Shown: positions 1 to 64,000 of the stretch, one piece after another | Position numbering within the stretch: position 1 is the stretch's first letter | How the letters are laid out: the number at the start of each line of letters is the position of its first letter | Source of the DNA: Bdellovibrionales bacterium RIFCSPHIGHO2_01_FULL_40_29 | Lineage (GTDB): Bacteria > Bdellovibrionota > Bdellovibrionia > Bdellovibrionales > Bdellovibrionaceae | Reading direction: 5' to 3' | Assembly: GCA_001771815.1 (NCBI GenBank) | Contig: MEPU01000012.1 | Coordinates: 62,001-126,000 of the forward strand | Length of the DNA: 64,000 nt | Notes under the pieces: generated by a model | Seen by the model: the letters and a program-made list of their open reading frames with translations, nothing else | Told to the model about the DNA's origin: nothing | The model's database searches: none | Translations under genes and position numbers: made by a program

Positions 1-544
1 TTTTATCATCGTGTTCTTGGATTCCCTGGCCGGTTGTTGACCCATGAGAAACGACAATCTCTGAGCCCATTTGGTACCCCAGGCGTTCCGCCACGTCAGC
101 TCCAAGCACCACATCGAACATTCCATTCCAAGGGCCTCCGGCTTGAAAGGTTATTCGCTCTTTGCTTCGAAACTGATAGTATTTAAAAAAATCAGAATTT
201 GTTGCAATCACACGAAAACCCTTATGACCATCGCCCAAACTGTAAGGAATGGTCCACTCGACATCGGGACGCGATTTAATTTCATTGTAACTTTCAATGG
301 ATACATTATTCGTCGCCTGTCCCAAATTAAAAATCGTATACAAAACTATTTGCAACGATCCACTTCGTGCTCCAACAATTAGGTCAACGCCTGAAACACT
401 CTGTGTGAATCCCGCCTCAGCAGCCCGGCGAATACGCTCTACAGACATCAGCAATACCAAACTCAACATCATCGCAAAAATTGTTAAAATTGTGGCCAAC
501 TTACGATTTTTCAATGATTTCCAAGCCAAATGAATCCAACTCAT
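1..544 (-). CDS. MacB/FtsX-like ABC transporter permease, partial
   Basis: The reading frame begins with ATG at 544 and runs leftward off the window edge, so only the N-terminal ~181 residues are present. They show a short cytoplasmic start (MSWIHLAWKSLKNRK), one hydrophobic transmembrane segment (~17-33), and then an extracytoplasmic region resembling the MacB periplasmic core domain (GVDLIVGARSGS near the membrane, later DVVLGADVAERLG). The start codon overlaps the stop of the upstream ATPase gene by 4 nt (ATGA), so the two are translationally coupled. Together they should form a MacB/LolCDE-type exporter; the neighbouring ZrgA/DUF2796 and DUF3299 genes suggest a role tied to metal (zinc) homeostasis rather than lipoprotein sorting, which is inference. 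Confidence 0.85.
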   Translation of the reverse strand, partial: MSWIHLAWKSLKNRKLATILTIFAMMLSLVLLMSVERIRRAAEAGFTQSVSGVDLIVGARSGSLQIVLYTIFNLGQATNNVSIESYNEIKSRPDVEWTIPYSLGDGHKGFRVIATNSDFFKYYQFRSKERITFQAGGPWNGMFDVVLGADVAERLGYQMGSEIVVSHGSTTGQGIQEHDDK

Positions 545-1227
545 AAAATCACCTCAGGGGTGTGTTGAATCGTATTGATAGAATCCAACCCCACCGAACG
601 ATGAAATAATTTTTCTATGGTTCGATCATGACTGACAAATAACACCGAGGTTTCAATCTCTTCACAAACTTGAAATAGCAGTTGCAAGAATTTTTCACGA
701 TGATTGTAATCCAAAGCCGAGGTGGGCTCATCAGCCAAAATTAATTTTGGCCGCTTCAAAAGCGCCCGAGCTACGGCAACCCGCTGTTGCTGACCGACTG
801 ATAAATCCGTCACACGACGATGAATATATTTTTTCAACTCAAGACTATCCACCAGATGATTTAATAGTTTTTCTGTTTGCGCCGTGTCCACATGCTTCAA
901 AAACATCAACGGAAGCTTGATATTTTCTATAACAGACAAGTAGGGAATCAAATTAAAACTTTGAAAAATGTATCCCACATTTTGAGCCCGAAAATGATCC
1001 AATTGAACAGCGTTTTTTTCGTGAAGCTTCTCTCCGAGAACGTTTAATTCTCCGGATTGGGTCTTTAATATTCCGGCAATCAATTCAAGCAGAGTGGACT
1101 TTCCAGAACCGCTGGATCCAAAAAGAAAAACATTTTCTCCCCGACTCATTTGGAAATCTGGAATATTCAAAATTTTATTTGAGCCATACGAAAATTTGAG
1201 ATCTTTAATCGCAAGCGCATGTTCCAT
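541..1227 (-). CDS. ABC transporter ATP-binding protein (LolD/MacB type)
   Basis: A 228-residue stand-alone ATPase subunit. It has Walker A GSSGSGKST (37-45), Q-loop around FQSFN (88-92), ABC signature LSVGQQQR (142-149), Walker B LILADEP (162-168) and H-loop histidine ~200. The length and the SVGQQQRVAVARAL pattern fit the LolD/MacB/FtsE class that powers FtsX-fold permeases. It starts 1 nt into the stop of the upstream DUF2796 gene and overlaps the downstream permease by 4 nt, so it sits in the middle of a tight four-gene operon. It is expected to work on the inner face of the inner membrane with the permease at 544. The substrate cannot be told from the sequence. Confidence 0.93.
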   Translation of the reverse strand: MEHALAIKDLKFSYGSNKILNIPDFQMSRGENVFLFGSSGSGKSTLLELIAGILKTQSGELNVLGEKLHEKNAVQLDHFRAQNVGYIFQSFNLIPYLSVIENIKLPLMFLKHVDTAQTEKLLNHLVDSLELKKYIHRRVTDLSVGQQQRVAVARALLKRPKLILADEPTSALDYNHREKFLQLLFQVCEEIETSVLFVSHDRTIEKLFHRSVGLDSINTIQHTPEVIL

Positions 1228-1730
1228 TATTTTTTCAATTCAACAGCAATGCCATTTTTAGTTGCTTCAACAGATTTTTGGATATCTCCAAATAAAATTT
1301 GAACATCCACATCTGTTAGTTTACCAAAAACTTTTTGAATATTAAATGTAATAGTTGATCCCACGGGATCAACTTTACACGCCACTGCAAAACTGGCATC
1401 CACATCTGAGTGCTTTCCTTCGGTATTAACCTGGATGGATTCTTTTTTGAAGATACATTCGAGCTTGGGATCAAATACAACCATTTCAGAAATGGATTTT
1501 TCAAGTTTCTCTAATGCTGCAGTTTGCTTTTTTTTATCGGATTCTTTCTTTGCGACATGTTCAAAACCAAAAATACTTTCACTGGGAGATTCCAGAGTCA
1601 CTTTTCCCGCAAGCCCTTCAAAAGCAATAGACATTTTCCCGGCACCATGCACATGAGATTTTCCATGATGTTGTGCCGAAGCTTGAAAAACAAATCCTAA
1701 CACGACCGCCATAAGACTGAATAAACGCAT
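1227..1730 (-). CDS. DUF2796 / ZrgA-family periplasmic zinc-uptake protein
   Basis: A 167-residue protein with a signal peptide ending near QASA (residues 17-20), then a histidine-rich start HHGKSHVHGAGKM (21-33), and SPSESIFGFEHVAK further on. The HxHG...sP...GFEH pattern is typical of DUF2796, the family of ZrgA from the Vibrio Zrg zinc-uptake system. The histidine cluster is a plausible Zn2+ site. The DUF3299 gene upstream and ABC genes downstream reproduce a gene neighbourhood known for these families. The protein should be periplasmic. The zinc assignment is by family and was not tested; no convincing Zur operator was seen upstream. Confidence 0.8.
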   Translation of the reverse strand: MRLFSLMAVVLGFVFQASAQHHGKSHVHGAGKMSIAFEGLAGKVTLESPSESIFGFEHVAKKESDKKKQTAALEKLEKSISEMVVFDPKLECIFKKESIQVNTEGKHSDVDASFAVACKVDPVGSTITFNIQKVFGKLTDVDVQILFGDIQKSVEATKNGIAVELKK

Positions 1731-1753
1731 ATAAATTCTCCTTTAAATTTTAA

Positions 1754-2203
1754 TTATTGATAGGCCTCAATCGCATCACCAGATATCTCGAAAGAGACCT
1801 CTCCGTACTGCGATCTTGTTGTTGAAATTCGAAACTCACCATAAACCCACACGGGCGCCCCAACAACAGCATCTACACCTTTTTTCATTTTAACATAGAC
1901 CATTTGATTGGGTGGTGGAGGGGGCACATGAATACACGCTTGTGGATTAGGAACTAATAAAAATTCAGTGACCAGTCGCTGGCTATCTTCAAGTGGAACT
2001 ATAAAACCAGGAATCTTCACATTTTTTCCATCAATCATTTGCAGTTCTGTTGTCGGCTTATTAGCAAGATAATCCATTTGTCCCAGCAAACGCCAATCGA
2101 CTTCGATCCCCGCGCCATGCCCCGACTTCGACAAGATATAAACACCACCACCAATGGCTGCAGAAAAAACCAAGAGCGCGACAAAAATCCATTTCATATT
2201 CAT
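1754..2203 (-). CDS. DUF3299 domain protein, membrane-anchored
   Basis: A 149-residue protein with one N-terminal transmembrane segment (~5-25) and an extracytoplasmic domain. The DUF3299 hallmark is clear: PGFIVPLE (65-72), a following [20 protein letters not shown] (81-100) and a YGEFR segment. The invariant Cys90/His92 with the proline run could bind a metal. It is the first gene of the leftward DUF3299-ZrgA-ABC operon. Its ATG (2203; a second ATG at 2197) lies only 28 nt from the divergent hisS start, so the promoters of both must overlap the genes. DUF3299 has no proven biochemical role; association with metal transport is by context. Confidence 0.8.
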
Positions 2204-2231
2204 ACCGACTAGGATATGCTCAAACGCATCT

Positions 2232-3482
2232 ATGAGTAAATATCAAAGCGTCCGCGGCACACGGGATTTATTACCAGCATTAAAAAAAGTATTTCGTCAA
2301 ATTGATGAAATTGCTTACAAAACAGCCCGAAATTATGGCTTTAATGAAATAGAAACCCCCATCTTTGAATTTTCAGATGTTTTTCACCGCTCACTCGGAG
2401 AGACCTCTGATGCTGTCAGTAAAGAAACCTACACATTCACTGACCGAGGGGGAGACTCTATCACACTTCGCCCCGAAGGAACCGCAGGTGTTGTTCGTTC
2501 ATTTGTCAGCGAAGGTTTAGCACAGCATCTTCCGCTGAAGCTTTATTACTATGGCCCCATGTTTCGCTATGAGCGTCCTCAAAAAGGTCGCTACCGCCAA
2601 TTCTATCAGTTTGGGGTTGAAATGTTGGGACTTGAAACTCCGCTCGCGGATATTGAGTGTTTAGATTTAGCATGGACTATCATTAAAAAATTAAATCTTT
2701 CTGAACGTTGTATTTTGGAAATCAATACATTAGGCGATACTGAATCTCGTGCTGATTACCGCAAAGCACTGATTGATTTTTTGACTCCTTTAAAATTTCA
2801 ACTTTCACCAGATTCCCAAGTTCGATTGGAAAAAAATCCAATGCGCATTCTGGATTCTAAGGACGAAGGTGATCGGAAACTGCTTGCTGACGCTCCACTG
2901 ATGGAAAATTTCTTGAATGAGAAATCAAAAGATTTTTTCACTAAAGTTATTGCTGGTCTAAAACATTTGAATATTCCATTTAAGTTGAATCCCAAATTAG
3001 TTCGTGGTTTGGACTATTACTGTCATACAGTTTTTGAATTCACCACCACCGAATTGGGCGCTCAAGGAGCTATCCTTTCAGGTGGGCGTTATGATGGCTT
3101 GGTGGAAATGCTCGGTGGACCAAAAACAGCCGGAGTTGGCTGGGCTGCCGGAGTGGATCGCTTGGCTGATCTTTGTGAGAAATCACTACCCGCCTCTACT
3201 GAAGACATTCTTTTTGGCTTTGCCGCTATTGGACCAAATGCCGAATTAGAAGCTCTGCAATTGGCCAGTGCGCTAACAGCAAAGAATAAAAAATGCATCA
3301 GTTTTCACACTGGAAATTTGAAAAAGAAATTAGAAAAAATAAGCAAACTGACAAATGATGCCGAAAATGTTTATGCTATTTTACTTTTTGATCAAAATGA
3401 TGGATCCATTGAATACAAAATTAAAAATTTTAAAACCGGAGAAGAAAAAACAGCGACAAAACAAGATATTTTGTCGCTTTAG
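2232..3482 (+). CDS. hisS: histidine--tRNA ligase
   Basis: A 416-residue class II aminoacyl-tRNA synthetase that charges tRNA-His. Visible motifs: [15 protein letters not shown] start, the motif 2 region [20 protein letters not shown], the HisRS-specific [15 protein letters not shown], and motif 3 region [14 protein letters not shown] with [13 protein letters not shown]-terminal anticodon-binding domain follows. An upstream in-frame ATG at 2154 would run into the divergent DUF3299 gene, so the ATG at 2232, where homology to HisRS begins, is preferred. It is convergent with lgt, with one base between the stop codons. Confidence 0.97.
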
Positions 3483-3483
3483 T

Positions 3484-4560
3484 TTAGCGTCGCCCCACTT
3501 TGACGCTTTCTTCACGCTTCCATCCAAAAACAATTTGTGATTGGGTGCGCGTCCAATAAAATAAACATCCAATTCCAACGATCAACATCCCAATACTAAG
3601 CCACTGACCACGCGTTAATCCAAATAACTGAAATCCAATATGGGCATCTGGCATTCGAAACTGCTCATTTGTAATTCGCATAACGGCATATATAATAATA
3701 AACCAGCCTGCAATAAAACCTGGTCGATGTGACTTTCTCATCAAGAAAAATAAAACTAAAAATGTAATTAATCCTTCACTTCCAGCTGCATACAGTTGCG
3801 ATGGATGGCGAGGATCTAAAACCATTCCTATGGCTTCCTTCGCTGCAGAATTACCATTTTGAATTTCATGGGTGATGCGATAAAGAATTGAAAAAACTTG
3901 ATCACGCGCACTGATATCTGTTCGGTAATTTGCCAGCAGCTCACTCCATTTGGAGGCCTCGACACCAATTTTTTCAACAACTGGAGTCAACGTGCTCAAT
4001 CGCTCAAATTCAAGATTCGGCCAATTTAAAATATCATTCGGAAATTTTACAGCTAATGGAAATGAAGGATCCGCTGGACGCCCCACCAACTCACCATTAA
4101 TAAAATTTGCTATGCGCCCAAAAAATGCTCCGATAGGACCTGTCACAGCTGCTAAATCCAAAAGATAAGCATAGTTCAAGCCCTGCTTTTTTGCATACAA
4201 GATACACGCAATGATGATTCCAATAATCCCACCATGACTGGCCATCCCACCTTCGTTCACGGCAAGAACTCCCCAAAACGGAATGGTCGGTCTAAAACTA
4301 AAAAACAAACTGGTATCATAAAATAAACAATATCCCAGTCGACCACCCACCAAAGTTCCAATGGCTGCGTAAGTAATAAAATCACCCACCATGATGCGAT
4401 TCAATCCAGCCCGTTGACGCTCCGCAAGCCACAAGATTATTTTATATGCACAAAGAAATCCCAACATGTATGAAAATCCGTACCACCGAATTCCAAACTG
4501 ATCGCCCCATAAACTGGTTTCTGGAAATTTGAAAATAAACGGACTGAGATCATGAATCAT
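3484..4560 (-). CDS. lgt: prolipoprotein diacylglyceryl transferase
   Basis: A 358-residue multi-pass inner-membrane enzyme that transfers diacylglycerol from phosphatidylglycerol to the lipobox cysteine of prolipoproteins. Lgt hallmarks: GGRLGYCLFYD, NEGGMASHGGIIG (the HGG motif), the signature GPIGAFFGRIANFINGELVGR, and DPRHPSQLY. The protein is longer than the usual 260-300 residues because the extracytoplasmic segment between KFPND and PRHPSQLY is expanded to ~75 residues. ATG at 4560 gives MIHDLSPFIFKFPETSLWGDQFGIRWY-type family start; a longer frame exists upstream but is not family-like. Confidence 0.95.
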   Translation of the reverse strand: MIHDLSPFIFKFPETSLWGDQFGIRWYGFSYMLGFLCAYKIILWLAERQRAGLNRIMVGDFITYAAIGTLVGGRLGYCLFYDTSLFFSFRPTIPFWGVLAVNEGGMASHGGIIGIIIACILYAKKQGLNYAYLLDLAAVTGPIGAFFGRIANFINGELVGRPADPSFPLAVKFPNDILNWPNLEFERLSTLTPVVEKIGVEASKWSELLANYRTDISARDQVFSILYRITHEIQNGNSAAKEAIGMVLDPRHPSQLYAAGSEGLITFLVLFFLMRKSHRPGFIAGWFIIIYAVMRITNEQFRMPDAHIGFQLFGLTRGQWLSIGMLIVGIGCLFYWTRTQSQIVFGWKREESVKVGRR

Positions 4561-4632
4561 TTCAGAGCTCCTTAGTGATGATCTACTTATCTTGGCTTGG
4601 ACATAGCGGATGGTCAATGCTACACCTGTTAT

Positions 4633-5562
4633 ATGAATAAAAAAGTTTCTGATATTTTTGATGCAACTCAATGGACCGAAGTAAATGGTTTCGATTTCAC
4701 AGATATTACCTATCACCGCGCCAATGACCAAGGCACTGTCCGCATTGCCTTCAATCGCCCAGAAGTTCGCAATGCTTTTCGTCCAAAAACTGTCGATGAG
4801 TTATCTACCGCACTTGAGCACGCACGCATTTCTGCAGATGTCGGAGTCGTTATATTAACAGGAAATGGTCCCTCATCAAAAGATGGCGGTTGGTCATTTT
4901 GTTCAGGTGGCGATCAACGCATTCGCGGAAAAGATGGCTACAAGTACGAAGGACATGACAGCAATGGAACAGGACTTAGCGAACAAAATAAAGTCGATTT
5001 AGCCAAGCTTGGCCGTTTGCATATTCTGGAAGTTCAACGTCAAATTCGCTTTATGCCTAAGATTGTGATGGCCGTTGTTCCTGGTTGGGCCGTTGGCGGT
5101 GGTCACTCATTGCATGTTGTTTGTGACCTGACACTGGCTTCCAAGGAACATGCTCTTTTTAAACAAACGGATCCTGATGTGGCGAGTTTTGACTCGGGAT
5201 ATGGGTCTGCTTATTTGGCTCGACAGGTTGGACAAAAAAAAGCGAGAGAGATATTTTTCTTGGGTCGAAATTATAATGCAGAAACAGCATTTCAAATGGG
5301 AATGGTCAATGAAGTTGTCCCTCATCAAGATCTAGAAAAAGTGGCTCTTGAGTGGGCCAAAGAAATGAATCAAAAATCACCCACAGCCATGCGCATGCTG
5401 AAGTATGGCTTCAATATGATCGACGATGGTTTAGTTGGCCAACAGCTCTTTGCTGGGGAAGCCACCCGCTTGGCCTACGGGACAGAAGAAGCCACCGAGG
5501 GGCGAAATTCATTTGTTGAAAAAAGACCAAAGAATTTTAAAAAATTCCCATGGCATTATTAA
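4633..5562 (+). CDS. menB: 1,4-dihydroxy-2-naphthoyl-CoA synthase
   Basis: A 309-residue crotonase-fold enzyme that closes the second ring of the naphthoquinone in menaquinone synthesis. MenB-specific signals are WSFCSGGDQRIRG (oxyanion region with the GGDQ motif), VVPGWAVGGGHSLHVVCDLTLAS, and FDSGYGSAYLARQVGQKKAREIFFLGR. The ATG at 4633 is chosen because MNKKVSDIFDATQWTEV resembles the family N-terminus; an in-frame start 36 nt upstream is possible. No other men genes are in the window. The organism therefore probably makes menaquinone. Confidence 0.94.
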   Translation: MNKKVSDIFDATQWTEVNGFDFTDITYHRANDQGTVRIAFNRPEVRNAFRPKTVDELSTALEHARISADVGVVILTGNGPSSKDGGWSFCSGGDQRIRGKDGYKYEGHDSNGTGLSEQNKVDLAKLGRLHILEVQRQIRFMPKIVMAVVPGWAVGGGHSLHVVCDLTLASKEHALFKQTDPDVASFDSGYGSAYLARQVGQKKAREIFFLGRNYNAETAFQMGMVNEVVPHQDLEKVALEWAKEMNQKSPTAMRMLKYGFNMIDDGLVGQQLFAGEATRLAYGTEEATEGRNSFVEKRPKNFKKFPWHY

Positions 5563-5715
5563 GAGCACTCGTAAGAAACGGACCTCTTCCAAGAATGATC
5601 CATAGTGTACAAACCCTCGACAAAGTAGTGAACTTTTAAAGTCACACTCTTTCTTATTCTGAGACTTAGACTTGCATTTTTGCGAGAGTATTTTTGTGCA
5701 TGATAAACTGAAAGC

Positions 5716-6450
5716 ATGAAAAAGCTAATGTTCTTATTCCTTATAGTTTTACTTGCACTGCATGCCACGGCCCAAGAAAACAATGCCGCCTATAGCATGC
5801 AAAAACGCGCTGAACAGCGCGCGATCAAACGTTTCACTTTAAAGGAGTGGATGGAAAATAAAGATCGCCGAGCCCTGATGGATTTGTGGCTATCGATCAA
5901 TTCACCATCGCCGTATGAATTTGCATTGTCTGGATCTTATATTCAATACACTTTGGATTCAGGCACATTGAAAACCGCCAAAAAATCCATGGATGGATCT
6001 TTTGACGCCTATGCCACCCTGATTGGTATCACTGGACAGTATCAGAATAATATTGAAGAAAGCTTCAATGATGTCACAGGCATGCTCAATGTTCGCATTT
6101 TTGGTAATTCACTTCAGGGTACACACCTGACATTGCACTATGGTCTTCGCACGCGCACGGATAGCAATGGTGCCTATCGTCTGAATCAAAACTTTCCAGC
6201 CGTCACACTGCAACTGTACATGACAAAGTATTTTGGTGTTCAAGGACACTACCGCATATATATGCCCGTCTCTGAAACTTTCTATGGTGATACTAAAGGC
6301 GATGAGCTCAATGCCGGAGTTTTTATTGATTTCGGTCCAGTACGAATTTTTGGTGACTGGTACGAAGAACGCCAAAGCTCTGAACTCAATGGAGTCAATT
6401 CCTCATTGAAACGAACTGGCACTAAGGGTGGACTTAAAATTTTCTTCTAG
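5716..6450 (+). CDS. exported hypothetical protein, probable outer-membrane beta-barrel
   Basis: A 244-residue protein with a clear signal peptide (MKKLMFLFLIVLLALHATAQ, cleavage after ~A19). After a charged linker (QKRAEQRAIKRFTLKEWMENKDRR) come alternating amphipathic segments such as FALSGSYIQYTL, THLTLHYGLRTRT and VTLQLYMTKYFGVQGHYRIYM. It ends in a phenylalanine (GGLKIFF), typical of outer-membrane barrels recognised by BamA. No family is recognised. It is convergent with the RsmB-like gene, overlapping by 4 nt. The leader region 5563-5715 contains no recognisable gene. Confidence 0.75.
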   Translation: MKKLMFLFLIVLLALHATAQENNAAYSMQKRAEQRAIKRFTLKEWMENKDRRALMDLWLSINSPSPYEFALSGSYIQYTLDSGTLKTAKKSMDGSFDAYATLIGITGQYQNNIEESFNDVTGMLNVRIFGNSLQGTHLTLHYGLRTRTDSNGAYRLNQNFPAVTLQLYMTKYFGVQGHYRIYMPVSETFYGDTKGDELNAGVFIDFGPVRIFGDWYEERQSSELNGVNSSLKRTGTKGGLKIFF

Positions 6451-7655
6451 GTTTTCTTAATGAGCCGCGCGCCAAAGAATCCGTCGAAGCCGTGAGTGTG
6501 TGGCCAGATGCGAATTTCTTTATCCAGGGTCCATTTCTGACCTTCATCAGTGGTTAAAAACCATTTTACTTGGTCTTCATTTTCACGATGTAAAATACTG
6601 CAGGTGGCATAAACCATCACCGCATTGGGTTTTGCCAATTTTGAATAATCTGAAATAATCTCGCGCTGCAACTGCTGAAGACGTTCAATTTCAGCTAAAG
6701 TCAGTTTCCATTTGGTATCTGGATTGCGACGAAGCACACCCATCCCCGAACACGGAACATCCAATAGAACGCGATCAAATCCACCTTCAAGTCGTTTGAT
6801 CGTTTTTGAACCTTCAATCACTTTTGTTTCAATGATATCCACACCATCGCGAGCAGCCCTGGTTTTCAATTCTTTCAATTTCCATTCGTGAATATCCATC
6901 GAAATTATTTTGCCTTTGTTTTTCATCAAGGCGGCCAAGTGAAGTGACTTACCACCAGCTCCAGCACAGGCATCGACCACTCGTTGTCCTGGTTGCACCT
7001 GCAAAAGCTCAGCAACTTGTTGAGAGGCCGCATCCTGCATTTCAAAATATCCTTTTCGAAAAGCTTGCGTGATAAAAACATTCTTTCGTTGTTTTAATTT
7101 AAGCCCAACAGGAAATTCAAAATCTTTGGACACAATGGGCTCGGCTTCAACTTGATCGGCTGCCAGTTCCTTGATGACAGTCTCTGGCGAGGCTTTCAAT
7201 GTATTCACACGCAAAAAAACTTCGGCAGGACGATTCAAGGCATTCATTAATTTGGGCCACTGATCTCCAAACTCTTCCGAACCTAACTGATGCATCCAAT
7301 CTGGAAATGAATTAGCGACCTCAAGAGGTTTTTCAGCAGAATTTCGTTTTTTGTACTCGTTGACATTAATATGATCAAACTCTTCCCAATCTGGAAGCTC
7401 GCCACGAGTTTGCACAAAAAAAGCAGCCACTAAATCCATAGATCGATCTGAATCGGCTATGAATTCCAATCGCCGTTTATGACGAACAATTTCGTAAATG
7501 GCTTCAGCCACAAATTTGCGATCGCGCGAGCCCCATTTACGATTTTTCTTAAATAATCTCTCAATCACTTTATCGGCGTATTTTCCATCCAAAAAGATTT
7601 CATCGATAGCAAGTGAAACAGCTTCAACTAAATGAAAATGAAGTAAGTCTGCCAT
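6447..7655 (-). CDS. RsmB-like RNA (cytosine-C5)-methyltransferase
   Basis: A 402-residue SAM-dependent rRNA m5C methyltransferase of the RsmB/NOP2/NSUN family. The N-terminal ~120 residues resemble the NusB-like domain of RsmB. The catalytic domain shows motif I DACAGAGGKSLHLAALM, motif IV with the release cysteine DVPCSGMGVLRRNPDTKW, and motif VI with the nucleophile cysteine VYATCSILHRENEDQV. The likely target is 16S rRNA C967 by analogy with RsmB, but the exact position is not provable here. The next upstream gene (7656-8309) ends directly at its start, so they may be co-transcribed. Confidence 0.88.
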   Translation of the reverse strand: MADLLHFHLVEAVSLAIDEIFLDGKYADKVIERLFKKNRKWGSRDRKFVAEAIYEIVRHKRRLEFIADSDRSMDLVAAFFVQTRGELPDWEEFDHINVNEYKKRNSAEKPLEVANSFPDWMHQLGSEEFGDQWPKLMNALNRPAEVFLRVNTLKASPETVIKELAADQVEAEPIVSKDFEFPVGLKLKQRKNVFITQAFRKGYFEMQDAASQQVAELLQVQPGQRVVDACAGAGGKSLHLAALMKNKGKIISMDIHEWKLKELKTRAARDGVDIIETKVIEGSKTIKRLEGGFDRVLLDVPCSGMGVLRRNPDTKWKLTLAEIERLQQLQREIISDYSKLAKPNAVMVYATCSILHRENEDQVKWFLTTDEGQKWTLDKEIRIWPHTHGFDGFFGARLIKKT

Positions 7656-8309
7656 TTAAAAGGTAAACACTGCGCCAGCAGATACGTAAGTGCCGTTTAA
7701 CTGACCGTCACTGGTTAACTGCAAGTGATTCTTCAAACCACCCTCTACGTAAAATCCAGTTTTCTCAAACACATTGAATAAGCGAAGTCCTAAGTACAAT
7801 TGATAATCGAGTGATAATGACGATTCATCTTCTAATTGAGTCATAAAAACTCCGGGACCGGCAGCCATGCCAAAATACAATGGGAACTGAGAACCCGCAT
7901 CTGGCAAGGTTATCGCGTACATAAAACTTAATTTCGAAGCTTTCTTAGAAACGGCTTCAAACTCGTTGTAACTGACTCGAATTCCTTGGTCGATGAGATT
8001 GTTGTACTGGCCAATTCGATACATCATATCCAATCCCCACTTGCCAACATTTTCCTCTTTGCCGTTCTGCCCCCACTTGTAGGAGTCTGAAGACACATAA
8101 TTGCTAAATCCAAATGTCAAAAAATGATCCTCAGGTGACAGGGGCTCAATGCTTGATGCTACTTTTTGATTAGCCACATCAGATTCATTGCTGGCAACTT
8201 CACCTTGAAAATATCGGGCAGCAGCTCTTTTGCCCACTTTCGGTGCAGCATAAGAGTTTTGAAAACTCACTAGAGTCAGGATCGTGATTAAATACATGAT
8301 TGTTTTCAT
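7656..8309 (-). CDS. exported hypothetical protein, probable outer-membrane beta-barrel
   Basis: A 217-residue protein with a signal peptide (MKTIMYLITILTLVSFQNSYA, cleavage ~A21-A22). Beta-rich amphipathic stretches follow (HFLTFGFSNYVSS, KLSFMYAITLP, LDYQLYLGLRLFNVF, FYVEGGLKNHLQL). It terminates in AVFTF, with the C-terminal phenylalanine expected for barrel insertion by BAM. No named family recognised. It abuts the RsmB-like gene downstream with zero spacing, and its promoter should lie in the short 8310-8403 gap shared with divergent nrdR. Confidence 0.7.
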   Translation of the reverse strand: MKTIMYLITILTLVSFQNSYAAPKVGKRAAARYFQGEVASNESDVANQKVASSIEPLSPEDHFLTFGFSNYVSSDSYKWGQNGKEENVGKWGLDMMYRIGQYNNLIDQGIRVSYNEFEAVSKKASKLSFMYAITLPDAGSQFPLYFGMAAGPGVFMTQLEDESSLSLDYQLYLGLRLFNVFEKTGFYVEGGLKNHLQLTSDGQLNGTYVSAGAVFTF

Positions 8310-8403
8310 CTGATCTCCTTACTTATTTATGCTACGCACAAGTTTCTCTTTTTGCAATGAGAGCATGATTGACCCTGACCAAGGCCTCTCCTACGGTAAG
8401 AGT

Positions 8404-9003
8404 ATGAAATGCCCCTTCTGCGGACACTCCGAGGACAAAGTTTTAGATACCCGAGTCCAAAAAGACACGGGTATTCGCCGTCGTCGCGAATGTCTTTCGT
8501 GCAAATCACGATACTCCACCATTGAAACGGTGATGCTCAGCTATCCCTTTATCATTAAAAAGGATGGGCGACGTGAACCTTACAATAAAGAAAAACTTCT
8601 ACGAGGAATGCAGGCCTCGTGTCAAAAACGGCCCGTCAGTCTAGCCCAGCTAGAGTCTGCAGTAGAGCGTATTTCAGCCTGGCTGATGACCCGCGGAGAA
8701 AGTGAAGTATCGTCCAAAGTCATAGGTCGTCGAGTCATGGCTGAATTAAAAACTTTAGACGATGTGGCTTATGTTCGCTTTGCAAGCGTGTATAGAACTT
8801 TCAAAGATGTTCAAGAATTCGTTGAAAAACTTGAAGGTGACGAACTGATTGATATAATAGATCCTTCAAGTCCCCAATTGAGTTTAACACCTGTGGCGCA
8901 ACACAATTTTACTTTGGCGTCTCAGAATAATCTTACGAAAGTCGAAGCCGAAGATGAGAAGACAGTCCCGCGAAATCGCCCTCCAGATCTTGTTTCAAAC
9001 TGA
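8404..9003 (+). CDS. nrdR: transcriptional repressor NrdR
   Basis: A 199-residue regulator of ribonucleotide reductase genes. It has a zinc ribbon (C3, C6, C30, C33: MKCPFCGH ... ECLSCKSRY) followed by an ATP-cone domain (PFIIKKDGRREPYNKEKLLRGM to ~VEKLE). It senses dATP/ATP and binds NrdR boxes. The ATG at 8404 gives the canonical MKCPFC start. The typical NrdR has ~150-165 residues. Here an extra ~45-residue tail (roughly 150-199, Ser/Pro/Asn-rich) extends 50 nt into nusB, which is unusual. Confidence 0.95.
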   Translation: MKCPFCGHSEDKVLDTRVQKDTGIRRRRECLSCKSRYSTIETVMLSYPFIIKKDGRREPYNKEKLLRGMQASCQKRPVSLAQLESAVERISAWLMTRGESEVSSKVIGRRVMAELKTLDDVAYVRFASVYRTFKDVQEFVEKLEGDELIDIIDPSSPQLSLTPVAQHNFTLASQNNLTKVEAEDEKTVPRNRPPDLVSN

Positions 9004-9352
9004 ATATGCACCGCAAATTTCTTATGAAGATTTATTTTCAATACATGGATCAAAAGCAGAACCCATTGTCATCCGTTACGCCGACGAAATCATCAAAGGC
9101 GTCTTAAGTCATAAACCCGCAATCGATGCAAAAATCCAAGCCGCCAGCCGTCACTGGAAAATGGAGCGCATGGGCGGGGTTGATCGAAATATGATGAGAA
9201 TTGCTGTCTTTGAAATTTTCCATGCTCAGGAAATGATTGAACCAAAAATTGCAATCAATGAAGCCATTGAAGTGGCTAAAGTTTTTGGATCTCAAGAATC
9301 ACCATCGTTTGTTAATGGTATTTTGGATCAGGTTGTTCGGAATGAACGCTGA
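8954..9352 (+). CDS. nusB: transcription antitermination factor NusB
   Basis: A 132-residue all-helical protein that joins NusE and boxA RNA in rRNA antitermination. The start MRRQSREIALQILFQTEY matches the NusB N-terminus. The middle contains ASRHWKMERMGGVDRNMMRIAVFEI, and the end EAIEVAKVFGSQESPSFVNGILDQV is the conserved C-terminal helix pair. The ATG at 8954 lies inside the nrdR tail (50-nt overlap in another frame). nrdR-nusB adjacency is common in bacteria (often with ribE/ribH, absent here). The following gene starts 11 nt before its stop. Confidence 0.95.
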   Translation: MRRQSREIALQILFQTEYAPQISYEDLFSIHGSKAEPIVIRYADEIIKGVLSHKPAIDAKIQAASRHWKMERMGGVDRNMMRIAVFEIFHAQEMIEPKIAINEAIEVAKVFGSQESPSFVNGILDQVVRNER

Positions 9353-9776
9353 ATCCAAGCTGACTGCAAGCACCGCTTTTGATGCGGGATCAGATCTCTG
9401 GGTGCTCCCCTCAACTCAAAATAAATGGTGGCAAGACATTGATTTTCGAACTGGTTTTTTGCTTTCTCATTCACTTTTATTTCAAAAAACAACAACCTCG
9501 ACAGCTCTTGAAACCATATTAGCCGAAACCCAGATTCAGAAACAAAATTTTCTGACGTCTCAAAAAAGCCTCTTGATTGGAACTGAAGGCCATCTTTTGA
9601 ATAAGTGGATCTTGCTTGTTCCTGAAGATTCCAAACAAGCTGTTAACGAGGTCGTTGAAACCTGCGCCACTTTGAAAATTCACTCGTTACGATTTTTTGG
9701 ATTCCCCAAAGATCAGATTGATCATATTACGGCCCAACTTTCGACCAGTTTAAATCGAATCTCGTTCATCGATTAA
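9342..9776 (+). CDS. conserved hypothetical protein
   Basis: A 144-residue soluble protein with no signal peptide, no transmembrane segment and no motif I recognise. The start at 9342 (MNAESKLTASTAFDAG) overlaps the nusB stop by 11 nt, so it is probably translated from the nusB message; a longer in-frame frame begins inside nusB but is less likely. It lies between nusB and another unknown gene, then ppsR, all rightward. Function unknown. Confidence 0.65.
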   Translation: MNAESKLTASTAFDAGSDLWVLPSTQNKWWQDIDFRTGFLLSHSLLFQKTTTSTALETILAETQIQKQNFLTSQKSLLIGTEGHLLNKWILLVPEDSKQAVNEVVETCATLKIHSLRFFGFPKDQIDHITAQLSTSLNRISFID

Positions 9777-9800
9777 ATGTAAATCGAGTACTCTTAATCC

Positions 9801-10319
9801 ATGATAAAAAAATGGAACGATCAATTAGAAAAAATATTTGAAACCAACACTCAGGATTTGACCCTTATTGAAAGTCAGCAAAGCTTCGAACTCAATGCTG
9901 ACAACACTCAACTTGAAAATTTAAGTTATATTCACAGTTCTGTTACAAGTACCAATAGAACCAATGTTTTTTCGCAGCTTTGTCCATTTTTTGAAATTGG
10001 CTTTTTACTCGAGAAACAGAATAAAAACTATGCCCCCACCCAGGCTTTTGCTTTTGGTCAGCCCATCCGTCTGGATCAAAAAGCGATCACTCTTAATTTA
10101 CCTCAAACTTCGCTTTTTGCAGTTGTGAAAACACCAGCAACAAGTATCTTAAAGAAAATGAACTTTGAATTTCTCAATTCTCGACAAAAAATGAATGCTT
10201 TCATCATCGCTATCAGTCCCCAATTTTCCGTATTAGTTGCCACAGAAATGGCTGAACCGTGGATTAAAGTACGACTTGAAATTTTGCAAAAAACTTTGAT
10301 GAAAATTTCTTTTGAATGA
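9801..10319 (+). CDS. conserved hypothetical protein
   Basis: A 172-residue soluble-looking protein beginning MIKKWNDQLEKIFETNTQDL. It has no signal peptide or clear domain motif. The end (WIKVRLEILQKTLMKISFE) overlaps the ppsR start by 4 nt (ATGA), so it is translationally coupled to the regulator of phosphoenolpyruvate synthase or pyruvate phosphate dikinase. That coupling is the only clue to function. Confidence 0.7.
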   Translation: MIKKWNDQLEKIFETNTQDLTLIESQQSFELNADNTQLENLSYIHSSVTSTNRTNVFSQLCPFFEIGFLLEKQNKNYAPTQAFAFGQPIRLDQKAITLNLPQTSLFAVVKTPATSILKKMNFEFLNSRQKMNAFIIAISPQFSVLVATEMAEPWIKVRLEILQKTLMKISFE

Positions 10320-11161
10320 CGACCGAAAATCCAACCTACTCGATTTTTCTTCTTTCGGACAGCACCGGTGAAACCGCTGTAACGATGATTCGAGCGGCGT
10401 TGGTTCAGTATGCTGAAAAAGATATTAACATTGTTCGCTGCAAAAACATTCGAACCGAAGATCAAGTTCGCGCGGTCATTGATGATTGTTTTAATAAACG
10501 AGGCATGGTTGCTTACACTTTTGCCAGCCCTATGCTCAGAAAAAAAACTGCAGAAATTTGTATTGAACGCTCCATTCCTGCTCTGGATTTCTTAGGCCCT
10601 TTGATCAACACACTAGATCATTTTTTTGGTGTGCCCTCATCCAGCCAAGTGGGAGCGCTTAGACAAACTGATGATATGTACTTTAAACGCATTGAAGCCA
10701 TCGAGTACACCGTTCGACATGATGATGGGAAAACTTATAACGAGCTTGATAAAGCCGATATTGTTTTGGTCGGTATCAGTCGTACCAGCAAAACCCCACT
10801 ATCGATTTTTCTCAGTCACAAAGGCTGGAAGGTGGCCAACATTCCACTGGTGATGGAATCTCCGCTTCCTGAGCAACTTTTTAAAATTGATCAACGAAAA
10901 ATTGTTGGACTTATTATTGATATCGATTCACTTCAACGCATTCGTAAAAACAGACTTGAAAAATTTGGTCAAGATACCGGAAGCGAGTATGCTTCCGCCC
11001 AACAAATTCTAAAAGAAATCGAGTATGCTGAAAACTTATTTAAACAAAATCGACGCTGGCCAGTCTTTAATGTGACCGAGCGCGCTTTAGAAGAAACCGC
11101 TAGCGAAATTGTTCGCATTATCGCTTCGAGAATGGGTTGGCCTGAAAGTGTTTTGTTCTGA
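10316..11161 (+). CDS. ppsR: pyruvate-phosphate dikinase / PEP synthase regulatory protein (kinase-pyrophosphorylase)
   Basis: A 281-residue member of the DUF299/PPSR family. These bifunctional enzymes inactivate PEP synthase or pyruvate phosphate dikinase by ADP-dependent threonine phosphorylation and reverse it by Pi-dependent dephosphorylation. Family features: start YSIFLLSDSTGETA, segment GVPSSSQVGALRQTDDMYFKRIEAIEY, the P-loop GISRTSKTPLSIFLSHKGWKVANIPLV, and the C-terminal ETASEIVRII. It follows an unknown gene with a 4-nt overlap. The target PpsA/PpdK gene is not in the window. Confidence 0.93.
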   Translation: MTTENPTYSIFLLSDSTGETAVTMIRAALVQYAEKDINIVRCKNIRTEDQVRAVIDDCFNKRGMVAYTFASPMLRKKTAEICIERSIPALDFLGPLINTLDHFFGVPSSSQVGALRQTDDMYFKRIEAIEYTVRHDDGKTYNELDKADIVLVGISRTSKTPLSIFLSHKGWKVANIPLVMESPLPEQLFKIDQRKIVGLIIDIDSLQRIRKNRLEKFGQDTGSEYASAQQILKEIEYAENLFKQNRRWPVFNVTERALEETASEIVRIIASRMGWPESVLF

Positions 11162-11176
11162 AGCAGAAGTTTAAGC

Positions 11177-12073
11177 TTAACCTTTTTCTTGATCACCAGA
11201 AATAGCTTGAAACAAAATTTGTGCAGCTTCTGCAATTGGTCCCGCTGATTTAAAGTAATATATAAAATCCATTTTGTAATCGAAATCCAAAATGCGAATA
11301 TGATTTAACCGTCCCCCACGCACTTGCTTACGAATTGAATGTGACGGTAAAAATCCAATGCCCAATCCGGCCTCGATGACACGCTTTAAAGTGCCGACAT
11401 TTGAGGATTCAAAAACTGATTGCAACGTCCCAACCTTACTCTTAAGTAACTGATCAAATTCTGGAAACTCATTTGAGAAATGAACATAGGGAATTTTTTT
11501 AATTTCTTCCAAATTAAGTTGTGGAGGATAGAACTCATCTTTTCCAGAACCCACAAGCCACATTTCCTCCTGAAAAAGCACTTGAGCTTTTGAATCAGAA
11601 AGTGTTGTTTTAAAGTGCTTCTCAATTTCTGGAAGAACTAAAATATCCAATTCACCCTTTTTATAATTCTGCAACAGTGCTTCACCAGTGGAATAATCCA
11701 CCTTGATTTTAAAATCTGGATTGTATTTCAAAAGACGGCTCACCACAGGACTCATCAGATGCAGACCAATTGAATTGAGTGTACCGATTCGCAATTCTCC
11801 TCGAAGCTGTGCACCAACTGATTTAATTGAAATTTCTGTTTGCTGAACTAAACTCAGAATTCTTTTTGCATGATCATATAAAACTTCGCCTTGTGCCGTC
11901 ATTTTAATTTGCTTCGAACCCCGCACGATCAGCTCGACACCAAGCTCGTCTTCTAAATTTTTCATTTGTTGGCTGACCGCTGGTTGTGTCAGATATAATT
12001 TGTCTGCTGCTGCGGTCATACTGCCTTCAGCGACGACCGTGACAAAAGTCTGGAGTTGCGACAAATTCAACAT
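11177..12073 (-). CDS. LysR-family transcriptional regulator
   Basis: A 298-residue LysR-type regulator. The N-terminal winged helix-turn-helix is plain (MLNLSQLQTFVTVVAEGSMTAAADKLYLTQPAVSQQMKNLE), followed by a linker helix and a periplasmic-binding-like effector domain (ELRIGTLNSIGLHLMSPVV ...). Its start is preceded by a GGGGGA ribosome-binding site. It diverges from the exported gene at 12172, which could be its target by the usual LysR logic. The effector molecule cannot be told from sequence. Confidence 0.93.
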   Translation of the reverse strand: MLNLSQLQTFVTVVAEGSMTAAADKLYLTQPAVSQQMKNLEDELGVELIVRGSKQIKMTAQGEVLYDHAKRILSLVQQTEISIKSVGAQLRGELRIGTLNSIGLHLMSPVVSRLLKYNPDFKIKVDYSTGEALLQNYKKGELDILVLPEIEKHFKTTLSDSKAQVLFQEEMWLVGSGKDEFYPPQLNLEEIKKIPYVHFSNEFPEFDQLLKSKVGTLQSVFESSNVGTLKRVIEAGLGIGFLPSHSIRKQVRGGRLNHIRILDFDYKMDFIYYFKSAGPIAEAAQILFQAISGDQEKG

Positions 12074-12116
12074 GAATCCCCCTTATTAACGCTTTCTAGC
12101 CTAACAAAGATATGTA

Positions 12117-12122
12117 TATAAT
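12117..12122 (+). promoter_or_regulatory. candidate -10 box for the gene at 12172
   Basis: A perfect TATAAT lies 50 nt before the ATG at 12172, in the LysR/target intergenic region. There is no good -35 hexamer at 17 bp, as expected for a promoter that depends on an activator such as the divergent LysR protein. Position-only evidence. Confidence 0.35.
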
Positions 12123-12171
12123 ACTAGTTAGATTGACGCAATTTTGTAGCATCAAAGCGAGGGCCATCACC

Positions 12172-12900
12172 ATGAAGCGAACTCAATTCATTTTACTTTT
12201 CATTTTTACCATCCCGACTCTCAGCTGGGGCCGAACATTTAAAAATGCTTACATCTCTTTTGAAATGCTCGACAACTGGAAATGCCAACTCGAACAAACC
12301 GAATGGGTCTGTCGCGCTGAGGGACCACAAGAATCTAAAGAAGCCGTCATCATTCTAACTGCAAAAGAAAAAGGTCCGACGGATACATTTGCTCTTTATC
12401 AAAATCATATGAATAATCCGATCACAACCACCAATCGCGCTGGTCAAAGGCTTACATCAGGGGTTGTTTATAAATCTGTTCAAACACGAATCAATGATCA
12501 GCCCTGGCTCGATGCTCTCCACACCAATAGCGAAGTGCAGAACTACTACACGCGGTATTTAGCCACAATCAAAGATCAAATTGCGATCCTTGTGACCTTC
12601 AGCGCCCATAATAAGTATTACTCAAAGCACAGCACTAATTTTAATAACACTGTAAAATCTTTGCGGGTTATTGCCAGTAAGGATCTTTTATCTCGCCCAG
12701 ATTTAGGCCCACTTCGTGGATCAGGCGAAACCCTGGGATCAGGAATTGGCCAAGCGATGCCGGCTGATTTATTAGCCACAGAAGAAACATCTGGAAAATC
12801 TCGAAAAGGATTCTTAAAGAATCCAATTTTCATGGGACTCTCTATTTTAATTTTAGCGTTGATCGGTTATGTCGTCATGCAGATGAAAAAAAAGAAGTAA
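12172..12900 (+). CDS. exported, C-terminally membrane-anchored hypothetical protein
   Basis: A 242-residue protein with an N-terminal signal peptide (MKRTQFILLFIFTIPTLSWG), a globular region (FKNAYISFEMLDNWKCQLEQ) containing two cysteines about ten residues apart (WKCQ...WVCRAEG) that may form a disulfide, and a C-terminal transmembrane helix (FMGLSILILALIGYVVMQ) with a lysine-rich cytoplasmic tail. The start at 12172 is chosen because it begins the signal peptide; an upstream in-frame start at 12112 is not signal-like. No family recognised. It is divergent from the LysR gene and convergent with the FliL-like gene. Confidence 0.75.
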   Translation: MKRTQFILLFIFTIPTLSWGRTFKNAYISFEMLDNWKCQLEQTEWVCRAEGPQESKEAVIILTAKEKGPTDTFALYQNHMNNPITTTNRAGQRLTSGVVYKSVQTRINDQPWLDALHTNSEVQNYYTRYLATIKDQIAILVTFSAHNKYYSKHSTNFNNTVKSLRVIASKDLLSRPDLGPLRGSGETLGSGIGQAMPADLLATEETSGKSRKGFLKNPIFMGLSILILALIGYVVMQMKKKK

Positions 12901-12901
12901 T

Positions 12902-13378
12902 TCAATTCATTACAAAATCGGTAAAATAGACGTCTTTGACCAAACCTTTGTCGAGCATTTTATTCACTTCTTCAACAATTCGGTCTTTCAAGAATAACTT
13001 TCCCTGAATGGACTCGAGATCATCAAATGTTTTTTCATTCAGAACACGAACAATTCGGTCACGGGCTTTTGCGCGATTTTCTAAATCCATAATTTCCTGA
13101 AATGATTCCGCTCCAATCATATCCAAATTAACCTGAAGACGAATTGTTCGCTTCGGCATTCCGGATAAATTCACAATAAATTTATCCATGGTATAGATCA
13201 TCGGAGCACCGGCAAACTTTTCTTGAATGCTTGCTGGCAATCTCAAGTCTTGTTCGGTCATTGCTTGTGGCGTATGCCCCAATGTCGAAATAAAGACCCA
13301 ATAGCTCCCTAAAAACAGACACGCCAAATTGGACACAACCAATAATGTAATAGCAATTTTCTTAATCAATGCGTTCAT
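12902..13378 (-). CDS. FliL-like flagellar basal-body-associated protein
   Basis: A 158-residue protein with a short cytoplasmic start, one transmembrane helix (ITLLVVSNLACLFLGSYWVF) and a periplasmic FliL domain. The domain shows the typical order: IYTMDKFIVNLSG, IRLQVNLDM, then a helix ending with RDRIVRVLNEKTFDDL, KDRIVEEVNKML and a VYFTDFVMN end. FliL forms rings around stator units of the flagellar motor. ATG at 13378 has an AGAGG ribosome-binding site; an upstream alternative lacks one. No other flagellar gene is nearby, so this is an orphan paralogue or a stray copy. Confidence 0.85.
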   Translation of the reverse strand: MNALIKKIAITLLVVSNLACLFLGSYWVFISTLGHTPQAMTEQDLRLPASIQEKFAGAPMIYTMDKFIVNLSGMPKRTIRLQVNLDMIGAESFQEIMDLENRAKARDRIVRVLNEKTFDDLESIQGKLFLKDRIVEEVNKMLDKGLVKDVYFTDFVMN

Positions 13379-13477
13379 AAGGGCCTCTAAACCTGTTTTA
13401 ATGCAAAGTGCATAAATAACCATTCGGCTTAAGTTGGCCTCCTCTTAAGATTGATAGTGCAAATATAAAAATCAATT

Positions 13478-13535
13478 TTCGCAGTGTCTCACTTTGAAAC
13501 ACTCTGAAATTGAAACACTGCGAAGTCAGTATAAT
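13478..13535 (+). promoter_or_regulatory. inverted repeat and -10 box upstream of the L,D-transpeptidase gene
   Basis: A perfect 10-bp inverted repeat, TTCGCAGTGT (13478-13487) and ACACTGCGAA (13515-13524), encloses 27 nt that include two TTGAAACACT-like direct repeats. A perfect TATAAT follows at 13530-13535, about 70 nt before the ATG at 13604. A TTGAAA at 13510 is a possible -35, though the 14-bp spacing is short. The arrangement resembles an operator over a promoter; a hairpin in the transcript is the alternative. Confidence 0.4.
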
Positions 13536-13603
13536 TGGCTATGCAAAAAATCATGATTGGTTTAACTTTATATTCGAATTTCAACTGACGATAAGAACTT
13601 GTA

Positions 13604-14578
13604 ATGACTTTAAAACAATTCAAAACCCTTACTCCTGCCATGATCTTGTTCTTAGCCTTGCTTTTATTTGCGACACCTCAAACTTTGGCTGAAGATTCAA
13701 CATCAGAAACTCTTTTACCCTCAGAAGTTTTGCTCCTATCTAATGAATCATCAATTGCAACTAATGCTTTTTTAGCCGACAAAACCCGCCGCCTTCTTTA
13801 CATTATTCAAAATGATGATGTCCTGCATAGCAATCCTTTGAATTCTGCATTTGATATTGATATTGGAAAAAATGACGGAAATAAGACAAAACGTGATGAC
13901 CAAAAAACTCCTGAAGGAATCTATCTTCTTCAAGAAAAAAAAGTTCCACCCAATATTCCCTTTGAACTTTTTGGTTCCATGGCCTTCACAACAAATTATC
14001 CTAATGTCTTTGATAAATTTGAAAATAAGACGGGTTCTGGAATTTGGCTTCATTCGATACCTGATGAAGTAGCCCTGAATCGTGGTTCCCGAGGCTGCGT
14101 TGTCCTTCGCAATGATGCACTCAAAAAATTGGAATCTTCAATCACTTTGAATAAAACATTTCTCATTATTAACAGTCAGATTGATTGGCTCAAAGCCACT
14201 GAACACGCCACTCGAAAACAAGCGGCATTGAATTGGCTCAACAGCTGGAAGAATCTCTGGGAAAAACAAGATTTAGAAAAGTATATCCAACTTTACTCAG
14301 ACCAATTCTCAGATCCTAAATTTAATAAGCAAACATGGTTTGCACATAAAAAAAATCTCAAGAACAAATACAAGTACGTTAAAATTTCGACCTCAACGCC
14401 AAATATTTTCAGTCTACAGGATCAGTTTTTATTCCAATTTGTGCAAGACTATGAGTCCGACGGCCACAAAGACCGCGGAATCAAAAACCTCTATGTGATC
14501 AATGATAAGGGAACTTTAAAGATCCTTCGTGAAGAATGGATCGAACTCAAAAATCAAACAGCCCAGCTGAATGATTAA
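13604..14578 (+). CDS. L,D-transpeptidase (YkuD fold) with C-terminal NTF2-like domain
   Basis: A 324-residue exported enzyme. It has a signal peptide (~1-29, AMILFLALLLFATPQTLA), a YkuD L,D-transpeptidase domain with GIWLHS (His150) and the catalytic SRGCVVL (Cys165), and a C-terminal region (~205-315, ALNWLNSWKNLWEKQDLEKYIQLYSDQF) resembling the Cds6/NTF2-like domain found fused to such enzymes. It should form 3-3 cross-links or attach ligands to peptidoglycan meso-DAP in the periplasm. A 10-bp inverted repeat overlaps its promoter region. Its stop overlaps the end of the convergent 58-residue gene. Confidence 0.88.
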   Translation: MTLKQFKTLTPAMILFLALLLFATPQTLAEDSTSETLLPSEVLLLSNESSIATNAFLADKTRRLLYIIQNDDVLHSNPLNSAFDIDIGKNDGNKTKRDDQKTPEGIYLLQEKKVPPNIPFELFGSMAFTTNYPNVFDKFENKTGSGIWLHSIPDEVALNRGSRGCVVLRNDALKKLESSITLNKTFLIINSQIDWLKATEHATRKQAALNWLNSWKNLWEKQDLEKYIQLYSDQFSDPKFNKQTWFAHKKNLKNKYKYVKISTSTPNIFSLQDQFLFQFVQDYESDGHKDRGIKNLYVINDKGTLKILREEWIELKNQTAQLND

Positions 14579-14751
14579 ACAGGATCGCTGTCTTCTTTTT
14601 CGATATCTAATTTTTCAGATTGCGCTTCGAGATCAACCAAAGTCTTTTCATTAGCGATAATATCTTCTGGTTTAATTAAACCTAAACGCACATTCATTTC
14701 CAAAAGTCGTTTATCAAATTTCAAACCTTCAAGCGCTTTATTTAAAGACAT
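14575..14751 (-). CDS. small hypothetical protein, 58 residues
   Basis: ATG at 14751 (MSLNKALEGLKFDKRLLEMN...) runs to TAA at 14575-14577. A strong ribosome-binding site, AGGAG, sits 6 nt upstream of the ATG. The predicted protein is helical and highly charged, with an acidic C-terminus (EKLDIEKEDSDPV), no signal peptide and no transmembrane segment. It overlaps the stop of the convergent L,D-transpeptidase by 4 nt. It may be the first gene before nothing else leftward; function unknown. The good ribosome-binding site and lack of rare features make it a likely real gene. Confidence 0.7.
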   Translation of the reverse strand: MSLNKALEGLKFDKRLLEMNVRLGLIKPEDIIANEKTLVDLEAQSEKLDIEKEDSDPV

Positions 14752-14819
14752 AGTTCACTCCTCGAGAATTGTTTAATTAATGGGCTTATTTGTATCTCAC
14801 TTTACCATCAAAATCCAGC

Positions 14820-15566
14820 TTAATTCCAATACTTTGGGCCATCTTCTTTTGAGCTCATTTTATCATTATCAACAACCAGCCTTAATTTCGAAGTTTTCTT
14901 CTTCAATTTAGATCGGGTTTGCTGTTTTTTCCATCGAGCATGAAAAAGCAAAAATAGATATCCTACGAGCGCTCCCCCCAGATGAGCCATATGAGCCACT
15001 TCACCCCCAGCAAATCCCGTAGTTAGCATGGATGACAACTCAATAGCTGCCGCAATCATGGCAAAATATTTAGCCTTTAAAGGCAGAACCCCAAAAATAT
15101 AAACAACCCGTTCAGCAAAAATAATTCCATAGGCTACCATTAACCCAAATAAGGCCCCAGAAGCTCCCATAACAGGAATGACCAATGGCCCCTGTGCACC
15201 CGTGATCGCCGCATAAATAGCCACCGCAAAACAGTATAGAATTGCAGCCCCAACCCCTGTCACAAAGAAGTACGTTGTAAAAAATCGCGCCCCCCAGTGC
15301 CGCTCAAGATCTGCTCCGATAAACCACAACATCATCAAATTAAAGAAAATATGAAATGGCGACAGGGCATGAAAAAAAATATACGTTGCCATTTGCCACA
15401 ACCAAAAATTTTCAATCACCTGATCTGGATGCAAAATAAACCACGTGCTGATGTTCATTCCAAAAATTTTATCTGCAAAAATTTGAACAACCAACCATAT
15501 TGCGACCATCGCAACAACCAATTTCTTCACAACTGGCGTCAGTGGCGCCATCTGAACTTGATTCAT
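14820..15566 (-). CDS. rhomboid-family intramembrane serine protease
   Basis: A 248-residue six-transmembrane-helix protein. The catalytic dyad is visible: GASGALFG with Ser136 and HMAHLGGALVGY with His195. The WR-like loop 1 region is WFIGADLERHWGARFF, and the N-loop residues FFHALSPFHIFFNLMMLWF match the family HxxxHxxxN pattern in outline. It cleaves transmembrane substrates in the inner membrane. It is the last gene of a leftward run sppA-HIT-rhomboid, overlapping the HIT gene by 4 nt. Confidence 0.93.
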   Translation of the reverse strand: MNQVQMAPLTPVVKKLVVAMVAIWLVVQIFADKIFGMNISTWFILHPDQVIENFWLWQMATYIFFHALSPFHIFFNLMMLWFIGADLERHWGARFFTTYFFVTGVGAAILYCFAVAIYAAITGAQGPLVIPVMGASGALFGLMVAYGIIFAERVVYIFGVLPLKAKYFAMIAAAIELSSMLTTGFAGGEVAHMAHLGGALVGYLFLLFHARWKKQQTRSKLKKKTSKLRLVVDNDKMSSKEDGPKYWN

Positions 15567-16117
15567 ACCTTGCCTCTTTGTTTTTGCGTTGATGCTATTT
15601 TTTTAAAGTACTTTTGATATCTCTTGTAACTGATATCAATAGATTCAATAACCAATTTTGTCTCAGCAATAAGTGGAAAAAAATTCAAATCTCCATGCCA
15701 CCTCGGAACAATATGATAATGAAGATGATCTGGAATACCCGCTCCTGCTGTCGCTCCATGATTCATTCCAATATTAAAACCAGCTGGTTGATAAATATCA
15801 TTTACAGCTTGCATCGCCAGTCGAAGCGTTCTCTGCAAATCCAAATAAGCCTCGTCTGAAAATTCAAAAACACTTCCCACATGATTCAATGGTAAAACTA
15901 AAATATGTCCACTGTTGTAGGGATACTTATTCAAAACAATCTGCGAATGCTTTGTTTGATAAACACATAATGTTTTTAAACTGATCTTCCCCTTAGCGCT
16001 AAGACAAAATACACACTCATTCGATTTGATCAGCTTGCGAACATACTTCATTCGCGCTGGACGAAATAAAATATCTCGCTCCATGGGCCAAATATGATGG
16101 TCCAACTGAATATTCAT
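15563..16117 (-). CDS. HIT-family (histidine triad) nucleotide hydrolase/transferase
   Basis: A protein with the histidine triad HLHYHIVPRW and preceding GFNIGMNHGATAGAGIPD, as in AP4A phosphorylase-like/FHIT-related HIT proteins. N-terminal to it, CVFCLSAKGK carries a CxxC pair typical of this subgroup (possible zinc). An ATG at 16117 (MNIQLDHHIWPMERDILFRP) is used; the frame is open to a TTG at 16159 that would overlap the sppA stop by 10 nt. It is expected to hydrolyse or phosphorolyse dinucleoside polyphosphates in the cytoplasm. Confidence 0.88.
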   Translation of the reverse strand: MNIQLDHHIWPMERDILFRPARMKYVRKLIKSNECVFCLSAKGKISLKTLCVYQTKHSQIVLNKYPYNSGHILVLPLNHVGSVFEFSDEAYLDLQRTLRLAMQAVNDIYQPAGFNIGMNHGATAGAGIPDHLHYHIVPRWHGDLNFFPLIAETKLVIESIDISYKRYQKYFKKIASTQKQRGKV

Positions 16118-16149
16118 TTTCGTTTGAGAGGTTTTCTTTTTCACAAGAC

Positions 16150-17115
16150 CTATTCCCAATACCCTGGCATTAAAAACAGGGGTTGATTCAAGTACTTTAC
16201 TTTCAATAAAGAGTGAATCGCTTCTCCCGCTATTGATTTCTGAGTGAACATTTCTTTCACCTGTTGTAGCGTATTGAGCTCATCATCGTCTTCATCCGCA
16301 AAATCAAGCACATCCCAAAAACCCATTTTATCTCGACGTGGCTTGAAAATACGATAATCATCACCCAAATGAGCCGCTTGAGCAGCCATTCGCACAGCGT
16401 CTTCAAAAGTCCCTTCAGCATCGGCCAACTTAAAGCGTACAGCGGCTGACCCTGTCATCACACGCCCATCAGCAACCGCAGCCACTTCAGATGCACTGAG
16501 ATTTCGCGCTGACGCCACCGTCGAGCGAAACTGTTCATACACTTCATTAATCATATCTTGGAATAGCTGCCGCTCATCATCTCGCATCGAACGATACTCA
16601 GCCCCCGAGTCTTTGAATTTTCCGCTGGTGATGGTGTAACGTTTGATCTTAGCCCAGCCATAAAGCTCTTCCAAGTTGGCAAATTCCATAATCACACCAA
16701 TAGAGCCAATCAGCGCCCCCGGAGTGACAACAATTTTATCACATGCCAGCGAAGCGTAATATCCGCCACTTGCGATCAATCCCGTCGACACACAGATTAT
16801 CGGTTTTTTTGTTTCCTGCTTAGCTCGTAAAATTTCATAATAAATTTCTTGTGATGGCCCAACAGCCCCCCCCGGAGAATTGATATCAATAACAATGGCT
16901 TTCACGGAGTTGTCTTTTTTGTATTTTTTCAAATTAGACAAAAACTTTTTTCCATTCATGATCACCCCATGAATTTCCAAATGTAAAATTTCATTTTTTG
17001 AAAATGCTCTCTCAGTTTCCTCATTCTTATTAGTAAAGTACTTATAAATTCCAAATCCGACGAAAAATAAAACCAAACCCACGAAAAACTTTTTGCGGAA
17101 AGACCACTTGCTCAT
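16150..17115 (-). CDS. sppA: signal peptide peptidase SppA (protease IV, short form)
   Basis: A ~321-residue membrane-anchored serine protease. It has one N-terminal transmembrane helix (KKFFVGLVLFFVGFGIYKYF) and a ClpP-like fold with the region IDINSPGGAVGPSQEI and the catalytic serine in GLIASGGYYASLACD. It degrades cleaved signal peptides. The ATG at 17115 (MSKWSFRKKFF) has a GAGG 8 nt upstream; two further in-frame ATGs (17127, 17142) are possible. It lies downstream of rpsA, separated by terminator hairpins. Confidence 0.92.
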   Translation of the reverse strand: MSKWSFRKKFFVGLVLFFVGFGIYKYFTNKNEETERAFSKNEILHLEIHGVIMNGKKFLSNLKKYKKDNSVKAIVIDINSPGGAVGPSQEIYYEILRAKQETKKPIICVSTGLIASGGYYASLACDKIVVTPGALIGSIGVIMEFANLEELYGWAKIKRYTITSGKFKDSGAEYRSMRDDERQLFQDMINEVYEQFRSTVASARNLSASEVAAVADGRVMTGSAAVRFKLADAEGTFEDAVRMAAQAAHLGDDYRIFKPRRDKMGFWDVLDFADEDDDELNTLQQVKEMFTQKSIAGEAIHSLLKVKYLNQPLFLMPGYWE

Positions 17116-17142
17116 CTCAAACCTCATCTCAGTTGAAAGCAA

Positions 17143-17176
17143 AAAAAAAGGGAACCCTTTTAGGTTCCCTTTTCAT
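17143..17176 (-). terminator. intrinsic terminator of rpsA
   Basis: On the minus strand, AAAAGGGAACC - TAAAA - GGGTTCCCTTTTTTTTT forms a GC-containing stem of about 11 bp followed by a run of nine T residues. This is a textbook rho-independent terminator for the leftward rpsA transcript. The A-rich side also gives a weaker terminator for rightward transcription. Confidence 0.85.
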
Positions 17177-17180
17177 TCTG

Positions 17181-17213
17181 AATCAGTCATTCTGCTATGC
17201 AGAATGACTGATT
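17181..17213. repeat. 15-bp perfect inverted repeat (hairpin) between rpsA and sppA
   Basis: AATCAGTCATTCTGC (17181-17195) is followed by a three-base loop TAT and its exact reverse complement (17199-17213). A second hairpin, CACAATG-ATCA-CATTGTG, lies at 17222-17239. Together with the rpsA terminator these make three consecutive stem-loops in the 3' untranslated region of rpsA. Likely roles are mRNA 3'-end protection or a processing site; a dispersed palindromic repeat element is the alternative. Confidence 0.75.
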
Positions 17214-17246
17214 TGGAATTACACAATGATCACATTGTGCTTGGTA

Positions 17247-19043
17247 CTAGTTTGTACCGTCTGTTTTAAGATTCTTTAATTGATCACCGAACATATCACC
17301 AAAACTTGTTTTTGATGTTGCTGATGCTTTTTTAGCATAATCTTCAACATCGCCTTTTTGCTCACGAAGCTTAACCAGCTTCGAAGACAAACCAATTTTT
17401 CGAGCATCTTTATCAATTGTGATAACTTCTGCTTTTACTGAATCGCCAGCTTTAATGAAATCTTCTACAGTGGCAACTTTATCCGTCGTCAATTCAGAAA
17501 TATGGATCAAACCTTCGATGTCTGCAGCCAATTCAACAAAAGCTCCGAAATCTGTAGTTTTTGTCACCTTCACATCGTGCTGAGTGCCAATACCATATTT
17601 GCTTTCAATCTGAGACCAAGGATCGCTCTCAAGTTGTTTAACACCTAAAGAGAAACGCTCATTTTCAGAATCAACGCCCAATACAACCGCGCGAACTTTT
17701 TGTCCTTTAGTGAACATCTCTGATGGATGATTCACACGCTTTGTCCAAGAGAAGTCAGAAATGTGAACAAGTCCATCAATACCTTCTTCAATACCAACAA
17801 AGATACCGAAATCAGTCACTGATTTCACTTCGCCTTCAATGATTGTTCCTGGAGAATAAGATTCTTTCATCTCAACCCAAGGATTTGCCTGAAGCTGTTT
17901 CATACCTAAGCTGATACGACGATTTTCGCCGTCGATTTCAAGAACTTGAACTTCGACTTCGTCACCAACTTGAACAACTTGGTTGGCGTGCTTTACACGT
18001 TTAGTCCATGACATTTCTGACACGTGGATTAAACCTTCAACTCCGTCGCCCAACTCAATAAATGCTCCGTACTCAGCTAAAGAAACAACTTTTCCTTTAA
18101 CTTTTGCACCGATCTTGTAACTGTTTTTAACAGCTTCCCAAGGATCAGGAGTCAATTGCTTAAGACCTAAAGACACGCGTTCTTTTTCAGTGTCGTACTT
18201 TAAGATTTTTACTTGAATCTCATCACCAACATTGATGACTTCTGAAGGATGCTTTACGCGGCCCCAGCTCATGTCTGTAATGTGAAGTAATCCGTCAATT
18301 CCACCTAAATCAATGAATGCTCCGTAGTCTGTGATATTTTTCACAAGACCAGTAACCGTAGCGCCTTCTTTCATTGTCTCAGCAGTTTGTGACTTCAAGC
18401 TGTCACGCTCTTCTTCAAGAAGCGCTCGGCGAGATAAAACGATGTTTCCACGTTTTTTGTTAAACTTAATAACTTTGAATTTATATTTTTTGCCAAGATA
18501 AACATCCATATTACGAACTGGACGTAAATCAATTTGCGAGCCGGGTAAAAATGCTTTTACGCCGATATCAACGCTTAAGCCGCCTTTAACTTTCGCGATA
18601 ACAAGTCCTTCGATGACTTCTTCGTTTTCGGCTGCTTTTGAAATATCAGACCACGCACGCATCATGTCTGCTTTATCCTTAGATAATGCAATCATGCCGT
18701 TTTCGTTTTCAATACGGTCAATCAATACTTCAACTTTATCGCCAGCTTTAACTTGGCGAACACCGTCAACAACACGGAATTCATTGATTGGAATCAAACC
18801 TTCAGATTTGTAGTTGATATCAACCAAGACATAGTCTGATTGAACTTCAACAACAGTTCCGGCGACAACGTCACCAACTCTGAAATCTTGTTCTTTTGTT
18901 GCTGCTGCGAAAAGTTCTTCGAACTCTCCACCTGAAGCTTGACTGTTCAAACCAGGATTTGCTGGGATCTTTGCATCTTCTGCATCCAGGAGTGCTAGGA
19001 CCGATAGTTTCTCTTTTTGGCTTTTGCTTAACGTTTTATTCAT
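17247..19043 (-). CDS. rpsA: 30S ribosomal protein S1
   Basis: A 598-residue protein (E. coli S1: 557) with six S1/OB-fold repeats. Recognisable cores: VGDVVAGTVVEVQSDYVLVD, EGLVIAKVKGGLSVDIG, TGLVKNITDYGAFIDLGG, KGKVVSLAEYGAFIELGDG, EGEVKSVTDFGIFVGIEEG and DVKVTKTTDFGAFVELA. It binds mRNA leaders on the 30S subunit. An N-terminal extension of ~55 residues and a C-terminal tail of ~35 account for the extra length. It follows cmk with a 140-nt gap containing its own probable promoter and ends at a strong terminator. Confidence 0.97.
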   Translation of the reverse strand: MNKTLSKSQKEKLSVLALLDAEDAKIPANPGLNSQASGGEFEELFAAATKEQDFRVGDVVAGTVVEVQSDYVLVDINYKSEGLIPINEFRVVDGVRQVKAGDKVEVLIDRIENENGMIALSKDKADMMRAWSDISKAAENEEVIEGLVIAKVKGGLSVDIGVKAFLPGSQIDLRPVRNMDVYLGKKYKFKVIKFNKKRGNIVLSRRALLEEERDSLKSQTAETMKEGATVTGLVKNITDYGAFIDLGGIDGLLHITDMSWGRVKHPSEVINVGDEIQVKILKYDTEKERVSLGLKQLTPDPWEAVKNSYKIGAKVKGKVVSLAEYGAFIELGDGVEGLIHVSEMSWTKRVKHANQVVQVGDEVEVQVLEIDGENRRISLGMKQLQANPWVEMKESYSPGTIIEGEVKSVTDFGIFVGIEEGIDGLVHISDFSWTKRVNHPSEMFTKGQKVRAVVLGVDSENERFSLGVKQLESDPWSQIESKYGIGTQHDVKVTKTTDFGAFVELAADIEGLIHISELTTDKVATVEDFIKAGDSVKAEVITIDKDARKIGLSSKLVKLREQKGDVEDYAKKASATSKTSFGDMFGDQLKNLKTDGTN

Positions 19044-19103
19044 GCTCTTTCTTTTTTTCCTCCCACGCTATGAGCCCTCTTGGAGCTCAAAGGTTGAATG
19101 GTA

Positions 19104-19132
19104 GTTCTAGGGGTTTTTGCGGAGCGGGTCAA
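19104..19132 (-). promoter_or_regulatory. probable rpsA promoter
   Basis: On the minus strand TTGACC (19127-19132) and TAGAAC (19104-19109) are separated by exactly 17 bp, in the cmk-rpsA gap 61 nt upstream of the rpsA ATG. A GGAGG followed by an A-rich stretch lies between this promoter and the start codon. This is consistent with separate transcription of rpsA. Confidence 0.5.
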
Positions 19133-19183
19133 TCTAAGAGTTTAGGGGGAAAATCAGAAATTCTCAGAGGGGCTGGACGAAGG

Positions 19184-19843
19184 TTAATTTTTAAGTTTGC
19201 CATCGACAAATTCAAGAACCCGGTCAAAGACTTCAGAAAATGTCATCTCTGTGGTGTCCAAAACAAGGGCACCCTCAGGAACCTGCAAAGGGGCCACTTT
19301 TCGAGTTGAATCTTGCTTATCTCGAACCTGTTGCAACTGTGCCATTTCTTTTTGATCAGTTCCCAGCTCTTGAGCCCGCCGGCTGGCGCGATGTTCAGAC
19401 GAGGCCGTGATGTACACTTTTACTTCAGCTTGTGGAAAAACCACAGTGCCGCAATCCCGGCCCTCGGCAACCAGACCCTTGACGCCTAATGCGCAGCTGC
19501 GTTGATGATCCAATAAGGATTGGCGAATTTCAGGATAATGACTGATGGTGCTGGCTGCATTGCCAACATTTTCTTGGCCAATTTTATCTGTGACATCTTC
19601 TGATTCAAACCAAACTTTGGTTTTCTCAGGAGTCATTTCAACCTTCCAATCATTGGACATTGCTAATTCAGAAAGTCTTTCTCGATCCGTGAGAGCGATA
19701 TCCTTACGGATCGCCGCATAGGCTAAACCACGATAAAAAGCACCCGTCGATACCCATGGAATATTCAAGCTGCGAGCAAGCTCTCGGCTGACTGATGATT
19801 TTCCAGATGCTGCAGGTCCGTCGATCGTGATTACAAATCCCAT
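19184..19843 (-). CDS. cmk: cytidylate kinase
   Basis: A 219-residue nucleoside monophosphate kinase converting (d)CMP to (d)CDP. It shows the P-loop TIDGPAASGKSSVSREL, the CMP-binding STGAFYRGLAY, and VAEGRDCGTVVFPQAEVKVYITA with the LID arginines RASRRAQEL. The order hisC-cmk-rpsA with short spacing (9 nt to hisC) is a frequent bacterial arrangement. Confidence 0.96.
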   Translation of the reverse strand: MGFVITIDGPAASGKSSVSRELARSLNIPWVSTGAFYRGLAYAAIRKDIALTDRERLSELAMSNDWKVEMTPEKTKVWFESEDVTDKIGQENVGNAASTISHYPEIRQSLLDHQRSCALGVKGLVAEGRDCGTVVFPQAEVKVYITASSEHRASRRAQELGTDQKEMAQLQQVRDKQDSTRKVAPLQVPEGALVLDTTEMTFSEVFDRVLEFVDGKLKN

Positions 19844-19852
19844 GACTGTTCT

Positions 19853-20974
19853 TTACCCGACTTCCGGAACTTCGGTCAGCATCTTTTCGATAGCTGCGAT
19901 AGCTTTTTTATTCTCGTCTGCATGACCAACAGTCATACGCAGCTGAGTTTGTAGGCCATAGTTCTGAACAGGTCGCAAAATAATACCTTTTTTAAGCAAA
20001 TTCTGAAATGCCTCCTGTGCATTTCGTTTTGTATCGAACAAAACGAAATTGGCTTCTGATGGCCAAAATTTCAAATTCAATCGAGATAATTCTTTATAGA
20101 AGTAATCCAACCCATCCCAAACTGCTTTCTGAGATTGCTTCAGATAGTCCTCATCATCCAAAGCCGCCACTCCGGCAACTTGAGCCAAATCATTCACATT
20201 AAATGGATTTCTAACCCGGTTATAGAGCTCTAAAACATACTCTGGACAAAGCATAGCACCCAATCGAAATCCTGCTAAACCATAAACCTTTGAAAATGTT
20301 TTTAGGACAATAACATTCGAATACTCTTTATAAAACTTTGCCGCTTCTTTAAAATGAGAATCCCGCACATATTCTGTGTAGGCCTCATCAAAAATCAAAA
20401 GCACATCATCACGATTTCCTAATCGAACTAAAAATTCGGATAGCTCGGCTCCCCCAACAATAGTCCCCGTCGGATTATTAGGATTAGGAATAAAAATCAA
20501 CCGCGTTTTTGCCGTTGGATTACGAAAAAAATCATCCGCAATGGCTTTCAAATCAATAGTCAAATCATCTCGAAGTGGAGTCATTCGCACTTTAACTCGC
20601 GCAGCTTGCGCGCAAACCTGATATGCGACAAAAGCGGCCTGCGAGGTCAGTATCGAATCACCGGGTTCACAAAAAATACGGATCAAAAGATCAATAATTT
20701 CATTTGATCCATTACCAATTCCCACTTGAGACGCCGGTACATTCCATTTACTTGAAATCTTTTGAATCAAATCATAACAGGACGGATCGGGGTAACGATG
20801 CTGCTGCTGCAGCGATGCTTGAATGGCCGCAATAGCCTTAGGACTAGGTCCAAGCGGATTCTCATTGCTTGCCAATTTGTGAACTTCTTTTAACCCAAAT
20901 TCCCTTTGAGTTTCAGCAATAGGCTTGCCGGGCTTGTAGGGAACTAAATTTAAAATCTCTGCAGATACTTTCAT
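19853..20974 (-). CDS. hisC: histidinol-phosphate aminotransferase
   Basis: A 373-residue fold-type I PLP enzyme of histidine synthesis (imidazole-acetol phosphate to histidinol phosphate). Motifs: LASNENPLGPSPKA, GNGSNEIIDLLIR, the PNNPTGT motif, LIFDEAYTEY, and the PLP-lysine segment VLKTFSKVYGLAGFRLGAML. The HisC assignment is favoured by SNENPLGPSP, but aromatic or other HisC-like activity cannot be excluded because no other his biosynthesis gene is here. It starts head-to-head with the hydantoinase A-like gene. Confidence 0.9.
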   Translation of the reverse strand: MKVSAEILNLVPYKPGKPIAETQREFGLKEVHKLASNENPLGPSPKAIAAIQASLQQQHRYPDPSCYDLIQKISSKWNVPASQVGIGNGSNEIIDLLIRIFCEPGDSILTSQAAFVAYQVCAQAARVKVRMTPLRDDLTIDLKAIADDFFRNPTAKTRLIFIPNPNNPTGTIVGGAELSEFLVRLGNRDDVLLIFDEAYTEYVRDSHFKEAAKFYKEYSNVIVLKTFSKVYGLAGFRLGAMLCPEYVLELYNRVRNPFNVNDLAQVAGVAALDDEDYLKQSQKAVWDGLDYFYKELSRLNLKFWPSEANFVLFDTKRNAQEAFQNLLKKGIILRPVQNYGLQTQLRMTVGHADENKKAIAAIEKMLTEVPEVG

Positions 20975-21044
20975 GATTGACCCTTCATCTCAGTCTTTCT
21001 ATCATACCTGGTACAACAAAAGAAAGTACGAGTTCTCACCACTT

Positions 21045-22364
21045 ATGACCCATACTGCAATTGCCCTGTATCTAGGCGAATCCTATGCGACCACTTGCGC
21101 GTTTGATTTACTCAATCCAAAAAGCTCTGTTAAAGACTCTCAACCTGCATTTGAAAAATCTGTTTACTTACCGCAGACCTCATTAAAAAGTTTAATGGCT
21201 CAGGCGGCGGCAGCTTTGCCTGATACGCCTGTTAAATCAGTCTTTGTGGTGACACGATATATGGACCGACTCAAATCATTTCGGTTAGGTGGCAGTGTCA
21301 TTCAGGTCGTTCCCGAAGGATTTGAAAATTCTTATTCGCTGACAAATACCCAGCAACAATCTTTGGCAGCGCCGGCTCTGATATTGCCAATTCAACCTTC
21401 AGCAACTGAAGAATCACTGGCTGCAGATCTCGCACGACTGAAAAAAGTAAATTCTGAAATCAATAAAGTTGTTTTCCAATTGCCAGAAACTCTTTTTACA
21501 CAAAAACAAATTCATACAATTAAAAGTTTTTTCGAGAAAGAGAACTTTAAACTTTTTTCGATTCCCAACCCTTTTGATTTTGAATCTGTTCGAAAGACTC
21601 TGCTCAATGCCGGAAGCGAAGGAACTAAAGAAGAAATTCTTTCGGATATTAAAGACGCTTTTGGTCCCGAAACCAAAATTCATTTTTGGATTGGGGATCA
21701 GTTTTCTGAGACATTTGAAAATATTGATTTGTATTTCAGCTCACAATGCTTCATTAAAAACTACTTAAAAAGATCCAAATTAGAGCAGGCCTACTATTTT
21801 GATTTGGAAAATTGGAATTCCATCGCACTTGAAGATGAAAATCAGTGGCAGAGTCCCTGGGGAACAATCAATTATCCACACCCTAAGTGCGAAGAATTTA
21901 CGATGTCTCCGTACTGCGAACTCACCGTGAATTCCATTGGCCAACTGATTATATCCAAAGCCCCGCCTCAGTTTGAACCTGGCCCCATTGTCGCAGGACG
22001 CTCTGTGAAAACTCTGATCCTAGATGCGCTCTCGGAAGAATTGAAAGACAATAAACTTATTGCCAGCCTATTCCCGCAATTGGCCACAGAAAGCATTCAA
22101 CAAAAAGTAAATAATCAATTTCAGATTTTACAGAAAGCACAGACTCTGGATGATATTCGGCTTTCAAAATTAGATATTAAAAATTGGCTCCGCTTTTCTG
22201 TTACGACTTGGATCCTGCAGAGTTTCCAATCACGACCGACCCAAATCATTGGTGATCTGGGAAGTTTCTTTTCGAAGGATCTTAAAAAAACCCCCAAGCT
22301 ATCGGCTTCAAACTTCTCGTGGACTCATGAAATTATGCTTCAAGCAAAAGGATCTCAGCCGTGA
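21045..22364 (+). CDS. diverged hydantoinase A/oxoprolinase-like protein
   Basis: A ~439-residue protein (ATG 21045, MTHTAIALYLGES). It is weakly like HyuA/5-oxoprolinase: the region FRLGGSVIQVVPEGFENSY resembles the N-terminal LRLVPEGFED area, and QFEPGPIVAGRSVKTLILDAL resembles the PGPACYGRGG...TDA signature. The catalytic DxGGTxTD phosphate-binding motif is not evident, and the protein is shorter than usual (~650-700). Assignment is supported mainly by the coupled HyuB-like gene downstream (GTGA overlap). It may be a degenerate or repurposed ATP-dependent amidohydrolase subunit. The frame is also open to an ATG at 20973 that overlaps the divergent hisC start. Confidence 0.6.
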   Translation: MTHTAIALYLGESYATTCAFDLLNPKSSVKDSQPAFEKSVYLPQTSLKSLMAQAAAALPDTPVKSVFVVTRYMDRLKSFRLGGSVIQVVPEGFENSYSLTNTQQQSLAAPALILPIQPSATEESLAADLARLKKVNSEINKVVFQLPETLFTQKQIHTIKSFFEKENFKLFSIPNPFDFESVRKTLLNAGSEGTKEEILSDIKDAFGPETKIHFWIGDQFSETFENIDLYFSSQCFIKNYLKRSKLEQAYYFDLENWNSIALEDENQWQSPWGTINYPHPKCEEFTMSPYCELTVNSIGQLIISKAPPQFEPGPIVAGRSVKTLILDALSEELKDNKLIASLFPQLATESIQQKVNNQFQILQKAQTLDDIRLSKLDIKNWLRFSVTTWILQSFQSRPTQIIGDLGSFFSKDLKKTPKLSASNFSWTHEIMLQAKGSQP

Positions 22365-23611
22365 ATTTTCACGAAACACAGCAAATTTTAAAAATCATTT
22401 TATCTCCGTTCAAATCGGCTTCATTAATCACTGACGAGGGAAAACTAATAGCCTCGGCGGATACCGATCATTTGCAATCAACAACCAGTCGACTGGTTGT
22501 TTTTCAAATCATGAAAAAGTATTTAAATCCTCAAATCGGAGATCTGTTCATCCTTAATGATCCCGAAAATGGCGGACTTAATTTTCAAAATATTTTTTTT
22601 ACAACCCGGCTTACTGAGAAAGTTTACTTGGTTTTTGTAAAAGAAAACTGTCAAATCCATTTTAAAATTCCGCCCACGCCCCTATTTGAAAAAGGATTTC
22701 GCAATAAAACCATTTGGCCATTCTTGGTGGATCAAAATCCAAACGCCAAAGCACTGACTGATTTTTTTGAATCCAGTTGGAAGGCCATTGAACACCTCGC
22801 ACACATGCACACCTATCTTCATGAGATATCGCTACCAAAGAATTTACAGAATTACTTTAAAACAGTCTCCAAAGTCTTTGAGCAACTTTTTAATACACGG
22901 GCGCTGGGGCAAAACGAAGTCACCAGTCGCGTCTCGGCGACAGAAACCGTCAAGCTGCGATTGACGATTGATGAAAAACAAAATCAACGCACCATTCATG
23001 CGGATTTTTCACAATCCAGTCCTGTAAAAACCATTTCAGCGGCATCCCACATTGTCGAAAGTGCTTTGATCAAATCACTGGCTGATCACTATGGAATGGA
23101 ACACATGTTGGCGCAACCCTTATTAGACAGTATTCGCCTGACACTGCCACCCCAGTCCATTGTCTCGAAAGCAAATGCACTGGGGACTTATAATTTGCTG
23201 TTGCAAAAAACAGTCACTGAGCAAATTTCATTTCTGGTCTCGACATTAACTCGTCAAAATAAAAGCGCACCCAGTGTTTTTAAACTCAATCCTGAATTTC
23301 AGATGGATTTGCAAGTTAATGACACCAACTACTTGATTTCCGGAGACTCTAAAAAATTGAAATTTTTAGATTTAGATTTCCTTGTTCAATCCAATATACT
23401 GATTCCACTTGTTGCTCAGTATATTGAAGGAAAAGTTCATCTTAAAATACAAATTAAAACAGATCAAAAAGTGGTGCTGAAACCAAAACTGATCCCTCAC
23501 TCGGGAACACCTGAGTTTCTGATGATTGATGGCGTCAGCAATAAATTGCAGTCAGATGTGTCACTCACTAAGAATGACACTTTTGAAATCAATTGGAAGA
23601 TCAGTTTTTAA
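22361..23611 (+). CDS. hydantoinase B/oxoprolinase-like protein
   Basis: A 416-residue protein starting with GTG at 22361, overlapping the upstream stop by 4 nt. HyuB features: QIGDLFILNDPENGGLNFQNI (compare GDV.I.NDPY.GG.H..D), IHADFSQSSP (compare DFTGTS) and LPPQSIVSKANALGTYN (compare P.GSIVNA). It is shorter than the usual 500-600 residues and the metal-binding H..D in the family H.aDiGG motif is not obvious. So it is a diverged HyuB. With the preceding gene it forms an HyuA/HyuB pair. The substrate is unknown. It overlaps the convergent threonine dehydratase gene by 11 nt. Confidence 0.7.
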   Translation: MNFHETQQILKIILSPFKSASLITDEGKLIASADTDHLQSTTSRLVVFQIMKKYLNPQIGDLFILNDPENGGLNFQNIFFTTRLTEKVYLVFVKENCQIHFKIPPTPLFEKGFRNKTIWPFLVDQNPNAKALTDFFESSWKAIEHLAHMHTYLHEISLPKNLQNYFKTVSKVFEQLFNTRALGQNEVTSRVSATETVKLRLTIDEKQNQRTIHADFSQSSPVKTISAASHIVESALIKSLADHYGMEHMLAQPLLDSIRLTLPPQSIVSKANALGTYNLLLQKTVTEQISFLVSTLTRQNKSAPSVFKLNPEFQMDLQVNDTNYLISGDSKKLKFLDLDFLVQSNILIPLVAQYIEGKVHLKIQIKTDQKVVLKPKLIPHSGTPEFLMIDGVSNKLQSDVSLTKNDTFEINWKISF

Positions 23612-24818
23612 TTATTCGCGCACCCAGTTTGATCATGGCATTGCGAATACTTTCAATATGCTGATGACTTGTGGTTTCTATAACAAAATCAATTCGCGTT
23701 TCTTTTAAATTTAAACCACTGCGAATGCGATCATGATGAACTTCCAGCACATTGGCGCGCTGATCCGCAAAAACTTGAGTGAGCTTGCTTAAGCTACCAG
23801 GAACATCTGGTGCAACCACAGACAACTCGCACAGACGTCCACGCTCGATCTGACCACGTTGGATGACTTGGGCTACAATATTCATATCGATATTACCACC
23901 ACAGACCAGCAAACACGTGCGCTTCCCCAGAGGAAGGCTTTTTTTATATGTCATCGCCGCGGCCAAGCTGACAGCGCCTGAACCTTCAGCGATGGTCTTC
24001 ACGCGCTCCATAAGAAAAACAATGGCCTCGGCAATTTGCGCATCGGATACCGTGACCATCTCATCAACATAATGTTTAATGAAAGACTCATACATCACCT
24101 GGCTTGGATTTTTAATCGCAATTCCATCTGCCAAAGTTGAAATAATCTGCGTCACTGGCTCAAACTGATGCGTTGAAAATAACTGTTGCATGGTGCTGAC
24201 GACATCCACTTGAACACCGATAATTTTAATTTTTGGATTAAGGGTCTTAACAGCTACAGCAACTCCACTGATAAGACCACCACCACCCACAGGCACTATA
24301 ATGGAATCCAAGTCTTTAACCTGATCCAAAATTTCAAGCGCCATAGTCCCCTGACCTGCAATGACTTTTTCGTCTTCAAATGGATGAACAAAAACATACC
24401 CGTTCTCTTTAGCTAAGGCATAGGCATGATCACGAGATTCATCAAACATTTGCCCATATAAAATAACCTCGGCACCATAATTTTTTGTTGCTTGGATTTT
24501 TGATAAAGATGCAGTTTCAGGCATGACGACATAGGATTTGACTCCATTCATCTTTGAGCTCAGAGCAACACCTTGAGCATGATTTCCTGCAGAGCAAGCA
24601 ATCACACCACGTTTTTTTTCAGCATCAGAAAGACTTGCAATTTTATTCGCAGCTCCGCGCAGCTTGAAACTGCCAGTGCGTTGATTGTTTTCTAATTTTA
24701 AAAAAACATTGGTACCAATCAACTCTGAGGTTGAAAACGAATAAGAGCACGGTGTTTTCACGACAATATTTTGAATAACTTTTTCGGCGCTTTGGATATC
24801 TTGTAAAGTAACTTTCAT
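23601..24818 (-). CDS. ilvA: threonine ammonia-lyase (biosynthetic/catabolic type) with ACT domain
   Basis: A 405-residue PLP enzyme deaminating threonine to 2-oxobutanoate. PLP-lysine motif NQRTGSFKLRGAANK, SAGNHAQGVA, the glycine loop IVPVGGGGLISG, and ACSAGNH-type family core (residues ~1-325). A C-terminal ACT domain (~330-405: RLCELSVVAPDVPGSLSKLTQVF) is typical of the shorter TdcB/IlvA-like enzymes. It is coupled with a small zinc-ribbon gene upstream, separated by one base. The gene symbol is by family; regulation by isoleucine versus AMP cannot be told. Confidence 0.93.
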   Translation of the reverse strand: MKVTLQDIQSAEKVIQNIVVKTPCSYSFSTSELIGTNVFLKLENNQRTGSFKLRGAANKIASLSDAEKKRGVIACSAGNHAQGVALSSKMNGVKSYVVMPETASLSKIQATKNYGAEVILYGQMFDESRDHAYALAKENGYVFVHPFEDEKVIAGQGTMALEILDQVKDLDSIIVPVGGGGLISGVAVAVKTLNPKIKIIGVQVDVVSTMQQLFSTHQFEPVTQIISTLADGIAIKNPSQVMYESFIKHYVDEMVTVSDAQIAEAIVFLMERVKTIAEGSGAVSLAAAMTYKKSLPLGKRTCLLVCGGNIDMNIVAQVIQRGQIERGRLCELSVVAPDVPGSLSKLTQVFADQRANVLEVHHDRIRSGLNLKETRIDFVIETTSHQHIESIRNAMIKLGARIIKN

Positions 24819-24819
24819 G

Positions 24820-25092
24820 TCACCAGTATACAGTGATTCCCCATAAAGGTGGATACTGAGATTTCATATGATCATACAATGAACCCGACTTTAGTCGCAC
24901 CTCGTCGATGTTCATATTCCCCGCAGTGACGCGGCAACTGGGATCAAATTCGTTCCGCTCATCAAAAAACATAAATGGAGCCAGGGATTTTCCACATCCA
25001 TCGCACTTGGTAACAAAGTCATTCTCTTGTTCATTAACAGTCGAACAAACATGACAGCGGCGTATATGAATTTTGCTTTTCGTATTGGTCAT
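24820..25092 (-). CDS. small zinc-ribbon protein
   Basis: A ~90-residue protein. Two CxxC pairs (C13/C16: RRCHVCS; C30/C33: KCDGCG) in a short spacing form a probable zinc ribbon, followed by a C-terminal region rich in aromatic residues (MKSQYPPLWGITVYW). The ATG at 25092 has a GAGG ribosome-binding site; a GTG at 25098 is an alternative. It sits directly upstream of the threonine dehydratase gene, one base apart, so the two are co-transcribed. Function unknown. Confidence 0.75.
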   Translation of the reverse strand: MTNTKSKIHIRRCHVCSTVNEQENDFVTKCDGCGKSLAPFMFFDERNEFDPSCRVTAGNMNIDEVRLKSGSLYDHMKSQYPPLWGITVYW

Positions 25093-25098
25093 GTTCAC

Positions 25099-25367
25099 CT
25101 CTTCATCATAGCAGTCAAAACACCTGTTGCAATGAAAGCACCGAAAGTTCTAACTTTGAAATGCACCTGATTGAGATTAAAGCCAAAAACTCGATTTCGG
25201 ATGTCTAGTGACTTGACGCGATAGCCGTTTTTGCAAGGACTGAGATTATAAACTTGCGAAGAACGTATTCAAAAATGTTTCATACTGGAACGCGATCTAC
25301 GAAGTCGATGTCTTAGCCCCCTCAATCGGTAAAAAAGTTTGACTTTAGTCTAAAATGTCGCCTTTAA
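25099..25367. other. non-coding stretch before the AbiE locus
   Basis: The interval between the zinc-ribbon gene and abiEi is ~340 nt. I see no gene in it. Its 3' part (from 25368) carries the inverted repeats described separately. A TTGACT at 25339 is a possible -35 element. Nothing resembling an attachment site or inverted terminal repeat was found. Confidence 0.5.
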
Positions 25368-25413
25368 GTTTACTTTTAAGTATATTTGTAAACCAAACTC
25401 TTGCCTTAGTTTG
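25368..25413. promoter_or_regulatory. candidate AbiEi operator (two inverted repeats)
   Basis: Two adjacent inverted repeats lie 23-68 nt before the abiEi start: GTTTAC (25368-25373) with GTAAAC (25388-25393), and CAAACT (25394-25399) with AGTTTG (25408-25413). AbiEi antitoxins of other bacteria repress their own operon by binding inverted repeats in the promoter. The placement fits that, but the arms are short and AT-rich. Confidence 0.4.
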
Positions 25414-25435
25414 ATTTATGTCCGATAAGTAAACT

Positions 25436-26236
25436 GTGAGCTTACAAAGTGAATCTAAAATAAACCAACTTATCACTGCTTGGCCCGATGGGGCGATAAT
25501 GACCACGGCTTGGCTTGAAAAAAAAGGCCTAACTAGGCAGCTTCTCTATAAGTACAAACAAAGTGGTTGGATTGAAGGGATTGGCCCAGGCGCCTATAAA
25601 AAAATGGATGATAGCATTAGCTGGCTTGGCGGTGTTGAAGCATTACAGAAGCAAGTGAACCTCAAAATTCATGTTGGGGGCCGAACAGCGTTGGATCTTC
25701 ATGGGAAGGCGCACTACTTAAAGTTTGGAAAAGCCACGCTAACGCTTATAGGAAAATCTGGCTATAAGCTTCCCACCTGGTTTAAAAACTATTCATGGAA
25801 TACTGAAATTAACTTCGCATCAAGTAATTTATTCGAAGAACTCGACGAAAACTTTGGAAAAAAAATAGCTGGATATACAGTTCATTCGAGTGGTCGGATA
25901 TCGATTACCATCTCGTCAGCAGAAAGAGCCATACTTGAATTTCTGGATCAAGTCCCCCAAGAAAATGAATACGATGAGGCTTTAAAAATCATGGAGGGGC
26001 TGACCTCACTTCGGACAGGTCTTCTTCAAGAACTTCTTGAAAAATGCAAATCAGTAAAAGTAAAAAGGCTCTTCTTACACTTAGCAAACCGAATTAACCA
26101 CTCTTGGTTTCAAAAATTAAATCAAAGTCGCATCGAACTGGGTGCTGGAAAACGTCTTATATACAAGAACGGTTACTACGATTCGAAATACAGAATAACC
26201 GTACCAGAGGAAGCGCGTGAGCCTAGATCAGTATAA
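25436..26236 (+). CDS. abiEi: AbiEi-family antitoxin/transcriptional regulator
   Basis: A 266-residue protein starting with GTG. The N-terminal ~60 residues form a winged-helix (SKINQLITAWPDGAIMTTAWLEKKGLTRQLLYKYKQSGWIEGIGPGAY), as in AbiEi antitoxins, followed by the larger AbiEi C-terminal domain (GGVEALQKQ...IHVGGRTALDLHG, SSAERAILEFLDQVP). In type IV AbiE systems this protein represses the operon and neutralises the AbiEii nucleotidyltransferase without binding it. It overlaps abiEii by 20 nt. It lies in an accessory island between housekeeping operons. Confidence 0.88.
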   Translation: MSLQSESKINQLITAWPDGAIMTTAWLEKKGLTRQLLYKYKQSGWIEGIGPGAYKKMDDSISWLGGVEALQKQVNLKIHVGGRTALDLHGKAHYLKFGKATLTLIGKSGYKLPTWFKNYSWNTEINFASSNLFEELDENFGKKIAGYTVHSSGRISITISSAERAILEFLDQVPQENEYDEALKIMEGLTSLRTGLLQELLEKCKSVKVKRLFLHLANRINHSWFQKLNQSRIELGAGKRLIYKNGYYDSKYRITVPEEAREPRSV

Positions 26237-27140
26237 AAAACAAGTTGAACTTCTATTGGCAGTCTTGCCATTTATTGGCCAAGAAAAATGCTTTGCACTA
26301 AAAGGTGGAACTGCAATCAATCTATTTGTAAGAAATATGCCCCGCCTTAGTGTTGATATCGATCTTACCTACATGGGCGAAGAGTCCAGACAAGAAGCAC
26401 TTGCTTTAACTGCTGCGGCCCTGTTTCGCATTAAAACTCATATTGAATCTAAAATTCGTGGCTCAAAGGTGATGTCCTCAAAACGAAATACTCAAGAAGA
26501 AGACGCCAAAATTTATATTGAACGAAATGGAGTTACTATTAAGATTGAAGCAAATCCAGTTATTCGGGGTTCTTTGTATCGGCCTAGTATCCGGATTTTG
26601 CAACCAGCCGCTATTGACGAATTCGAAGTTGAAACTGAAATTTCAGTAGTTGATCTTGGCGACCTTTACGGCGGAAAGCTTGCCGCAGCACTTGATCGAC
26701 AGCATCCGCGCGATCTTTTTGATGTATTTTTGCTTCTACAAAATGAAGGCTTAACGGAAAAAATAAAAAGAGGATTGATCTGTTATCTGCTGAGTCACAA
26801 AAGACCGATTCACGAAATCATTCGCCCCACCCTTAAAGATCAAAAAGCCTTATTTGAAAAAGAATTTATTGGAATGACGATGATTCCTTTTACCTATAAA
26901 GAATTTGAAAAAACTCGGGCAAGCATGATTAAGTTAATTCATAAAAATCTTACAGACGAAGATAGGAAATTTCTCATTTCATTTTCTGAAGGGGCACCTG
27001 ATTGGAATTTGTTCCCAGAAGAAAAAATTGAATCACTTCCGGCAATACAGTGGAAACTTGAAAATGTGAAAAAAATGAATCCTGAAAAGCGCAAATTGAT
27101 GACGGCAGAACTTAATCATGCAATTTATAGGGGCGATTAG
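26217..27140 (+). CDS. abiEii: AbiEii-family nucleotidyltransferase toxin
   Basis: A 307-residue protein starting with GTG. The nucleotidyltransferase signature is present: LKGGTAINLFVRN (G30-G31-T32) followed by LSVDIDLTY (D47, D49), then VTIKIEANPVIRG, and the fourth motif region KLAAALDRQHPRDLFDVFLL. AbiEii toxins transfer nucleotides to tRNA acceptor stems or other substrates and cause growth arrest, giving abortive phage defence. All key residues look intact, so the toxin is probably active. Downstream lies a broken FGE-like gene end. Confidence 0.9.
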   Translation: MSLDQYKKQVELLLAVLPFIGQEKCFALKGGTAINLFVRNMPRLSVDIDLTYMGEESRQEALALTAAALFRIKTHIESKIRGSKVMSSKRNTQEEDAKIYIERNGVTIKIEANPVIRGSLYRPSIRILQPAAIDEFEVETEISVVDLGDLYGGKLAAALDRQHPRDLFDVFLLLQNEGLTEKIKRGLICYLLSHKRPIHEIIRPTLKDQKALFEKEFIGMTMIPFTYKEFEKTRASMIKLIHKNLTDEDRKFLISFSEGAPDWNLFPEEKIESLPAIQWKLENVKKMNPEKRKLMTAELNHAIYRGD

Positions 27141-27149
27141 TAATCATAA

Positions 27150-27265
27150 TACCCAGAGTTACGGGCTAGACCTCACGAGGCGGAACCCCACACCTTAGTT
27201 ACGAGTATCAGGCGAGATGTTGCTGCGAAGACCAGAACGCAAGCCCTGCGCGGCTCAATAAAATA
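27150..27265 (-). pseudogene. remnant 3' end of an FGE-sulfatase-like gene
   Basis: Read on the minus strand, this stretch encodes GLRSGLRSNISPDTRN, a stop, then GVGFRLVRSSP and a terminal stop. It aligns codon for codon without gaps over at least 63 nt to the last residues of the FGE-like domain of the gene at 36880-41064 (SRSGFRGNLGPSFRDGDVGFRLVRTSP). Identity is highest around the stop codon and continues a few bases past it. In-frame stops and the lack of any upstream FGE sequence show it is a broken gene. It sits between abiEii and tpiA. Confidence 0.75.
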
Positions 27266-27399
27266 AGTCGCACGACTTAGAACTTTTCTAGCCGTTATTT
27301 GAAATCGAGGTGTGCTAAATTTAAGTTTAAATAGTTTATTTAAGGAATCTGATTCTAGGTGAAATTGGAATTCATACAAAAAATGAATGAACTAATCTA

Positions 27400-28134
27400 C
27401 TAGCTTTGACAGATTTTATAGAACGTATTGGGATCTAGCGAAGCCCCGCCAATCAGAAAACCATGCACGTGCGGAACTTGTAAAAGCTCTTTTGCATTTT
27501 CAGGCTTCACGCTGCCACCATATAATAATTGGAAATTCTGAAAGCCCATGGACGTCAACTTATCAAAGATTTTTTGGTGAATTTCGGCCACTTGATCGCG
27601 GGTGGCCACTTTACCAGTACCGATAGCCCAGACTGGTTCATAGGCGACGATCAACCGTTGGGTGGTGTCAATGCCTGCTAATCCTTTTTCGATTTGAGAG
27701 AAACAGACAGTCTCTGTCAATTCAGCGTCTCGCTGATCAAGTGTTTCTCCGATACAAAATACGGGTATCACCTTCAATGATTGAAGTAATTTAACTTTCT
27801 GATTCAACAAGGCATCAACTTCGCTAAAAAGTTGTCGTCGTTCACTGTGTCCCACTAAAAAAAACTGTGCTCCTAATTGGACGGCGACTTCGGCGGAATT
27901 TTCTCCGGTAAAGGCTCCTGATTTTTCTGAAAAAATATTTTGTGGCCCAAACTGAATTTTTGTTCCAGCACACGCCTTGGAAACGGCATCCATTGAAAAT
28001 GCGGATGGAAAAATCAAGACATCACTTTGATTGAAAACACCATTTGCAGCCAGCTTCATAAAATCTTGAATAAACTTAGTCGCCTCGAGAGGAGATTTAT
28101 TGAGTTTCCAGTTGGCTGCAAATATTTTTTTCAC
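27400..28134 (-). CDS. tpiA: triose-phosphate isomerase
   Basis: A 244-residue TIM-barrel enzyme interconverting DHAP and glyceraldehyde-3-phosphate. It starts with GTG (MKKIFAANWKLNKS), with catalytic His in VGHSERR, catalytic Glu in VAYEPVWAIGTG, and the phosphate loop LLYGGSVKPEN. The start overlaps the pgk stop by 4 nt (GTGA). Third gene of the gapA-pgk-tpiA operon. Confidence 0.97.
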   Translation of the reverse strand: MKKIFAANWKLNKSPLEATKFIQDFMKLAANGVFNQSDVLIFPSAFSMDAVSKACAGTKIQFGPQNIFSEKSGAFTGENSAEVAVQLGAQFFLVGHSERRQLFSEVDALLNQKVKLLQSLKVIPVFCIGETLDQRDAELTETVCFSQIEKGLAGIDTTQRLIVAYEPVWAIGTGKVATRDQVAEIHQKIFDKLTSMGFQNFQLLYGGSVKPENAKELLQVPHVHGFLIGGASLDPNTFYKICQS

Positions 28135-29351
28135 GGCATCACTTCGCTTTGTTTGCGCGGTCGTAATATTTCTAAACCCGGTAATTTTTCGCCTTGCAGA
28201 TACTCGAGGCTGGCTCCCCCGCCCGTCGAAATATGAGTCATCTTATCTGCATAACCAGAAGCCTCTGCCGCAGCCGCAGAATCCCCGCCACCAACTATTT
28301 TCATTCCTTTAGAGTTTGCCATTGTTTTAGCTATGGCAAAAGTCCCCTCGGAAAAGGCAGGATTTTCAAAAACACCCATGGGGCCATTCCAAAAAATGGT
28401 GGCTGCACCTTCTAATAAAGTTGTAAAAATTTTAATTGTTTTAGGACCAATATCTAATCCCATTTCGTTTTCTTTGATAGAAGCATCTGATGTGATTCGC
28501 TTGTTTTCAGCATTGCCAAATTCAGTGCTGACCACGTGATCCACAGGGATTAATAATGTTTTTCCACGGGCTTCTATTCGCTGAATCATCTCTTTGGCGT
28601 ATTTGATTTTATCTGTTTCTACCAACGATTTTCCAACAGCTATATTCTGCGCTTTTAAAAAGGTGTAGGCCATAGCTCCACCGATAACAAAACCATCAAC
28701 GATGTCGATCAATCTTTCGATAACTGGAATTTTATCAGAAACTTTTGCTCCACCCAAAACTGCAATGTACGGTTTCTTGGGAGATTCCATCAGACTATCC
28801 AGCATTTTCACTTCTTTTTCAATCAGTAGACCAATGCCTTTCTTCTGCATGATCTCTGGCAACGCATGAATGCTGGCATGAGCCCGGTGACTCGCACCAA
28901 AAGCATCATTGATATAGATATCAGAATAAGAAGCCCAGTACTGAGCCAATTCAATTTTATTTTCTGTCTCTCCTGGATCAAAACGCAAATTCTCAAGCAT
29001 AATGATTTCATTTTTCATATTTCCATAAAGAATATGCTTCACACCCTCTGAACTGGGCTCTTCCATTAAAACCACTTCCTTATTCAGAAGCTCGGATAAC
29101 CGGGTGGCCACTGGTTCTAATGAATACTCTTTATCTGCAGCTGATTTGGGACGACCCAAATGAGACGAGATAATCAGTTTCGCACCTTTCTCGAGACAAT
29201 AATTGATTGTCGGAAGACTGGCTTTGATCCGCGTTTCATCCGTGATTTTACCATTTTTAATAGGAACATTTAAATCCAGTCGCAAGAATACAGTTTTACC
29301 CGTAATTTCAAAGTCGCGAACCGTTTTGATACCTTTTAATCCAGATGACAT
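28131..29351 (-). CDS. pgk: phosphoglycerate kinase
   Basis: A 406-residue glycolytic kinase transferring phosphate from 1,3-bisphosphoglycerate to ADP. Motifs: VFLRLDLNVPIKNGKITDETRI, SSHLGRPKS, the hinge region AVLGGAKVSDKIPVI, and the nucleotide-binding FWNGPMGVFE and IVGGGDSAAAAEASG. It lies 25 nt downstream of gapA and overlaps tpiA by 4 nt. Confidence 0.97.
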   Translation of the reverse strand: MSSGLKGIKTVRDFEITGKTVFLRLDLNVPIKNGKITDETRIKASLPTINYCLEKGAKLIISSHLGRPKSAADKEYSLEPVATRLSELLNKEVVLMEEPSSEGVKHILYGNMKNEIIMLENLRFDPGETENKIELAQYWASYSDIYINDAFGASHRAHASIHALPEIMQKKGIGLLIEKEVKMLDSLMESPKKPYIAVLGGAKVSDKIPVIERLIDIVDGFVIGGAMAYTFLKAQNIAVGKSLVETDKIKYAKEMIQRIEARGKTLLIPVDHVVSTEFGNAENKRITSDASIKENEMGLDIGPKTIKIFTTLLEGAATIFWNGPMGVFENPAFSEGTFAIAKTMANSKGMKIVGGGDSAAAAEASGYADKMTHISTGGGASLEYLQGEKLPGLEILRPRKQSEVMP

Positions 29352-29376
29352 AAATATTTATTCCTTACTGAGATAT

Positions 29377-30378
29377 CTATTTCGAAGCCATATACAAAGC
29401 CATATCAACCATGCGACATGAAAAACCGTACTCGTTATCATACCACGCCAACACTTTTGCCATTCGCGGTCCAACCACCATAGTTGTTTTTGCATCCACG
29501 ATAGATGAGTTTGAATTTCCATTAAAATCAACACTGACCAATTCTTTTTCTTCAACAGCCAAAACACCCTTCAACGGACCAGCTGCTGCAGCACGAAGCG
29601 CATCGTTGATCAAAGTCACAGACATGTCTTTTTTTGAGTTAAATGTGAAATCAACCAAACTGACGTTTGGAGTTGGAACACGAATAGACAAACCATCGAT
29701 CTTGCCTTTCAATTCCGGCAACACCAGACCCACGGCTTTTGCCGCACCCGTTGTTGTTGGAATCAACGACACAGCCGCGCTACGTGCACGACGGAGATCT
29801 TTATGTGAAGAATCTAATATCCGCTGATCTCCTGTATATGAATGCACAGTCATCATCGTTCCACTTTCAATCCCAAATGAGTCATGCAAAACTTTTGCAA
29901 GCGGAGCCAAACAATTGGTTGTGCACGATGCGTTTGATAAAAATGTATGTTTTACCGGATCATAATCAGTGTGATTAAGACCGTAAACAACAGTCATATC
30001 CACGCCATCAGCCGGCGCTGATACCATCACTTTTTTAGCGCCTGCTGTGATATGTTTTTGATAGTCTTCTTTGCCCTTCATCACACCAGTGCATTCCATC
30101 ACCAATTCAACACCCATTGATTTCCAAGGAATCTGAGCTGGATCTTTACACTGAGAAACAGGGATGCGTTTGCCATTCACAATCAAAATATTATCTTCAT
30201 GAGAAACATCACCTTCAAAAATTCCATGAGATGAATCATACTTTAACAGGTGGGCCATTCCTGCAGCGTTGTCGAGCGAGTTAATCCCAACAATATCTAA
30301 CTTCTCAAAGCCTGCGCGAAAAAAAATACGACCAATTCGACCAAACCCATTGATTCCCACTTTGATTTTTTGAGCCAT
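29377..30378 (-). CDS. gapA: glyceraldehyde-3-phosphate dehydrogenase
   Basis: A 333-residue NAD-dependent enzyme. The Rossmann start is KVGINGFGRIGRIFFRA, the catalytic cysteine is in SNASCTTNCLAPL, and the C-terminus WYDNEYGFSCRMVDMA is typical. It is the first gene of the glycolytic gapA-pgk-tpiA operon. The ATG has a strong AAGGAG ribosome-binding site. A palindrome-containing promoter candidate lies just upstream. Confidence 0.97.
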   Translation of the reverse strand: MAQKIKVGINGFGRIGRIFFRAGFEKLDIVGINSLDNAAGMAHLLKYDSSHGIFEGDVSHEDNILIVNGKRIPVSQCKDPAQIPWKSMGVELVMECTGVMKGKEDYQKHITAGAKKVMVSAPADGVDMTVVYGLNHTDYDPVKHTFLSNASCTTNCLAPLAKVLHDSFGIESGTMMTVHSYTGDQRILDSSHKDLRRARSAAVSLIPTTTGAAKAVGLVLPELKGKIDGLSIRVPTPNVSLVDFTFNSKKDMSVTLINDALRAAAAGPLKGVLAVEEKELVSVDFNGNSNSSIVDAKTTMVVGPRMAKVLAWYDNEYGFSCRMVDMALYMASK

Positions 30379-30429
30379 GTGATCTCCTTCTTCATCCTCA
30401 ATTAAATTAAAACTTTATTCCCATTCACC

Positions 30430-30456
30430 ATAATACCGGGACTAGTCCCAGATCAA
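30430..30456 (-). promoter_or_regulatory. candidate gapA operon promoter with palindromic spacer
   Basis: On the minus strand TTGATC (30451-30456) and TATTAT (30430-30435) are 15 bp apart, and the spacer contains the perfect 12-bp palindrome GGGACTAGTCCC (30438-30449). It lies ~52 nt before the gapA ATG and partly inside the end of the upstream tatD gene. The spacing is shorter than ideal; the palindrome could be a repressor site for the glycolytic operon. Confidence 0.35.
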
Positions 30457-31221
30457 TTTTTTAAACATCTGCTTTGCATTTTGCTTTGCCTGTTCTGACA
30501 ATTGTTGCAAAGTTACATTTTTGAGATCCGCTACTACCTGCGCCGTGTGCACCATGTAAGCAGATGTGTTACTTTTACCACGCATGGGGACTGGCGCTAA
30601 AAAGGGTGCATCAGTTTCAATATGCAAACGATCCAACGGAATAATATTTTGTACTGTATCTCGAATACTTTGAGCATTCTTAAAAGTTACAATTCCAGAA
30701 ATAGAAATATTATACCCTAGCTTTAAGGCCTCTGTCGCCAACCAACCCGTGCCTGTAAAGCAATGGATAACGCCCTTCACTTTGCCTTCAAACTCACTCA
30801 GGATAGCAATTGTGTCTTCTTCGGCATCTCGTGTATGAATTTCTACAGGCAGTTGCAAATTCTGGGCAATCTTAAGCTGTTCTCGAAAGGCATATCTTTG
30901 CTCGTCTCGTGGAGATTGATCGTAGTGATAATCCAAACCAATTTCACCAATAGCCACGACCGAAGGATGCGAGCCATTTTCTCGTAGAAATTTCCCGACA
31001 TCGTCAGAATACTTAACTCCCTCGTGGGGATGAATTCCCAAAGTGCAATACACATCCGGGGCAAATTGCTTAGCCAGGTCCAGTACGATCTGCAAATCTT
31101 CGGGCTCTGTTCCAATTGTGATCAGTTTTTTTACACCTGCTGCTTGCGCCAATTTAAAAGCAACTTCTGGTCCGCCCTCAAGGCGATCCAAATGGCAGTG
31201 TATATCAATCCACTCGAGCAT
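30442..31221 (-). CDS. TatD-family metal-dependent DNase/hydrolase
   Basis: A 259-residue TIM-barrel hydrolase with the metal ligands of the family: IDIHCHLD near the start, EIGLDYHYD, EIHTRDAEED, HCFTG and ETDAPFLAP. Members are 3'-5' nucleases or D-aminoacyl-tRNA deacylase-like enzymes. It is the third gene of the tmk-holB-tatD operon, overlapping holB by 17 nt, an arrangement widely conserved in bacteria. Confidence 0.94.
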   Translation of the reverse strand: MLEWIDIHCHLDRLEGGPEVAFKLAQAAGVKKLITIGTEPEDLQIVLDLAKQFAPDVYCTLGIHPHEGVKYSDDVGKFLRENGSHPSVVAIGEIGLDYHYDQSPRDEQRYAFREQLKIAQNLQLPVEIHTRDAEEDTIAILSEFEGKVKGVIHCFTGTGWLATEALKLGYNISISGIVTFKNAQSIRDTVQNIIPLDRLHIETDAPFLAPVPMRGKSNTSAYMVHTAQVVADLKNVTLQQLSEQAKQNAKQMFKKLIWD

Positions 31222-32176
31222 AATTCACCCACATATTTTCAAAAACCAACACGGGGTCAGCATTTCCCAAAATATCTCTTTCCGCTTCGATCAAATAATC
31301 TGCCAAACTCAAAATCTTTTCACTGGAAATATCTTTGATTTTTGCAAAATACTTGGAGTGTTCGATTGAAATCAGACTGGAGCCAGATTTCTGTTCGGCC
31401 TGCGCGAGAACAACAGAATACAGAATCTGCAACCAGGCTGAGATCGTTGCCAATGTCCACGATTTGTCTTTGACATTCACACGCCAATTGCCATTTTGCA
31501 AAAATTCTGTGTCTGAAAAAAACTGCTCTAAAAAGACGAATGATTCTGTTCGACGCTCAATACCATCTGCGGAAGTCAATTGCATCAGCCGATCGATTTG
31601 ACCGCGACTGGCTTGGTAAGCCCAATCCGCCAATCCTGGTTTAATCTTTTTAAGATCCGCTACAACTAAGGGTTGAAAACTCATCATCTGACAGCGCGAC
31701 TTAATCGTCGGCAAGAACTGTTGCCCATCAGGTCCTAATAAAAAGAAGTAAACATTTTCAAAAGGCTCTTCCAATGTTTTTAAGAGCGTATTTGCCGCCT
31801 GAGGGTTCATGCGATGGGCCTCATCGATCAAAACCACACGCGCTCCGCTCCAGCTTGAGAGGGATAATGAATCCAAGACTTCGCGCACGGCTTCGACCTT
31901 AATTACAGGCTTTGCCATGCTTGCATCTGGCGCTAATCGAAGTAAATTTTCAGATTGCTCTTTTGCAATTCTTAAACAGGGGCCACAGTCTCCGCAGGCT
32001 GTTTCACTTTGTTCACAAACCAGCATCTGAGCAAAAGCCAAAGCCACTTTACGTTTTCCAATGGCATTAGGCCCAGTAAATAAAAAAGCATGGGGCCAAC
32101 GTTTTTGAAGCTTGAGACTCAGCAGTTTTTCAATATTTTTCTGGTGACCAACAATAAAATCTAAGAGCCGAGCCAT
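31205..32176 (-). CDS. holB: DNA polymerase III delta' subunit
   Basis: A 323-residue clamp-loader subunit. It starts with an HQKNIEKLLSLKLQKRWPHAFLFTGPNAIGKRK segment, a modified P-loop, followed by the zinc-binding cysteines in CEQSETACGDCGPC, and by VVLIDEAHRMNPQAANTLLKTLEEP, which holds the Walker B and the SRC motif KSRCQ. It lies between tmk and tatD with overlaps on both sides. Confidence 0.92.
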   Translation of the reverse strand: MARLLDFIVGHQKNIEKLLSLKLQKRWPHAFLFTGPNAIGKRKVALAFAQMLVCEQSETACGDCGPCLRIAKEQSENLLRLAPDASMAKPVIKVEAVREVLDSLSLSSWSGARVVLIDEAHRMNPQAANTLLKTLEEPFENVYFFLLGPDGQQFLPTIKSRCQMMSFQPLVVADLKKIKPGLADWAYQASRGQIDRLMQLTSADGIERRTESFVFLEQFFSDTEFLQNGNWRVNVKDKSWTLATISAWLQILYSVVLAQAEQKSGSSLISIEHSKYFAKIKDISSEKILSLADYLIEAERDILGNADPVLVFENMWVNYARVD

Positions 32177-32799
32177 TGGCGCCTTCGAAGTTCAGTTAAT
32201 AATTCTTGAAATAAAATTTGCGGAGACTTGGAGGCATCAAGAACCAACCAATCATTTGGAAATTCTTGAGCTTGTGTCAAAAATCCTTGCCGAACACGCT
32301 CATGAAAATCTTGAGCCTCGGCTTCGATGCGGTCTTCGGCCACACCGACTTCATTTGATCTCTTTTGACGACGCTTTTGCGATTCCCCCACGGTAAGATC
32401 TAAAAGAATTTGTAAATGTGGTTTTAAGTGATTCGTCGAAAATTCATTTAACCAATTCACATCAGAAACTGAAATTTGGCGACCTCCCGCTTGAAAGGCA
32501 ACAGAACTAGCCGAAAATCGATCACACAAAACCCATTGCTTTTTTTGTAGTGCGGGTCGGATTACATTATCGACATGCTGGGCTCGGATCGCTTGATAAA
32601 GCAAAAGTTCAGCACGAGGAGTGGGTGGATTCGTTGATTTTTGCAAAATAATTTCACGAAGCTGATCACCCATCGGGGTGCCTCCGGGTTCGCGTGTTTT
32701 GATAAACGTGATATTTTGTGATTTGAGTTGGTCCTCGAGCTGTTTCATCAGTGATGATTTGCCAGAGCCGTCCAACCCTTCAAAAGCTAAAAAAATCAT
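32161..32799 (-). CDS. tmk: thymidylate kinase
   Basis: A ~212-residue kinase converting dTMP to dTDP. P-loop FEGLDGSGKSSLMKQL, the DRX motif region KTREPGGTPMGDQLREI, and CDRFSASSVAFQAGGRQIS are all present. The ATG at 32799 (MIFLAFEGLDGSGKSS) matches the usual start; the frame is also open to an ATG at 32826. First gene of the tmk-holB-tatD operon, divergent from secG. Confidence 0.95.
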   Translation of the reverse strand: MIFLAFEGLDGSGKSSLMKQLEDQLKSQNITFIKTREPGGTPMGDQLREIILQKSTNPPTPRAELLLYQAIRAQHVDNVIRPALQKKQWVLCDRFSASSVAFQAGGRQISVSDVNWLNEFSTNHLKPHLQILLDLTVGESQKRRQKRSNEVGVAEDRIEAEAQDFHERVRQGFLTQAQEFPNDWLVLDASKSPQILFQELLTELRRRQWLGS

Positions 32800-32960
32800 G
32801 CAGTTAGATATCGCCCAATTGGCCATTTAAGTCATCATTAAACAGCGCGGCAAATTCACAATAACTCATCTAGCGCTGGACGAGCGACCACTCTGTCGGA
32901 TAATTTACATTTCTTTTGTATTATTAAATTTCGTTTATTCGGAATCTTAAAGGGAGCCCT

Positions 32961-33299
32961 ATGATCACATTTTTAGCTGTTATTCATATTATAGCCTGTC
33001 TTGGTTTAGTTGCTTTGGTTTTAATTCAAGACTCTAAGGGCGGCGGCGTATTCACATCTTCCGCAAGCTCAAATTCAGTTTTGGGTGCAACCGGCGCCAC
33101 AACATTGGCCCAAACGATGACAAAAGCGATCGCGGCTATTTTTGCATTAACTTGTATTACACTTTCTATCATGTCGGCCCGTTCAGAAAAATCAGTTGTT
33201 GATACGGCTCCAATGGCTGCAGCATCTGCAGTTGCTCCAGTTGAAACAGCTCCAAGCACGCCAGCGGCTCCACCCGCAGCGACAGAACAAAAAAAGTAG
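32961..33299 (+). CDS. secG: preprotein translocase subunit SecG
   Basis: A 112-residue protein with two transmembrane helices (ITFLAVIHIIACLGLVALVLIQ and IAAIFALTCITLSIMS) around the SecG loop DSKGGGVFTSSASSNSVLGATG. An Ala/Pro-rich C-terminal tail follows. It assists SecYEG translocation. The ATG has an AGGGAG ribosome-binding site. The next gene starts 3 nt after its stop, so they share a message. Confidence 0.94.
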   Translation: MITFLAVIHIIACLGLVALVLIQDSKGGGVFTSSASSNSVLGATGATTLAQTMTKAIAAIFALTCITLSIMSARSEKSVVDTAPMAAASAVAPVETAPSTPAAPPAATEQKK

Positions 33300-33302
33300 T
33301 CA

Positions 33303-34082
33303 ATGAAGCCAAAACAATGGTTAGTTCCCGCACTCATCGGTGTGGGAATTCTGATAATCTTGTTATCTATTTTTGGACCAAAATCATCTGATCGTAAAAT
33401 TATTGCCGATGAAGACCTGGCTTTTCTGAGTGAAAAAACAGGAGTTGTCTATGTCCAAAACTATGAAATGCCTGAACCTATCATCTTAAAAACTAATTAT
33501 GCTCTGCACCCCAAAGATGTTGTTCGAACTGAAGGTGGCTCCGATGCCTTGATTCAGTTTAATAATGAAGGTCAATTTCGTCTGAGTGAAAATACCGAAG
33601 TTTTAATTGATGTTTTGGACAATAAAGAACCCGTTATCATTGTCAAAACCGGTGATGTTTTTGTTGAAAAATTTGGACGCGCACCTTCTTTTTGGATTCG
33701 TAAAGATGGCAAATCCTTATCTGCTGTTGATTTTGCTTTGGTTGATAAAAAAAATGCTCCCAAATTGAAAGACCAACTCCCAACACAAATCGCAACAAGC
33801 ACCCTTTCTCAAACCGATATTGAAACCGTGATGACTGCTAAAAGGACAGATTTTTTCAAATGCTATGGCCAGACATTACAAAAAAATCCCCAGGCGCGAG
33901 GACAAGTGCTGATCGCTTTTAAAATTGAGAAAAATGGTCAGACCTCTAAAATTGAAATTTCAAAATCAGATATCGCCGACATGTCTTTTAAATCTTGTTT
34001 ACTTGAAGTTGTTGCCAGAACTCAGTTTAAGAGTTTTTCAGGAGCACCAATCCACACGATATTTCCGCTTAAATTTGAATAA
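33303..34082 (+). CDS. AgmX/PglI C-terminal-domain protein, membrane-anchored
   Basis: A 259-residue protein with one N-terminal transmembrane segment (WLVPALIGVGILIILLSIFG), a periplasmic beta-rich region resembling FecR-type domains (DVVRTEGGSDALIQFNNEGQFRLSENTEVLID), and a C-terminal TonB-like/AgmX domain (KRTDFFKCYGQTLQKNPQARGQVLIAFKIEKNGQTSKIEI ... SCLLEVVARTQF) with paired cysteines. Homologous domains are found in gliding-motility proteins of Myxococcus. It is co-transcribed with secG. Function unknown. Confidence 0.8.
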   Translation: MKPKQWLVPALIGVGILIILLSIFGPKSSDRKIIADEDLAFLSEKTGVVYVQNYEMPEPIILKTNYALHPKDVVRTEGGSDALIQFNNEGQFRLSENTEVLIDVLDNKEPVIIVKTGDVFVEKFGRAPSFWIRKDGKSLSAVDFALVDKKNAPKLKDQLPTQIATSTLSQTDIETVMTAKRTDFFKCYGQTLQKNPQARGQVLIAFKIEKNGQTSKIEISKSDIADMSFKSCLLEVVARTQFKSFSGAPIHTIFPLKFE

Positions 34083-34091
34083 TTCTGTAAG

Positions 34092-35168
34092 CTAGCGATA
34101 GTCATTGAAATAATCTATATGCCTTGGAATCCAGGGCTCAAAAAAGCCTTCTAACTCGTACACATGACCAGAATCGATGACTTTTTCACGAAGAGGTTCC
34201 ACTTTTGTCGTCCATGACATGGATATCATTTTTTTTTCTATAAAATAATTCTTAATCATTTCAAAACTAGAAAGTCCTAAGATTCGACGCCGAGTTAATT
34301 CTTCGAAAGCAAATACCAACTGATCATTGGTGAAACCAAACTTTTGAGTGAGCTCATCAATGATCATTCCAAGTTCCTCAAGGGAAAGCCTTTGATCCTG
34401 AACTAAATCCAGAGCAACTTGAAAGGTATTCGAAGTTGGAAAAGTTCTGCGGCCAAATTTTAAATAATATTCGGGATCTGTATCCGTCGCCAGATTGATA
34501 TAAATTTTCTCAACGGGATCCTGAATAACAATCAAAGATTGCAATCGTAAAATCTCATCTATCTGAGCATGGGTCACACCGAAATCATCTAGGATTTCAG
34601 TCAATTGAGCTTCCGTGTGGCGTCTTGCACAAATGTCTGAAAATAAATTATAAATGTTGGCATCAGATTCAGAATCATCTCCGAAACAAATCATTCGTAC
34701 ACCCGGACACAAACGTGTGCGCAGTTGCAACAACGATTGCACTTTGTAACCCACTTGTTTTTTTAAAAATAAAATTCTTTTAGGGGCCAAATTGCGGAGA
34801 TTGTCTTTGTAAAACATCCCCAAAGGGCGAATCTCATCCAGCAAAAACTTTTCATAAATTTTTGATTCCATTTGCGGAGGAGAGGCTGAAACAAAAAAAA
34901 TCGGCAGATCCTCTTCTTGGAAATTTTTCTTGCGGTAGCGCCCGAGGCTTCGAATAAGGCTTTGTGTACCAGGCACATTTTTTTTGGTAAACGCCTTTTC
35001 GAATATTGTTCGAAACAATCCCCCCAAGGAATCAATAGATGTATCCAGATACGTCTTATCCAAATCCCAGACATAAACTTCCGGACTGCTCTCTATTTGA
35101 GCTTTTGGCTCGTAATCAAAATAAACCACATCTAAATTCGTGGTAGAGCGTTGTTTCCAGTGAGTCAT
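34092..35168 (-). CDS. App1-like (DUF2183) HAD-fold phosphatase
   Basis: A 358-residue soluble protein. The HAD-type nucleophile motif is VWDLDKTYLDTS near residues 32-42, the second motif is FVSASPPQM, and the metal-binding acidic motif is CFGDDSESDANIYN. This combination fits the App1 family of phosphatases acting on phosphatidate in yeast, although the bacterial substrates are unknown. A helical C-terminal half (~190-358) has no recognised domain. It is divergent from the 35235 gene, 66 nt apart. Confidence 0.75.
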   Translation of the reverse strand: MTHWKQRSTTNLDVVYFDYEPKAQIESSPEVYVWDLDKTYLDTSIDSLGGLFRTIFEKAFTKKNVPGTQSLIRSLGRYRKKNFQEEDLPIFFVSASPPQMESKIYEKFLLDEIRPLGMFYKDNLRNLAPKRILFLKKQVGYKVQSLLQLRTRLCPGVRMICFGDDSESDANIYNLFSDICARRHTEAQLTEILDDFGVTHAQIDEILRLQSLIVIQDPVEKIYINLATDTDPEYYLKFGRRTFPTSNTFQVALDLVQDQRLSLEELGMIIDELTQKFGFTNDQLVFAFEELTRRRILGLSSFEMIKNYFIEKKMISMSWTTKVEPLREKVIDSGHVYELEGFFEPWIPRHIDYFNDYR

Positions 35169-35234
35169 ATCCTTAAATTCTAAGATGAAAATGCCAAGTT
35201 TGCCAAAGGAAAGAAAATGGTTTAGCTACTAGCC

Positions 35235-35708
35235 ATGGTGAATTCAATACCCGGCTCGTTTGATCTCTGGAAATCTGAAAAAAAAGTGAAAGACTCTGAC
35301 CTGATTTTTACGCGTGCGCTAAAAACACAGTTTCAGCAGGACTTATTTCATCGATTATCGAATACCTTAGCTGATCTAAAGCCCAGCTTTACCGAAGGAC
35401 TTCAATTACTTGAAATGGTCACAGATCTAATTCTGATGGATTATACCGAAGCCCTGTTTGTTTATACCGAAGATCTGGACACCTACCGCACTTATTTGCG
35501 TAACCTTCGCTATCCCATGACAACTCATCATGATGATGTCTTGAAACATAAATTTACAGAAATGCCTTGGCCACAAGGTGCTAAAGTTAAGTTTGAACGT
35601 CGTGGAGATCGAGCTGGAGTTGAAGTTCGTTTTTTTGTGAGTTCTGCAACTGATATCACCAAATTGATTGCAGCCTTAGAACGCGTTCAAATCGAGATGG
35701 GTCAATGA
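35235..35708 (+). CDS. hypothetical protein preceding the radical SAM gene
   Basis: A 157-residue soluble protein (MVNSIPGSFDLWKSEKK). It has no signal peptide or named domain. It overlaps the radical SAM gene by 4 nt (ATGA), so the two are translationally coupled and may act together. It is rich in aromatic and acidic residues in the middle (DYTEALFVYTEDLDTYRTYL). Confidence 0.65.
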   Translation: MVNSIPGSFDLWKSEKKVKDSDLIFTRALKTQFQQDLFHRLSNTLADLKPSFTEGLQLLEMVTDLILMDYTEALFVYTEDLDTYRTYLRNLRYPMTTHHDDVLKHKFTEMPWPQGAKVKFERRGDRAGVEVRFFVSSATDITKLIAALERVQIEMGQ

Positions 35709-36835
35709 ACTATTTATTTAATGCACTTCCCAACTTTACACGAATTGAAATCTCGCCCAGCAGTCGAGATTCTGAAGTTGCTGATCGCATTCGCTCTCTG
35801 TACCCCAAGGATATTATTGTTGAACTGGATTCGGATATCGACGCCACCGCAAACAAAGGCATCATGTCAGCTGACGAGTTTAATGCTTCAAAAAAATCTT
35901 TGTTGCTAACAACCTTCAAAGGTCAATTTTTTAAACGCTGTCCAGGAGCCACTCAAAAAAAAGCCCTGACCTGTTGTAATTACCATGTTCTTAACCTTGG
36001 CAGTCAGTGCAATATGAATTGCAGCTATTGTTATTTGCAAAGTTATTTAAATTCAAAACAAACAAAAATATTTACAAATATCGATGACGCTTTGTTGGAA
36101 TTAAAATCAATGGCGGATCAATTTGCGGAACACCCTTTTCGAGTTGGTACAGGCGAAGTGATTGATTCTTTGTCGTTAGATCAATTGACATTGTATTCGC
36201 GAAAACTGATTCCATTTTTCAATCAGTATCCAAAATGGAGTTTAGAGTTTAAAACCAAATCTCACTTTGTAGATCAATTCTTGGATCTGGAAACAGTCGG
36301 CAATACCATTGCCAGCTGGTCCGTGAATCCGGACTATATTATCGAACGCGAAGAACATGGAACGGCATCACTCGAGCAACGCCTGACCGCAGCCCGAAAA
36401 TGCAAAGATAAAGGCTTTCAATTGGCTTTTCATATTGATCCCATGATTTGGCATCCTGAATGGAAAGAAAATTATTCCTTTTTAGCAGAACAAATTCAAA
36501 AATATTTCAGTGCTGACGACGTGAGTATTATTTCTATGGGTGCGTTACGATTTCAACCGGAGCAAAGGCATATGATGCGCGAACGGTTTGGCATGAAGTC
36601 CTTGGTGACTTCTGCGGAAATGTTTCCCAGCGAAGGAAATAAATTACGCTATGATGCCAGTGTTCGAGCGGAAATGTTTCAATTTATGCTGAAATGTTTC
36701 AAAGAGAATAGTTCGAAGTGGAATATTTTCTTATGTATGGAAACACCGGAAACATGGATCGGATCTTTTGAAAAAATTCCGATCCAAATTCCCGAGTTGC
36801 GTTCGGTTTTTAAACCTCTACCAACTCTTACTTAA
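35705..36835 (+). CDS. spore-photoproduct-lyase-like radical SAM protein
   Basis: A 376-residue radical SAM enzyme. The 4Fe-4S motif is QCNMNCSYCYLQ (C102, C106, C109), with further cysteines C90-C91. The region following (HPFRVGTGEVIDSLSLDQLTLYSRKLIPFF) and EFKTKSH are characteristic of the SPL family. These enzymes repair spore photoproduct, but many homologues occur in non-sporulating bacteria. The stop lies inside the left copy of a 25-bp direct repeat, and a small hairpin plus a T-run there (36825-36850) can terminate transcription. Here no sporulation genes accompany it. Confidence 0.85.
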   Translation: MNYLFNALPNFTRIEISPSSRDSEVADRIRSLYPKDIIVELDSDIDATANKGIMSADEFNASKKSLLLTTFKGQFFKRCPGATQKKALTCCNYHVLNLGSQCNMNCSYCYLQSYLNSKQTKIFTNIDDALLELKSMADQFAEHPFRVGTGEVIDSLSLDQLTLYSRKLIPFFNQYPKWSLEFKTKSHFVDQFLDLETVGNTIASWSVNPDYIIEREEHGTASLEQRLTAARKCKDKGFQLAFHIDPMIWHPEWKENYSFLAEQIQKYFSADDVSIISMGALRFQPEQRHMMRERFGMKSLVTSAEMFPSEGNKLRYDASVRAEMFQFMLKCFKENSSKWNIFLCMETPETWIGSFEKIPIQIPELRSVFKPLPTLT

Positions 36836-36843
36836 GAGATTTC
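36819..36843. repeat. left copy of a 25-bp direct repeat bracketing the AAA/vWA module
   Basis: Identical to 44749-44773 over 25 nt (core CCAACTCTTACTTAAGAG); extending left to 36815 adds four positions with one mismatch. It overlaps the 3' end of the radical SAM gene and contains the inverted repeat CTCTT-ACTT-AAGAG. The second copy contains the 3' end of the 179-residue gene on the other side of the module. Confidence 0.9.
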
Positions 36844-36850
36844 TTTTTTT
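36825..36850 (+). terminator. probable terminator of the radical SAM gene
   Basis: CTCTT-ACTT-AAGAG (36825-36838) forms a short stem followed by ATTTC and nine T residues. The stem is weak, but it directly overlaps the stop codon region and is followed by a strong T-run. The stem is part of the 25-bp repeat; the T-run belongs to the inserted segment side. Confidence 0.5.
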
Positions 36851-36879
36851 TTAAAACCCGACGTTAGTAGGGCCAAGAG

Positions 36880-39800
36880 TTACGGGCTAGTCCTCACGAG
36901 GCGGAACCCAACATCGCCATCCCGAAAACTCGGACCGAGGTTGCCGCGAAAACCCGAACGCGAGAGCTCTGCAATATAGCTCCAACTACCGCCACGTACC
37001 ACGCGGTGAGAGCCCGAAATACCTAATGGATCATTTCCACCAGGTAATTTACTACTTCCATCCCAAGAGTCTTTATTCCATTCCCACACGTTGCCTTCCA
37101 AATCATAAAAAGGCTTTCCATCAATGACTCGTGGCTGAAGCGTTGCTACCGCGTGAGTCTGACTTCCTGCATTTCCAGAAAACCAAGCGTGATTAGGCAC
37201 ATCAACCTCGTCATCGCGATCGAAATGTTTTTTGTTAGCATTTCCGCGATCTCGCATCACGAACTCCCATTGCGCCACTGAAGGGAAATCATAAATGTCG
37301 CCTTTTTTATGACCAGAAATAAGTTTTTCTAAAAGATCCTGCGTCTTCATATCACCTGTGCTTGATAGCCGATTTAAGCCTTCAATATATCCTTTAACAT
37401 CTTCCCAGCTCACTTGTTCGACCGGATGATCCGCCTTCATTTGAACATCAATTCCTTCGATATGAACTGTCGTACTATCAGTTCCAGTTTTGAAATTCGA
37501 CGGATTGATTTTATTCAAATCTTTTTCGCCCATCGCAATCTTAAGTCTGGCCCACATCATTTGCGTCACTTGTGTCGCCATCATTTCAAATGGTTTTGTG
37601 ATTTCTGTACTGACCTGTGATCCAATTTCACCCATCATGAATTTTCCAGGCTTAATCTCATGGAAAGTCATTTTCTTGGCAAAATTCACTGGGTCAAGAG
37701 CTTCTTTAACAACTTTTTTCTGCTCTTCTTTTTTCTTTTCTTCCTGTTTTCCCGTGTCTTTAGTTTCAGCCTGGATTCTTAAGATAATCGTTTTCATTTT
37801 TTCTTTTAATTGATCACGTGTCATAATTTTATGATCTTCCAAATACTTAATAAGTTCGGCCTCTTTTTTTACGTAATCTTGCTTAAGCGCGGTTAATTGC
37901 AACGAACTTGCGCCTTGAACTTTGTCAGTTTCAAGTTTTAGTCTGAATCTTGATAAATTTTCGATTGCCATGCCTATTGATTTTTGAATATCCGCTGGAA
38001 CTTTACTACGCTGACTACTTTGGCTTAAACTCGGAAATAACTCAGGATACTTAGTAATTTCAGATTTGTATTCAGACATAAAATCCTGCGTGACAGAATT
38101 TACAACTTGAATATAATCACGAGCCTCATCAATCATCATTTCTAAGTGAAATCGTGTGCGTGAATCCAACACTCCTGATCCCAAAAGTCTTTCGATGACC
38201 TGAGAATCATTTTTAAATTCTAATGTGCCATCCGGATGAGAAATGCTTATAATTTTTTGCGGTGCCCAGTAGCCAAGTCCTTCAAAGAAAAGATTTAAAT
38301 CCTTCATCTGAACTGTGGTCTTAATATCTCTGAAAGCCACACCTTGCATCATTTGATGAACGATGAACCGCGCTTTGAATTGATCGATCAATTTAATAAC
38401 GGTTCTATCAGAAGCACTTCCTGCAGCAGAAACGTAGTAATCTGGAAATTCACGAGGGTCCATTTTGTTAGCTTTTCTAGTTTCTTCTTCTTTTTTTATT
38501 CTCAAAGCCAAGAACTTTTCTTGAATTTTTGCTAACGCCTCTTTAACGGCTGGATTTTCAAATTCAACTTGATCAACTAAAGGCTTCAATTCGCCAACAC
38601 CTAATAGACCTTTCCAGTTTGGTGAAATACCTTTTTCAAGATTAGATAAAAACTGTGTTAACGCAGCTTCAGATGAAATTTTGTTCGATACGTAAACTTT
38701 GTTCGCCGCACGGTCCATGACCGCTTCACCCGTTGATCTGTCTTCGTGATACGAATCTAAAAACTCGCTCGGCATTTTATTAGAGGTTAAAATAGCAGTT
38801 CTTAATGCCGTTTTAATCACTTGGTTACCCGCAAAAACTTCGCGCTCATTTAAAATTGAAAGAAGGGCTGTAATCGTTTGTGGATTGGCTTTGTCAACTT
38901 CATCTAAAATGGCAAAAATGAACTTTTCTGAAGCTAAGCTCGTTGAAGTTTCAATTTCTTCGATACCATGATTAAGTTGCTTTTCAATTTTTGGAAAGCC
39001 GATTAAGACTCCTTCTGGAAGTAACTTATGGAACTGAAGCAAAAATCGCTCAAATACTTTTGGCTTTTCTTGTTTCATTCTTTGTAAGACCGCATGAATA
39101 AATTTTTGATCCGCTTTTTTACTAGTCAAAATCTTTTTAGTAAACGCATCAATTTGATCAGCATTTAATTTCTTAAGTTCTGATTTTAAAATCACCTCAG
39201 CTAAAGCGGTTTTTGCTCCGCCCGGAGGACCGAACACATAAAGATGATTTTCAGATAAAATCCCTGTCAAATGTGCTTCGATTGAGTGTTCAAGCTCGAC
39301 AAATCTTTGCTTGATGGCCTTCACTTCGTAACCCATCCAATCATAGTATCTGCCAACACGCTCTTTTTCTGGTGCTGTCATCATTTCACGTCTAAAAGCT
39401 CTGATCTCTTTAGCTGAACGTGGAGGCAGTAACTTTTGTGTGGCTTGGATTTGGCGCTGTGTGTTTTTATCAGATTGTTGATTTAAAGTTTCTGCAAATT
39501 GCTGAAGATCTTGTTTAATACTTTCAAGCTCTTTAGCCGTTCGTTCTTTTACTGTACCCTTAGCTAAAAGTTTATCAATCGCTGCGGAATCAATTTCAAA
39601 TTGCGGCTTAGCTAAGTTTACTTTATTAGCAGCTAAAATTTCATTAAGTCGATTGCCAATGCTATTATCATCCACCGAATAATCTTTAAATTCAGGTGAT
39701 TTGCTTTCAACAACCCACTTATTTTGGCCAGCCTGATTTTCTAATTTCAAAATAATTTGCGTGTTTCCTTCCAGATCTTGAAGGAAAAGCTTCCCATCAT

Positions 39801-41064
39801 ACGGCGAATATTCGACCTGAAGCTGTGATTTTATGCCCAAATCCGATTGGACTTGAATTCCACCAGCCAATATTTTGCCGTCTTTAATTTCAGTGACTTT
39901 AAAAGTTTTAAGTCTAACTTGAGATGGACCAATATAGAGTGCACTTTTAGCCAAAAGTGCTAAATCTTCTTTTTGTGGCGTTAGACGCACTTTTTCAAAT
40001 GGCACACCTTGCATGAGCTGATGAGCTACAAGTGAAGCTTTAAAAACTTGAATCATCCGTCTGACTGAGCGATTCGAGAACTGGTTGGCCGGAAAGTATT
40101 CACTTTCTGCTTCACCGTATCTGACTTGTTCCCGTGATTTATCAGCTTTGCTCGTGACGTAGCGATCAAAATTTCTTGCGATTTCTACGATGTCTGCCAT
40201 CATGTCGTCTGAAATTTTAACTTTATTCACTAAAATTTCTAATTCTCTAAGAGGAAGATTGATTTTTAATTTTTGTGGATTTTTAACCAGGTCATACATC
40301 GCAATCGTTTCGCGACTTGATAACTGCTGATTCGGAATATGGATTTTAATTGCCATGCGATCCAGCAATGCCTCACCTGATGGACGATCAGAATAGAAGC
40401 CTTGAATAAATTCACCTGTTGTTTTGTTTGATGTGAACACACCACTGGCCAAAATACTGTCGACGATTTTTGAACCTAAGAAAGCTTTTCTTTCATTTAA
40501 TACAGATAAAAGGGCATTTAAAACAGCCGGATTTGACTTTTCAGCTTCATCAGCGATCAAAAATAAAAATTTATCTCCGACAAGAGAACTTGAGGTTTCA
40601 ATTTCGTATTTTCCTTCTTTCATCATACTTGAAAATTTTTGAAATCCCGAAATTTTTCCTTCTGAAATAAGTTTATGAAATTGCAGCAGAAATATTTTTT
40701 TATCGCCTTCAGGAATTGAATTCAATACGGATTGAAACATGATCCTAGATAAAAATGTTTTAGCACCGCCGGGCTCTCCATTGATCCACACGAATTCTTT
40801 AGCTAAAATGGCTGTCGTTAATGCTTCAATAACTTGAGATCTGCCATAAACCACTTGATCAATCTGTTTTAATGCGTTGACAGATTCAGCCCAAGACATC
40901 TGAGATGATCTTGCTGTGGGTTGAAGTACAGCCTGCGGCGACGCTTTTTGAAACCCCTTATTTGCAAACAGATCTTCACATCTATTAGCGGCTTTTACTG
41001 AAATTGCATTTCCAGTTAAAGCTAACAATAGTATAGATGTCTTTAAACCAAATATTTTAGGCAT
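36880..41064 (-). CDS. exported tandem MoxR-type AAA+ protein with C-terminal FGE-like domain
   Basis: A ~1394-residue protein starting at ATG 41064 (GGAG 6 nt upstream; another ATG at 41076). A signal peptide (MPKIFGLKTSILLLALTGNAISVKA) is followed by NRCEDLF (27-33). Two MoxR/RavA-like AAA+ domains follow: first with Walker A GEPGGAKT (96-103), Walker B LIADEAEKS (DE 172-173) and TSNKTTGEF; second with GPPGGAKT (612-619), ILDEVDKA (DE 721-722) and TSNKMPSEF. A K/E-rich helical stretch leads to an FGE-sulfatase-like domain (~1126-1394: PVEQVSWEDVKGYIEGLN, DLEGNVWEWN, VVRGGSWSY, GFRLVR). No catalytic FGE cysteines are visible. Divergent from the vWA gene at 41184. Confidence 0.88.
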   Translation of the reverse strand: MPKIFGLKTSILLLALTGNAISVKAANRCEDLFANKGFQKASPQAVLQPTARSSQMSWAESVNALKQIDQVVYGRSQVIEALTTAILAKEFVWINGEPGGAKTFLSRIMFQSVLNSIPEGDKKIFLLQFHKLISEGKISGFQKFSSMMKEGKYEIETSSSLVGDKFLFLIADEAEKSNPAVLNALLSVLNERKAFLGSKIVDSILASGVFTSNKTTGEFIQGFYSDRPSGEALLDRMAIKIHIPNQQLSSRETIAMYDLVKNPQKLKINLPLRELEILVNKVKISDDMMADIVEIARNFDRYVTSKADKSREQVRYGEAESEYFPANQFSNRSVRRMIQVFKASLVAHQLMQGVPFEKVRLTPQKEDLALLAKSALYIGPSQVRLKTFKVTEIKDGKILAGGIQVQSDLGIKSQLQVEYSPYDGKLFLQDLEGNTQIILKLENQAGQNKWVVESKSPEFKDYSVDDNSIGNRLNEILAANKVNLAKPQFEIDSAAIDKLLAKGTVKERTAKELESIKQDLQQFAETLNQQSDKNTQRQIQATQKLLPPRSAKEIRAFRREMMTAPEKERVGRYYDWMGYEVKAIKQRFVELEHSIEAHLTGILSENHLYVFGPPGGAKTALAEVILKSELKKLNADQIDAFTKKILTSKKADQKFIHAVLQRMKQEKPKVFERFLLQFHKLLPEGVLIGFPKIEKQLNHGIEEIETSTSLASEKFIFAILDEVDKANPQTITALLSILNEREVFAGNQVIKTALRTAILTSNKMPSEFLDSYHEDRSTGEAVMDRAANKVYVSNKISSEAALTQFLSNLEKGISPNWKGLLGVGELKPLVDQVEFENPAVKEALAKIQEKFLALRIKKEEETRKANKMDPREFPDYYVSAAGSASDRTVIKLIDQFKARFIVHQMMQGVAFRDIKTTVQMKDLNLFFEGLGYWAPQKIISISHPDGTLEFKNDSQVIERLLGSGVLDSRTRFHLEMMIDEARDYIQVVNSVTQDFMSEYKSEITKYPELFPSLSQSSQRSKVPADIQKSIGMAIENLSRFRLKLETDKVQGASSLQLTALKQDYVKKEAELIKYLEDHKIMTRDQLKEKMKTIILRIQAETKDTGKQEEKKKEEQKKVVKEALDPVNFAKKMTFHEIKPGKFMMGEIGSQVSTEITKPFEMMATQVTQMMWARLKIAMGEKDLNKINPSNFKTGTDSTTVHIEGIDVQMKADHPVEQVSWEDVKGYIEGLNRLSSTGDMKTQDLLEKLISGHKKGDIYDFPSVAQWEFVMRDRGNANKKHFDRDDEVDVPNHAWFSGNAGSQTHAVATLQPRVIDGKPFYDLEGNVWEWNKDSWDGSSKLPGGNDPLGISGSHRVVRGGSWSYIAELSRSGFRGNLGPSFRDGDVGFRLVRTSP

Positions 41065-41145
41065 TGGAGTCTCCATAATTACATTAGGTTCAATAATTAT
41101 GCCGTCATCTGTTTATGTATCACTTTGATTCACTTAGATGATTTT

Positions 41146-41151
41146 TTGACA
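41146..41151 (+). promoter_or_regulatory. candidate -35 box for the vWA gene
   Basis: A perfect TTGACA sits 33 nt upstream of the ATG at 41184 in the 119-nt divergent gap of the two module genes. The -10 match at 17 bp (TTGCAT) is poor, so this is only a weak promoter candidate. Confidence 0.25.
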
Positions 41152-41183
41152 GCCACCAGGCCCCTGTCTTGCATTAAATACTT

Positions 41184-44100
41184 ATGATGAAAAATTTTAT
41201 TTCGCACTTATCTTTAATATTAGCTCTTCATACTGTAAGTGCCAACGCTCATGCGACTAATCGCTGCGAAGATCTTTTTTCACCGACTTCTACAGCTAAA
41301 ACTCAAAACAAATCTTTAACTTTGACTAATGAATCTTGGGAACAATTTTATAAAAAATCTGATTTAAATCCAAGACCCGCGCTGTGGCTAAAGATTAGAC
41401 AGTCGTTAGAAAAGCACGTTACTCATCTTCAAAACCCTTTAGAAACGGCTGGAACTGATGCCAATAGAATTGGGGCCGTCTATAAATCAATGGTCCTAGA
41501 GCTTCCACTCTTAAAGACACTGATCGAAGCTGATCGGCTGCCAAAATTAAGTCATGCTGACTTTATTACTTTAAAAAGGCTAGCCGCTAATCTGATTATT
41601 TCAGTAAGTGGTAAACCAAACTCAGCCCTTCAAGTTTTTGCAAGCCTTGAGGCTTTAAAATATATTTCTTCAATCGAATCTCGCGTTGAATTTCCAAGAA
41701 CTAAAGAGGAAATCGAAAAAGAGACTAAAAAACAAGAGATCGACAAAAAGAAGCAGGAAAAGAAAGATAAAGATCAGCCCGAAGATGACGAACCACCAAA
41801 ATGGAATAAAGCAGAAGATAAATACAAGCCTGAAAATAAGGACATCAGTTCTGAAGATGGCGGAAAGAAAAAAAACGCCGACATTTTGATGACCGATGCT
41901 GATGTGCCAAAGCGTCTTTTAAGACAAAAAATTTATGATCTTTTTGATCTTAAAGATTGGTCATCAAATCCTGTTCAACGAAACGCTCTGGTGAAAGAAA
42001 ATTCTTTTACGAAAAAAATGATTATTGATTCTCTTGGCGAATCCGAAGTCGATGTTCCAGTTCCCTATGGATACACACTTGTTCCCGGAAAATACACTGG
42101 CTATGAGATTAAAGAAATTGGCCCTGGAGAATTTAAACTATACCCCAGCAGTAAAGAAAAAGTTACATTAGGGCTAAGTCGAATTATTGATGAACAGCAC
42201 AACTCAAGTTTGCGCCGACCTGTTGGGGTTGACGTCCTAGCTCACTGGCCAATGCATTTAATCACTTTTACTGAAAGCTTAAAAGGCCTTTCCGCTGTAG
42301 AAGCGGCTTTGAGAATGGAAAAATACATCTCTTTAGATGGTGGATTTCTATATTACTCAAAAGGCGATAAGATTGATGAGGCAGAGCTTTCCAAAATTGA
42401 TCAAAAAATGAATTCACTTCTAACTCAAATGCCAAAACCAATGGCGATGGCTAATGCCGGCGCATTTAACTGTGATGGGGCCGCGTGGATCGGTGCTATT
42501 TTACTTCGAGATGTTCTAGGTCACCAAGTACGCATAGCTGGAGGCAGAACTTCGGCTGGCATAAAAACTATAGAAAATAATAAATTCCATGTTGTGAGAT
42601 CCTCTGATCCAGCCCACGCATGGCTTGAGGTCTATGATGGTAAAAACTGGAAGCCATTTGATATGACGCCAAAAAACAATACACCTGATTCTGACTCAGT
42701 CCCTACTGATTTGCAAAGAGACGAGCCGCAAGAATCACCGCCCAAAGATAGCAAGCCTGACCAACAAAAAGGTGAACAAAAATCTAAGTCTGATAGCAAA
42801 GATAAAGGCACTGATGAAAAAGAAGCTGGCGAAAGTAAAGGCGATAAATCTGGAAAAGATGAAGCCATCGATAGCGAAACCAGAAAAATTGACGAACTCA
42901 TTAAAGCCAAATCAACGCAACGACAAAAAGATGAATCGCACTTAGCTTTGATTGATAAACTTTTAAATCGTAATGAATTGATGTTTTTGGAACATTTAAT
43001 ATACGATGGTCATCAAACTAAATTCGTTGATGAATCAAATCAAGTTTTAACAAACTTAAAAGCTCAGCCGAACTGGAAAAATCCAGTCGAAAGGTCTGAA
43101 CAAAAAATAGCTGGAATTTTAAATGAATCAAAATTTTCTAAATTTCATGGGCTAAGTCATTTGATTAACGAAATCAGAGTTGACTTCGGACAAAATAAAT
43201 CTCGCGATGCAAGACAAAAAATGATGATCGCGGAACGTCTTCTACTAACACTTTCTGAATACCGTAATTTAACACGTGCAGAAATTGAAGCTTTAACGAC
43301 AATCCAAAGAATATCCTCAATGTTGGATCAAATGAAGCATAAAAACTCAAAAGAATTTGATGTGGTTGATCAGCTTTTAAAAGACTTACCAGGTAATGTT
43401 TCAAAAGAGTGGTTGAGTCGTCAGTACGGAAAAGGTTTTGACCAATTAGGCACTTCATCAAATATCAAACTTGCAAACGACTTAGTTTCTGGAAAATTAA
43501 AGCCACTTCTTCAAATGGGGGCCGTGAATGATTTTGTTGATATGACATTAAATTCATCTCAAGAACCACAGTGGAGGGACGAGCCTACTTTAAATCGAAG
43601 TATTCTTCCAAAACCACGTCAAGATTTAATCGTTACTAGAAATCCACTGGATTTCGCAAAAATGCTTTGGAACTTACGCCCTGGTGAAAATATGTTTGCG
43701 CCGACACTTCAAGGTCGTCAGTTTGCTATGGGAAGTCTTGAAACACGCCGAGTTCCAAATCCTAAAAATCCAATCGAAAGAAAAGTCTCAGTTGTGTACT
43801 ATGACATTTCAGGCTCTATGAAAGGTCATCCTTTAGAAACAGTAGATGCACTTCTTATGACTTTTGCAGACAAGGCTTTGTCAGAGGTCGATGCCATTGG
43901 AAGACCAACGCATGAAATTTATTTAATACCTTTTAATGATAAGATTTACGAAGGCATTCATATCTCGTCACGTGAGGATGCAAAGAATTTCTTAGCGAAA
44001 AAAATGAATATGCGAACTCAAGCAGTGGGCGGAACTGATATTCAAAAAGTCATTGAAAATTTTTACAGTTTAATTTCATCAAGCTATCAGAACAAGTCAG

Positions 44101-44735
44101 GTCAAGGTCGTGAAAAGTTATTTCAAAAGGCGAATATGATCTTATTCACTGACGGTGGCTCAGCGATTGATATGCAAAGAATTGAAGTGGCCAGAAAAAA
44201 AATTCCAAGTGCTGTTCAGATTAATATGAATTTTGTATCGATTGGTGATTCAGTTAATGAAACTCTTAAAGCTTTGTCATCGAATAGCAAACTTTCAACG
44301 ACAAAGCCGACATTCAGAGAAATGAATTCTGGGATGATTGATTCAGTCGTTGGAGTTTCATCAAACTATGACCCGGCTGCTTTCGCGACTGAGCAGAAAC
44401 TATCAGGTCAGGTTTTAGTAGAAATTAGCGAGCAACTTCAAAAAATTAATATCGACCCTAGACAGCCTGGAAATAAAGACCAGATCGACAAAGCTGTGTC
44501 ACAGATCCAAATTACTAAAGCTGATGTCAGCAAACTTTCTGGCCTTCGTGAAATTTTAAATCTGCAAAAGCTTGAAACCGTCATTGATGACATGAAAATT
44601 AACCAAGTTACTAAGCAAAGATTGGTCCTGGCAATCATCGAATCGTATCAGCAACTGTCCGGCAGAAGTTGGAAAGATATGACGTATGGTGAGAAAGAAA
44701 CCTTAGAAAAATTAAAAAAGTGGTCAAGCCTTTAA
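41184..44735 (+). CDS. exported transglutaminase-like and von Willebrand A domain protein
   Basis: An 1183-residue protein. Signal peptide (~1-25), then NRCEDLF (26-32) shared with the divergent AAA protein. After a helical region and a K/E/D-rich low-complexity linker (~175-230), a transglutaminase-like domain carries the triad Cys430 (FNCDGAAW), His478 (AHAWLEVY) and Asp493 (PFDMTPKN). A second charged linker (~497-585) precedes a helical segment and a vWA domain with an intact MIDAS (DISGSM at 874-879, GGTDIQ, LFTDGGS). MoxR ATPases commonly pair with vWA proteins and transglutaminases, so this is the probable partner of the gene at 36880. Both being exported is unusual. Confidence 0.88.
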   Translation: MMKNFISHLSLILALHTVSANAHATNRCEDLFSPTSTAKTQNKSLTLTNESWEQFYKKSDLNPRPALWLKIRQSLEKHVTHLQNPLETAGTDANRIGAVYKSMVLELPLLKTLIEADRLPKLSHADFITLKRLAANLIISVSGKPNSALQVFASLEALKYISSIESRVEFPRTKEEIEKETKKQEIDKKKQEKKDKDQPEDDEPPKWNKAEDKYKPENKDISSEDGGKKKNADILMTDADVPKRLLRQKIYDLFDLKDWSSNPVQRNALVKENSFTKKMIIDSLGESEVDVPVPYGYTLVPGKYTGYEIKEIGPGEFKLYPSSKEKVTLGLSRIIDEQHNSSLRRPVGVDVLAHWPMHLITFTESLKGLSAVEAALRMEKYISLDGGFLYYSKGDKIDEAELSKIDQKMNSLLTQMPKPMAMANAGAFNCDGAAWIGAILLRDVLGHQVRIAGGRTSAGIKTIENNKFHVVRSSDPAHAWLEVYDGKNWKPFDMTPKNNTPDSDSVPTDLQRDEPQESPPKDSKPDQQKGEQKSKSDSKDKGTDEKEAGESKGDKSGKDEAIDSETRKIDELIKAKSTQRQKDESHLALIDKLLNRNELMFLEHLIYDGHQTKFVDESNQVLTNLKAQPNWKNPVERSEQKIAGILNESKFSKFHGLSHLINEIRVDFGQNKSRDARQKMMIAERLLLTLSEYRNLTRAEIEALTTIQRISSMLDQMKHKNSKEFDVVDQLLKDLPGNVSKEWLSRQYGKGFDQLGTSSNIKLANDLVSGKLKPLLQMGAVNDFVDMTLNSSQEPQWRDEPTLNRSILPKPRQDLIVTRNPLDFAKMLWNLRPGENMFAPTLQGRQFAMGSLETRRVPNPKNPIERKVSVVYYDISGSMKGHPLETVDALLMTFADKALSEVDAIGRPTHEIYLIPFNDKIYEGIHISSREDAKNFLAKKMNMRTQAVGGTDIQKVIENFYSLISSSYQNKSGQGREKLFQKANMILFTDGGSAIDMQRIEVARKKIPSAVQINMNFVSIGDSVNETLKALSSNSKLSTTKPTFREMNSGMIDSVVGVSSNYDPAAFATEQKLSGQVLVEISEQLQKINIDPRQPGNKDQIDKAVSQIQITKADVSKLSGLREILNLQKLETVIDDMKINQVTKQRLVLAIIESYQQLSGRSWKDMTYGEKETLEKLKKWSSL

Positions 44736-44748
44736 GAGCGATTTCCTT

Positions 44749-44773
44749 TACCAACTCTTACTTAAGAGATTTC
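44749..44773. repeat. right copy of the 25-bp direct repeat bracketing the AAA/vWA module
   Basis: Exact match to 36819-36843, 7,930 bp apart. The 3' end of the 179-residue leftward gene (stop 44758-44760) lies within it. A partial additional copy, TTAAGAG(CG)ATTTCC at 44732-44745, lies just inside the module end. Confidence 0.9.
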
Positions 44774-45297
44774 CAAAAAGTCTTAAGCTGTTCAACATTT
44801 TCGGTGGTGATCTTTTGATCAAAGCTCCAAACTAAAGCAATCAAACGACCATGAACAAATCCAATCACTGCATATCGATAGGGAAGCTTGGCATGGTGAT
44901 AGGAATCCGTCATTTGAAAATCACAGGCTTTTCCCACAGGGGTTTGAAATAATTGAACTGTTTTATCCACCTTCAAAGAACGATCTTCGGCTTTTCCAAA
45001 TATTTTTTCAACATACTCGGAACAAATTTTTGTGGTGATCAGCGTGCGGGATTCCTTTGGAAATTTATATAAATCGGCCTCGTTCAGGTTTGAATTGGGT
45101 TCATTGATCTGCACAAGACTTCCTTGATACTCGACAATTTTTCCCATATCTGAAAAACCCAATTCACTTTTTGCATAAAAAATTATTTCATGTGATGATT
45201 TGATATCAATCGATGATGGTTTTCGTTTTCCCGATTGGGCTACAGAAAGAACTGATATCAACAGCGTTGCTAAGATAATATAAAATTGTTTTTTCAT
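44758..45297 (-). CDS. exported hypothetical protein
   Basis: A 179-residue protein with a signal peptide (MKKQFYIILATLLISVLSVAQ). The mature part has two cysteines (TTKICSEYV, GKACDFQM) that could be disulfide-linked, and a beta/alpha-looking sequence. No family recognised. It is co-transcribed with the next upstream gene (4-nt overlap), both exported. Its last codons, FWKSLK, run into the 25-bp repeat. Confidence 0.65.
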   Translation of the reverse strand: MKKQFYIILATLLISVLSVAQSGKRKPSSIDIKSSHEIIFYAKSELGFSDMGKIVEYQGSLVQINEPNSNLNEADLYKFPKESRTLITTKICSEYVEKIFGKAEDRSLKVDKTVQLFQTPVGKACDFQMTDSYHHAKLPYRYAVIGFVHGRLIALVWSFDQKITTENVEQLKTFWKSLK

Positions 45298-45779
45298 TGA
45301 TTTCCTTTTCCAATCCCAGAAGGACTCTTATTATTTCCTGACCCCGATGAGCTTTCTGCTATGACCCGAGATATTTTTTTGAAACCAGCTTCATTCGTCA
45401 AAGTCATGGCCAGCTTGCCACGCAGTTTGACTTCAGTGGGACCACTGATCGCAATATTTTCATCTGGTTTAACAGGAAAAACGAGTCGAATCATCTTATC
45501 AGACGCACAAATACTAATATTCTTTTCAATAGGTTCATTGACAACAAGTGATGTCCCATTGAAAAAAAAGCGAATAGTGCCATCAACAAACTGAACACTT
45601 CCGACGGCCGAGGCTAAAAATGATTTATGAGTCAAATACACTGGAATAGTTTGTACAATCTTTGGAAGCTTCTCTTTAATAGCTTGATACTCATCTTGAT
45701 TCTTGAAGCAAACTTCATCAGTCGCCAAAATGGCTTCTGCACCGAAAAAGAGAAGACAAATAATCACTTTAATTTTCAT
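45294..45779 (-). CDS. exported hypothetical protein
   Basis: A 161-residue protein with a signal peptide (MKIKVIICLLFFGAEAILA). The mature region contains two cysteines (DEVCFKN, NISICASDK) and a beta-rich body with a Gly/Ser-rich C-terminal tail (SSSGSGNNKSPSGIGKGNQ). No domain recognised. It overlaps the next leftward gene by 4 nt. Confidence 0.65.
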   Translation of the reverse strand: MKIKVIICLLFFGAEAILATDEVCFKNQDEYQAIKEKLPKIVQTIPVYLTHKSFLASAVGSVQFVDGTIRFFFNGTSLVVNEPIEKNISICASDKMIRLVFPVKPDENIAISGPTEVKLRGKLAMTLTNEAGFKKISRVIAESSSGSGNNKSPSGIGKGNQ

Positions 45780-45796
45780 TTGCTAGGCATCCTTTA

Positions 45797-46729
45797 TTAT
45801 TCAAAATCTTTGACTTTTATATTTTCTTTTGGAAATTCAATCCAATCTTCCTGTTTCGGAAAATTTTTAGGACGACTTTCTGTTAAATCTTTATATTTTA
45901 AAAAACCAGTCAATGCGCAAAGAAAGGCTTCAAATGCATGACTATTTTCAATCATTTGCTTCATATCTTGATGATAAATAAAAGTGAGATTCTTTTCATT
46001 TAAGTTGTGCAAAAATTGCTTTCTTGATTCATCACCACCAAATGCTGCTCGATGATTTCGCAACTGCGATTTCATCATATTCATCATTTGTCCAACTCTC
46101 CATAGCGTCAACCCGGGATTGACTTCAATGCATTTCAAGTTGGGATCGAGTCTTTTTTTAATAAACTGCGCTCGCGCCAACAAAGGGGCCGAGTTGGAAC
46201 CCATCGCATGATGCAATGTAAAGGTTTCTTCCAATTCTGAAGAAAAATACATTTCTACACATCGCTGCGTGTAAGGGGTAAATATTTTCTTTGGTTTTTT
46301 CTTTTTTAATTTTTCATCATGATAGTTCCACATCCATTGAATATGCTCTTCGTTGCAGTTTTCATAGCCTGGACAACGGCGCACGCACGTTAAACAGGCT
46401 GGCAAGTTCCAGGGGATATCAAAGGCCACATACTCTAAAGTTTCTTTATTCTGATCAATCAGGTCATGAATTTTAAGATCAACAGAGATTTTTTCTTCAG
46501 ATTTTAACTTTTCAAAAAGACGAGATAAAAATATTTTCTTATTTTTAGGATAGTATTCGATCAAGGCAACACAGGCTTTGTCGGATTTACCACCAGCCAG
46601 TGATATTCCTAAAAATCGAACGACATCGTTAGTGATATGCGCCGGCACATCCGAATCAACCGATTCAGTGGGTCTTTCTAAAGCTCGACTGGCAGTGCGT
46701 TTAGACACTGGAACTTTTCGTTTTGACAT
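45797..46729 (-). CDS. DUF429-family protein with cysteine cluster
   Basis: A ~310-residue protein. The DUF429 core is RFLGISLAGGKSDKACVALIEYY, VAFDIPWNLP, IEVNPGLTLWRVG and HAFEAFLCALTG (RNase H-like fold). Between core segments lies a C-x2-C-x3-C-x5-C cluster (C112, C115, C119, C125) reminiscent of a zinc or Fe-S site. The ATG at 46729 lies inside the GHMP kinase gene (52-nt overlap). The preceding ~38 residues have no family similarity. Predicted nuclease-like activity is by family only. Confidence 0.75.
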   Translation of the reverse strand: MSKRKVPVSKRTASRALERPTESVDSDVPAHITNDVVRFLGISLAGGKSDKACVALIEYYPKNKKIFLSRLFEKLKSEEKISVDLKIHDLIDQNKETLEYVAFDIPWNLPACLTCVRRCPGYENCNEEHIQWMWNYHDEKLKKKKPKKIFTPYTQRCVEMYFSSELEETFTLHHAMGSNSAPLLARAQFIKKRLDPNLKCIEVNPGLTLWRVGQMMNMMKSQLRNHRAAFGGDESRKQFLHNLNEKNLTFIYHQDMKQMIENSHAFEAFLCALTGFLKYKDLTESRPKNFPKQEDWIEFPKENIKVKDFE

Positions 46730-47676
46730 ACCTGCACAACCTTCTCGCGGTTTTGTGGTGAAACCCAGACCAACACACAACCTCCACCACCAGCTCCACA
46801 TATTTTAACTGCTAATGCTCCAGCAGCTATAGTCATTTTTGCTAGTTTTTCAATTTCTGGACTCGTAAATGCGGGTGTTAACTCAAGACGGGCCTCATAT
46901 TCCTGACGAAATAAGCTGGGAAGCATGGACCAGTTTTTTTGTAAAATTGCAGTCTTGAGCTGTTCGGAAATTTCTTTGATTTTTTTCAGAGCCGAAAGAA
47001 CTTTCAAGTCCCCCTCGACTGCTGATTTAAGAACTTCAAAATTATTTAACCCGCTATGATGTGACCGTCCTGTGTAAACCAAAAGAAAATGATCTTCAAA
47101 CGGAGTGCCCTTGATTGGCAGAACCTGCTGTCGAATTTCACGCGCTGTATAATCAATAAAACTTAAACCACCCGTTATCGCGGGATAATAATCTTGAGTT
47201 CCTGTTGGAGTCTTTAAGATTTCAGCCTCGATATTATGTGCCAAGTGCACGACTTGATGTGGACTCAAATTCGTGGTTCCTAGCCATTGATGAAATGCCT
47301 TGATCATTGAAATCACCAAACTGCTGCTGCCACCCAAGCCGCCACCAATAGGACTTTGGGAGGCTGTCGAGATTGAAAAACCCGACGGCAATTCAAACTT
47401 CTCAATCACTTTTTGATAGAATAAAATTTTAGGATCAAGTGCCATTTTCAAAGCGGCCAAATCAGCAAATTGCCACTGTTGCTTCAAATCCTTAGATTCG
47501 ATTGTAATGCTTGGATCTGATTGTGGAGTCAGTTCGACCTCGGTCCAAATATCAATAGCCAAATTGATCGTCGAAGCTCCCGATACAAAATTGTAAAGTG
47601 GCCACATATCCAATGTGCCTCCGGCAAGATCCACTCGAGTCGGAGATTTTACAATTATTTTATTTTGTTGTTTCAT
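46678..47676 (-). CDS. GHMP kinase (heptose-7-phosphate kinase-like)
   Basis: A 332-residue sugar or mevalonate-type kinase of the GHMP family. Motifs: start SPTRVDLAGGTLDMWPLY, ATP loop SPIGGGLGGSSSLVISM, and motif 3 KICGAGGGGCVLVWV. GTQDYYPAITGGLSFID resembles the D-glycero-D-manno-heptose-7-phosphate kinases, pointing to a role in surface polysaccharide or heptose synthesis. It overlaps the DUF429 gene by 52 nt and the DUF4340 gene upstream by 17 nt. Confidence 0.85.
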   Translation of the reverse strand: MKQQNKIIVKSPTRVDLAGGTLDMWPLYNFVSGASTINLAIDIWTEVELTPQSDPSITIESKDLKQQWQFADLAALKMALDPKILFYQKVIEKFELPSGFSISTASQSPIGGGLGGSSSLVISMIKAFHQWLGTTNLSPHQVVHLAHNIEAEILKTPTGTQDYYPAITGGLSFIDYTAREIRQQVLPIKGTPFEDHFLLVYTGRSHHSGLNNFEVLKSAVEGDLKVLSALKKIKEISEQLKTAILQKNWSMLPSLFRQEYEARLELTPAFTSPEIEKLAKMTIAAGALAVKICGAGGGGCVLVWVSPQNREKVVQVCQNEKFQCLNALPVEL

Positions 47677-49072
47677 TGGATGGAGTTTCCTTTGGGATAA
47701 ATGCTTGCTTCAAATCAACAGTTGAGATCACTGATTTTTCAAATGCAAAAATATCACTGGCTTTGCTGGTTCGTGCATAATAATAATCTTTTTCAACTCC
47801 GTTTTTTTTAAGTTTTAAATCTGGACCCCAATTAATTTGTAAAATGAGATTATCTGAATCTGATTTCAAGATAATCATACTTTTTCCTGAAAATACTCGT
47901 GTGGATTGGTTCTTAAATTCCAAATCCAAAAAATCTGAAATTTCCAAGTCATGAATGCGGCTCAATAGCTTAACCAACTCAACAGCAGAAAACTCGTGAT
48001 TTTCCGGAGCTGGCTGCACTGATGTCCAAATATTATTTTCTTTTACAAATTGATAGTCCCGCCCCTGATCCTTGAAATGAATTTTAGACACTTCATTCAT
48101 AGGGAACTCAAAGGCACTGGCTCGGTCTCGCAAACTATCCAAATCCAAATTTCCGAAAATTTCCCATTTTGCGTTATCTAATCGCAACAGATTCGTTGGT
48201 CGATCTGTCATTGCATACACGGCATTTTCTTGTTCGTGTTGATTGATGATTACTGACCAATCTGATTGCGGTGTGTGAAACTGTATTCGGATAGGAGCTT
48301 CAGCCAGTTTCTTTTCAATTAACAATGACCTCGAAGGTTCCCCATCGGTTAAATAATCGCGAATTGTTGCTTCAGCAATTTGTTTCAGTTTCTCGCGAAC
48401 TTTATTCTGATCTAAAATAATCATCGGATACATTGGAGCCATCCATTTTCCATTATTCTTTTGCAATTCGAACTCGCCGCGCAGAGATCGAATTTTAACT
48501 TTCTCGATCGCGCCCAAGTTTGATCGATACAGCCGTTTCTCGCGATAGGTCATCAAGTTCTGATCTGCTTGGGTGTGCCATACTGGCGAGGCCACCAAAA
48601 CTCTATTTTCAGACTCAACACGCACAAATGAGTGACCTTCGAAATTTTTCTGAGAACCTAAAAAAATTCTTCGAGATTTACCTAAGTTATTCTTTAGATT
48701 AAATGTCACATAGGGAGTTTCTAAACCAAACTCTGCTAACTTCAGCAAGCTAGGATCGTTTGTTTCCTTGGCGATAGTCAAATATTTCTCTGATGTTAAT
48801 TTTTCAAGTAATTGCTCCACTTGATCGTTATCTGCTGAATCTTGCACAGGCTCTAAAATACTCCAACCCTCGACACTTTTTTGCAGAACATACTTGTTTT
48901 GACCCTTTTGAATTTCAATAAAATTAATTTGATCTTTTTCCAAATCAACAATTCGGGTGGCCTTTTCTTTTTCAATCGTATCGTTAATTTCTTTTTGATA
49001 CTCGAAGAAATAAATCCCGATACCGAAACCAAGCGTAATAATTGCAAGAATGGCTGTTGTTTTAAATTTCAT
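47660..49072 (-). CDS. DUF4340 domain protein, membrane-anchored
   Basis: A 470-residue protein with one N-terminal transmembrane helix (TAILAIITLGFGIGIYFFEY) and a long periplasmic repeat-like region (DLEKDQINFIEIQKGQNKYVLQKSVEGWSI; EVSKIHFKDQGRDYQFVKENNIWTSVQPA), typical of DUF4340. It is located immediately downstream of the GldG-like and ABC permease genes and probably forms a periplasmic partner of that transporter. Confidence 0.85.
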   Translation of the reverse strand: MKFKTTAILAIITLGFGIGIYFFEYQKEINDTIEKEKATRIVDLEKDQINFIEIQKGQNKYVLQKSVEGWSILEPVQDSADNDQVEQLLEKLTSEKYLTIAKETNDPSLLKLAEFGLETPYVTFNLKNNLGKSRRIFLGSQKNFEGHSFVRVESENRVLVASPVWHTQADQNLMTYREKRLYRSNLGAIEKVKIRSLRGEFELQKNNGKWMAPMYPMIILDQNKVREKLKQIAEATIRDYLTDGEPSRSLLIEKKLAEAPIRIQFHTPQSDWSVIINQHEQENAVYAMTDRPTNLLRLDNAKWEIFGNLDLDSLRDRASAFEFPMNEVSKIHFKDQGRDYQFVKENNIWTSVQPAPENHEFSAVELVKLLSRIHDLEISDFLDLEFKNQSTRVFSGKSMIILKSDSDNLILQINWGPDLKLKKNGVEKDYYYARTSKASDIFAFEKSVISTVDLKQAFIPKETPSNETTK

Positions 49073-49100
49073 TTGAACCCATTACCTCTATAAATTTTGA

Positions 49101-50648
49101 TTAAGCATGGCGTCTGCGATACCAAAGAAAAAAACTCACCATCATAAATACAAGTGGTGTCGGTAAAAATAACCCCAACACTACAAATTTTATAAACTGA
49201 CTTGTTTCCGGCGGCGATAATATCAGCCGAGTGGCCTGCGGCTCTTTGGGAGAAATCGAAATCAAATCAGACTCTTTAACTAAAGCGGCCACCGAGTTCA
49301 ATGCTAAATCACGATTCAAATTTTGATACAACAGTAAGTTACTCATGAAATCAGCATCCGAAAATGCAATAACAGTGAACTCCTTATCATCTGGACTAAG
49401 CTTACCCTTGACCTCAACCGCCAAATTAAACACGCGAGGCTCACCAAAATAATCCGTGCTATCTAACTCTTTCAGTGCCACTGAACTTTTTGGCGTCTTG
49501 ACTAAAACTTCAGTTTTTACAGTCTCTGAAAGGGGTAATAACTTAAATGCATTGGGTTGATTAAAAACAGTCATCTGATTCGCAGTAAATACTTTTGTCG
49601 CCGCATGGGTCGACGAGTAGTTAACGGCTACAGTGGGTGATTGTGCATTTACAACTTGTCCCATAGGGGTATTGTAAACATTAAATACATAGAAACTTTC
49701 TAACTCTAATCCCAAACGAGACAACAATCCATTCAGACCAGCTGTATTTCGATTCTCTAAAGCCAACAGAATCGCCCCGCCTCGTTGTAAATAAGACTCA
49801 AGCATCTTCACTTCCGTTGGTTGAAAATTCTGCTTTGGCCCAATGATCATGACGGCATGGGCATCTGCAGGAACTCCACCTTGTGCCGCTAATGAGAGTT
49901 GACCCACGTGATAAGAATTTTTCTCGAGAAGCTGTTTTAATCCAAACATCCCCGATTCATCTTTATCTATTTCTGTATTTCTTTCGCCATGACCTTCGAT
50001 GAAGTAAATGTTTTTCTTTTCTCCGCGAGTCACTTTGATAATGGCATTCGTGAGGTCTTGTTCCGTGTAGTTTTCAATACGATTCTTATTTTCTTTGTAG
50101 ACTAAAAACGCCTCGCCGGATCCCCGTGAAGCTCCGTAATCTTGGGTCAACTTGGCCTGTTCATTCATCTCTACAAACTCAAATTGAACTTTTGAAGACT
50201 GATCCTGATACTTTTTTACAAGATCTCGAAATTGCTTCTTATTGTCTTCGACTTTATCGGCGCCATTTTTATAGAAAAAACGCAACATCATTTCTGAATC
50301 CAAACCACTGAGTAAAGCTTTGGTTTGATCGGACAACGTGTTCATTCCATTTCCTGAAAGATCAAAAACTTTGTAGTACTTGGCCCCCAGATAGTTCACC
50401 AGGGTTAATAACGTGATAACAATAACAATCAATGCCCCCATATTGAGGCCCTGCTTAGTTGACTTCATTGTAAAAAACTCGATCACACTGTGACGAGATA
50501 AATACAATCCCAAAAATAATCCTAAAACTCCAGGACCCAGCAACCCCCACATAAAGGGCATCCATACTTTCGTAGCAAAAAATAAACCCGCCAATGCCAT
50601 AAAGAATATCAGGCTCAGACCCAAAGCCAGTCGACTTTTTCCGCTCAT
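49101..50648 (-). CDS. GldG-family ABC transporter auxiliary protein
   Basis: A ~515-residue protein with several N-terminal transmembrane segments, a large periplasmic domain with the GldG/ABC-aux signature (LTNAIIKVTRGEKKNIYFIEGHGERNTE, LESYLQRGGAILLALE), and a C-terminal transmembrane helix. The ATG at 50648 has a GGAGGG ribosome-binding site 7 nt upstream. It starts one gene after the ABC permease. GldG homologues accompany ABC-2 transporters linked to gliding or envelope functions in many bacteria. Confidence 0.85.
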   Translation of the reverse strand: MSGKSRLALGLSLIFFMALAGLFFATKVWMPFMWGLLGPGVLGLFLGLYLSRHSVIEFFTMKSTKQGLNMGALIVIVITLLTLVNYLGAKYYKVFDLSGNGMNTLSDQTKALLSGLDSEMMLRFFYKNGADKVEDNKKQFRDLVKKYQDQSSKVQFEFVEMNEQAKLTQDYGASRGSGEAFLVYKENKNRIENYTEQDLTNAIIKVTRGEKKNIYFIEGHGERNTEIDKDESGMFGLKQLLEKNSYHVGQLSLAAQGGVPADAHAVMIIGPKQNFQPTEVKMLESYLQRGGAILLALENRNTAGLNGLLSRLGLELESFYVFNVYNTPMGQVVNAQSPTVAVNYSSTHAATKVFTANQMTVFNQPNAFKLLPLSETVKTEVLVKTPKSSVALKELDSTDYFGEPRVFNLAVEVKGKLSPDDKEFTVIAFSDADFMSNLLLYQNLNRDLALNSVAALVKESDLISISPKEPQATRLILSPPETSQFIKFVVLGLFLPTPLVFMMVSFFLWYRRRHA

Positions 50649-50650
50649 TT

Positions 50651-51427
50651 TTAATCCCTCCAACGTGCAGATTCAACAACTCGTTCTGCCAAGAAACAAA
50701 ATAGAAAAATTAAACTTCCAAAAAATATAAGACCATTCGTGCGCAATGTTCCCTCGATCAAGCCCGACAGATGAGTATTAAGCGAAATATGCTCAAAAAC
50801 CTTTTTTAAAATTCCGCCATCAAATGATTCACTTAAGGCTCCAACAAACCAGATTGATAAATTCAAAATGACACTGACCACAAAAGCAATCAGTCCATTA
50901 TCCGTTAAACTGGATGCAAATAAATTCATGGCTGCATAGACCGCTGACACCAAAAATATTCCAAAGGCTGCAATCACTGTGGGTGACCACGGAAAAGCAG
51001 CGATACCACGAGTTGCCAGAGGATAAATCATAGCCACCCCAATCAAAGCTAATAACGTCGTCAATAACGCTAGAAATTTTCCTAAAACGATGTCGGTTGA
51101 TGTGATTGGCGATGTGAGCAACAGGTCATATGTACGCAGTTTTTTCTCTTCAGCCAAAAGACGCATCGACAAGGCTGGAACCAAAAAAATCAACATCAGA
51201 TTGATCATCGACAAGTGAGGCAAGAAAACCGCGTAATGAATATTCTGCTGTTGCCCAGAAGCTCCCATTTGCAACATGGGGTTCGCAGCTAAAAAAGAAA
51301 ACTTTTCCAATGTCATCGAAAACATAACACTCATCAACGCCGTCATTAAAAAAGAAATAAAATAAAATAATGGACTTTGAAAGAAACCGGACAATTCTTT
51401 TTTATATATAACCACTGAACCTTTCAT
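50651..51427 (-). CDS. ABC-2 type transporter permease
   Basis: A 258-residue protein with six predicted transmembrane helices, starting VVIYKKELSGFFQSPLFYFI, with a large segment KKLRTYDLLLTSPITSTDIVLGKFLA that is typical of the gliding-motility GldF/ABC-2 family. It starts 2 nt after the ATPase stop and precedes the GldG gene. Confidence 0.9.
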   Translation of the reverse strand: MKGSVVIYKKELSGFFQSPLFYFISFLMTALMSVMFSMTLEKFSFLAANPMLQMGASGQQQNIHYAVFLPHLSMINLMLIFLVPALSMRLLAEEKKLRTYDLLLTSPITSTDIVLGKFLALLTTLLALIGVAMIYPLATRGIAAFPWSPTVIAAFGIFLVSAVYAAMNLFASSLTDNGLIAFVVSVILNLSIWFVGALSESFDGGILKKVFEHISLNTHLSGLIEGTLRTNGLIFFGSLIFLFCFLAERVVESARWRD

Positions 51428-51429
51428 AC

Positions 51430-52353
51430 TTATGACCCTTGCCCATATGTTAATTTTAAAAAAACATCTTCTAAGTTCGCACGTGTTGGCAGTAGCTCTA
51501 ATAACCCAGCTCCGGAACGAATCACTTCGCTAGCGATTTTTTCAATCAATTCGTCCTGTTCTTTTAGTTGAACTTTAAAATGCATGTCGGAAATTTTTTC
51601 AACAGACACAACCCCGTCAAAACTTTTTAAAGATTCTGCGAGTGAACTGGCATTTCTGGTCTTAACACTGACTACCAAAGACCCCTTGTTCATTTTTTCA
51701 AGTCCTTCAATAGAATCTTGAGCGACGATTTGACCTTGATGAATAATAATCACCTTGTTACACACCGCTTGAACCTCGGGTAAAATATGAGTTGATAAAA
51801 TGATAGTGTGTTCTCCGCGAAGTTCTTTGATCAAATCACGAATTTCAGCGACTTGTTTGGGATCCAGTCCCACGGTGGGCTCATCCATAATCAAAATTTC
51901 AGGATCTGAGACAAGCGCTTGAGCAATCCCCACACGTTGCTTGAATCCTTTGGATAAATTTTGAATCAATCGATTTCGAACGGACGTCAGTTGAGTTTTC
52001 TCAAGAGCACGGTCAACGTAAGCCGCCACCTTATTTTTATCGACTTGCTTCAATTCAGCAACAAATCGCAAATAATCTTGGACTTTCATGTCGGTATAAA
52101 GGGGGGGAGTTTCAGGCAAATAACCAATGCGTCGCTTAACCTCGATGGGGTTTTCAAAGACATCATAGCCACTGACGCGAGCTTCACCTGAACTTGGCGC
52201 CATAAATCCTGTTATGATTTTCATTGTTGTTGATTTTCCAGCCCCATTGGGACCTAGAAATCCAACAACATCACCCTTTTCAATTTTAAAATTTAGATTT
52301 GTTATGGCTTTCCGTTCGCCATAATTTTTACACAACTGATGAACTTCAATCAT
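51430..52353 (-). CDS. ABC transporter ATP-binding protein (GldA/CcmA type)
   Basis: A ~307-residue ATPase. Walker A GFLGPNGAGKSTTMK, signature NLSKGFKQRVGIAQAL, Walker B ILIMDEPTVGLDP. The C-terminal ~80 residues (SLVVSVKTRNASSLAESLKSF) are a regulatory extension common in the GldA/CcmA/DrrA group. The ATG at 52353 has a GGAG 8 nt upstream. First gene of the operon with permease, GldG and DUF4340 genes. Confidence 0.93.
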   Translation of the reverse strand: MIEVHQLCKNYGERKAITNLNFKIEKGDVVGFLGPNGAGKSTTMKIITGFMAPSSGEARVSGYDVFENPIEVKRRIGYLPETPPLYTDMKVQDYLRFVAELKQVDKNKVAAYVDRALEKTQLTSVRNRLIQNLSKGFKQRVGIAQALVSDPEILIMDEPTVGLDPKQVAEIRDLIKELRGEHTIILSTHILPEVQAVCNKVIIIHQGQIVAQDSIEGLEKMNKGSLVVSVKTRNASSLAESLKSFDGVVSVEKISDMHFKVQLKEQDELIEKIASEVIRSGAGLLELLPTRANLEDVFLKLTYGQGS

Positions 52354-52434
52354 ACGATAACACTCCATATTCTCGTTTTGATTTCGTTAATGATTTGTAA
52401 CTGTTTGATCGAACAGGATTATTCTATTTAATAT

Positions 52435-53763
52435 TTACAGCGCAATCAAGATCTCGCGACCTTCATGATATGTGACGCGCCCCAACTTATCGCCTTTGAT
52501 GGGACGAACATGTCGGCACTCGACATACACGACAGCATACCTCGTCCCCTGAATTCGATCTTTGAAGTTTTCTCGCACCAGCCATTCCGCTACTTTTTTA
52601 AGATCTGAAGGGGTAATATTTTGGTCTTTTTGACGGTGAATAATAGCATGAGCACTGGGATAGTCCTTAAGATGCATCCACATGTCCCAAGCTTTGGACC
52701 GTCGAAGCAAATCCAAATTATCTTTTGCCGATTTCCCCATGTAACACGTTAAACCTGATCCATCCAAAACCAGTTTTCGAAAACGTCCCTCAACAACTCG
52801 GTTGGATTTTTGAGTTTGTGATTGCTTTCGGTTTCTCTCTACCAACTGAGATTCAAATAATTCGGGCGACAAATCAGAAAGTCGGTCTATTTCAGATTGC
52901 ACCAAAGCCAATCGCTTTTGAGCGCCCAAGATCTTTACTTTTGCAGCTTTTGATTTTGCGAAGCAATTTTGAATATTTTGAGACACGCTGATTTTAAAAT
53001 CTAAATACTGATGCCATTCTGGTCTGAGGTCTTTGGTACCAAATGATTTTAAATGGTCACCAATTTCAGACCATGGAATATCAATGTAGTCTTGAATCTG
53101 CTTTTCAATAGCCGAGATGGCTTTTGTCTTTTTGGATAAATCTTTCTGACGCTGAGCCTTCCACTTATCAAATGGACTCTGACCTACAGTCATTGTCTTT
53201 TCGATCTGCTTTTTACCTGCCCCCCGACGCTCAAACCACGATTTTAAAATAAATGGGATCGAACGAACATCTTCAATCTCGTTAGGCCCATCGGATACGG
53301 GCACAGCCATTTCAGTTAATGGCTTAACTGGATACCACGAGATCGACTTTTTATCTTTAGTAACAATCAAATTCGCCTGCTTAGGAATCATGCGGAATTC
53401 AAGTCTGGTTGGTGTGAAACCCTCGCCCGCTTTGCCTAACTCTATTTGCAGGACTCGGCCATAGTTGGGAAGTAACCGAATCTGACTGAGTGCTAAATTT
53501 TTACCATGTGAATTTAAAAATAATCCCAAAGGTTTTATCTTTTTTAAATGAGGCCAGGGATTTGAAAAATACAGTCCCATGAATGGAAACTGAATGTCTA
53601 AATCGAATACCACGTAGGCCGTCTTGGGCTCATGATTAAAACGATAAAACACCAACACCAAGCCTTCGTTGGTGGATTGAATTTCTTGCAGTTGTGATCC
53701 CAAAAGCTCATCCGAGAAGTACTCGACCAAGGTCTGAAGCTCATTAAAACTAGGCGTTTTCAC
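52435..53763 (-). CDS. NFACT (RqcH/FbpA-like) RNA-binding protein
   Basis: A 442-residue protein starting with GTG. N-terminal NFACT-N domain, a coiled-coil middle (KAKVKILGAQKRLALVQSEIDRL), and a C-terminal NFACT-R domain (YMGKSAKDNLDLLRRSKAWDMWMHLKDYPSAHAII). RqcH binds stalled 50S-peptidyl-tRNA and adds alanine tails. In B. subtilis RqcH the D97-R98 pair is needed for alanine addition; the equivalent place here reads N-Y-G-R (G102-R103), so tailing may be absent. Shorter than the usual ~570. Confidence 0.85.
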   Translation of the reverse strand: MKTPSFNELQTLVEYFSDELLGSQLQEIQSTNEGLVLVFYRFNHEPKTAYVVFDLDIQFPFMGLYFSNPWPHLKKIKPLGLFLNSHGKNLALSQIRLLPNYGRVLQIELGKAGEGFTPTRLEFRMIPKQANLIVTKDKKSISWYPVKPLTEMAVPVSDGPNEIEDVRSIPFILKSWFERRGAGKKQIEKTMTVGQSPFDKWKAQRQKDLSKKTKAISAIEKQIQDYIDIPWSEIGDHLKSFGTKDLRPEWHQYLDFKISVSQNIQNCFAKSKAAKVKILGAQKRLALVQSEIDRLSDLSPELFESQLVERNRKQSQTQKSNRVVEGRFRKLVLDGSGLTCYMGKSAKDNLDLLRRSKAWDMWMHLKDYPSAHAIIHRQKDQNITPSDLKKVAEWLVRENFKDRIQGTRYAVVYVECRHVRPIKGDKLGRVTYHEGREILIAL

Positions 53764-53800
53764 AGTTTAGAGCGTAGCGGAAGTATCCGAGAAAATCGAT

Positions 53801-54067
53801 ATGAAATCACAAATTGCTAAAATTATGGAAGAAGAACTTTTTGCAGAAGACTCACGTACCGAAACAAGTTCTGAATTTATCGACCGGATCTGTCATTTGT
53901 ACCTTGATGAAGTTGAGAAAGGCAATGGCTTCGCGATTCCTCAGTTCGCAGAATCTGTGATTGAAGAAATTCAAGATGAAGTGATCAGTGTCTTTCGAAC
54001 AAAAATTTATGGCTATTACAATTTAGCACATTACCGGCAAATGCTTCTGTCTCGTCGCAGCAGTTAA
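53801..54067 (+). CDS. small hypothetical protein
   Basis: An 88-residue acidic, helical protein (MKSQIAKIMEEELFAEDSRTETSSEFIDRICHLYLDEVEKG) with a basic C-terminus (HYRQMLLSRRSS). It sits alone between two convergent/divergent leftward genes and overlaps the end of the NSUN methyltransferase by 4 nt. No domain recognised. Confidence 0.65.
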   Translation: MKSQIAKIMEEELFAEDSRTETSSEFIDRICHLYLDEVEKGNGFAIPQFAESVIEEIQDEVISVFRTKIYGYYNLAHYRQMLLSRRSS

Positions 54068-54873
54068 GTTTTTTCAATAACTGAAAAATACATGGGACCG
54101 AAACCGCATCGATCTGGCAACACCTGATAACCATGCTCGGTTTTTTCTAAAAAATCCAATTCATTTAAAAACGCAGGCCTCAAAATTTGAGGCTTTCTTT
54201 TCTTTAATAACTTAGCAACAACAGAATCATTCTCTAACGGAGAAATTGAACACGTTGAATAAACAATGCGTCCACCCACTTTGACGGCTAACCAAGCTGA
54301 CGACAATAGTGAATACTGCCTAACAGATAAATTTTTAGTCCGCTTCTCGCTCCATAATTTCATTTCACTTGGATTTTCCATAAGATGGCGTTCTCCACTG
54401 CACGGAACATCCGCCAGCACCCGATCAAAAACCTCAGGCTGCCTCAGCCCATACTGATTCCCATCCAAACCTTTGACGTGAATAAATAATCGTTTTTCAC
54501 GATTAATGTGTTCATTCAACACCCGCATCAAACGAGCACGACGGCCTTCGGACATTTCATTAGCAATCAATTCACCAGAGGGGAGCTGCCATTGATTTGA
54601 AAAATTAAAACTCATCTCTTCTGCCAAAACCAATGTTTTTCCACCCGGAGCAGAACACATATCTAAAACAACATCCGTCGGCATCACCTCTAAAGCCCTG
54701 GCCACAACCTGACTGGCTGGGTCCATCACATAGTTTTGAGATAATCCCGAATCCAATTCAGCAAATTTATTCGGCCGTGAAATTTGTTTATTTTTTTCAA
54801 CCAAGGCCCTTCGAATTGCTGGCCAACGATCCGTATATATTTTTTCAAAATAGGAATCAAAAGCGCTATTCAT
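54064..54873 (-). CDS. RsmF/NSUN-like RNA (cytosine-C5)-methyltransferase
   Basis: A ~269-residue methyltransferase core. Motif I DMCSAPGGKTLVLAEEM, motif IV DVPCSGERHLMEN with its cysteine, and motif VI YSTCSISPLENDSVV with the nucleophile cysteine. It lacks the NusB-like N-terminal domain of RsmB. The ATG at 54873 overlaps the phoR stop by 8 nt. This is the second m5C methyltransferase in the window. Confidence 0.85.
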   Translation of the reverse strand: MNSAFDSYFEKIYTDRWPAIRRALVEKNKQISRPNKFAELDSGLSQNYVMDPASQVVARALEVMPTDVVLDMCSAPGGKTLVLAEEMSFNFSNQWQLPSGELIANEMSEGRRARLMRVLNEHINREKRLFIHVKGLDGNQYGLRQPEVFDRVLADVPCSGERHLMENPSEMKLWSEKRTKNLSVRQYSLLSSAWLAVKVGGRIVYSTCSISPLENDSVVAKLLKKRKPQILRPAFLNELDFLEKTEHGYQVLPDRCGFGPMYFSVIEKT

Positions 54874-56128
54874 TTGGAAACTCGCAGATAAACTCGGCAC
54901 CTTGTTGCACTTCGGGATTCAGCCAAATGCGCCCATGATGATTCAGAACATGGTGCTTCACCAAAGCCAATCCCAAACCTGACCCCCCTTGGTCGCGACC
55001 ACGGCCTTTATCGATGCGGTAGAATCTTTCAAAAACTCGGTCTTGCTGATCCTTTGAAATACCAGGTCCGAAATCCTTCACCCTGAGCCATGTCATTTTT
55101 TCTTTTTTCTGCCAGTGAATTTCGATCTGAGACGAATCTCCACTGCCCTCGCCAGTGTATCGAATAGCATTCACTAATAAATTTCGTAGAATCTGTCGAA
55201 TAGCATCACTATTAGCAAACAGAGTCTCGGCCTGATTATGCACGACGACGCTTTTCCCCTTCATGCGAAGTAGACCTTCGATCTCGCGCAAGACTTCATC
55301 CGTCACTGGTGCTGTTGCTAACTTTTCCCTTTGCAAATAAGACCCCTGATCCAATTTGGAAAGACTTAATAAATCATCCATCAGCTCGGACATGCTTTCA
55401 CTGCTTTCAACAATCGGCTTAACCAATTCGAGATACTCTGGCTGATTTGCAATTTTTTTCAAAAGCAATTGCGAATATCCCTTGATCACAGTCAATGGGG
55501 TTCGCAGCTCATGAGATGCATTGGCGACAAAATCAATTTTTATTTTTTCTGTTTTTTTAATTTCAGAAAGATCATAGAAAACACCTAGACACCAGGTTTC
55601 GTTCTCTAACCGTGATGGTAGTGGAGTTACAAACAATTGCAGGTAATCAATTTCATTTTTTTGCATCTCTGCCATTTCAAAAGTTTTCTTGAATGTTGCA
55701 ATAATAGCAGGATCCCGAACGACATCTTGTAAAAAATAAGAACTTTGATTCTTCGTTGGCGCCCAATTGAATGTATTTAAAAAAGATGAATTGAATGAGA
55801 TAATTTTTAAATTCTGATCAACAGTAACAATGGCCTCTTTAAGTCCTGAAAAAACTGTTTCATAGCCTTTTCGCTCTTCTTGAGATTGACGACGCAGCCG
55901 TAAATATTTTTTACGAAGACTGAGTGCCGCTCGTTCCAAATCAGCAAAATCCACATCTGTTTGATCAAAAACGTTATTGATCGAGGCAAATTCATTCTCT
56001 TCGGCCTTCATTAAAAGAATCATCTGCTTGGTTTGTCGAATAATCATCGTGCGAAAACGCAAATAGCTCAGCAAATAGCTCACAATTCCGATCAGCAACA
56101 ATGAGAGAATCCAGATCATCTGTTGCAT
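54866..56128 (-). CDS. phoR: PhoR-like sensor histidine kinase
   Basis: A 420-residue kinase. One N-terminal transmembrane helix (MIWILSLLLIGIVSYLLSYL), a PAS-like region (VFSGLKEAIVTVDQNLKIISFNSSFLNTF), HisKA H-box (ASHELRTPLTVIKGY), and HATPase boxes NLLVNAIRYTG, VKDFGPGISKDQQDRVFERF and GGSGLGLALVKHH. Directly follows phoB by 6 nt. With phoU and phoB it gives a phosphate-sensing cluster; the gene symbol is by context. Confidence 0.9.
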   Translation of the reverse strand: MQQMIWILSLLLIGIVSYLLSYLRFRTMIIRQTKQMILLMKAEENEFASINNVFDQTDVDFADLERAALSLRKKYLRLRRQSQEERKGYETVFSGLKEAIVTVDQNLKIISFNSSFLNTFNWAPTKNQSSYFLQDVVRDPAIIATFKKTFEMAEMQKNEIDYLQLFVTPLPSRLENETWCLGVFYDLSEIKKTEKIKIDFVANASHELRTPLTVIKGYSQLLLKKIANQPEYLELVKPIVESSESMSELMDDLLSLSKLDQGSYLQREKLATAPVTDEVLREIEGLLRMKGKSVVVHNQAETLFANSDAIRQILRNLLVNAIRYTGEGSGDSSQIEIHWQKKEKMTWLRVKDFGPGISKDQQDRVFERFYRIDKGRGRDQGGSGLGLALVKHHVLNHHGRIWLNPEVQQGAEFICEFPNE

Positions 56129-56134
56129 CGAAGT

Positions 56135-56905
56135 CTAAAGCTCCCCTGCCGATGATGATGGATCTGACGCAGATACCAGAACCCGGTATCCAACTCCGCG
56201 AATTGTTTCGATATGATCCGCCCAAGATCCTAGTTTTTTACGAAGCGCAAAAACATGGGTGTCAATTGTTCGCCCCGTCACATTGACATCGTCACCCTGA
56301 ATCAAACTGATGAGCTGCTCGCGACTCATCACACGCCCCTGAGCCTTAAATAAGGCCTCCAGCAATTTAAACTCAGACGGAGTTAAGTGAACTTCCTGTC
56401 CTTTGTGTTCTACTGTGTGCTGGGTGAAATGCATCGAAAGATCGTTGAATTCAATCCGGTCTGGTGAATTTTTCTCGACCATCGCGTTATCCGTACTGCT
56501 TGATGCTGCTTTTAGAATATTTTTTTCAAACTCCAGACGTCGAATTAAATTTCTAACTCGAGCCAAAAGAACTTTCTCATCAAAAGGTTTTGTTAAATAG
56601 TCATCAGCACCAGCTTCGATAGCTTTCACAATAGAATCTGAATCGGCCTTTGCTGTCAGCATCAGAATTTTGATATTGCACTTAAGAGCACGAATTTTTT
56701 CAAGCAATTCAATCCCCTGCATCGAGGGAAGCATCCAATCCAAAAGCCCTAACTGGTATTTTTTTTCTTGAACTAAAAATAATGCTGGCTCTGCATTTTG
56801 AAACACATCCACAGCAAATCCTAAATCTGTCAGATGAATTCTTAACAGATTGGCAATGGCTACGTCATCTTCAACAATAAAGGCCTGGTAGCTGACTTTT
56901 TCCAT
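56135..56905 (-). CDS. phoB: PhoB-like OmpR-family response regulator
   Basis: A 256-residue response regulator. Receiver domain with acidic pocket residues EDDVAI, phospho-acceptor region LGLLDWMLPSMQGIEL and KPFDEK; winged-helix output domain (~160-245: LTPSEFKLLEALFKAQGRVMSREQLISLIQG ... IDTHVFALRKKLG ... IRGVGYRV). Expected to bind Pho boxes. It lies between phoU and phoR in the same operon. Confidence 0.92.
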   Translation of the reverse strand: MEKVSYQAFIVEDDVAIANLLRIHLTDLGFAVDVFQNAEPALFLVQEKKYQLGLLDWMLPSMQGIELLEKIRALKCNIKILMLTAKADSDSIVKAIEAGADDYLTKPFDEKVLLARVRNLIRRLEFEKNILKAASSSTDNAMVEKNSPDRIEFNDLSMHFTQHTVEHKGQEVHLTPSEFKLLEALFKAQGRVMSREQLISLIQGDDVNVTGRTIDTHVFALRKKLGSWADHIETIRGVGYRVLVSASDPSSSAGEL

Positions 56906-56922
56906 CGACGAGCTCTTTCTCT

Positions 56923-57576
56923 CTACGCCTGATGGCGAATATCTTTTCCAGTAAGTGCAAAAATAACGTCTTCAGCAATATTCGTTGAATGATCACCTAA
57001 TCGTTCTAAATTTCGAGCGATTAAAATCAGATCCAATAAATTCTCAACCTGCTCTGGCTGAATTTTCATTCGACTGATGGCATCAGAAACAACCTTATTT
57101 TTGAGTCGATCAATTTCATCATCCATAACCAAAACATCCTTGGCCATGGTAGAACTCATTTTCACAAAACTATCTAAAGCGGCCTTCACCATTGTTTTAA
57201 CTGTTGAAGCCATCACTTCGATATCTTGAAAAGAAATATTATTCGAGCGATTCAAAACGTCTTTACCAATATAGGCAATATTCACACACTGATCACCCAT
57301 GCGCTCGAGATCCGTATTGATTTTAATGATTGATAAAATAAATCTTAAGTCACGGGCGACAGGTCCTTGTTTTGCCAAAACTTCAAGACAGGCATTATCA
57401 ATTTTGATTTGTAGATCGTTGATGGATTGTTCGATTGTGTGAACAGAGGCAAACTGCTGCAAATCTCTTCGAGAAACTCCATTCAAAACAGTCTGAAGAG
57501 CCTTCTCGACTTGGCCTCCCATTTCAACAGTTAAGTTTTTCAAATCCTCGAGCTGGGAATCAATTGTTCTTTCCAT
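56923..57576 (-). CDS. phoU: phosphate transport system regulator PhoU
   Basis: A 217-residue all-helical protein with two PhoU repeats. Visible metal-binding motifs EqsINDLQIKIDN-like and MDDEIDRLKNKV, plus DLRFILSIIKINTDLERMGDQ and ARNLERLGDHSTNIAE. It modulates PhoR and phosphate transport. First gene of phoU-phoB-phoR, divergent from ppx with a 69-nt gap. No pst genes are in the window. Confidence 0.94.
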   Translation of the reverse strand: MERTIDSQLEDLKNLTVEMGGQVEKALQTVLNGVSRRDLQQFASVHTIEQSINDLQIKIDNACLEVLAKQGPVARDLRFILSIIKINTDLERMGDQCVNIAYIGKDVLNRSNNISFQDIEVMASTVKTMVKAALDSFVKMSSTMAKDVLVMDDEIDRLKNKVVSDAISRMKIQPEQVENLLDLILIARNLERLGDHSTNIAEDVIFALTGKDIRHQA

Positions 57577-57645
57577 TTGTCCTACTTTCTGGGCTAGCTT
57601 AGCTTCTTTCTTGACCCCTGTCTTCTTTCAACGCGAAAATCGACT

Positions 57646-58539
57646 ATGCGCATATCTTCGATCGACATAGGTTCAAATGCAATCCGTCAGGTGATTATCG
57701 AGATCGACATGAACGGGACGTGGACGGTCCTTAAAAAGCACCGTGAACCGATTCGCCTTGGCCATGATGTTTTTCTATACAGAAAAATAACCCCTCCAAC
57801 TGAGCAACGCCTGGTTTTGGCCTTTAAGCGAATGGCTCGCCTTATGAAAAAGTTTAAAGTTGATAAAAGTATCGCGTTAGCGACCAGTGCCTTTCGTGAC
57901 GCTCAAAACAAGCGCCCCCTACTAACAAAAATTAAACAAACCAGCGGAATTAAAATTGAAGTGATTTCTGGGACTGAAGAAGCTCGTTTGATTCGTCAAG
58001 CTGTTAAACACAACACCTGTTTAAACGATAAGCATTGTTTACTGATCGATATCGGTGGCGGAAGTGTTGAGTTAACTCATGTTCACAGCAATAGAATCTA
58101 TTTCTCGCGCAGCTTCAGATGGGGAATGGTTCGTACATTGGCCGAGGCCGCTGTGCAAAACAAAACACCCCAGGTCATCTGTAAAGAAAATCTCAAAAAA
58201 GCCAGTCGCTTTTTACCCAAACGTCAGTTTGAACTTGCCGTTGGCACGGGTGGGAATTTGGATGCCATTGGAAAACTAAAACTCACCCTTCTTAAAAAAG
58301 GGCCCAACACCCTAGTTTCGGCAAGCGAGCTTAAAATTATTTACAAGAGATTTATGAAAATGTCGCCGCAAGACCGACTAACAAAGTTGGATTTAAAGCC
58401 AGACCGCTTAGACGTGATTGAACCCGCCCTATTTTTAACTCTTCAATTGCTAAAAAAATATAAAATTAAACGTATTAAAATACCCTGCGTTGGTCTTAAA
58501 GAAGGTGCCATTTATTCGCTTCTTAATTCTCACTCTTGA
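57646..58539 (+). CDS. Ppx/GppA-family phosphatase
   Basis: A 297-residue sugar-kinase/Hsp70/actin-fold phosphatase. Motifs: SSIDIGSNAIRQVI, ATSAFRDAQN, ISGTEEARLI, LLIDIGGGSVELT. The length equals the two N-terminal domains only, as in short exopolyphosphatases. It probably degrades polyphosphate or (p)ppGpp. Divergent from phoU and convergent with ppk1, overlapping ppk1 by 17 nt. Confidence 0.92.
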   Translation: MRISSIDIGSNAIRQVIIEIDMNGTWTVLKKHREPIRLGHDVFLYRKITPPTEQRLVLAFKRMARLMKKFKVDKSIALATSAFRDAQNKRPLLTKIKQTSGIKIEVISGTEEARLIRQAVKHNTCLNDKHCLLIDIGGGSVELTHVHSNRIYFSRSFRWGMVRTLAEAAVQNKTPQVICKENLKKASRFLPKRQFELAVGTGGNLDAIGKLKLTLLKKGPNTLVSASELKIIYKRFMKMSPQDRLTKLDLKPDRLDVIEPALFLTLQLLKKYKIKRIKIPCVGLKEGAIYSLLNSHS

Positions 58540-60742
58540 TATCGTCTTCGTTAAAAAGTTGATATGCCCGTGCTTGCTTCATCAACTCTTCTTGGACTGG
58601 CAATCGAGTGGCCTCAGTTGATGGTTTTACTTTTTTTTCATAACTAGCATCCGATTTCATAATCCAGGTTTCGCTGGTATCGTTCCAATACAATTGCAAC
58701 ACATTCCATAATTTTTCTTTGAGAGCGCGATCATAAATAGGACAAAGCGCTTCCACTCGTGCATGCAAATTACGATACATCCAGTCCGCTGAACCAATAT
58801 AAAAATCACCATCAACAGGATCGACTTGCCCATTGCGAAAGTAAAAAATTCGCGAGTGCTCCAAAAAACGCCCAATCGTTGATTGCACATGAATTGTTTC
58901 GCTGACGCCTTTGACATTGGTTTTGATACAACAAAATCCTCGAACAATAAGTTGAATCGGCACTTGTGCCTGACTGGCCTCATAGAGAGCTAAGGAAATA
59001 TCATTTTCTTCCATATTATTAAACTTGGCCATAATCAAGCTGGGCCGTTTTGCTAAGGCATGATTCTTTTCACGATTGATGAGCTCTTTCATCTTGGTAA
59101 ACATATTCACCGGAGCCAAAATCAAATGCTGGTAGTTCTGCTTTAATGATTTACCTGTCAGGTAATTAAAAAATTCAACTAATTCTGACGTGATTCGCTC
59201 ATCACATGTTAATAGTCCCATATCTGTGTAGAACCGCGCTGTGCTGCCATTGTAATTGCCTGTGCCAATATGGGCATAACACCGCACACGATCAGATTCT
59301 CGGCGCACAACAAGAGCGGTCTTAGCGTGAGTTTTAAATCCAACCACACCATACACCACGTGCACACCCGCATTTTCAAGCTCTTGCGCCCAGTAAATAT
59401 TTCGCTCTTCATCGAATCTGGCTTTCAATTCAATCAAACAGACCACTTGCTTTCCGGCTTCGGCAGCGTTGATCAGGGCTTTGATAAACGGAGAATTATC
59501 TCCGGTGCGATACAGGGTCATCTTGATAGCCAAAACATCTGGATCTTCAGAAGCATCATGAATGAATTTTTCAACGCTCGCTGAAAAACTCTCAAATGGA
59601 TGATGCATCAAAATATCATTCTTTTTAATGGCACCAAAAATTGTAAAATTAGGATCACTCAGGCCCAGCGGAACGACTGGTGACCAAACTGGGTATTTAT
59701 GCTTTGGCCAACTGAGCGAACCAGCTAGGGCTGCAAAATCCATAAGATCAAAATGTGTTTGCATTGAAAAAATATCACTTTCTGATACTTCCAACTGAGA
59801 AATTAAAAAATCACGCAACCACTTCAAATTGCACTCACCCAGCTCCAACCGGACAATTTCGGCAAAGCGTCGTTGTCGCAACTCTTCTTCAATCATCGCC
59901 AACAGGTCCTCGATATCCTCTTCTTCTCGATCGGAATCAGCATTTCTGGTCAATCGAAAAATAATCGAACCTTTAACAACCATCTCTGGAAACAATTCCG
60001 AAACAAATTCCCTGATAATATCCACCAAATGAATGTACTTACTGACGCCACCTTTATCTTTAGTGGGATTCACCAACACCCATTGCTGTAAAACACTTGG
60101 AATTTTTATTCGCGCAAATAAATAATCAGAATCTGCTGTGGAGTGAGCCAAAGCCACACCCAACGATGTTGACAAGTTCGATATAAATGGAAATGGATGT
60201 CCAGGATCAACCGAAAGAGGCGTCAGAACTGGAAAAATATTTTTTAGAAAATAATTTTTTACCCATTTCTTTTCAGTTTCATTTAAGCTTTTATAACCCA
60301 CAATATGACAACCTTCGACACGAAGGCTTTCTGTCAATTTTGCAATCAAGTCACTTTGTTTTTTAAGCATCGGTTGCAAACGACGGGTGATCATCGCCAG
60401 CTGCATTTCTGGAGTTTGCCCATCAGATGATTTTGCTGAAATTCCATAGGCAACATGTCGTTTTAATCCACCGACTCGCTTCATAAAAAACTCATCCAAA
60501 TTAGTTGAAGAAATGGATAAAAATCGAAGTCGCTCGAGCAATGGATTCCGCAAATCTTCCGCTTCGGCCAAAACTCGCAAATTAAAATTCAGCCATCCCA
60601 ACTCTCGATTGTTAAAAATAAGAGCTGATGACCGAGGATGTTCGATGATATCGTTCTTCTTTTTTCGACGTGATTTTGAAGCACGATCAACTTTTCCAGT
60701 TGTAGGACTATTCTTGCTTTTCGATTTATTTTTTACAGTCAC
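58523..60742 (-). CDS. ppk1: polyphosphate kinase 1
   Basis: A ~739-residue enzyme polymerising ATP gamma-phosphate into polyphosphate. Family segments: NRELGWLNFNLRVLAEAED, LSISSTNLDEFFMKRVGGL, SASVEKFIHDASEDPDVLAIKMTLYRTG, ELKARFDEERNI, and GTGNYNGSTARFYTDMGLLT (phospho-histidine region with RCYAHIGTGNYN). A GTG at 60742 after a lysine-rich start is preferred; an ATG at 60793 would overlap the phosphatase gene by 68 nt. Convergent with the Ppx gene. Confidence 0.93.
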   Translation of the reverse strand: MTVKNKSKSKNSPTTGKVDRASKSRRKKKNDIIEHPRSSALIFNNRELGWLNFNLRVLAEAEDLRNPLLERLRFLSISSTNLDEFFMKRVGGLKRHVAYGISAKSSDGQTPEMQLAMITRRLQPMLKKQSDLIAKLTESLRVEGCHIVGYKSLNETEKKWVKNYFLKNIFPVLTPLSVDPGHPFPFISNLSTSLGVALAHSTADSDYLFARIKIPSVLQQWVLVNPTKDKGGVSKYIHLVDIIREFVSELFPEMVVKGSIIFRLTRNADSDREEEDIEDLLAMIEEELRQRRFAEIVRLELGECNLKWLRDFLISQLEVSESDIFSMQTHFDLMDFAALAGSLSWPKHKYPVWSPVVPLGLSDPNFTIFGAIKKNDILMHHPFESFSASVEKFIHDASEDPDVLAIKMTLYRTGDNSPFIKALINAAEAGKQVVCLIELKARFDEERNIYWAQELENAGVHVVYGVVGFKTHAKTALVVRRESDRVRCYAHIGTGNYNGSTARFYTDMGLLTCDERITSELVEFFNYLTGKSLKQNYQHLILAPVNMFTKMKELINREKNHALAKRPSLIMAKFNNMEENDISLALYEASQAQVPIQLIVRGFCCIKTNVKGVSETIHVQSTIGRFLEHSRIFYFRNGQVDPVDGDFYIGSADWMYRNLHARVEALCPIYDRALKEKLWNVLQLYWNDTSETWIMKSDASYEKKVKPSTEATRLPVQEELMKQARAYQLFNEDDIKSEN

Positions 60743-61355
60743 GGGATTCTTCTCGGTAAAGGGAAAATTCAGGAGCACAAATACGATAGTCATTCATGGC
60801 CCAATGAGCATCTTTAAACTTGCGAACAAAACCAGTCATTGCAGGCTTAAATAAAGGGACGTGCCAGTATTTAAATGTCAGTTGCTCTAAGGCTTCTTCT
60901 AAAGATTTATTCATATAGGCTCGTTGATAAAGAGCCGCCACCATTCCTGTTCGATCAGCCCCTACTCGGCAATGAATTAAAATAGGAAAAGGGCCTTTTT
61001 CAAAAACTTGAAAAATACGGCGTAAATTTTCTTCGTCGGGATAATAAAGATCGCTCATATCAATGGCGACAAAGTCAGTTTTCATTCGCGTCAGAGCCAC
61101 ATCCTGTTGCTCGTAGAAACGGGTCTGCAATGGATACCCCCGCAAACTGATAACCGTTTTAATACCATATTTTTTTATTGTGTCGGCAAGTTCTTCTGTC
61201 GTCAGCTGAGCCGAACGATAGAGTTTCCCCTCATCAACAACAGCAAAATTTTGAGAAATTCGAAAAACTGACGCCCGATAGATGGCTGCCGAAAATACCA
61301 GAAATAACACTAGACCTAGAGCCAACTTGGCGTATTTTTTATTCATCCCAGACAT
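60726..61355 (-). CDS. membrane-anchored dual-specificity/tyrosine phosphatase
   Basis: A 209-residue protein with an N-terminal transmembrane helix and a phosphatase domain carrying the CX5R loop HCRVGADRTG (C129, R135) and GTKVVISLRG-like ITVISLRGYPLQ segment. The fold resembles Siw14-type atypical dual-specificity phosphatases. It sits upstream of ppk1 in the same orientation with overlapping ends, which suggests a role in phosphate or polyphosphate metabolism, though its substrate is unknown. ATGs at 61355 and 61346 are both possible. Confidence 0.8.
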   Translation of the reverse strand: MSGMNKKYAKLALGLVLFLVFSAAIYRASVFRISQNFAVVDEGKLYRSAQLTTEELADTIKKYGIKTVISLRGYPLQTRFYEQQDVALTRMKTDFVAIDMSDLYYPDEENLRRIFQVFEKGPFPILIHCRVGADRTGMVAALYQRAYMNKSLEEALEQLTFKYWHVPLFKPAMTGFVRKFKDAHWAMNDYRICAPEFSLYREESRDCKK

Positions 61356-61526
61356 ACCACGAGTATGAATGTAAAATTCAGTGGAGCCAAGTCAAGATCG
61401 GGTTAGACTCGATTCGCAAACCTTGATGAGTCCTTAAATCTGTATCAAAAAGAGACATAAAAATATTTATTCTGACATCCCATTTTTTGACCTCGGCTTT
61501 AGCCATGGACTCGCCGATAATGAAGT

Positions 61527-62006
61527 ATGACCCAGCTAGCAAAATATCACGGCCGTTCCCCAAGATATGTCCTCAACACCGAAGATAATAATTTAATTCG
61601 CTATGCGGGTTCTGAACGCTGGCCCTGGGAAGAAAAAACAGAGGTTCGTAATATTTCACTGACGGGTCTGTCCTTTATTGCTCCCAGTGACCTCTCACCT
61701 ATGATCGGTGAAATCATAAAAATCCAATTTGTCGTCCCCGCCGGAAAACAAATGGCATGCTACGCCATTGTGATTCGCATCGACAGCGAAAATGATTCTG
61801 AAAATTTAATTGCTGTGCATTTTTATAAATTAGACCGCTTGCAACGGATCAATCTGTTGCAAGGTTTATCTGACAGAAACATCAGTGCCGCAAAATCCTC
61901 ACCTAAGCAAAACGCCATCAACGGAACGTCTAGAGTTATTGCTCTTTTGGGGCTAATTTTTACAAGTATCTGCTGGGCGACGCTGTTAAAACTGTATTTT
62001 TTATAG
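61527..62006 (+). CDS. PilZ-like domain protein with C-terminal membrane helix
   Basis: A 159-residue protein. The N-terminal domain resembles PilZ: RYAGSERWPWEEKTEVRNISLTGLSFIAPSDLSP (the family D/NxSxxG motif appears as NISLTG) and a matching beta-rich end; the RxxxR motif is weak (GRSPRYV). A C-terminal transmembrane helix (RVIALLGLIFTSICWATLLKLYFL) anchors it. It precedes the exported protein and NfrB-like glycosyltransferase, so it may link c-di-GMP to that system. Confidence 0.7.
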   Translation: MTQLAKYHGRSPRYVLNTEDNNLIRYAGSERWPWEEKTEVRNISLTGLSFIAPSDLSPMIGEIIKIQFVVPAGKQMACYAIVIRIDSENDSENLIAVHFYKLDRLQRINLLQGLSDRNISAAKSSPKQNAINGTSRVIALLGLIFTSICWATLLKLYFL

Positions 62007-62085
62007 TGCCCTATAAGTTTTAAGTAATCTTAACATTTCTGTTAAAGCCCTGTGAAATTTGTGCTAAACCTCCGCTCCTGGAGCA

Positions 62086-62856
62086 ATGACACGAATGCGT
62101 TCACCTGTAAAATCCTTAGTAATTACACGCCTTTTGACTATTCCACTTCTCACGATCCTGATAAATACCGAGTTACTCGCTTTGGAGAGCCGAACGACTT
62201 TGGCCAGCGAAACCACTCACCGATCCGGCTTGGTTTTTCAATCTGACAACCGATTGGATCAAAAATTCAACTGGCCCATCGATGAAATTAAATATGCTCC
62301 GACTCCCTATTTTGGGGCCCATCTCATTCGTATCGATGCGACCAACAGTCAATACGATGACACAAAAAATGGATTTCATATTGGTCTTGAATTGGAATTT
62401 GTCACGCATTTACACCTGCGCCTCGAACAGCGCTTTCAATCGCAAACAATGGGTGAACAAAGCAAAAACAATTCTGAATCCCGGGTTGGCCTTTTTTACT
62501 ATGACTTGGGATCTTTTACGGCATTGTCATTAGATCCTCAATGGGTGTGGGAAGTTTATGCGGAATCCTTTTATATTCCACAAATTGATTCAACCTCACC
62601 AAGCACAACAGGATGGGGTCGCGCCATTTATCGCGCTGATGAAACCTTCTTGAGAACCAGTGTTTACCTTGAAGGCGCCTTTGCAGCCAATCCAACGGCT
62701 GATTTCGGCGAAACCTATCAAGAAATTCGCCCCGGCTTGCAATTTCAAAAATCACTTTTTTCGACATCCGTGCAGTTGCAAGTTTATAAAAATATTTTAG
62801 GAACTCGTAATCAAGACATACAGGCTCTCCTGGCGATTTACGGAGAATGGCGATGA
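62086..62856 (+). CDS. exported beta-rich protein upstream of NfrB-like glycosyltransferase
   Basis: A 256-residue protein. N-terminal hydrophobic signal (LVITRLLTIPLLTILINTELLA) and a beta-rich body (TPYFGAHLIRIDAT, GFHIGLELEFVTHLHLRLEQRF, VGLFYYDLGSFTALSL) suggest an outer-membrane or periplasmic beta-barrel. Its last bases overlap the start of the NfrB-like gene (ATGA), so it is part of the same operon. It could be the counterpart of an NfrA-type outer-membrane component, but it is much smaller than NfrA. No family recognised. Confidence 0.65.
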   Translation: MTRMRSPVKSLVITRLLTIPLLTILINTELLALESRTTLASETTHRSGLVFQSDNRLDQKFNWPIDEIKYAPTPYFGAHLIRIDATNSQYDDTKNGFHIGLELEFVTHLHLRLEQRFQSQTMGEQSKNNSESRVGLFYYDLGSFTALSLDPQWVWEVYAESFYIPQIDSTSPSTTGWGRAIYRADETFLRTSVYLEGAFAANPTADFGETYQEIRPGLQFQKSLFSTSVQLQVYKNILGTRNQDIQALLAIYGEWR

Positions 62857-64000
62857 TTCCGATGGAACATTTTTCCTATGAATACATTATATTAGCTTGG
62901 GCCCTTGTTACGGCTGCAGCCATCAGTCTATTTATGGTGGATGACCTTTTTGTTGATTTATGCGCTCTACTTTTCAATTTAAAAGCAAAGCCCATCACGT
63001 CAACCTTGAGACAGAAAATTGAAAAAGCCCCTGAAAAAAGAATTGCTGTCCTTGTTGCCAACTGGAGAGAGCACGAAGTTCTGTCACGCATGATTTCAGG
63101 CAATATTCGCAGCATCAATTACCACAACTATAGCTTTTTCATTGGGGTCTATCCCAATGATCCTTTAACTTGGGAAGCGGCCTCTCAACTTGAAAAGCAG
63201 TTTAGCAATGTGCATGTGATCGTAAATCCCATCATCGGCCCCACCACAAAGGGACAAATGCTGAATGAAATGATGCAAAAAATCAATTCGCTCAGCACAA
63301 TTCCCTACGAAATTTTTGTGATGCATGATTCAGAAGATCTGATCCACAGCTATTCATTTAAATTATTTAATTACTTTTCAGATCAATTCAGTTTTATGCA
63401 AGTTCCCGTTTTTTCTTTACCCACACCTTGGAATCATTGGACTGCCGGAGTTTACGCTGATGAGTTTGCGGAATCCCACCTTAAAGAAATGTTGGTTCGA
63501 GATTTTTTAGGCGGCGGAGTGCCTTCTGCTGGAGTTGGGACCGCAATGACCCGACAATTGATCCAAGTCATTTCCAATGTTCAAGATGGTCAGTTCTTGC
63601 GGTCTGATTGCTTGACCGAGGATTATGTATTGGGACTGACAGCCCATCAACTGAAGTTTAAAGCCAGTTTCTTAAATTACTACTTAGAAGAAAATAATCA
63701 ACGCGACTATATTGCAACTCGCGAGTACTTTCCGGATGAATTTCATTCATCCGTTCGTCAAAAAACACGCTGGGCCACTGGAATTGCCTTTCAAGGTCAG
63801 GCCGTTTTAAAATGGCAAGGAACTCTGGCTGCAAAGTATTTTTTATGGCGCGATCGTCGCAGTTTTTTAAATGCCATCCTCGTGACTTCATCTATTTTTT
63901 TGATTCCACTTTTTATTTTGGGATTGCGCAGTCCTTATTTTGATATCCTTTCACATTCAGATGCTTTTATTTATTTAGGAGCTATTAATTTGGCGTCAAT
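62853..64000 (+). CDS. NfrB-like family 2 glycosyltransferase, partial
   Basis: The 382 residues present (open at the window end) match the N-terminal glycosyltransferase of NfrB-type proteins. Features: transmembrane helix near the start (YIILAWALVTAAAISLFMVDDLF), VAVLVANWREHEV-like ANWREHEV, VYPNDPLTW, GPTTKGQMLN, catalytic HDSED (158-162), TED (255-257) and QKTRW (303-307). A second hydrophobic region begins at ~355. ATG 62853 has a GGAG 7 nt upstream. NfrB in E. coli works with NfrA and c-di-GMP to make an exopolysaccharide used by phage N4. Confidence 0.85.
   Translation, partial: MIPMEHFSYEYIILAWALVTAAAISLFMVDDLFVDLCALLFNLKAKPITSTLRQKIEKAPEKRIAVLVANWREHEVLSRMISGNIRSINYHNYSFFIGVYPNDPLTWEAASQLEKQFSNVHVIVNPIIGPTTKGQMLNEMMQKINSLSTIPYEIFVMHDSEDLIHSYSFKLFNYFSDQFSFMQVPVFSLPTPWNHWTAGVYADEFAESHLKEMLVRDFLGGGVPSAGVGTAMTRQLIQVISNVQDGQFLRSDCLTEDYVLGLTAHQLKFKASFLNYYLEENNQRDYIATREYFPDEFHSSVRQKTRWATGIAFQGQAVLKWQGTLAAKYFLWRDRRSFLNAILVTSSIFLIPLFILGLRSPYFDILSHSDAFIYLGAINLAS

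Follow-up and report, generated by a model that had tools for sequence, protein, structure and literature searches.

How does the broken end of a lost gene come to be nearly identical, through its stop codon and beyond, to the end of an intact gene elsewhere in the same bacterial genome? The broken end lies in the window (the whole stretch of 64,000 nucleotides analysed here), where it lies within the roughly 250 bases between an AbiE pair and tpiA (27141-27399); the intact gene, at 36880, encodes MoxR-like AAA domains fused to an FGE domain. It had been proposed that a second member of this AAA/FGE family once stood here and that its end was kept alike by recombination between the copies. Our analysis points, with high confidence, to another origin: positions 27152-27358 are very probably the scar of an internal deletion in a two-gene unit, similar to one found on contig C30 of a related genome (G029:C30), and end in the variable repeat (VR) of a diversity-generating retroelement (DGR).

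The gene remnant beside the AbiE pair

On one side of the scar, the AbiEii toxin gene (26217..27140, plus strand; PF08843, E 4.5e-34; PADLOC AbiEii, E 3.9e-116) has its stop codon 11 nt away. Next to it, on that same side, comes the AbiEi antitoxin gene (25436..26236, plus strand) (PF11459, E 2.2e-48; PADLOC AbiEi, E 5.1e-87). The stop codon of tpiA (27400..28134, minus strand), a gene named from a reading of its neighbours and with a homologue in 14 of 14 genus genomes, lies 41 nt from the scar on the other side, the stretch between them being unassigned.

The match to the intact gene joins 27152-27192 to 36873-36913 without gaps, at 93% over 41 nt, and is the top direct repeat within the 20-45 kb part of the window. 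A wider alignment of the scar with the 3′ end of the 36880 gene reaches 75% over 92 nt (E = 2.8e-11 to 5.8e-11). Chance was rejected as the source of this match. The minus-strand translation of the scar reads ...AQGLRSGLRSNISPDTRN*GVGFRLVRSSP*, with one in-frame TAA at 27195-27197 ahead of the terminal TAA at 27159-27161. Identity between the two loci extends about 10 nt beyond the stop codon, and the post-stop string CCCGTAACTCT is common to both, being closer between them than to the corresponding string of G029:C30. The original prediction is borne out in all of these respects, namely the gapless near-identity, its continuation past the stop codon and the decay by an in-frame stop; the genome-wide search that it proposed (2.93 Mb, 13 contigs) returned the scar and the 3′ end of the 36880 gene as the sole two places at E ≤ 0.001.

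At the protein level, the FGE part of the scar, too short for a clear assignment to FGE-sulfatase (PF03781), gave a 28-aa tblastn match (E 0.033). Searches at blastn level found no match between the scar and plasmids, or between the 3′ end of the 36880 gene and phages, and a promoter and terminator scan around the scar returned sites no more numerous than in shuffled sequences.

Two abutting pieces of a probable lost unit

The scar contains a second gene fragment. Ahead of the FGE tail, another frame of the interval reads ...LESDSLNKLFKLKFSTPRFQITARKVLSRATYFIEP, and positions 27252..27358 (minus strand) encode the counterpart of residues 113-148 in the 608-aa protein of G029:C30 (78% over 36 aa by tblastn, E 6.8e-12). 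The interval first described, 27150-27265, stops short of this piece, which was missed there.

In G029, a member of the same family and of a different genus, the gene for the 608-aa protein is followed directly by one for a 1015-aa ankyrin-FGE protein. The first piece of the scar (27357-27252) aligns to positions 5544-5649 of the G029:C30 stretch (L028) with 79/106 nt identical, and the second (27251-27152, minus strand), which comprises the 3′ end of the lost ankyrin-FGE-type gene with its stop codon (27159-27161) and a short 3′ flank, aligns to positions 9955-10054 with 71/100 nt identical. The two pieces abut without a gap, and their counterparts lie in the same order, on one strand of one G029 contig, separated by 4305 nt in G029 coordinates. 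Since the pieces meet exactly where about 4.3 kb of the unit would be missing, the scar is best read as an internal deletion of an operon like that of G029:C30. Codon differences between the first piece and G029 comprise 14 synonymous and 8 nonsynonymous changes, with 8, 3 and 18 substitutions at the three codon positions, a pattern that marks selection on an encoded protein over most of the period after the lineages separated.

Relatives of the 608-aa protein were found in 11 of the 140 genomes of the order, the scar and G029 among them. The pairing of this gene with an FGE gene has one complete case, G029:C30; in G128:C118 a 1015-aa-type gene again comes after a 608-aa-type gene, and the contig stops before an FGE domain is reached. 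A search of viral contigs for the 608-aa gene gave a pattern match in five stretches, none of them a relative. The 608-aa protein itself (L028 5207-7033) matches the FhuF type marginally (27.2 bits, cut-off 25.2); the match surrounds an EAHTQN...RDF segment that may be akin to IucA/IucC siderophore synthetases.

The tpiA-ilvA interval could be read in 12 of the 13 genus relatives, the contig of G048 ending at tpiA. In four of them (G045, G051, G052, G055) tpiA abuts ilvA, and in three (G050, G054, G056) the sole gene between is a small one corresponding to 24820-25098. The remaining five hold other content: a gene of about 390-420 aa (G047, G049, G057), an 823-aa gene (G046) or a 156-aa frame (G053). 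Neither tblastn nor reading-frame listings revealed AbiE, an FGE gene or the 608-aa gene there in any of the 12, and an intact MoxR-FGE module, which the original prediction had suggested looking for at this site, was present in none (0/12). What stands in the interval varies between relatives, and the AbiE pair, like the lost unit, looks like an arrival.

We propose that an ancestor carried, between tpiA and ilvA, the gene for the 608-aa protein and then an ankyrin-FGE gene with a DGR variable repeat at its 3′ end. The loss of about 4.3 kb, in G029 coordinates, would have fused the first gene, at about residue 148, to the variable repeat of the second; the start of the first gene would also have been lost. 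The AbiE pair now stands 11 nt past the surviving end; the order of its arrival and the deletion is inferred.

A homing site shared among DGR target genes

The variable repeat of the scar has an end of the homing-site (IMH) type, GGGTTCCGCCTCGTGAGG, at 27171..27188 (minus strand), located by pattern search. The pattern GGNTTCCGCCTCGTGAGG occurs at 13 places in 9 of the 140 genomes of the order, and its reversed form at none. Two of the 13 places are the scar and the 36880 gene of the window, and the other 13 members of the genus have no match. Eleven places are FGE-type tails of this group, including cut, frameshifted or broken copies (those of G103, G104 and G105:C319); the two exceptions are a frame in G083 that is not FGE-like and one in G084 that is FGE-like and lacks the usual variable pattern. 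The frame at these places usually ends in RGGxW...variable...GFRLVR and a stop codon, GGNTTCCGCCTCGTGAGG being the end of variable C-type-lectin/FGE domains in the related genomes.

The motif spreads well beyond the order. The 20-mer GGNTTCCGCCTCGTGAGGAC had 28 matches in 27 stretches of the named genome collection, hosted by Bdellovibrionales, Bacteriovoracales, Oligoflexia bins, Kiritimatiellae, Verrucomicrobia, Armatimonadota, Riflebacteria and others. The RGG...GFRLVRT frame is in place at 23 of the 28; of the rest, two are cut by contig ends, one is frameshifted and two do not fit. Reverse transcriptase (RT) homologues occur in 6 of the 27 stretches, two of which are the G029 and G104 records themselves. 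In viral contigs the 20-mer was found in four stretches, two of them fitting. Past the stop codon, many VRs have a pyrimidine-rich run of the CCCTTGRYCCYTTTACCCTTTG type that the template repeats (TRs) lack (3′ flanks of L022, L025, L015 and L011); this run may belong to the target site.

FGE domains commonly end in a GFRLVR-like string, and the similarity between scar and module could in principle reflect the conservation of such C-termini and nothing else. We consider this the least credible of the readings, hardly deserving any weight. The two other over-cut-off FGE genes of the genome have no DNA match to the scar, so ordinary conservation of the FGE motif does not account for it and the concern that the similarity is confined to motif level falls away. 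The match is moreover detected at DNA level (E 2.8e-11) with identity running past the stop codon, and the reversed-pattern control is empty across 140 genomes.

Several related genomes carry complete-looking DGRs with adenine-specific differences between template repeat (TR) and VR. The IGNLTSQ motif marks DGR-type RTs; in G029:C36, an FGE gene with the IMH end adjoins an RT gene bearing this motif and a second copy of the repeat, the TR. Among 127 columns, 20 are unlike between TR and VR: 19 are template adenines, and the 20th is the IMH/IMH* position. G104:C142 combines HRDC, Avd (NF033474, 107.9 bits, cut-off 80), RT and TR, with 18 of the 25 TR/VR mismatches at adenine. G029 and G104 carry the cognate RT and TR. 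An RT and a TR are also present in G105:C29. An RVT_1 search of eight genomes gave an over-cut-off match in five; the set consisted of seven of the nine pattern-bearing genomes (all except G083 and the genome studied here, which was searched separately) and G102, which has no pattern match. The RT of G084 lies within a longer frame of 521 aa.

The VR of G104:C142 (L029 4060-4180) has lost one base, which frameshifts the target gene just ahead of its variable part; the RT, Avd and TR look intact despite this. Two further stretches, L132 and L133 (G128:C77 and G001:C14), hold about five FGE-domain genes each in tandem arrays.

In this light, the near-identity of the scar and the 36880 gene is explained because both are DGR target ends with a shared homing site, rather than remains of a duplicated module. 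The last 20 or so coding nucleotides would be the IMH, necessarily constant, and the codons just upstream would be those rewritten at template adenines by mutagenic retrohoming. Recombination with a degraded second MoxR-MoxR-FGE copy, which we regard as very improbable, would also yield 93% identity over 41 nt across the stop codon, and the greater closeness of the post-stop string between the two loci than to G029:C30 would suit it. Yet the upstream half of the scar does not match the MoxR part; its match is a different gene, which in G029 stands ahead of another FGE gene. Unrelated FGE genes from several phyla also end in this tail, and for these, recombination with the present genome is not plausible. 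In G031, moreover, the tail and post-stop string of the module orthologue are almost the same. Recombination between copies is therefore not needed for a tail that, conserved across the stop, corresponds to the homing site. As for the proposal that a second AAA/FGE family member stood at the site, a broken FGE-type gene was indeed there; its membership of that family is not supported, the nearest intact relative found being the ankyrin-FGE gene of G029:C30, which follows the unrelated 608-aa gene.

Apparently orphan variable repeats and the MoxR module

The VR of the intact gene (RGGSW...GFRLVR) spans 36892..36996 on the minus strand, with the same IMH at 36892-36909, and aligns without gaps over 105 nt with three TRs and other VRs; the scar retains the last 80 nt or so. 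With the G029 TR as query, the genome returned its two VRs alone at E ≤ 1. Since it yielded no TR of its own, the three TRs from relatives took that role in the adenine test. On this basis, the scar is unlike the module VR at 15 of 25 TR-adenine columns and at 11 of 54 others (p = 7e-4); the contrast is weaker when the IMH columns are excluded and counting starts at column 33 (11/18 vs 8/31, p = 0.016). Against G029:C30, the scar differs at 12 of 20 adenine columns and 8 of 47 others (p = 8e-4), and the module VR at 17 of 30 and 11 of 69 (p = 7e-5). Between the module VR and its G031 orthologue the figures are 19/30 and 19/69. Retrohoming may once have acted on both loci in this lineage.

These counts also bear on whether the scar might descend from the template repeat of a lost DGR instead of from a target gene. 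TRs are non-coding and can hold stop codons, the genome has no detectable RT, and adenine is kept at 8 of 18 TR-adenine columns in the scar as compared with 3 of 18 in the module VR. A TR, however, would keep adenine at nearly all 18 columns. The scar is furthermore fused to the gene upstream of the target gene in G029, not to an RT, its IMH has the VR form GAGG (TRs have GAGT or GAAT) and its post-stop string is of VR type. Descent from a TR is thus very unlikely, and we retain the reading of the scar as the end of a target gene.

A search of the genome for RTs (PF00078) gave one match, of 14.4 bits against a cut-off of 29.6, in a 249-aa frame whose sequence does not resemble that of an RT. 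Within 110 nt after either VR, no stem of at least 6 bp with a loop of 3-8 was found. Applied to 10 VRs, this simple test detected just two stems, a strong case (G105:C308) and an A/T run. In BPP-1, the DGR target site consists of the IMH and a downstream hairpin (Guo 2011, PMC3240598). The constant 3′ end of the VRs, a feature required for homing in BPP-1, is shared by the present loci, which differ in having no comparable hairpin; a hairpin requirement of the BPP-1 type is not supported by these sequences. With no RT, TR or 3′ hairpin detected, the genome does not appear to carry a complete DGR and its two VRs look like orphans. The RT and TR would have been lost rather than never resident.

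Remnants of this sort have precedents. Treponema denticola isolates without RT and TR keep remnant DGR target genes (PMC4891356); there, as here, a VR-bearing target is left without core DGR components, whereas here most of the target has been deleted and what remains is joined to part of the gene upstream. In cyanobacteria, remote variable proteins are encoded by CLec-domain genes with a 3′-terminal VR, away from any RT, and remnant TR-VR homology is reported for one paralogue (PMC7517822). Our loci share the FGE/CLec gene, the 3′-terminal VR and the lack of a nearby RT; unlike the cyanobacteria, which have a TR in the genome, no TR was found here.

As at least one orphan VR persists intact in the genome, IMH included, where neither RT nor TR was detected, and near-identical IMHs occur across genera and phyla, it is conceivable, though a long shot, that orphan targets are rewritten in trans by DGR machinery arriving transiently on a phage or other incoming element. 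The shared IMH would then be a portable docking site and the targets would travel independently of the retroelement. What appeared to be a pseudogene oddity becomes a probable trace of DGR gain and loss, and GGNTTCCGCCTCGTGAGGAC provides a DNA tag by which DGR target genes can be located even at a distance from any RT or TR; among named relatives of this bacterium, it marks Bdellovibrionales, Bacteriovoracales and Oligoflexia bins.

The intact orphan belongs to a module. The 36880..41076 gene (minus strand, 1398 aa) encodes a protein in which two MoxR-like AAA domains are joined to an FGE domain at the C-terminus (PF20030 bpMoxR, E 3.8e-27; PF07728, E 4.2e-14; PF03781, E 2.9e-28, passing the gathering score with 99.7 bits). 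Its divergent partner (41184..44735, plus strand, 1183 aa) encodes a vWA domain (PF00092, E 1.5e-8). This head-to-head order is kept in G031 and G003. Among the 140 genomes, three have the module at ≥60% identity: G031 has it complete, G003 lacks the FGE part, and the match in G062 stops at residue 738. In G052 and G055 its flanking genes are adjacent and the module is absent. The pair had no PADLOC match.

DGR-diversified MoxR/vWA ternary conflict systems have been described (Kaur 2020, PMC7159879; Dore 2024, PMC10907252), and VR leftovers without RT or TR are likewise published, so the present case is of a known sort. As in those two reports, a MoxR-like AAA protein, a vWA protein and a variable FGE/CLec domain share one neighbourhood (36880-44735). 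In contrast to the systems described there, the FGE domain is fused to the double-MoxR protein and not to the vWA protein, both proteins have signal-peptide-like N-termini, and neither VMAP nor RT was found beside them among the Pfam-tested neighbours, which yielded no third component of a ternary system.

A 29-bp direct repeat (97%; 36815-36843 and 44745-44773) brackets the module and overlaps the genes on either side at their 3′ ends, the kind of trace that could result from an insertion with target duplication. In 11 stretches from relatives its best match was 21/29, with no single-copy empty site. Both module proteins (starts at 41076 and 41184) begin with the signal-peptide-like stretch followed by the same string, NRCEDLF, and an exported double-MoxR ATPase, if this is one, would be unusual.

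Follow-up and report, generated by a model that had tools for sequence, protein, structure and literature searches.

The P1-P2 locus

The window, by which we mean the whole 64,000-nucleotide stretch of Bdellovibrionales DNA analysed here, contains two divergent open reading frames, P1 and P2, which were found at exactly the coordinates given by a sequence-only reading made earlier (Table 1). Three weak promoter matches, all on the - strand, lie in the intergenic region, none of them clearly above shuffled sequence.

Table 1. Features of the P1-P2 locus, with positions in the window
Feature	Residues	Position	Strand	Details
P1	1398 aa	36880..41076	-	exported tandem MoxR AAA+ ATPase with C-terminal FGE-type C-type-lectin domain
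P1 Sec signal peptide	1-29	40990..41076	-	AISVKA/A (slash, end of signal peptide)
P1 tag		40966..40986	-	NRCEDLF, N-terminus of mature protein; Cys33, sole Cys of P1
P1 AAA+ domain 1 (bpMoxR)	~68-390	39907..40875	-	Walker A GEPGGAKT, Walker B DEAEK, N217, R240, R336
P1 AAA+ domain 2	~595-942	38251..39294	-	Walker A GPPGGAKT, Walker B DEVDK
P1 linker	1024-1135	37672..38007	-	similar to parts of separate G027 proteins
P1 FGE-sulfatase (C-type lectin) domain	1141-1395	36892..37656	-	lacks catalytic cysteines
P1 lectin-domain segment		36890..37015	-	can be aligned with template repeats from the DGRs of relatives
P1/P2 intergenic region		41077..41183	.	divergent, 107 bp
P2	1183 aa	41184..44735	+	exported transglutaminase-like and vWA protein
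P2 Sec signal peptide	1-24	41184..41255	+	SANAHA/T
P2 tag		41259..41279	+	NRCEDLF, N-terminus of mature protein; Cys28
P2 beta region and transglutaminase-like fold	230-495	41871..42668	+	Cys430-His478-Asp493
P2 helical region	560-790	42861..43553	+
P2 vWA domain	867-1060	43782..44363	+	intact MIDAS

That P1 is a tandem MoxR-type AAA+ protein fused to an FGE-like domain was upheld by Pfam, in which both AAA copies (bpMoxR, PF20030, 3.8e-27; AAA_5, 4.2e-14, for the second copy) and FGE-sulfatase (2.9e-28) were matched; PF20030 was also matched in relatives. The Walker motifs are intact, as had been read from the sequence, with G100, G103 and K106 of Walker A and D176-E177 of Walker B invariant in 15 aligned sequences, as are the sensor residue N217 and Arg finger R240 and R336. 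The AlphaFold model of the tandem AAA region was poor (mean pLDDT 55) and was set aside. The best solved AAA+ relative is RavA (of RavA-ViaA), a cytoplasmic single-AAA protein, unlike the exported, tandem-AAA P1, and the score of P1 against the NCBIfam RavA equivalog (59.7 bits, cut-off 681) indicates that P1 is not RavA. The linker resembles G027:C3:180823-181101 (over residues 1032-1124) and G027:C2:136659-137096, and one of the G027 proteins that it matches is a tagged beta-propeller companion adjoining its ATPase.

The idea that the FGE-like domain is an enzyme did not hold: the domain is devoid of cysteine and, because the one cysteine of P1 sits in the tag, it is not an FGE oxidase, and is better described as a lectin-like binder. 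Its closest solved sequence is Treponema denticola variable protein 1, and its relatives include PorK/GldK, the lipoprotein of the T9SS ring, whose fold is of the FGE type.

In P2, the vWA domain was confirmed (PF00092, E = 1.5e-8). The transglutaminase core of P2 itself (E = 0.0046) is under the Pfam cut-off; the transglutaminase-like assignment is nevertheless borne out by the relatives, in which the core is clear (3.9e-12 and 9.2e-11), and by the top PDB fold match, 6g4h, the periplasmic transglutaminase domain of TgpA (E = 2.8e-7). When the P2 family was searched as a profile against the PDB, most matches were to coiled coils, and the one informative match was a weak one to a TgpA chain (6g49, 0.008). 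The proposed catalytic triad and MIDAS both stand: in 11 relatives Cys430 and His478 are always retained and Asp493 almost always, and the MIDAS residues D874/S876/S878 and D990 are invariant. The C-terminus is helical in the structure model. Neither P2 nor the scanned relatives (L031, L034 and L036) gave a propeller match, there was no DUF58 match in the pair, and no VMAP-like Pfam match was found in the pair or in the scanned companions.

Export and the mature N-terminal tag

Both N-termini are, as claimed, textbook Sec signal peptides (SVKA/ANRCEDLF in P1 and NAHA/TNRCEDLF in P2), and both pass a strict hand-made test that is passed by 18% of the open reading frames of the window's own genome, which served as controls. 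Among the family proteins, companions included, the signal peptide is kept in 88/88 by a permissive rule and in 61/88 by the strict one. P1 and P2 have one signal peptide each and, by a hydropathy rule, no later membrane span. The mature proteins are also depleted of cysteine (0.21% in the AAA and 0.22% in the vWA family, compared with 1.1% in cytoplasmic-like and 0.9% in other exported proteins; a control set of relatives that included family members was excluded from this comparison). Three unrelated kinds of protein (ATPase, transglutaminase/vWA and binder) thus have signal peptides across many genera and, judged by their sequences, all parts of the system are made as Sec precursors that would be exported from the cytoplasm.

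Most of these proteins carry at the mature N-terminus a new tag, C-x-x-x-[F/Y/L], that is coherent within a genome; the motif tried initially, C-x-x-hydrophobic-[FY], was too narrow, Leu or Met being found in some genomes. The tag cysteine of P2, Cys28, is invariant in 11 aligned sequences. Two lineages (L053 and L062) are without the tag cysteine. The tags of the AAA and vWA proteins resemble each other far more within a locus (similarity 8.6) than between loci (1.6 +/- 1.1; 0/20000 permutations as high), and those of the companions likewise resemble their own locus (p = 5e-5). The last residue depends on the genome: it is F in the window's genome and Y in G035, where Y is also seen in proteins outside the system, and in G042, despite the 81% identity of its P1 to that of the window.

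Other exported proteins of the window's genome are tagged as well, among them one with a Fic domain (L147:9622-10668; PF02661, scoring above the cut-off) and one with an HEIRH motif, and one tagged protein is present in a congener that lacks the system. A system-specific tag was accordingly given up in favor of a genome-wide exported class, as a few other exported proteins are tagged too. This census covers 1.2 Mb of the 2.93 Mb genome plus two whole-genome pattern scans; a relaxed pattern scan of the same genome proved too degenerate to use alone.

A three-part system with arrays of binding proteins

Within Bdellovibrionota, P1 and P2 make up the central pair of a system with three components. 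The AAA gene adjoins the transglutaminase/vWA gene in 15 of the 16 genomes that carry P2, and there is co-evolution between the two families (mirror-tree r = 0.95, 19 loci). At the computational level, the earlier reading thus withstood both of its refuting conditions, N-termini rejected as signal peptides and genes that do not co-occur. The description of a two-gene system has nonetheless to be revised: the third part consists of one to seven exported binding proteins, in arrays, that terminate in an FGE lectin or in a beta-propeller of the WD40 type (WD40/kelch propellers or tandem FGE domains). Separate WD40/kelch proteins are found at L026, L028, L030, L032 and L056; at the window's locus, the FGE lectin is fused to the ATPase in place of a separate propeller protein.

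A relative, G068, has a diversity-generating retroelement (DGR), with reverse transcriptase and template repeat, that mutates lectin parts of the exported set, the differences lying at adenines of the template in 19/20 (p = 2e-11) and 12/13 (p = 4e-7) cases. When the alignable segment of the P1 lectin domain is compared with a foreign template, differences fall at 18/30 A sites versus 27/96 other sites (p = 0.002). A DGR in the window's own genome was ruled out, there being no match to RVT_1 (reverse transcriptase).

The system was found in 16 of 100 genomes searched, in one of the 14 genomes of the window's genus (the window's own) and in one of ~25 genomes of the best-sampled genus, g6. Such patchiness implies that it is not required for predation as such. 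P1 is 81% identical between genera in which PGK is 69% and PPK 59% identical, and the system is accessory, patchy and probably transferred.

Possible site and mode of action

Several known systems resemble this one in part. TgpA/YebA clusters (MoxR, DUF58/vWA and transglutaminase) bring together the same three enzyme types, with the Cys-His-Asp fold nearest to TgpA (6g4h), and have a cytoplasmic MoxR ATPase and the transglutaminase on a multi-pass membrane protein; here, in contrast, transglutaminase and vWA domains form one soluble exported protein. Plasmodium HSP101, in the PTEX translocon, is a signal-peptide-bearing AAA+ machine that is used beyond the cell producing it, where parasite and host meet, although it is eukaryotic, of the ClpB type and has unrelated partners, such that the parallel is an analogy only. 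The MoxR-vWA beta-propeller ternary conflict systems (Pfam bpMoxR, PF20030; Kaur et al., 2020; PMC7159879) likewise have a bpMoxR-type AAA+ protein adjoining a vWA protein, and variable accessory modules; their third component is often a beta-propeller, which here is seen as a separate protein at some loci and is replaced in the window by the fused FGE domain. Unlike in those systems, the parts described here are Sec-exported and mostly tagged (signal peptides go unmentioned in the main text of PMC7159879), the AAA+ is tandem, the P-loop is GxPGGAKT instead of GxxxTAKS (a motif reported there as frequent, not universal), the vWA protein has a transglutaminase domain and no propeller, and lectin arrays serve as an alternative third part. 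The MoxR ternary systems with DGR-diversified FGE/CLec sensors (PMC10907252) share the MoxR ATPase, the vWA protein and the FGE/CLec ligand-binding part, and a signal peptide was reported there for the DGR 5 target; in those systems the target alone is described as exported, whereas in the present one export extends to the ATPase and the vWA protein, and the window's genome has no reverse transcriptase. Our literature searches returned no paper joining Bdellovibrio with MoxR and vWA, and none joining TgpA with MoxR.

We propose, with about even confidence for and against, that the system is MoxR-vWA ternary machinery in exported form, sorted by its tag and most likely delivered into another cell. 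Each part, synthesised as a Sec precursor, would leave the cytoplasm. The tag is very probably read by a shared factor, different from one genome to the next, that would gather the parts at one place; this is probably a step in sorting or secretion. From the families involved, the FGE lectin or beta-propeller parts and the P2 vWA MIDAS would bind a protein target, which the tandem MoxR ATPase would then remodel with ATP and the transglutaminase-like thiol enzyme of P2 would cleave or cross-link. Lastly, and most speculatively, the machine may be delivered into another cell, most likely prey, or may act where prey ATP is released.

Delivery is plausible but unproven. To our knowledge the periplasm has no ATP pool, which, with the strict retention of the ATPase residues, argues for action outside the producer, in another cell; further support comes from the type II secretin encoded in the window's genome and from the tagged, exported Fic protein. 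No T6SS marker is present in that genome, and we know of no signal by which Sec substrates of these bacteria are translocated into a cytoplasm. The patchy distribution, with most sampled relatives lacking the system, weakens the delivery reading. Predator proteins bearing secretion signals have been detected inside prey (PMC11003981).

A possible but less probable alternative is a surface or periplasmic sensor or defence system, in which invaders or competitors reaching the envelope of the producer itself are sensed by the exported lectin or propeller parts, whereupon the transglutaminase-like effector is set off on the spot by the MoxR-vWA pair. The ATP would be external or released by damaged cells, so that the system fires when a cell bursts. 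The domain kit is that of the published conflict systems with FGE/CLec sensors (PMC7159879 and PMC10907252), the G068 lectin is diversified by a DGR, the solved protein closest to the P1 lectin is a DGR variable protein, and an accessory, patchy and probably transferred system would fit; yet no PADLOC model was matched convincingly (the only match, at 0.0011, is to a P-loop), the pair lacks a known effector or abortive-infection domain, the periplasm offers no standing ATP supply and the window's genome has no reverse transcriptase. It is unlikely that the system is an envelope assembly chaperone, akin to TgpA/YebA and relocated outside, that folds, inserts or cross-links the producer's envelope proteins: the nearness of the fold to periplasmic TgpA and the kinship of the P1 lectin with PorK/GldK are offset by a patchiness and by variable tandem binder arrays unlike housekeeping, by the need for periplasmic ATP and by the complete absence of the classical TgpA-cluster membrane topology. 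Very improbable is a cytoplasmic P1 and P2, as in ordinary MoxR-vWA pairs, with N-termini that are not functional signal peptides, given that signal peptide and tag are kept by three unrelated families across many genera and the mature proteins are cysteine-depleted. That P1 is an AAA+-powered FGE-type maturation enzyme or sulfatase activator, to which its Pfam match might point, has a negligible chance of being correct, since the copper/thiol site is missing, no cysteine beyond the tag is available, FGE oxidase activity is thereby refuted and the fold is common to non-enzymatic DGR variable proteins.

The MoxR-vWA machines are a widespread group of AAA+ systems, for most of which no substrate is known, and those described are thought to be cytoplasmic or at the membrane of the cytoplasm. 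That a whole set is exported while its ATPase residues stay strictly conserved raises the question of what supplies the ATP, and points to a site beyond the producing cell. Additional cargo encoded in the genome can be predicted from the shared tag, and the Fic protein and unannotated proteins were found in this way. More tentatively still, the tag may address proteins to a delivery route of predatory bacteria that has not been described before. ATP-using machines and enzymes (MoxR-vWA-transglutaminase, a Clp/M41 protease, a Fic protein and a metalloprotease-like protein) would leave the cell by this route and enter prey, as would lectins diversified by retroelements. Should the tag be a delivery signal, a catalogue of effectors would come within reach for predators whose way of killing is still largely unknown.

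Domains, active-site residues and export of P1 and P2

The genes for P1 and P2 are divergent and separated by 107 bp. P1 contains two MoxR-type AAA+ domains (Pfam bpMoxR, 3.8e-27, and AAA_5, 4.2e-14) and ends in an FGE-sulfatase/C-type-lectin domain (2.9e-28), and P2 combines a vWA domain (1.5e-8) with a weak match to the transglutaminase core (0.0046). We take this weak match to be real because relatives of P2 score 3.9e-12 and 9.2e-11, because the P2 triad is conserved and because the best PDB match of the predicted P2 structure (Foldseek; mean pLDDT 69.7) is the periplasmic transglutaminase domain of TgpA; the model also matches many vWA structures, among them the MIDAS domain of Rea1/midasin. 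The sequence-only reading had described the Walker motifs and the Cys430-His478-Asp493 triad as intact, and alignment of the families agrees: Walker A, Walker B, sensor 1, the Arg finger and one C-terminal Arg are invariant across 15 P1 sequences (the model of the AAA region itself is of low confidence, pLDDT 55), and across 11 P2 sequences C430 and H478 are invariant and D493 nearly so.

Signal peptides, which that reading had also assigned to both proteins, were called by two hand-made rules, one permissive and one strict, and P1 (METPMPKIFGLKTSILLLALTGNAISVKA followed by ANRCEDLF) and P2 (MMKNFISHLSLILALHTVSANAHA followed by TNRCEDLF) pass both. Among 88 family proteins (23 ATPases, 21 vWA proteins and 44 companions, the latter being further exported binding proteins near the pair), all pass the permissive rule and 61 the strict one, as compared with 18% of 872 ORFs from the window's own genome under the strict rule. 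Cysteine is scarce, with one in the 1398 residues of P1 and two in the 1183 of P2; mature ATPases average 0.21% and mature vWA proteins 0.22%, whereas the window's genome gives 1.1% for cytoplasmic-like proteins and 0.9% for the rest of its exported proteins. Judged by the signal-peptide rules and, independently, by this depletion, export of the system's proteins is close to certain.

Beside the pair lie a radical SAM gene resembling spore photoproduct lyase, together with a small partner (window 35235-36835; below the NCBIfam cut-off), a protein matching the phosphatidate phosphatase APP1 catalytic domain (34092-35168; 1.2e-13) and, convergent to P2, two small untagged signal-peptide proteins without significant Pfam match (44758-45779). 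We know of no spore formation in the source bacterium.

Locations of P1, P2, other tagged proteins and diversity-generating retroelements (DGRs)
Feature	Location	Strand	Description
P1	window 36880-41076	-	ORF
P2	window 41184-44735	+	ORF
QLRCFDLF protein	L097:6023-6985, window's genome, contig C4		exported, 320 aa, no family
QIRCEDLF protein	L097:8428-9564, window's genome, contig C4		exported, 378 aa, HEIRH motif
GGNLLCKDVF protein	window's genome		exported, 245 aa
KICFQLF protein	L147:9622-10668, window's genome, contig C13		exported, 348 aa, Fic domain above Pfam cut-off
Clp/M41 protein	L088:154-4455, genome G068		exported Clp-type AAA+ with M41 zinc-protease domain, next to the G068 lectin
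DGR	L088:8885-10043		FGE-type or lectin-like target
DGR	L090:2757-3916		FGE-type or lectin-like target
DGR	L089:11585-12704		FGE-type or lectin-like target

Composition and distribution of the system

Relatives of P2 are present in 16 of 100 related genomes, and in 15 of these an exported P1-family ATPase gene adjoins, as the sequence-only reading had led one to look for; in the sixteenth (G021) the P2 relative is cut off by the contig end. The distance matrices of the two families correlate (r 0.95 over 19 loci; 0/5000 permutations as high). Scanning 84,980 species genomes by pattern, an approach that distant members elsewhere could escape, returned 19 loci, most of them labelled Bdellovibrionota, Bdellovibrionales, Bdellovibrionia, Bacteriovoracia, Bacteriovoracales, Oligoflexia or Oligoflexales and the remainder Deltaproteobacteria or Proteobacteria only.

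The description as a two-gene system did not survive, since the pair is often flanked by one to seven extra exported proteins of ~400-550 aa, which end in WD40 or kelch-like beta-propellers (L026, L028, L030, L032, L056) or in FGE lectins (L042, L056, L057, L063; more weakly L049). Residues 1032-1124 of P1, part of its linker, match a separate companion in genome G027 that stands beside an ATPase without lectin, which indicates that in the window this third component is fused to the ATPase. At one locus (L054:458-22739) a lone vWA gene is accompanied by two genes of the single-AAA type, a tandem array of about seven tagged companions and a tagged protein of 2110 aa.

A genome-specific N-terminal tag

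The tag consists of a Cys behind the signal peptide with F, Y, L or M four residues on, a pattern (C...[FLYM]) that fits 72 of the 88 family proteins within the first ~16 mature residues; in the L053 and L062 lineages the cysteine is absent from all parts. Although the ATPases and vWA proteins are non-homologous, the two tags of a locus match (CEDLF for both in the window, CEDFY for both in G042, CSNIF with CDGIF in G060), with a mean similarity of 8.6 as against 1.6 +/- 1.1 for shuffled partners (0/20000 as high), and companion tags agree with them too (p = 5e-5).

The tag marks a class of exported proteins and is not exclusive to the system. In a census of the window's genome (1.2 Mb, 435 exported non-membrane proteins) the strict tag occurs in only a few proteins besides P1 and P2, the convincing cases being the QLRCFDLF, QIRCEDLF, GGNLLCKDVF and KICFQLF proteins of the table. 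Over the whole genome, exactly four proteins have R/S-C-x-D-L-F in frame after a signal peptide. The QLRCFDLF and QIRCEDLF proteins lie within 3.6 kb of each other; no relative of the latter was found among the other 99 genomes searched. An RCSALF-tagged protein is also present in the congener G002, a genome without the system. The residue at Cys+4 tracks the genome, being F in the window's genome, Y in G035 (in both systems and in two unrelated exported proteins) and L or M in G068; the counts, some chance matches included, are 9 F/2 Y in the window's genome and 0 F/11 Y in G035 (p 2e-4). In G042, a congener of G035, P1 is 81% identical to that of the window and carries CEDFY. The housekeeping proteins of the same two genomes share less, 69% identity for PGK and 59% for PPK, so that the pair was probably transferred and its tag later adapted to the new host. 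From this pattern we infer a genome-encoded reader that would co-evolve with the tag.

Lectin diversification, known systems and the source of ATP

The P1 lectin domain has no cysteine, which excludes FGE catalysis. Its closest solved sequence is a Treponema denticola DGR variable protein (2y3c, 6e-16), and three DGRs belong to Bdellovibrionota genomes carrying the system. In G068 a DGR adjoins an exported, tagged FGE protein (L088:4459-7629), and of the 126 sites compared between template and variable repeat 20 differ, 19 of which fall on template adenines (p 2e-11); a second variable repeat, in the FGE gene of the contig-end array L042, has 13 differing sites, 12 of them adenines (p 4e-7), and the end of this array resembles the contig end beside the MoxR operon (L031). 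The Clp/M41 protein of G068 ends in NRCADLLSGKL, the N-terminal tag of the next gene's product placed here at the opposite end. A reverse transcriptase was not found in the window's genome. When the P1 lectin segment is aligned to templates from other genomes, the differences are adenine-biased (p 0.002 and 0.0008); this possible DGR trace is suggestive only, because the codons concerned encode the ligand-binding surface and would diverge in any case.

By the features tested, the system falls outside both the beta-propeller and the VMAP systems that have been published: its vWA protein lacks a propeller, there is no VMAP, the P-loop is another one and the parts are exported. We file it as a new variant of MoxR-vWA systems. 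The available text of PMC10907252 reports that in a MoxR-associated system one DGR target has a signal peptide, and does not describe the MoxR ATPase and vWA partners as exported, as they are here. In MoxR-vWA systems generally, the vWA MIDAS holds a target peptide and the MoxR ring remodels the target by ATP hydrolysis (PMC7159879). By analogy, P1 and P2 most likely work in a similar way, with the lectin or propeller parts as the likely means of target recognition, and the P2 thiol enzyme may cleave or cross-link the target.

The strict conservation of the ATPase residues implies that ATP is used and hence that the machine has to encounter it beyond the cell that makes it. Fic enzymes use ATP as well, so that the exported Fic protein raises the matter of an ATP supply just as the ATPase does; with its matching kind of tag, it too points to an ATP-containing target. 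Its motif reads HPIADKNGR, the published one being HPFx[D/E]GN[G/K]R (PMC2686095). Delivery of the machine into prey is the simplest answer, its main rival being a role in defence or sensing at the envelope of the producing cell; the tagged Fic protein, the type II secretin of the window's genome and the precedent of predators placing proteins that bear secretion signals inside prey (PMC11003981) count toward delivery.
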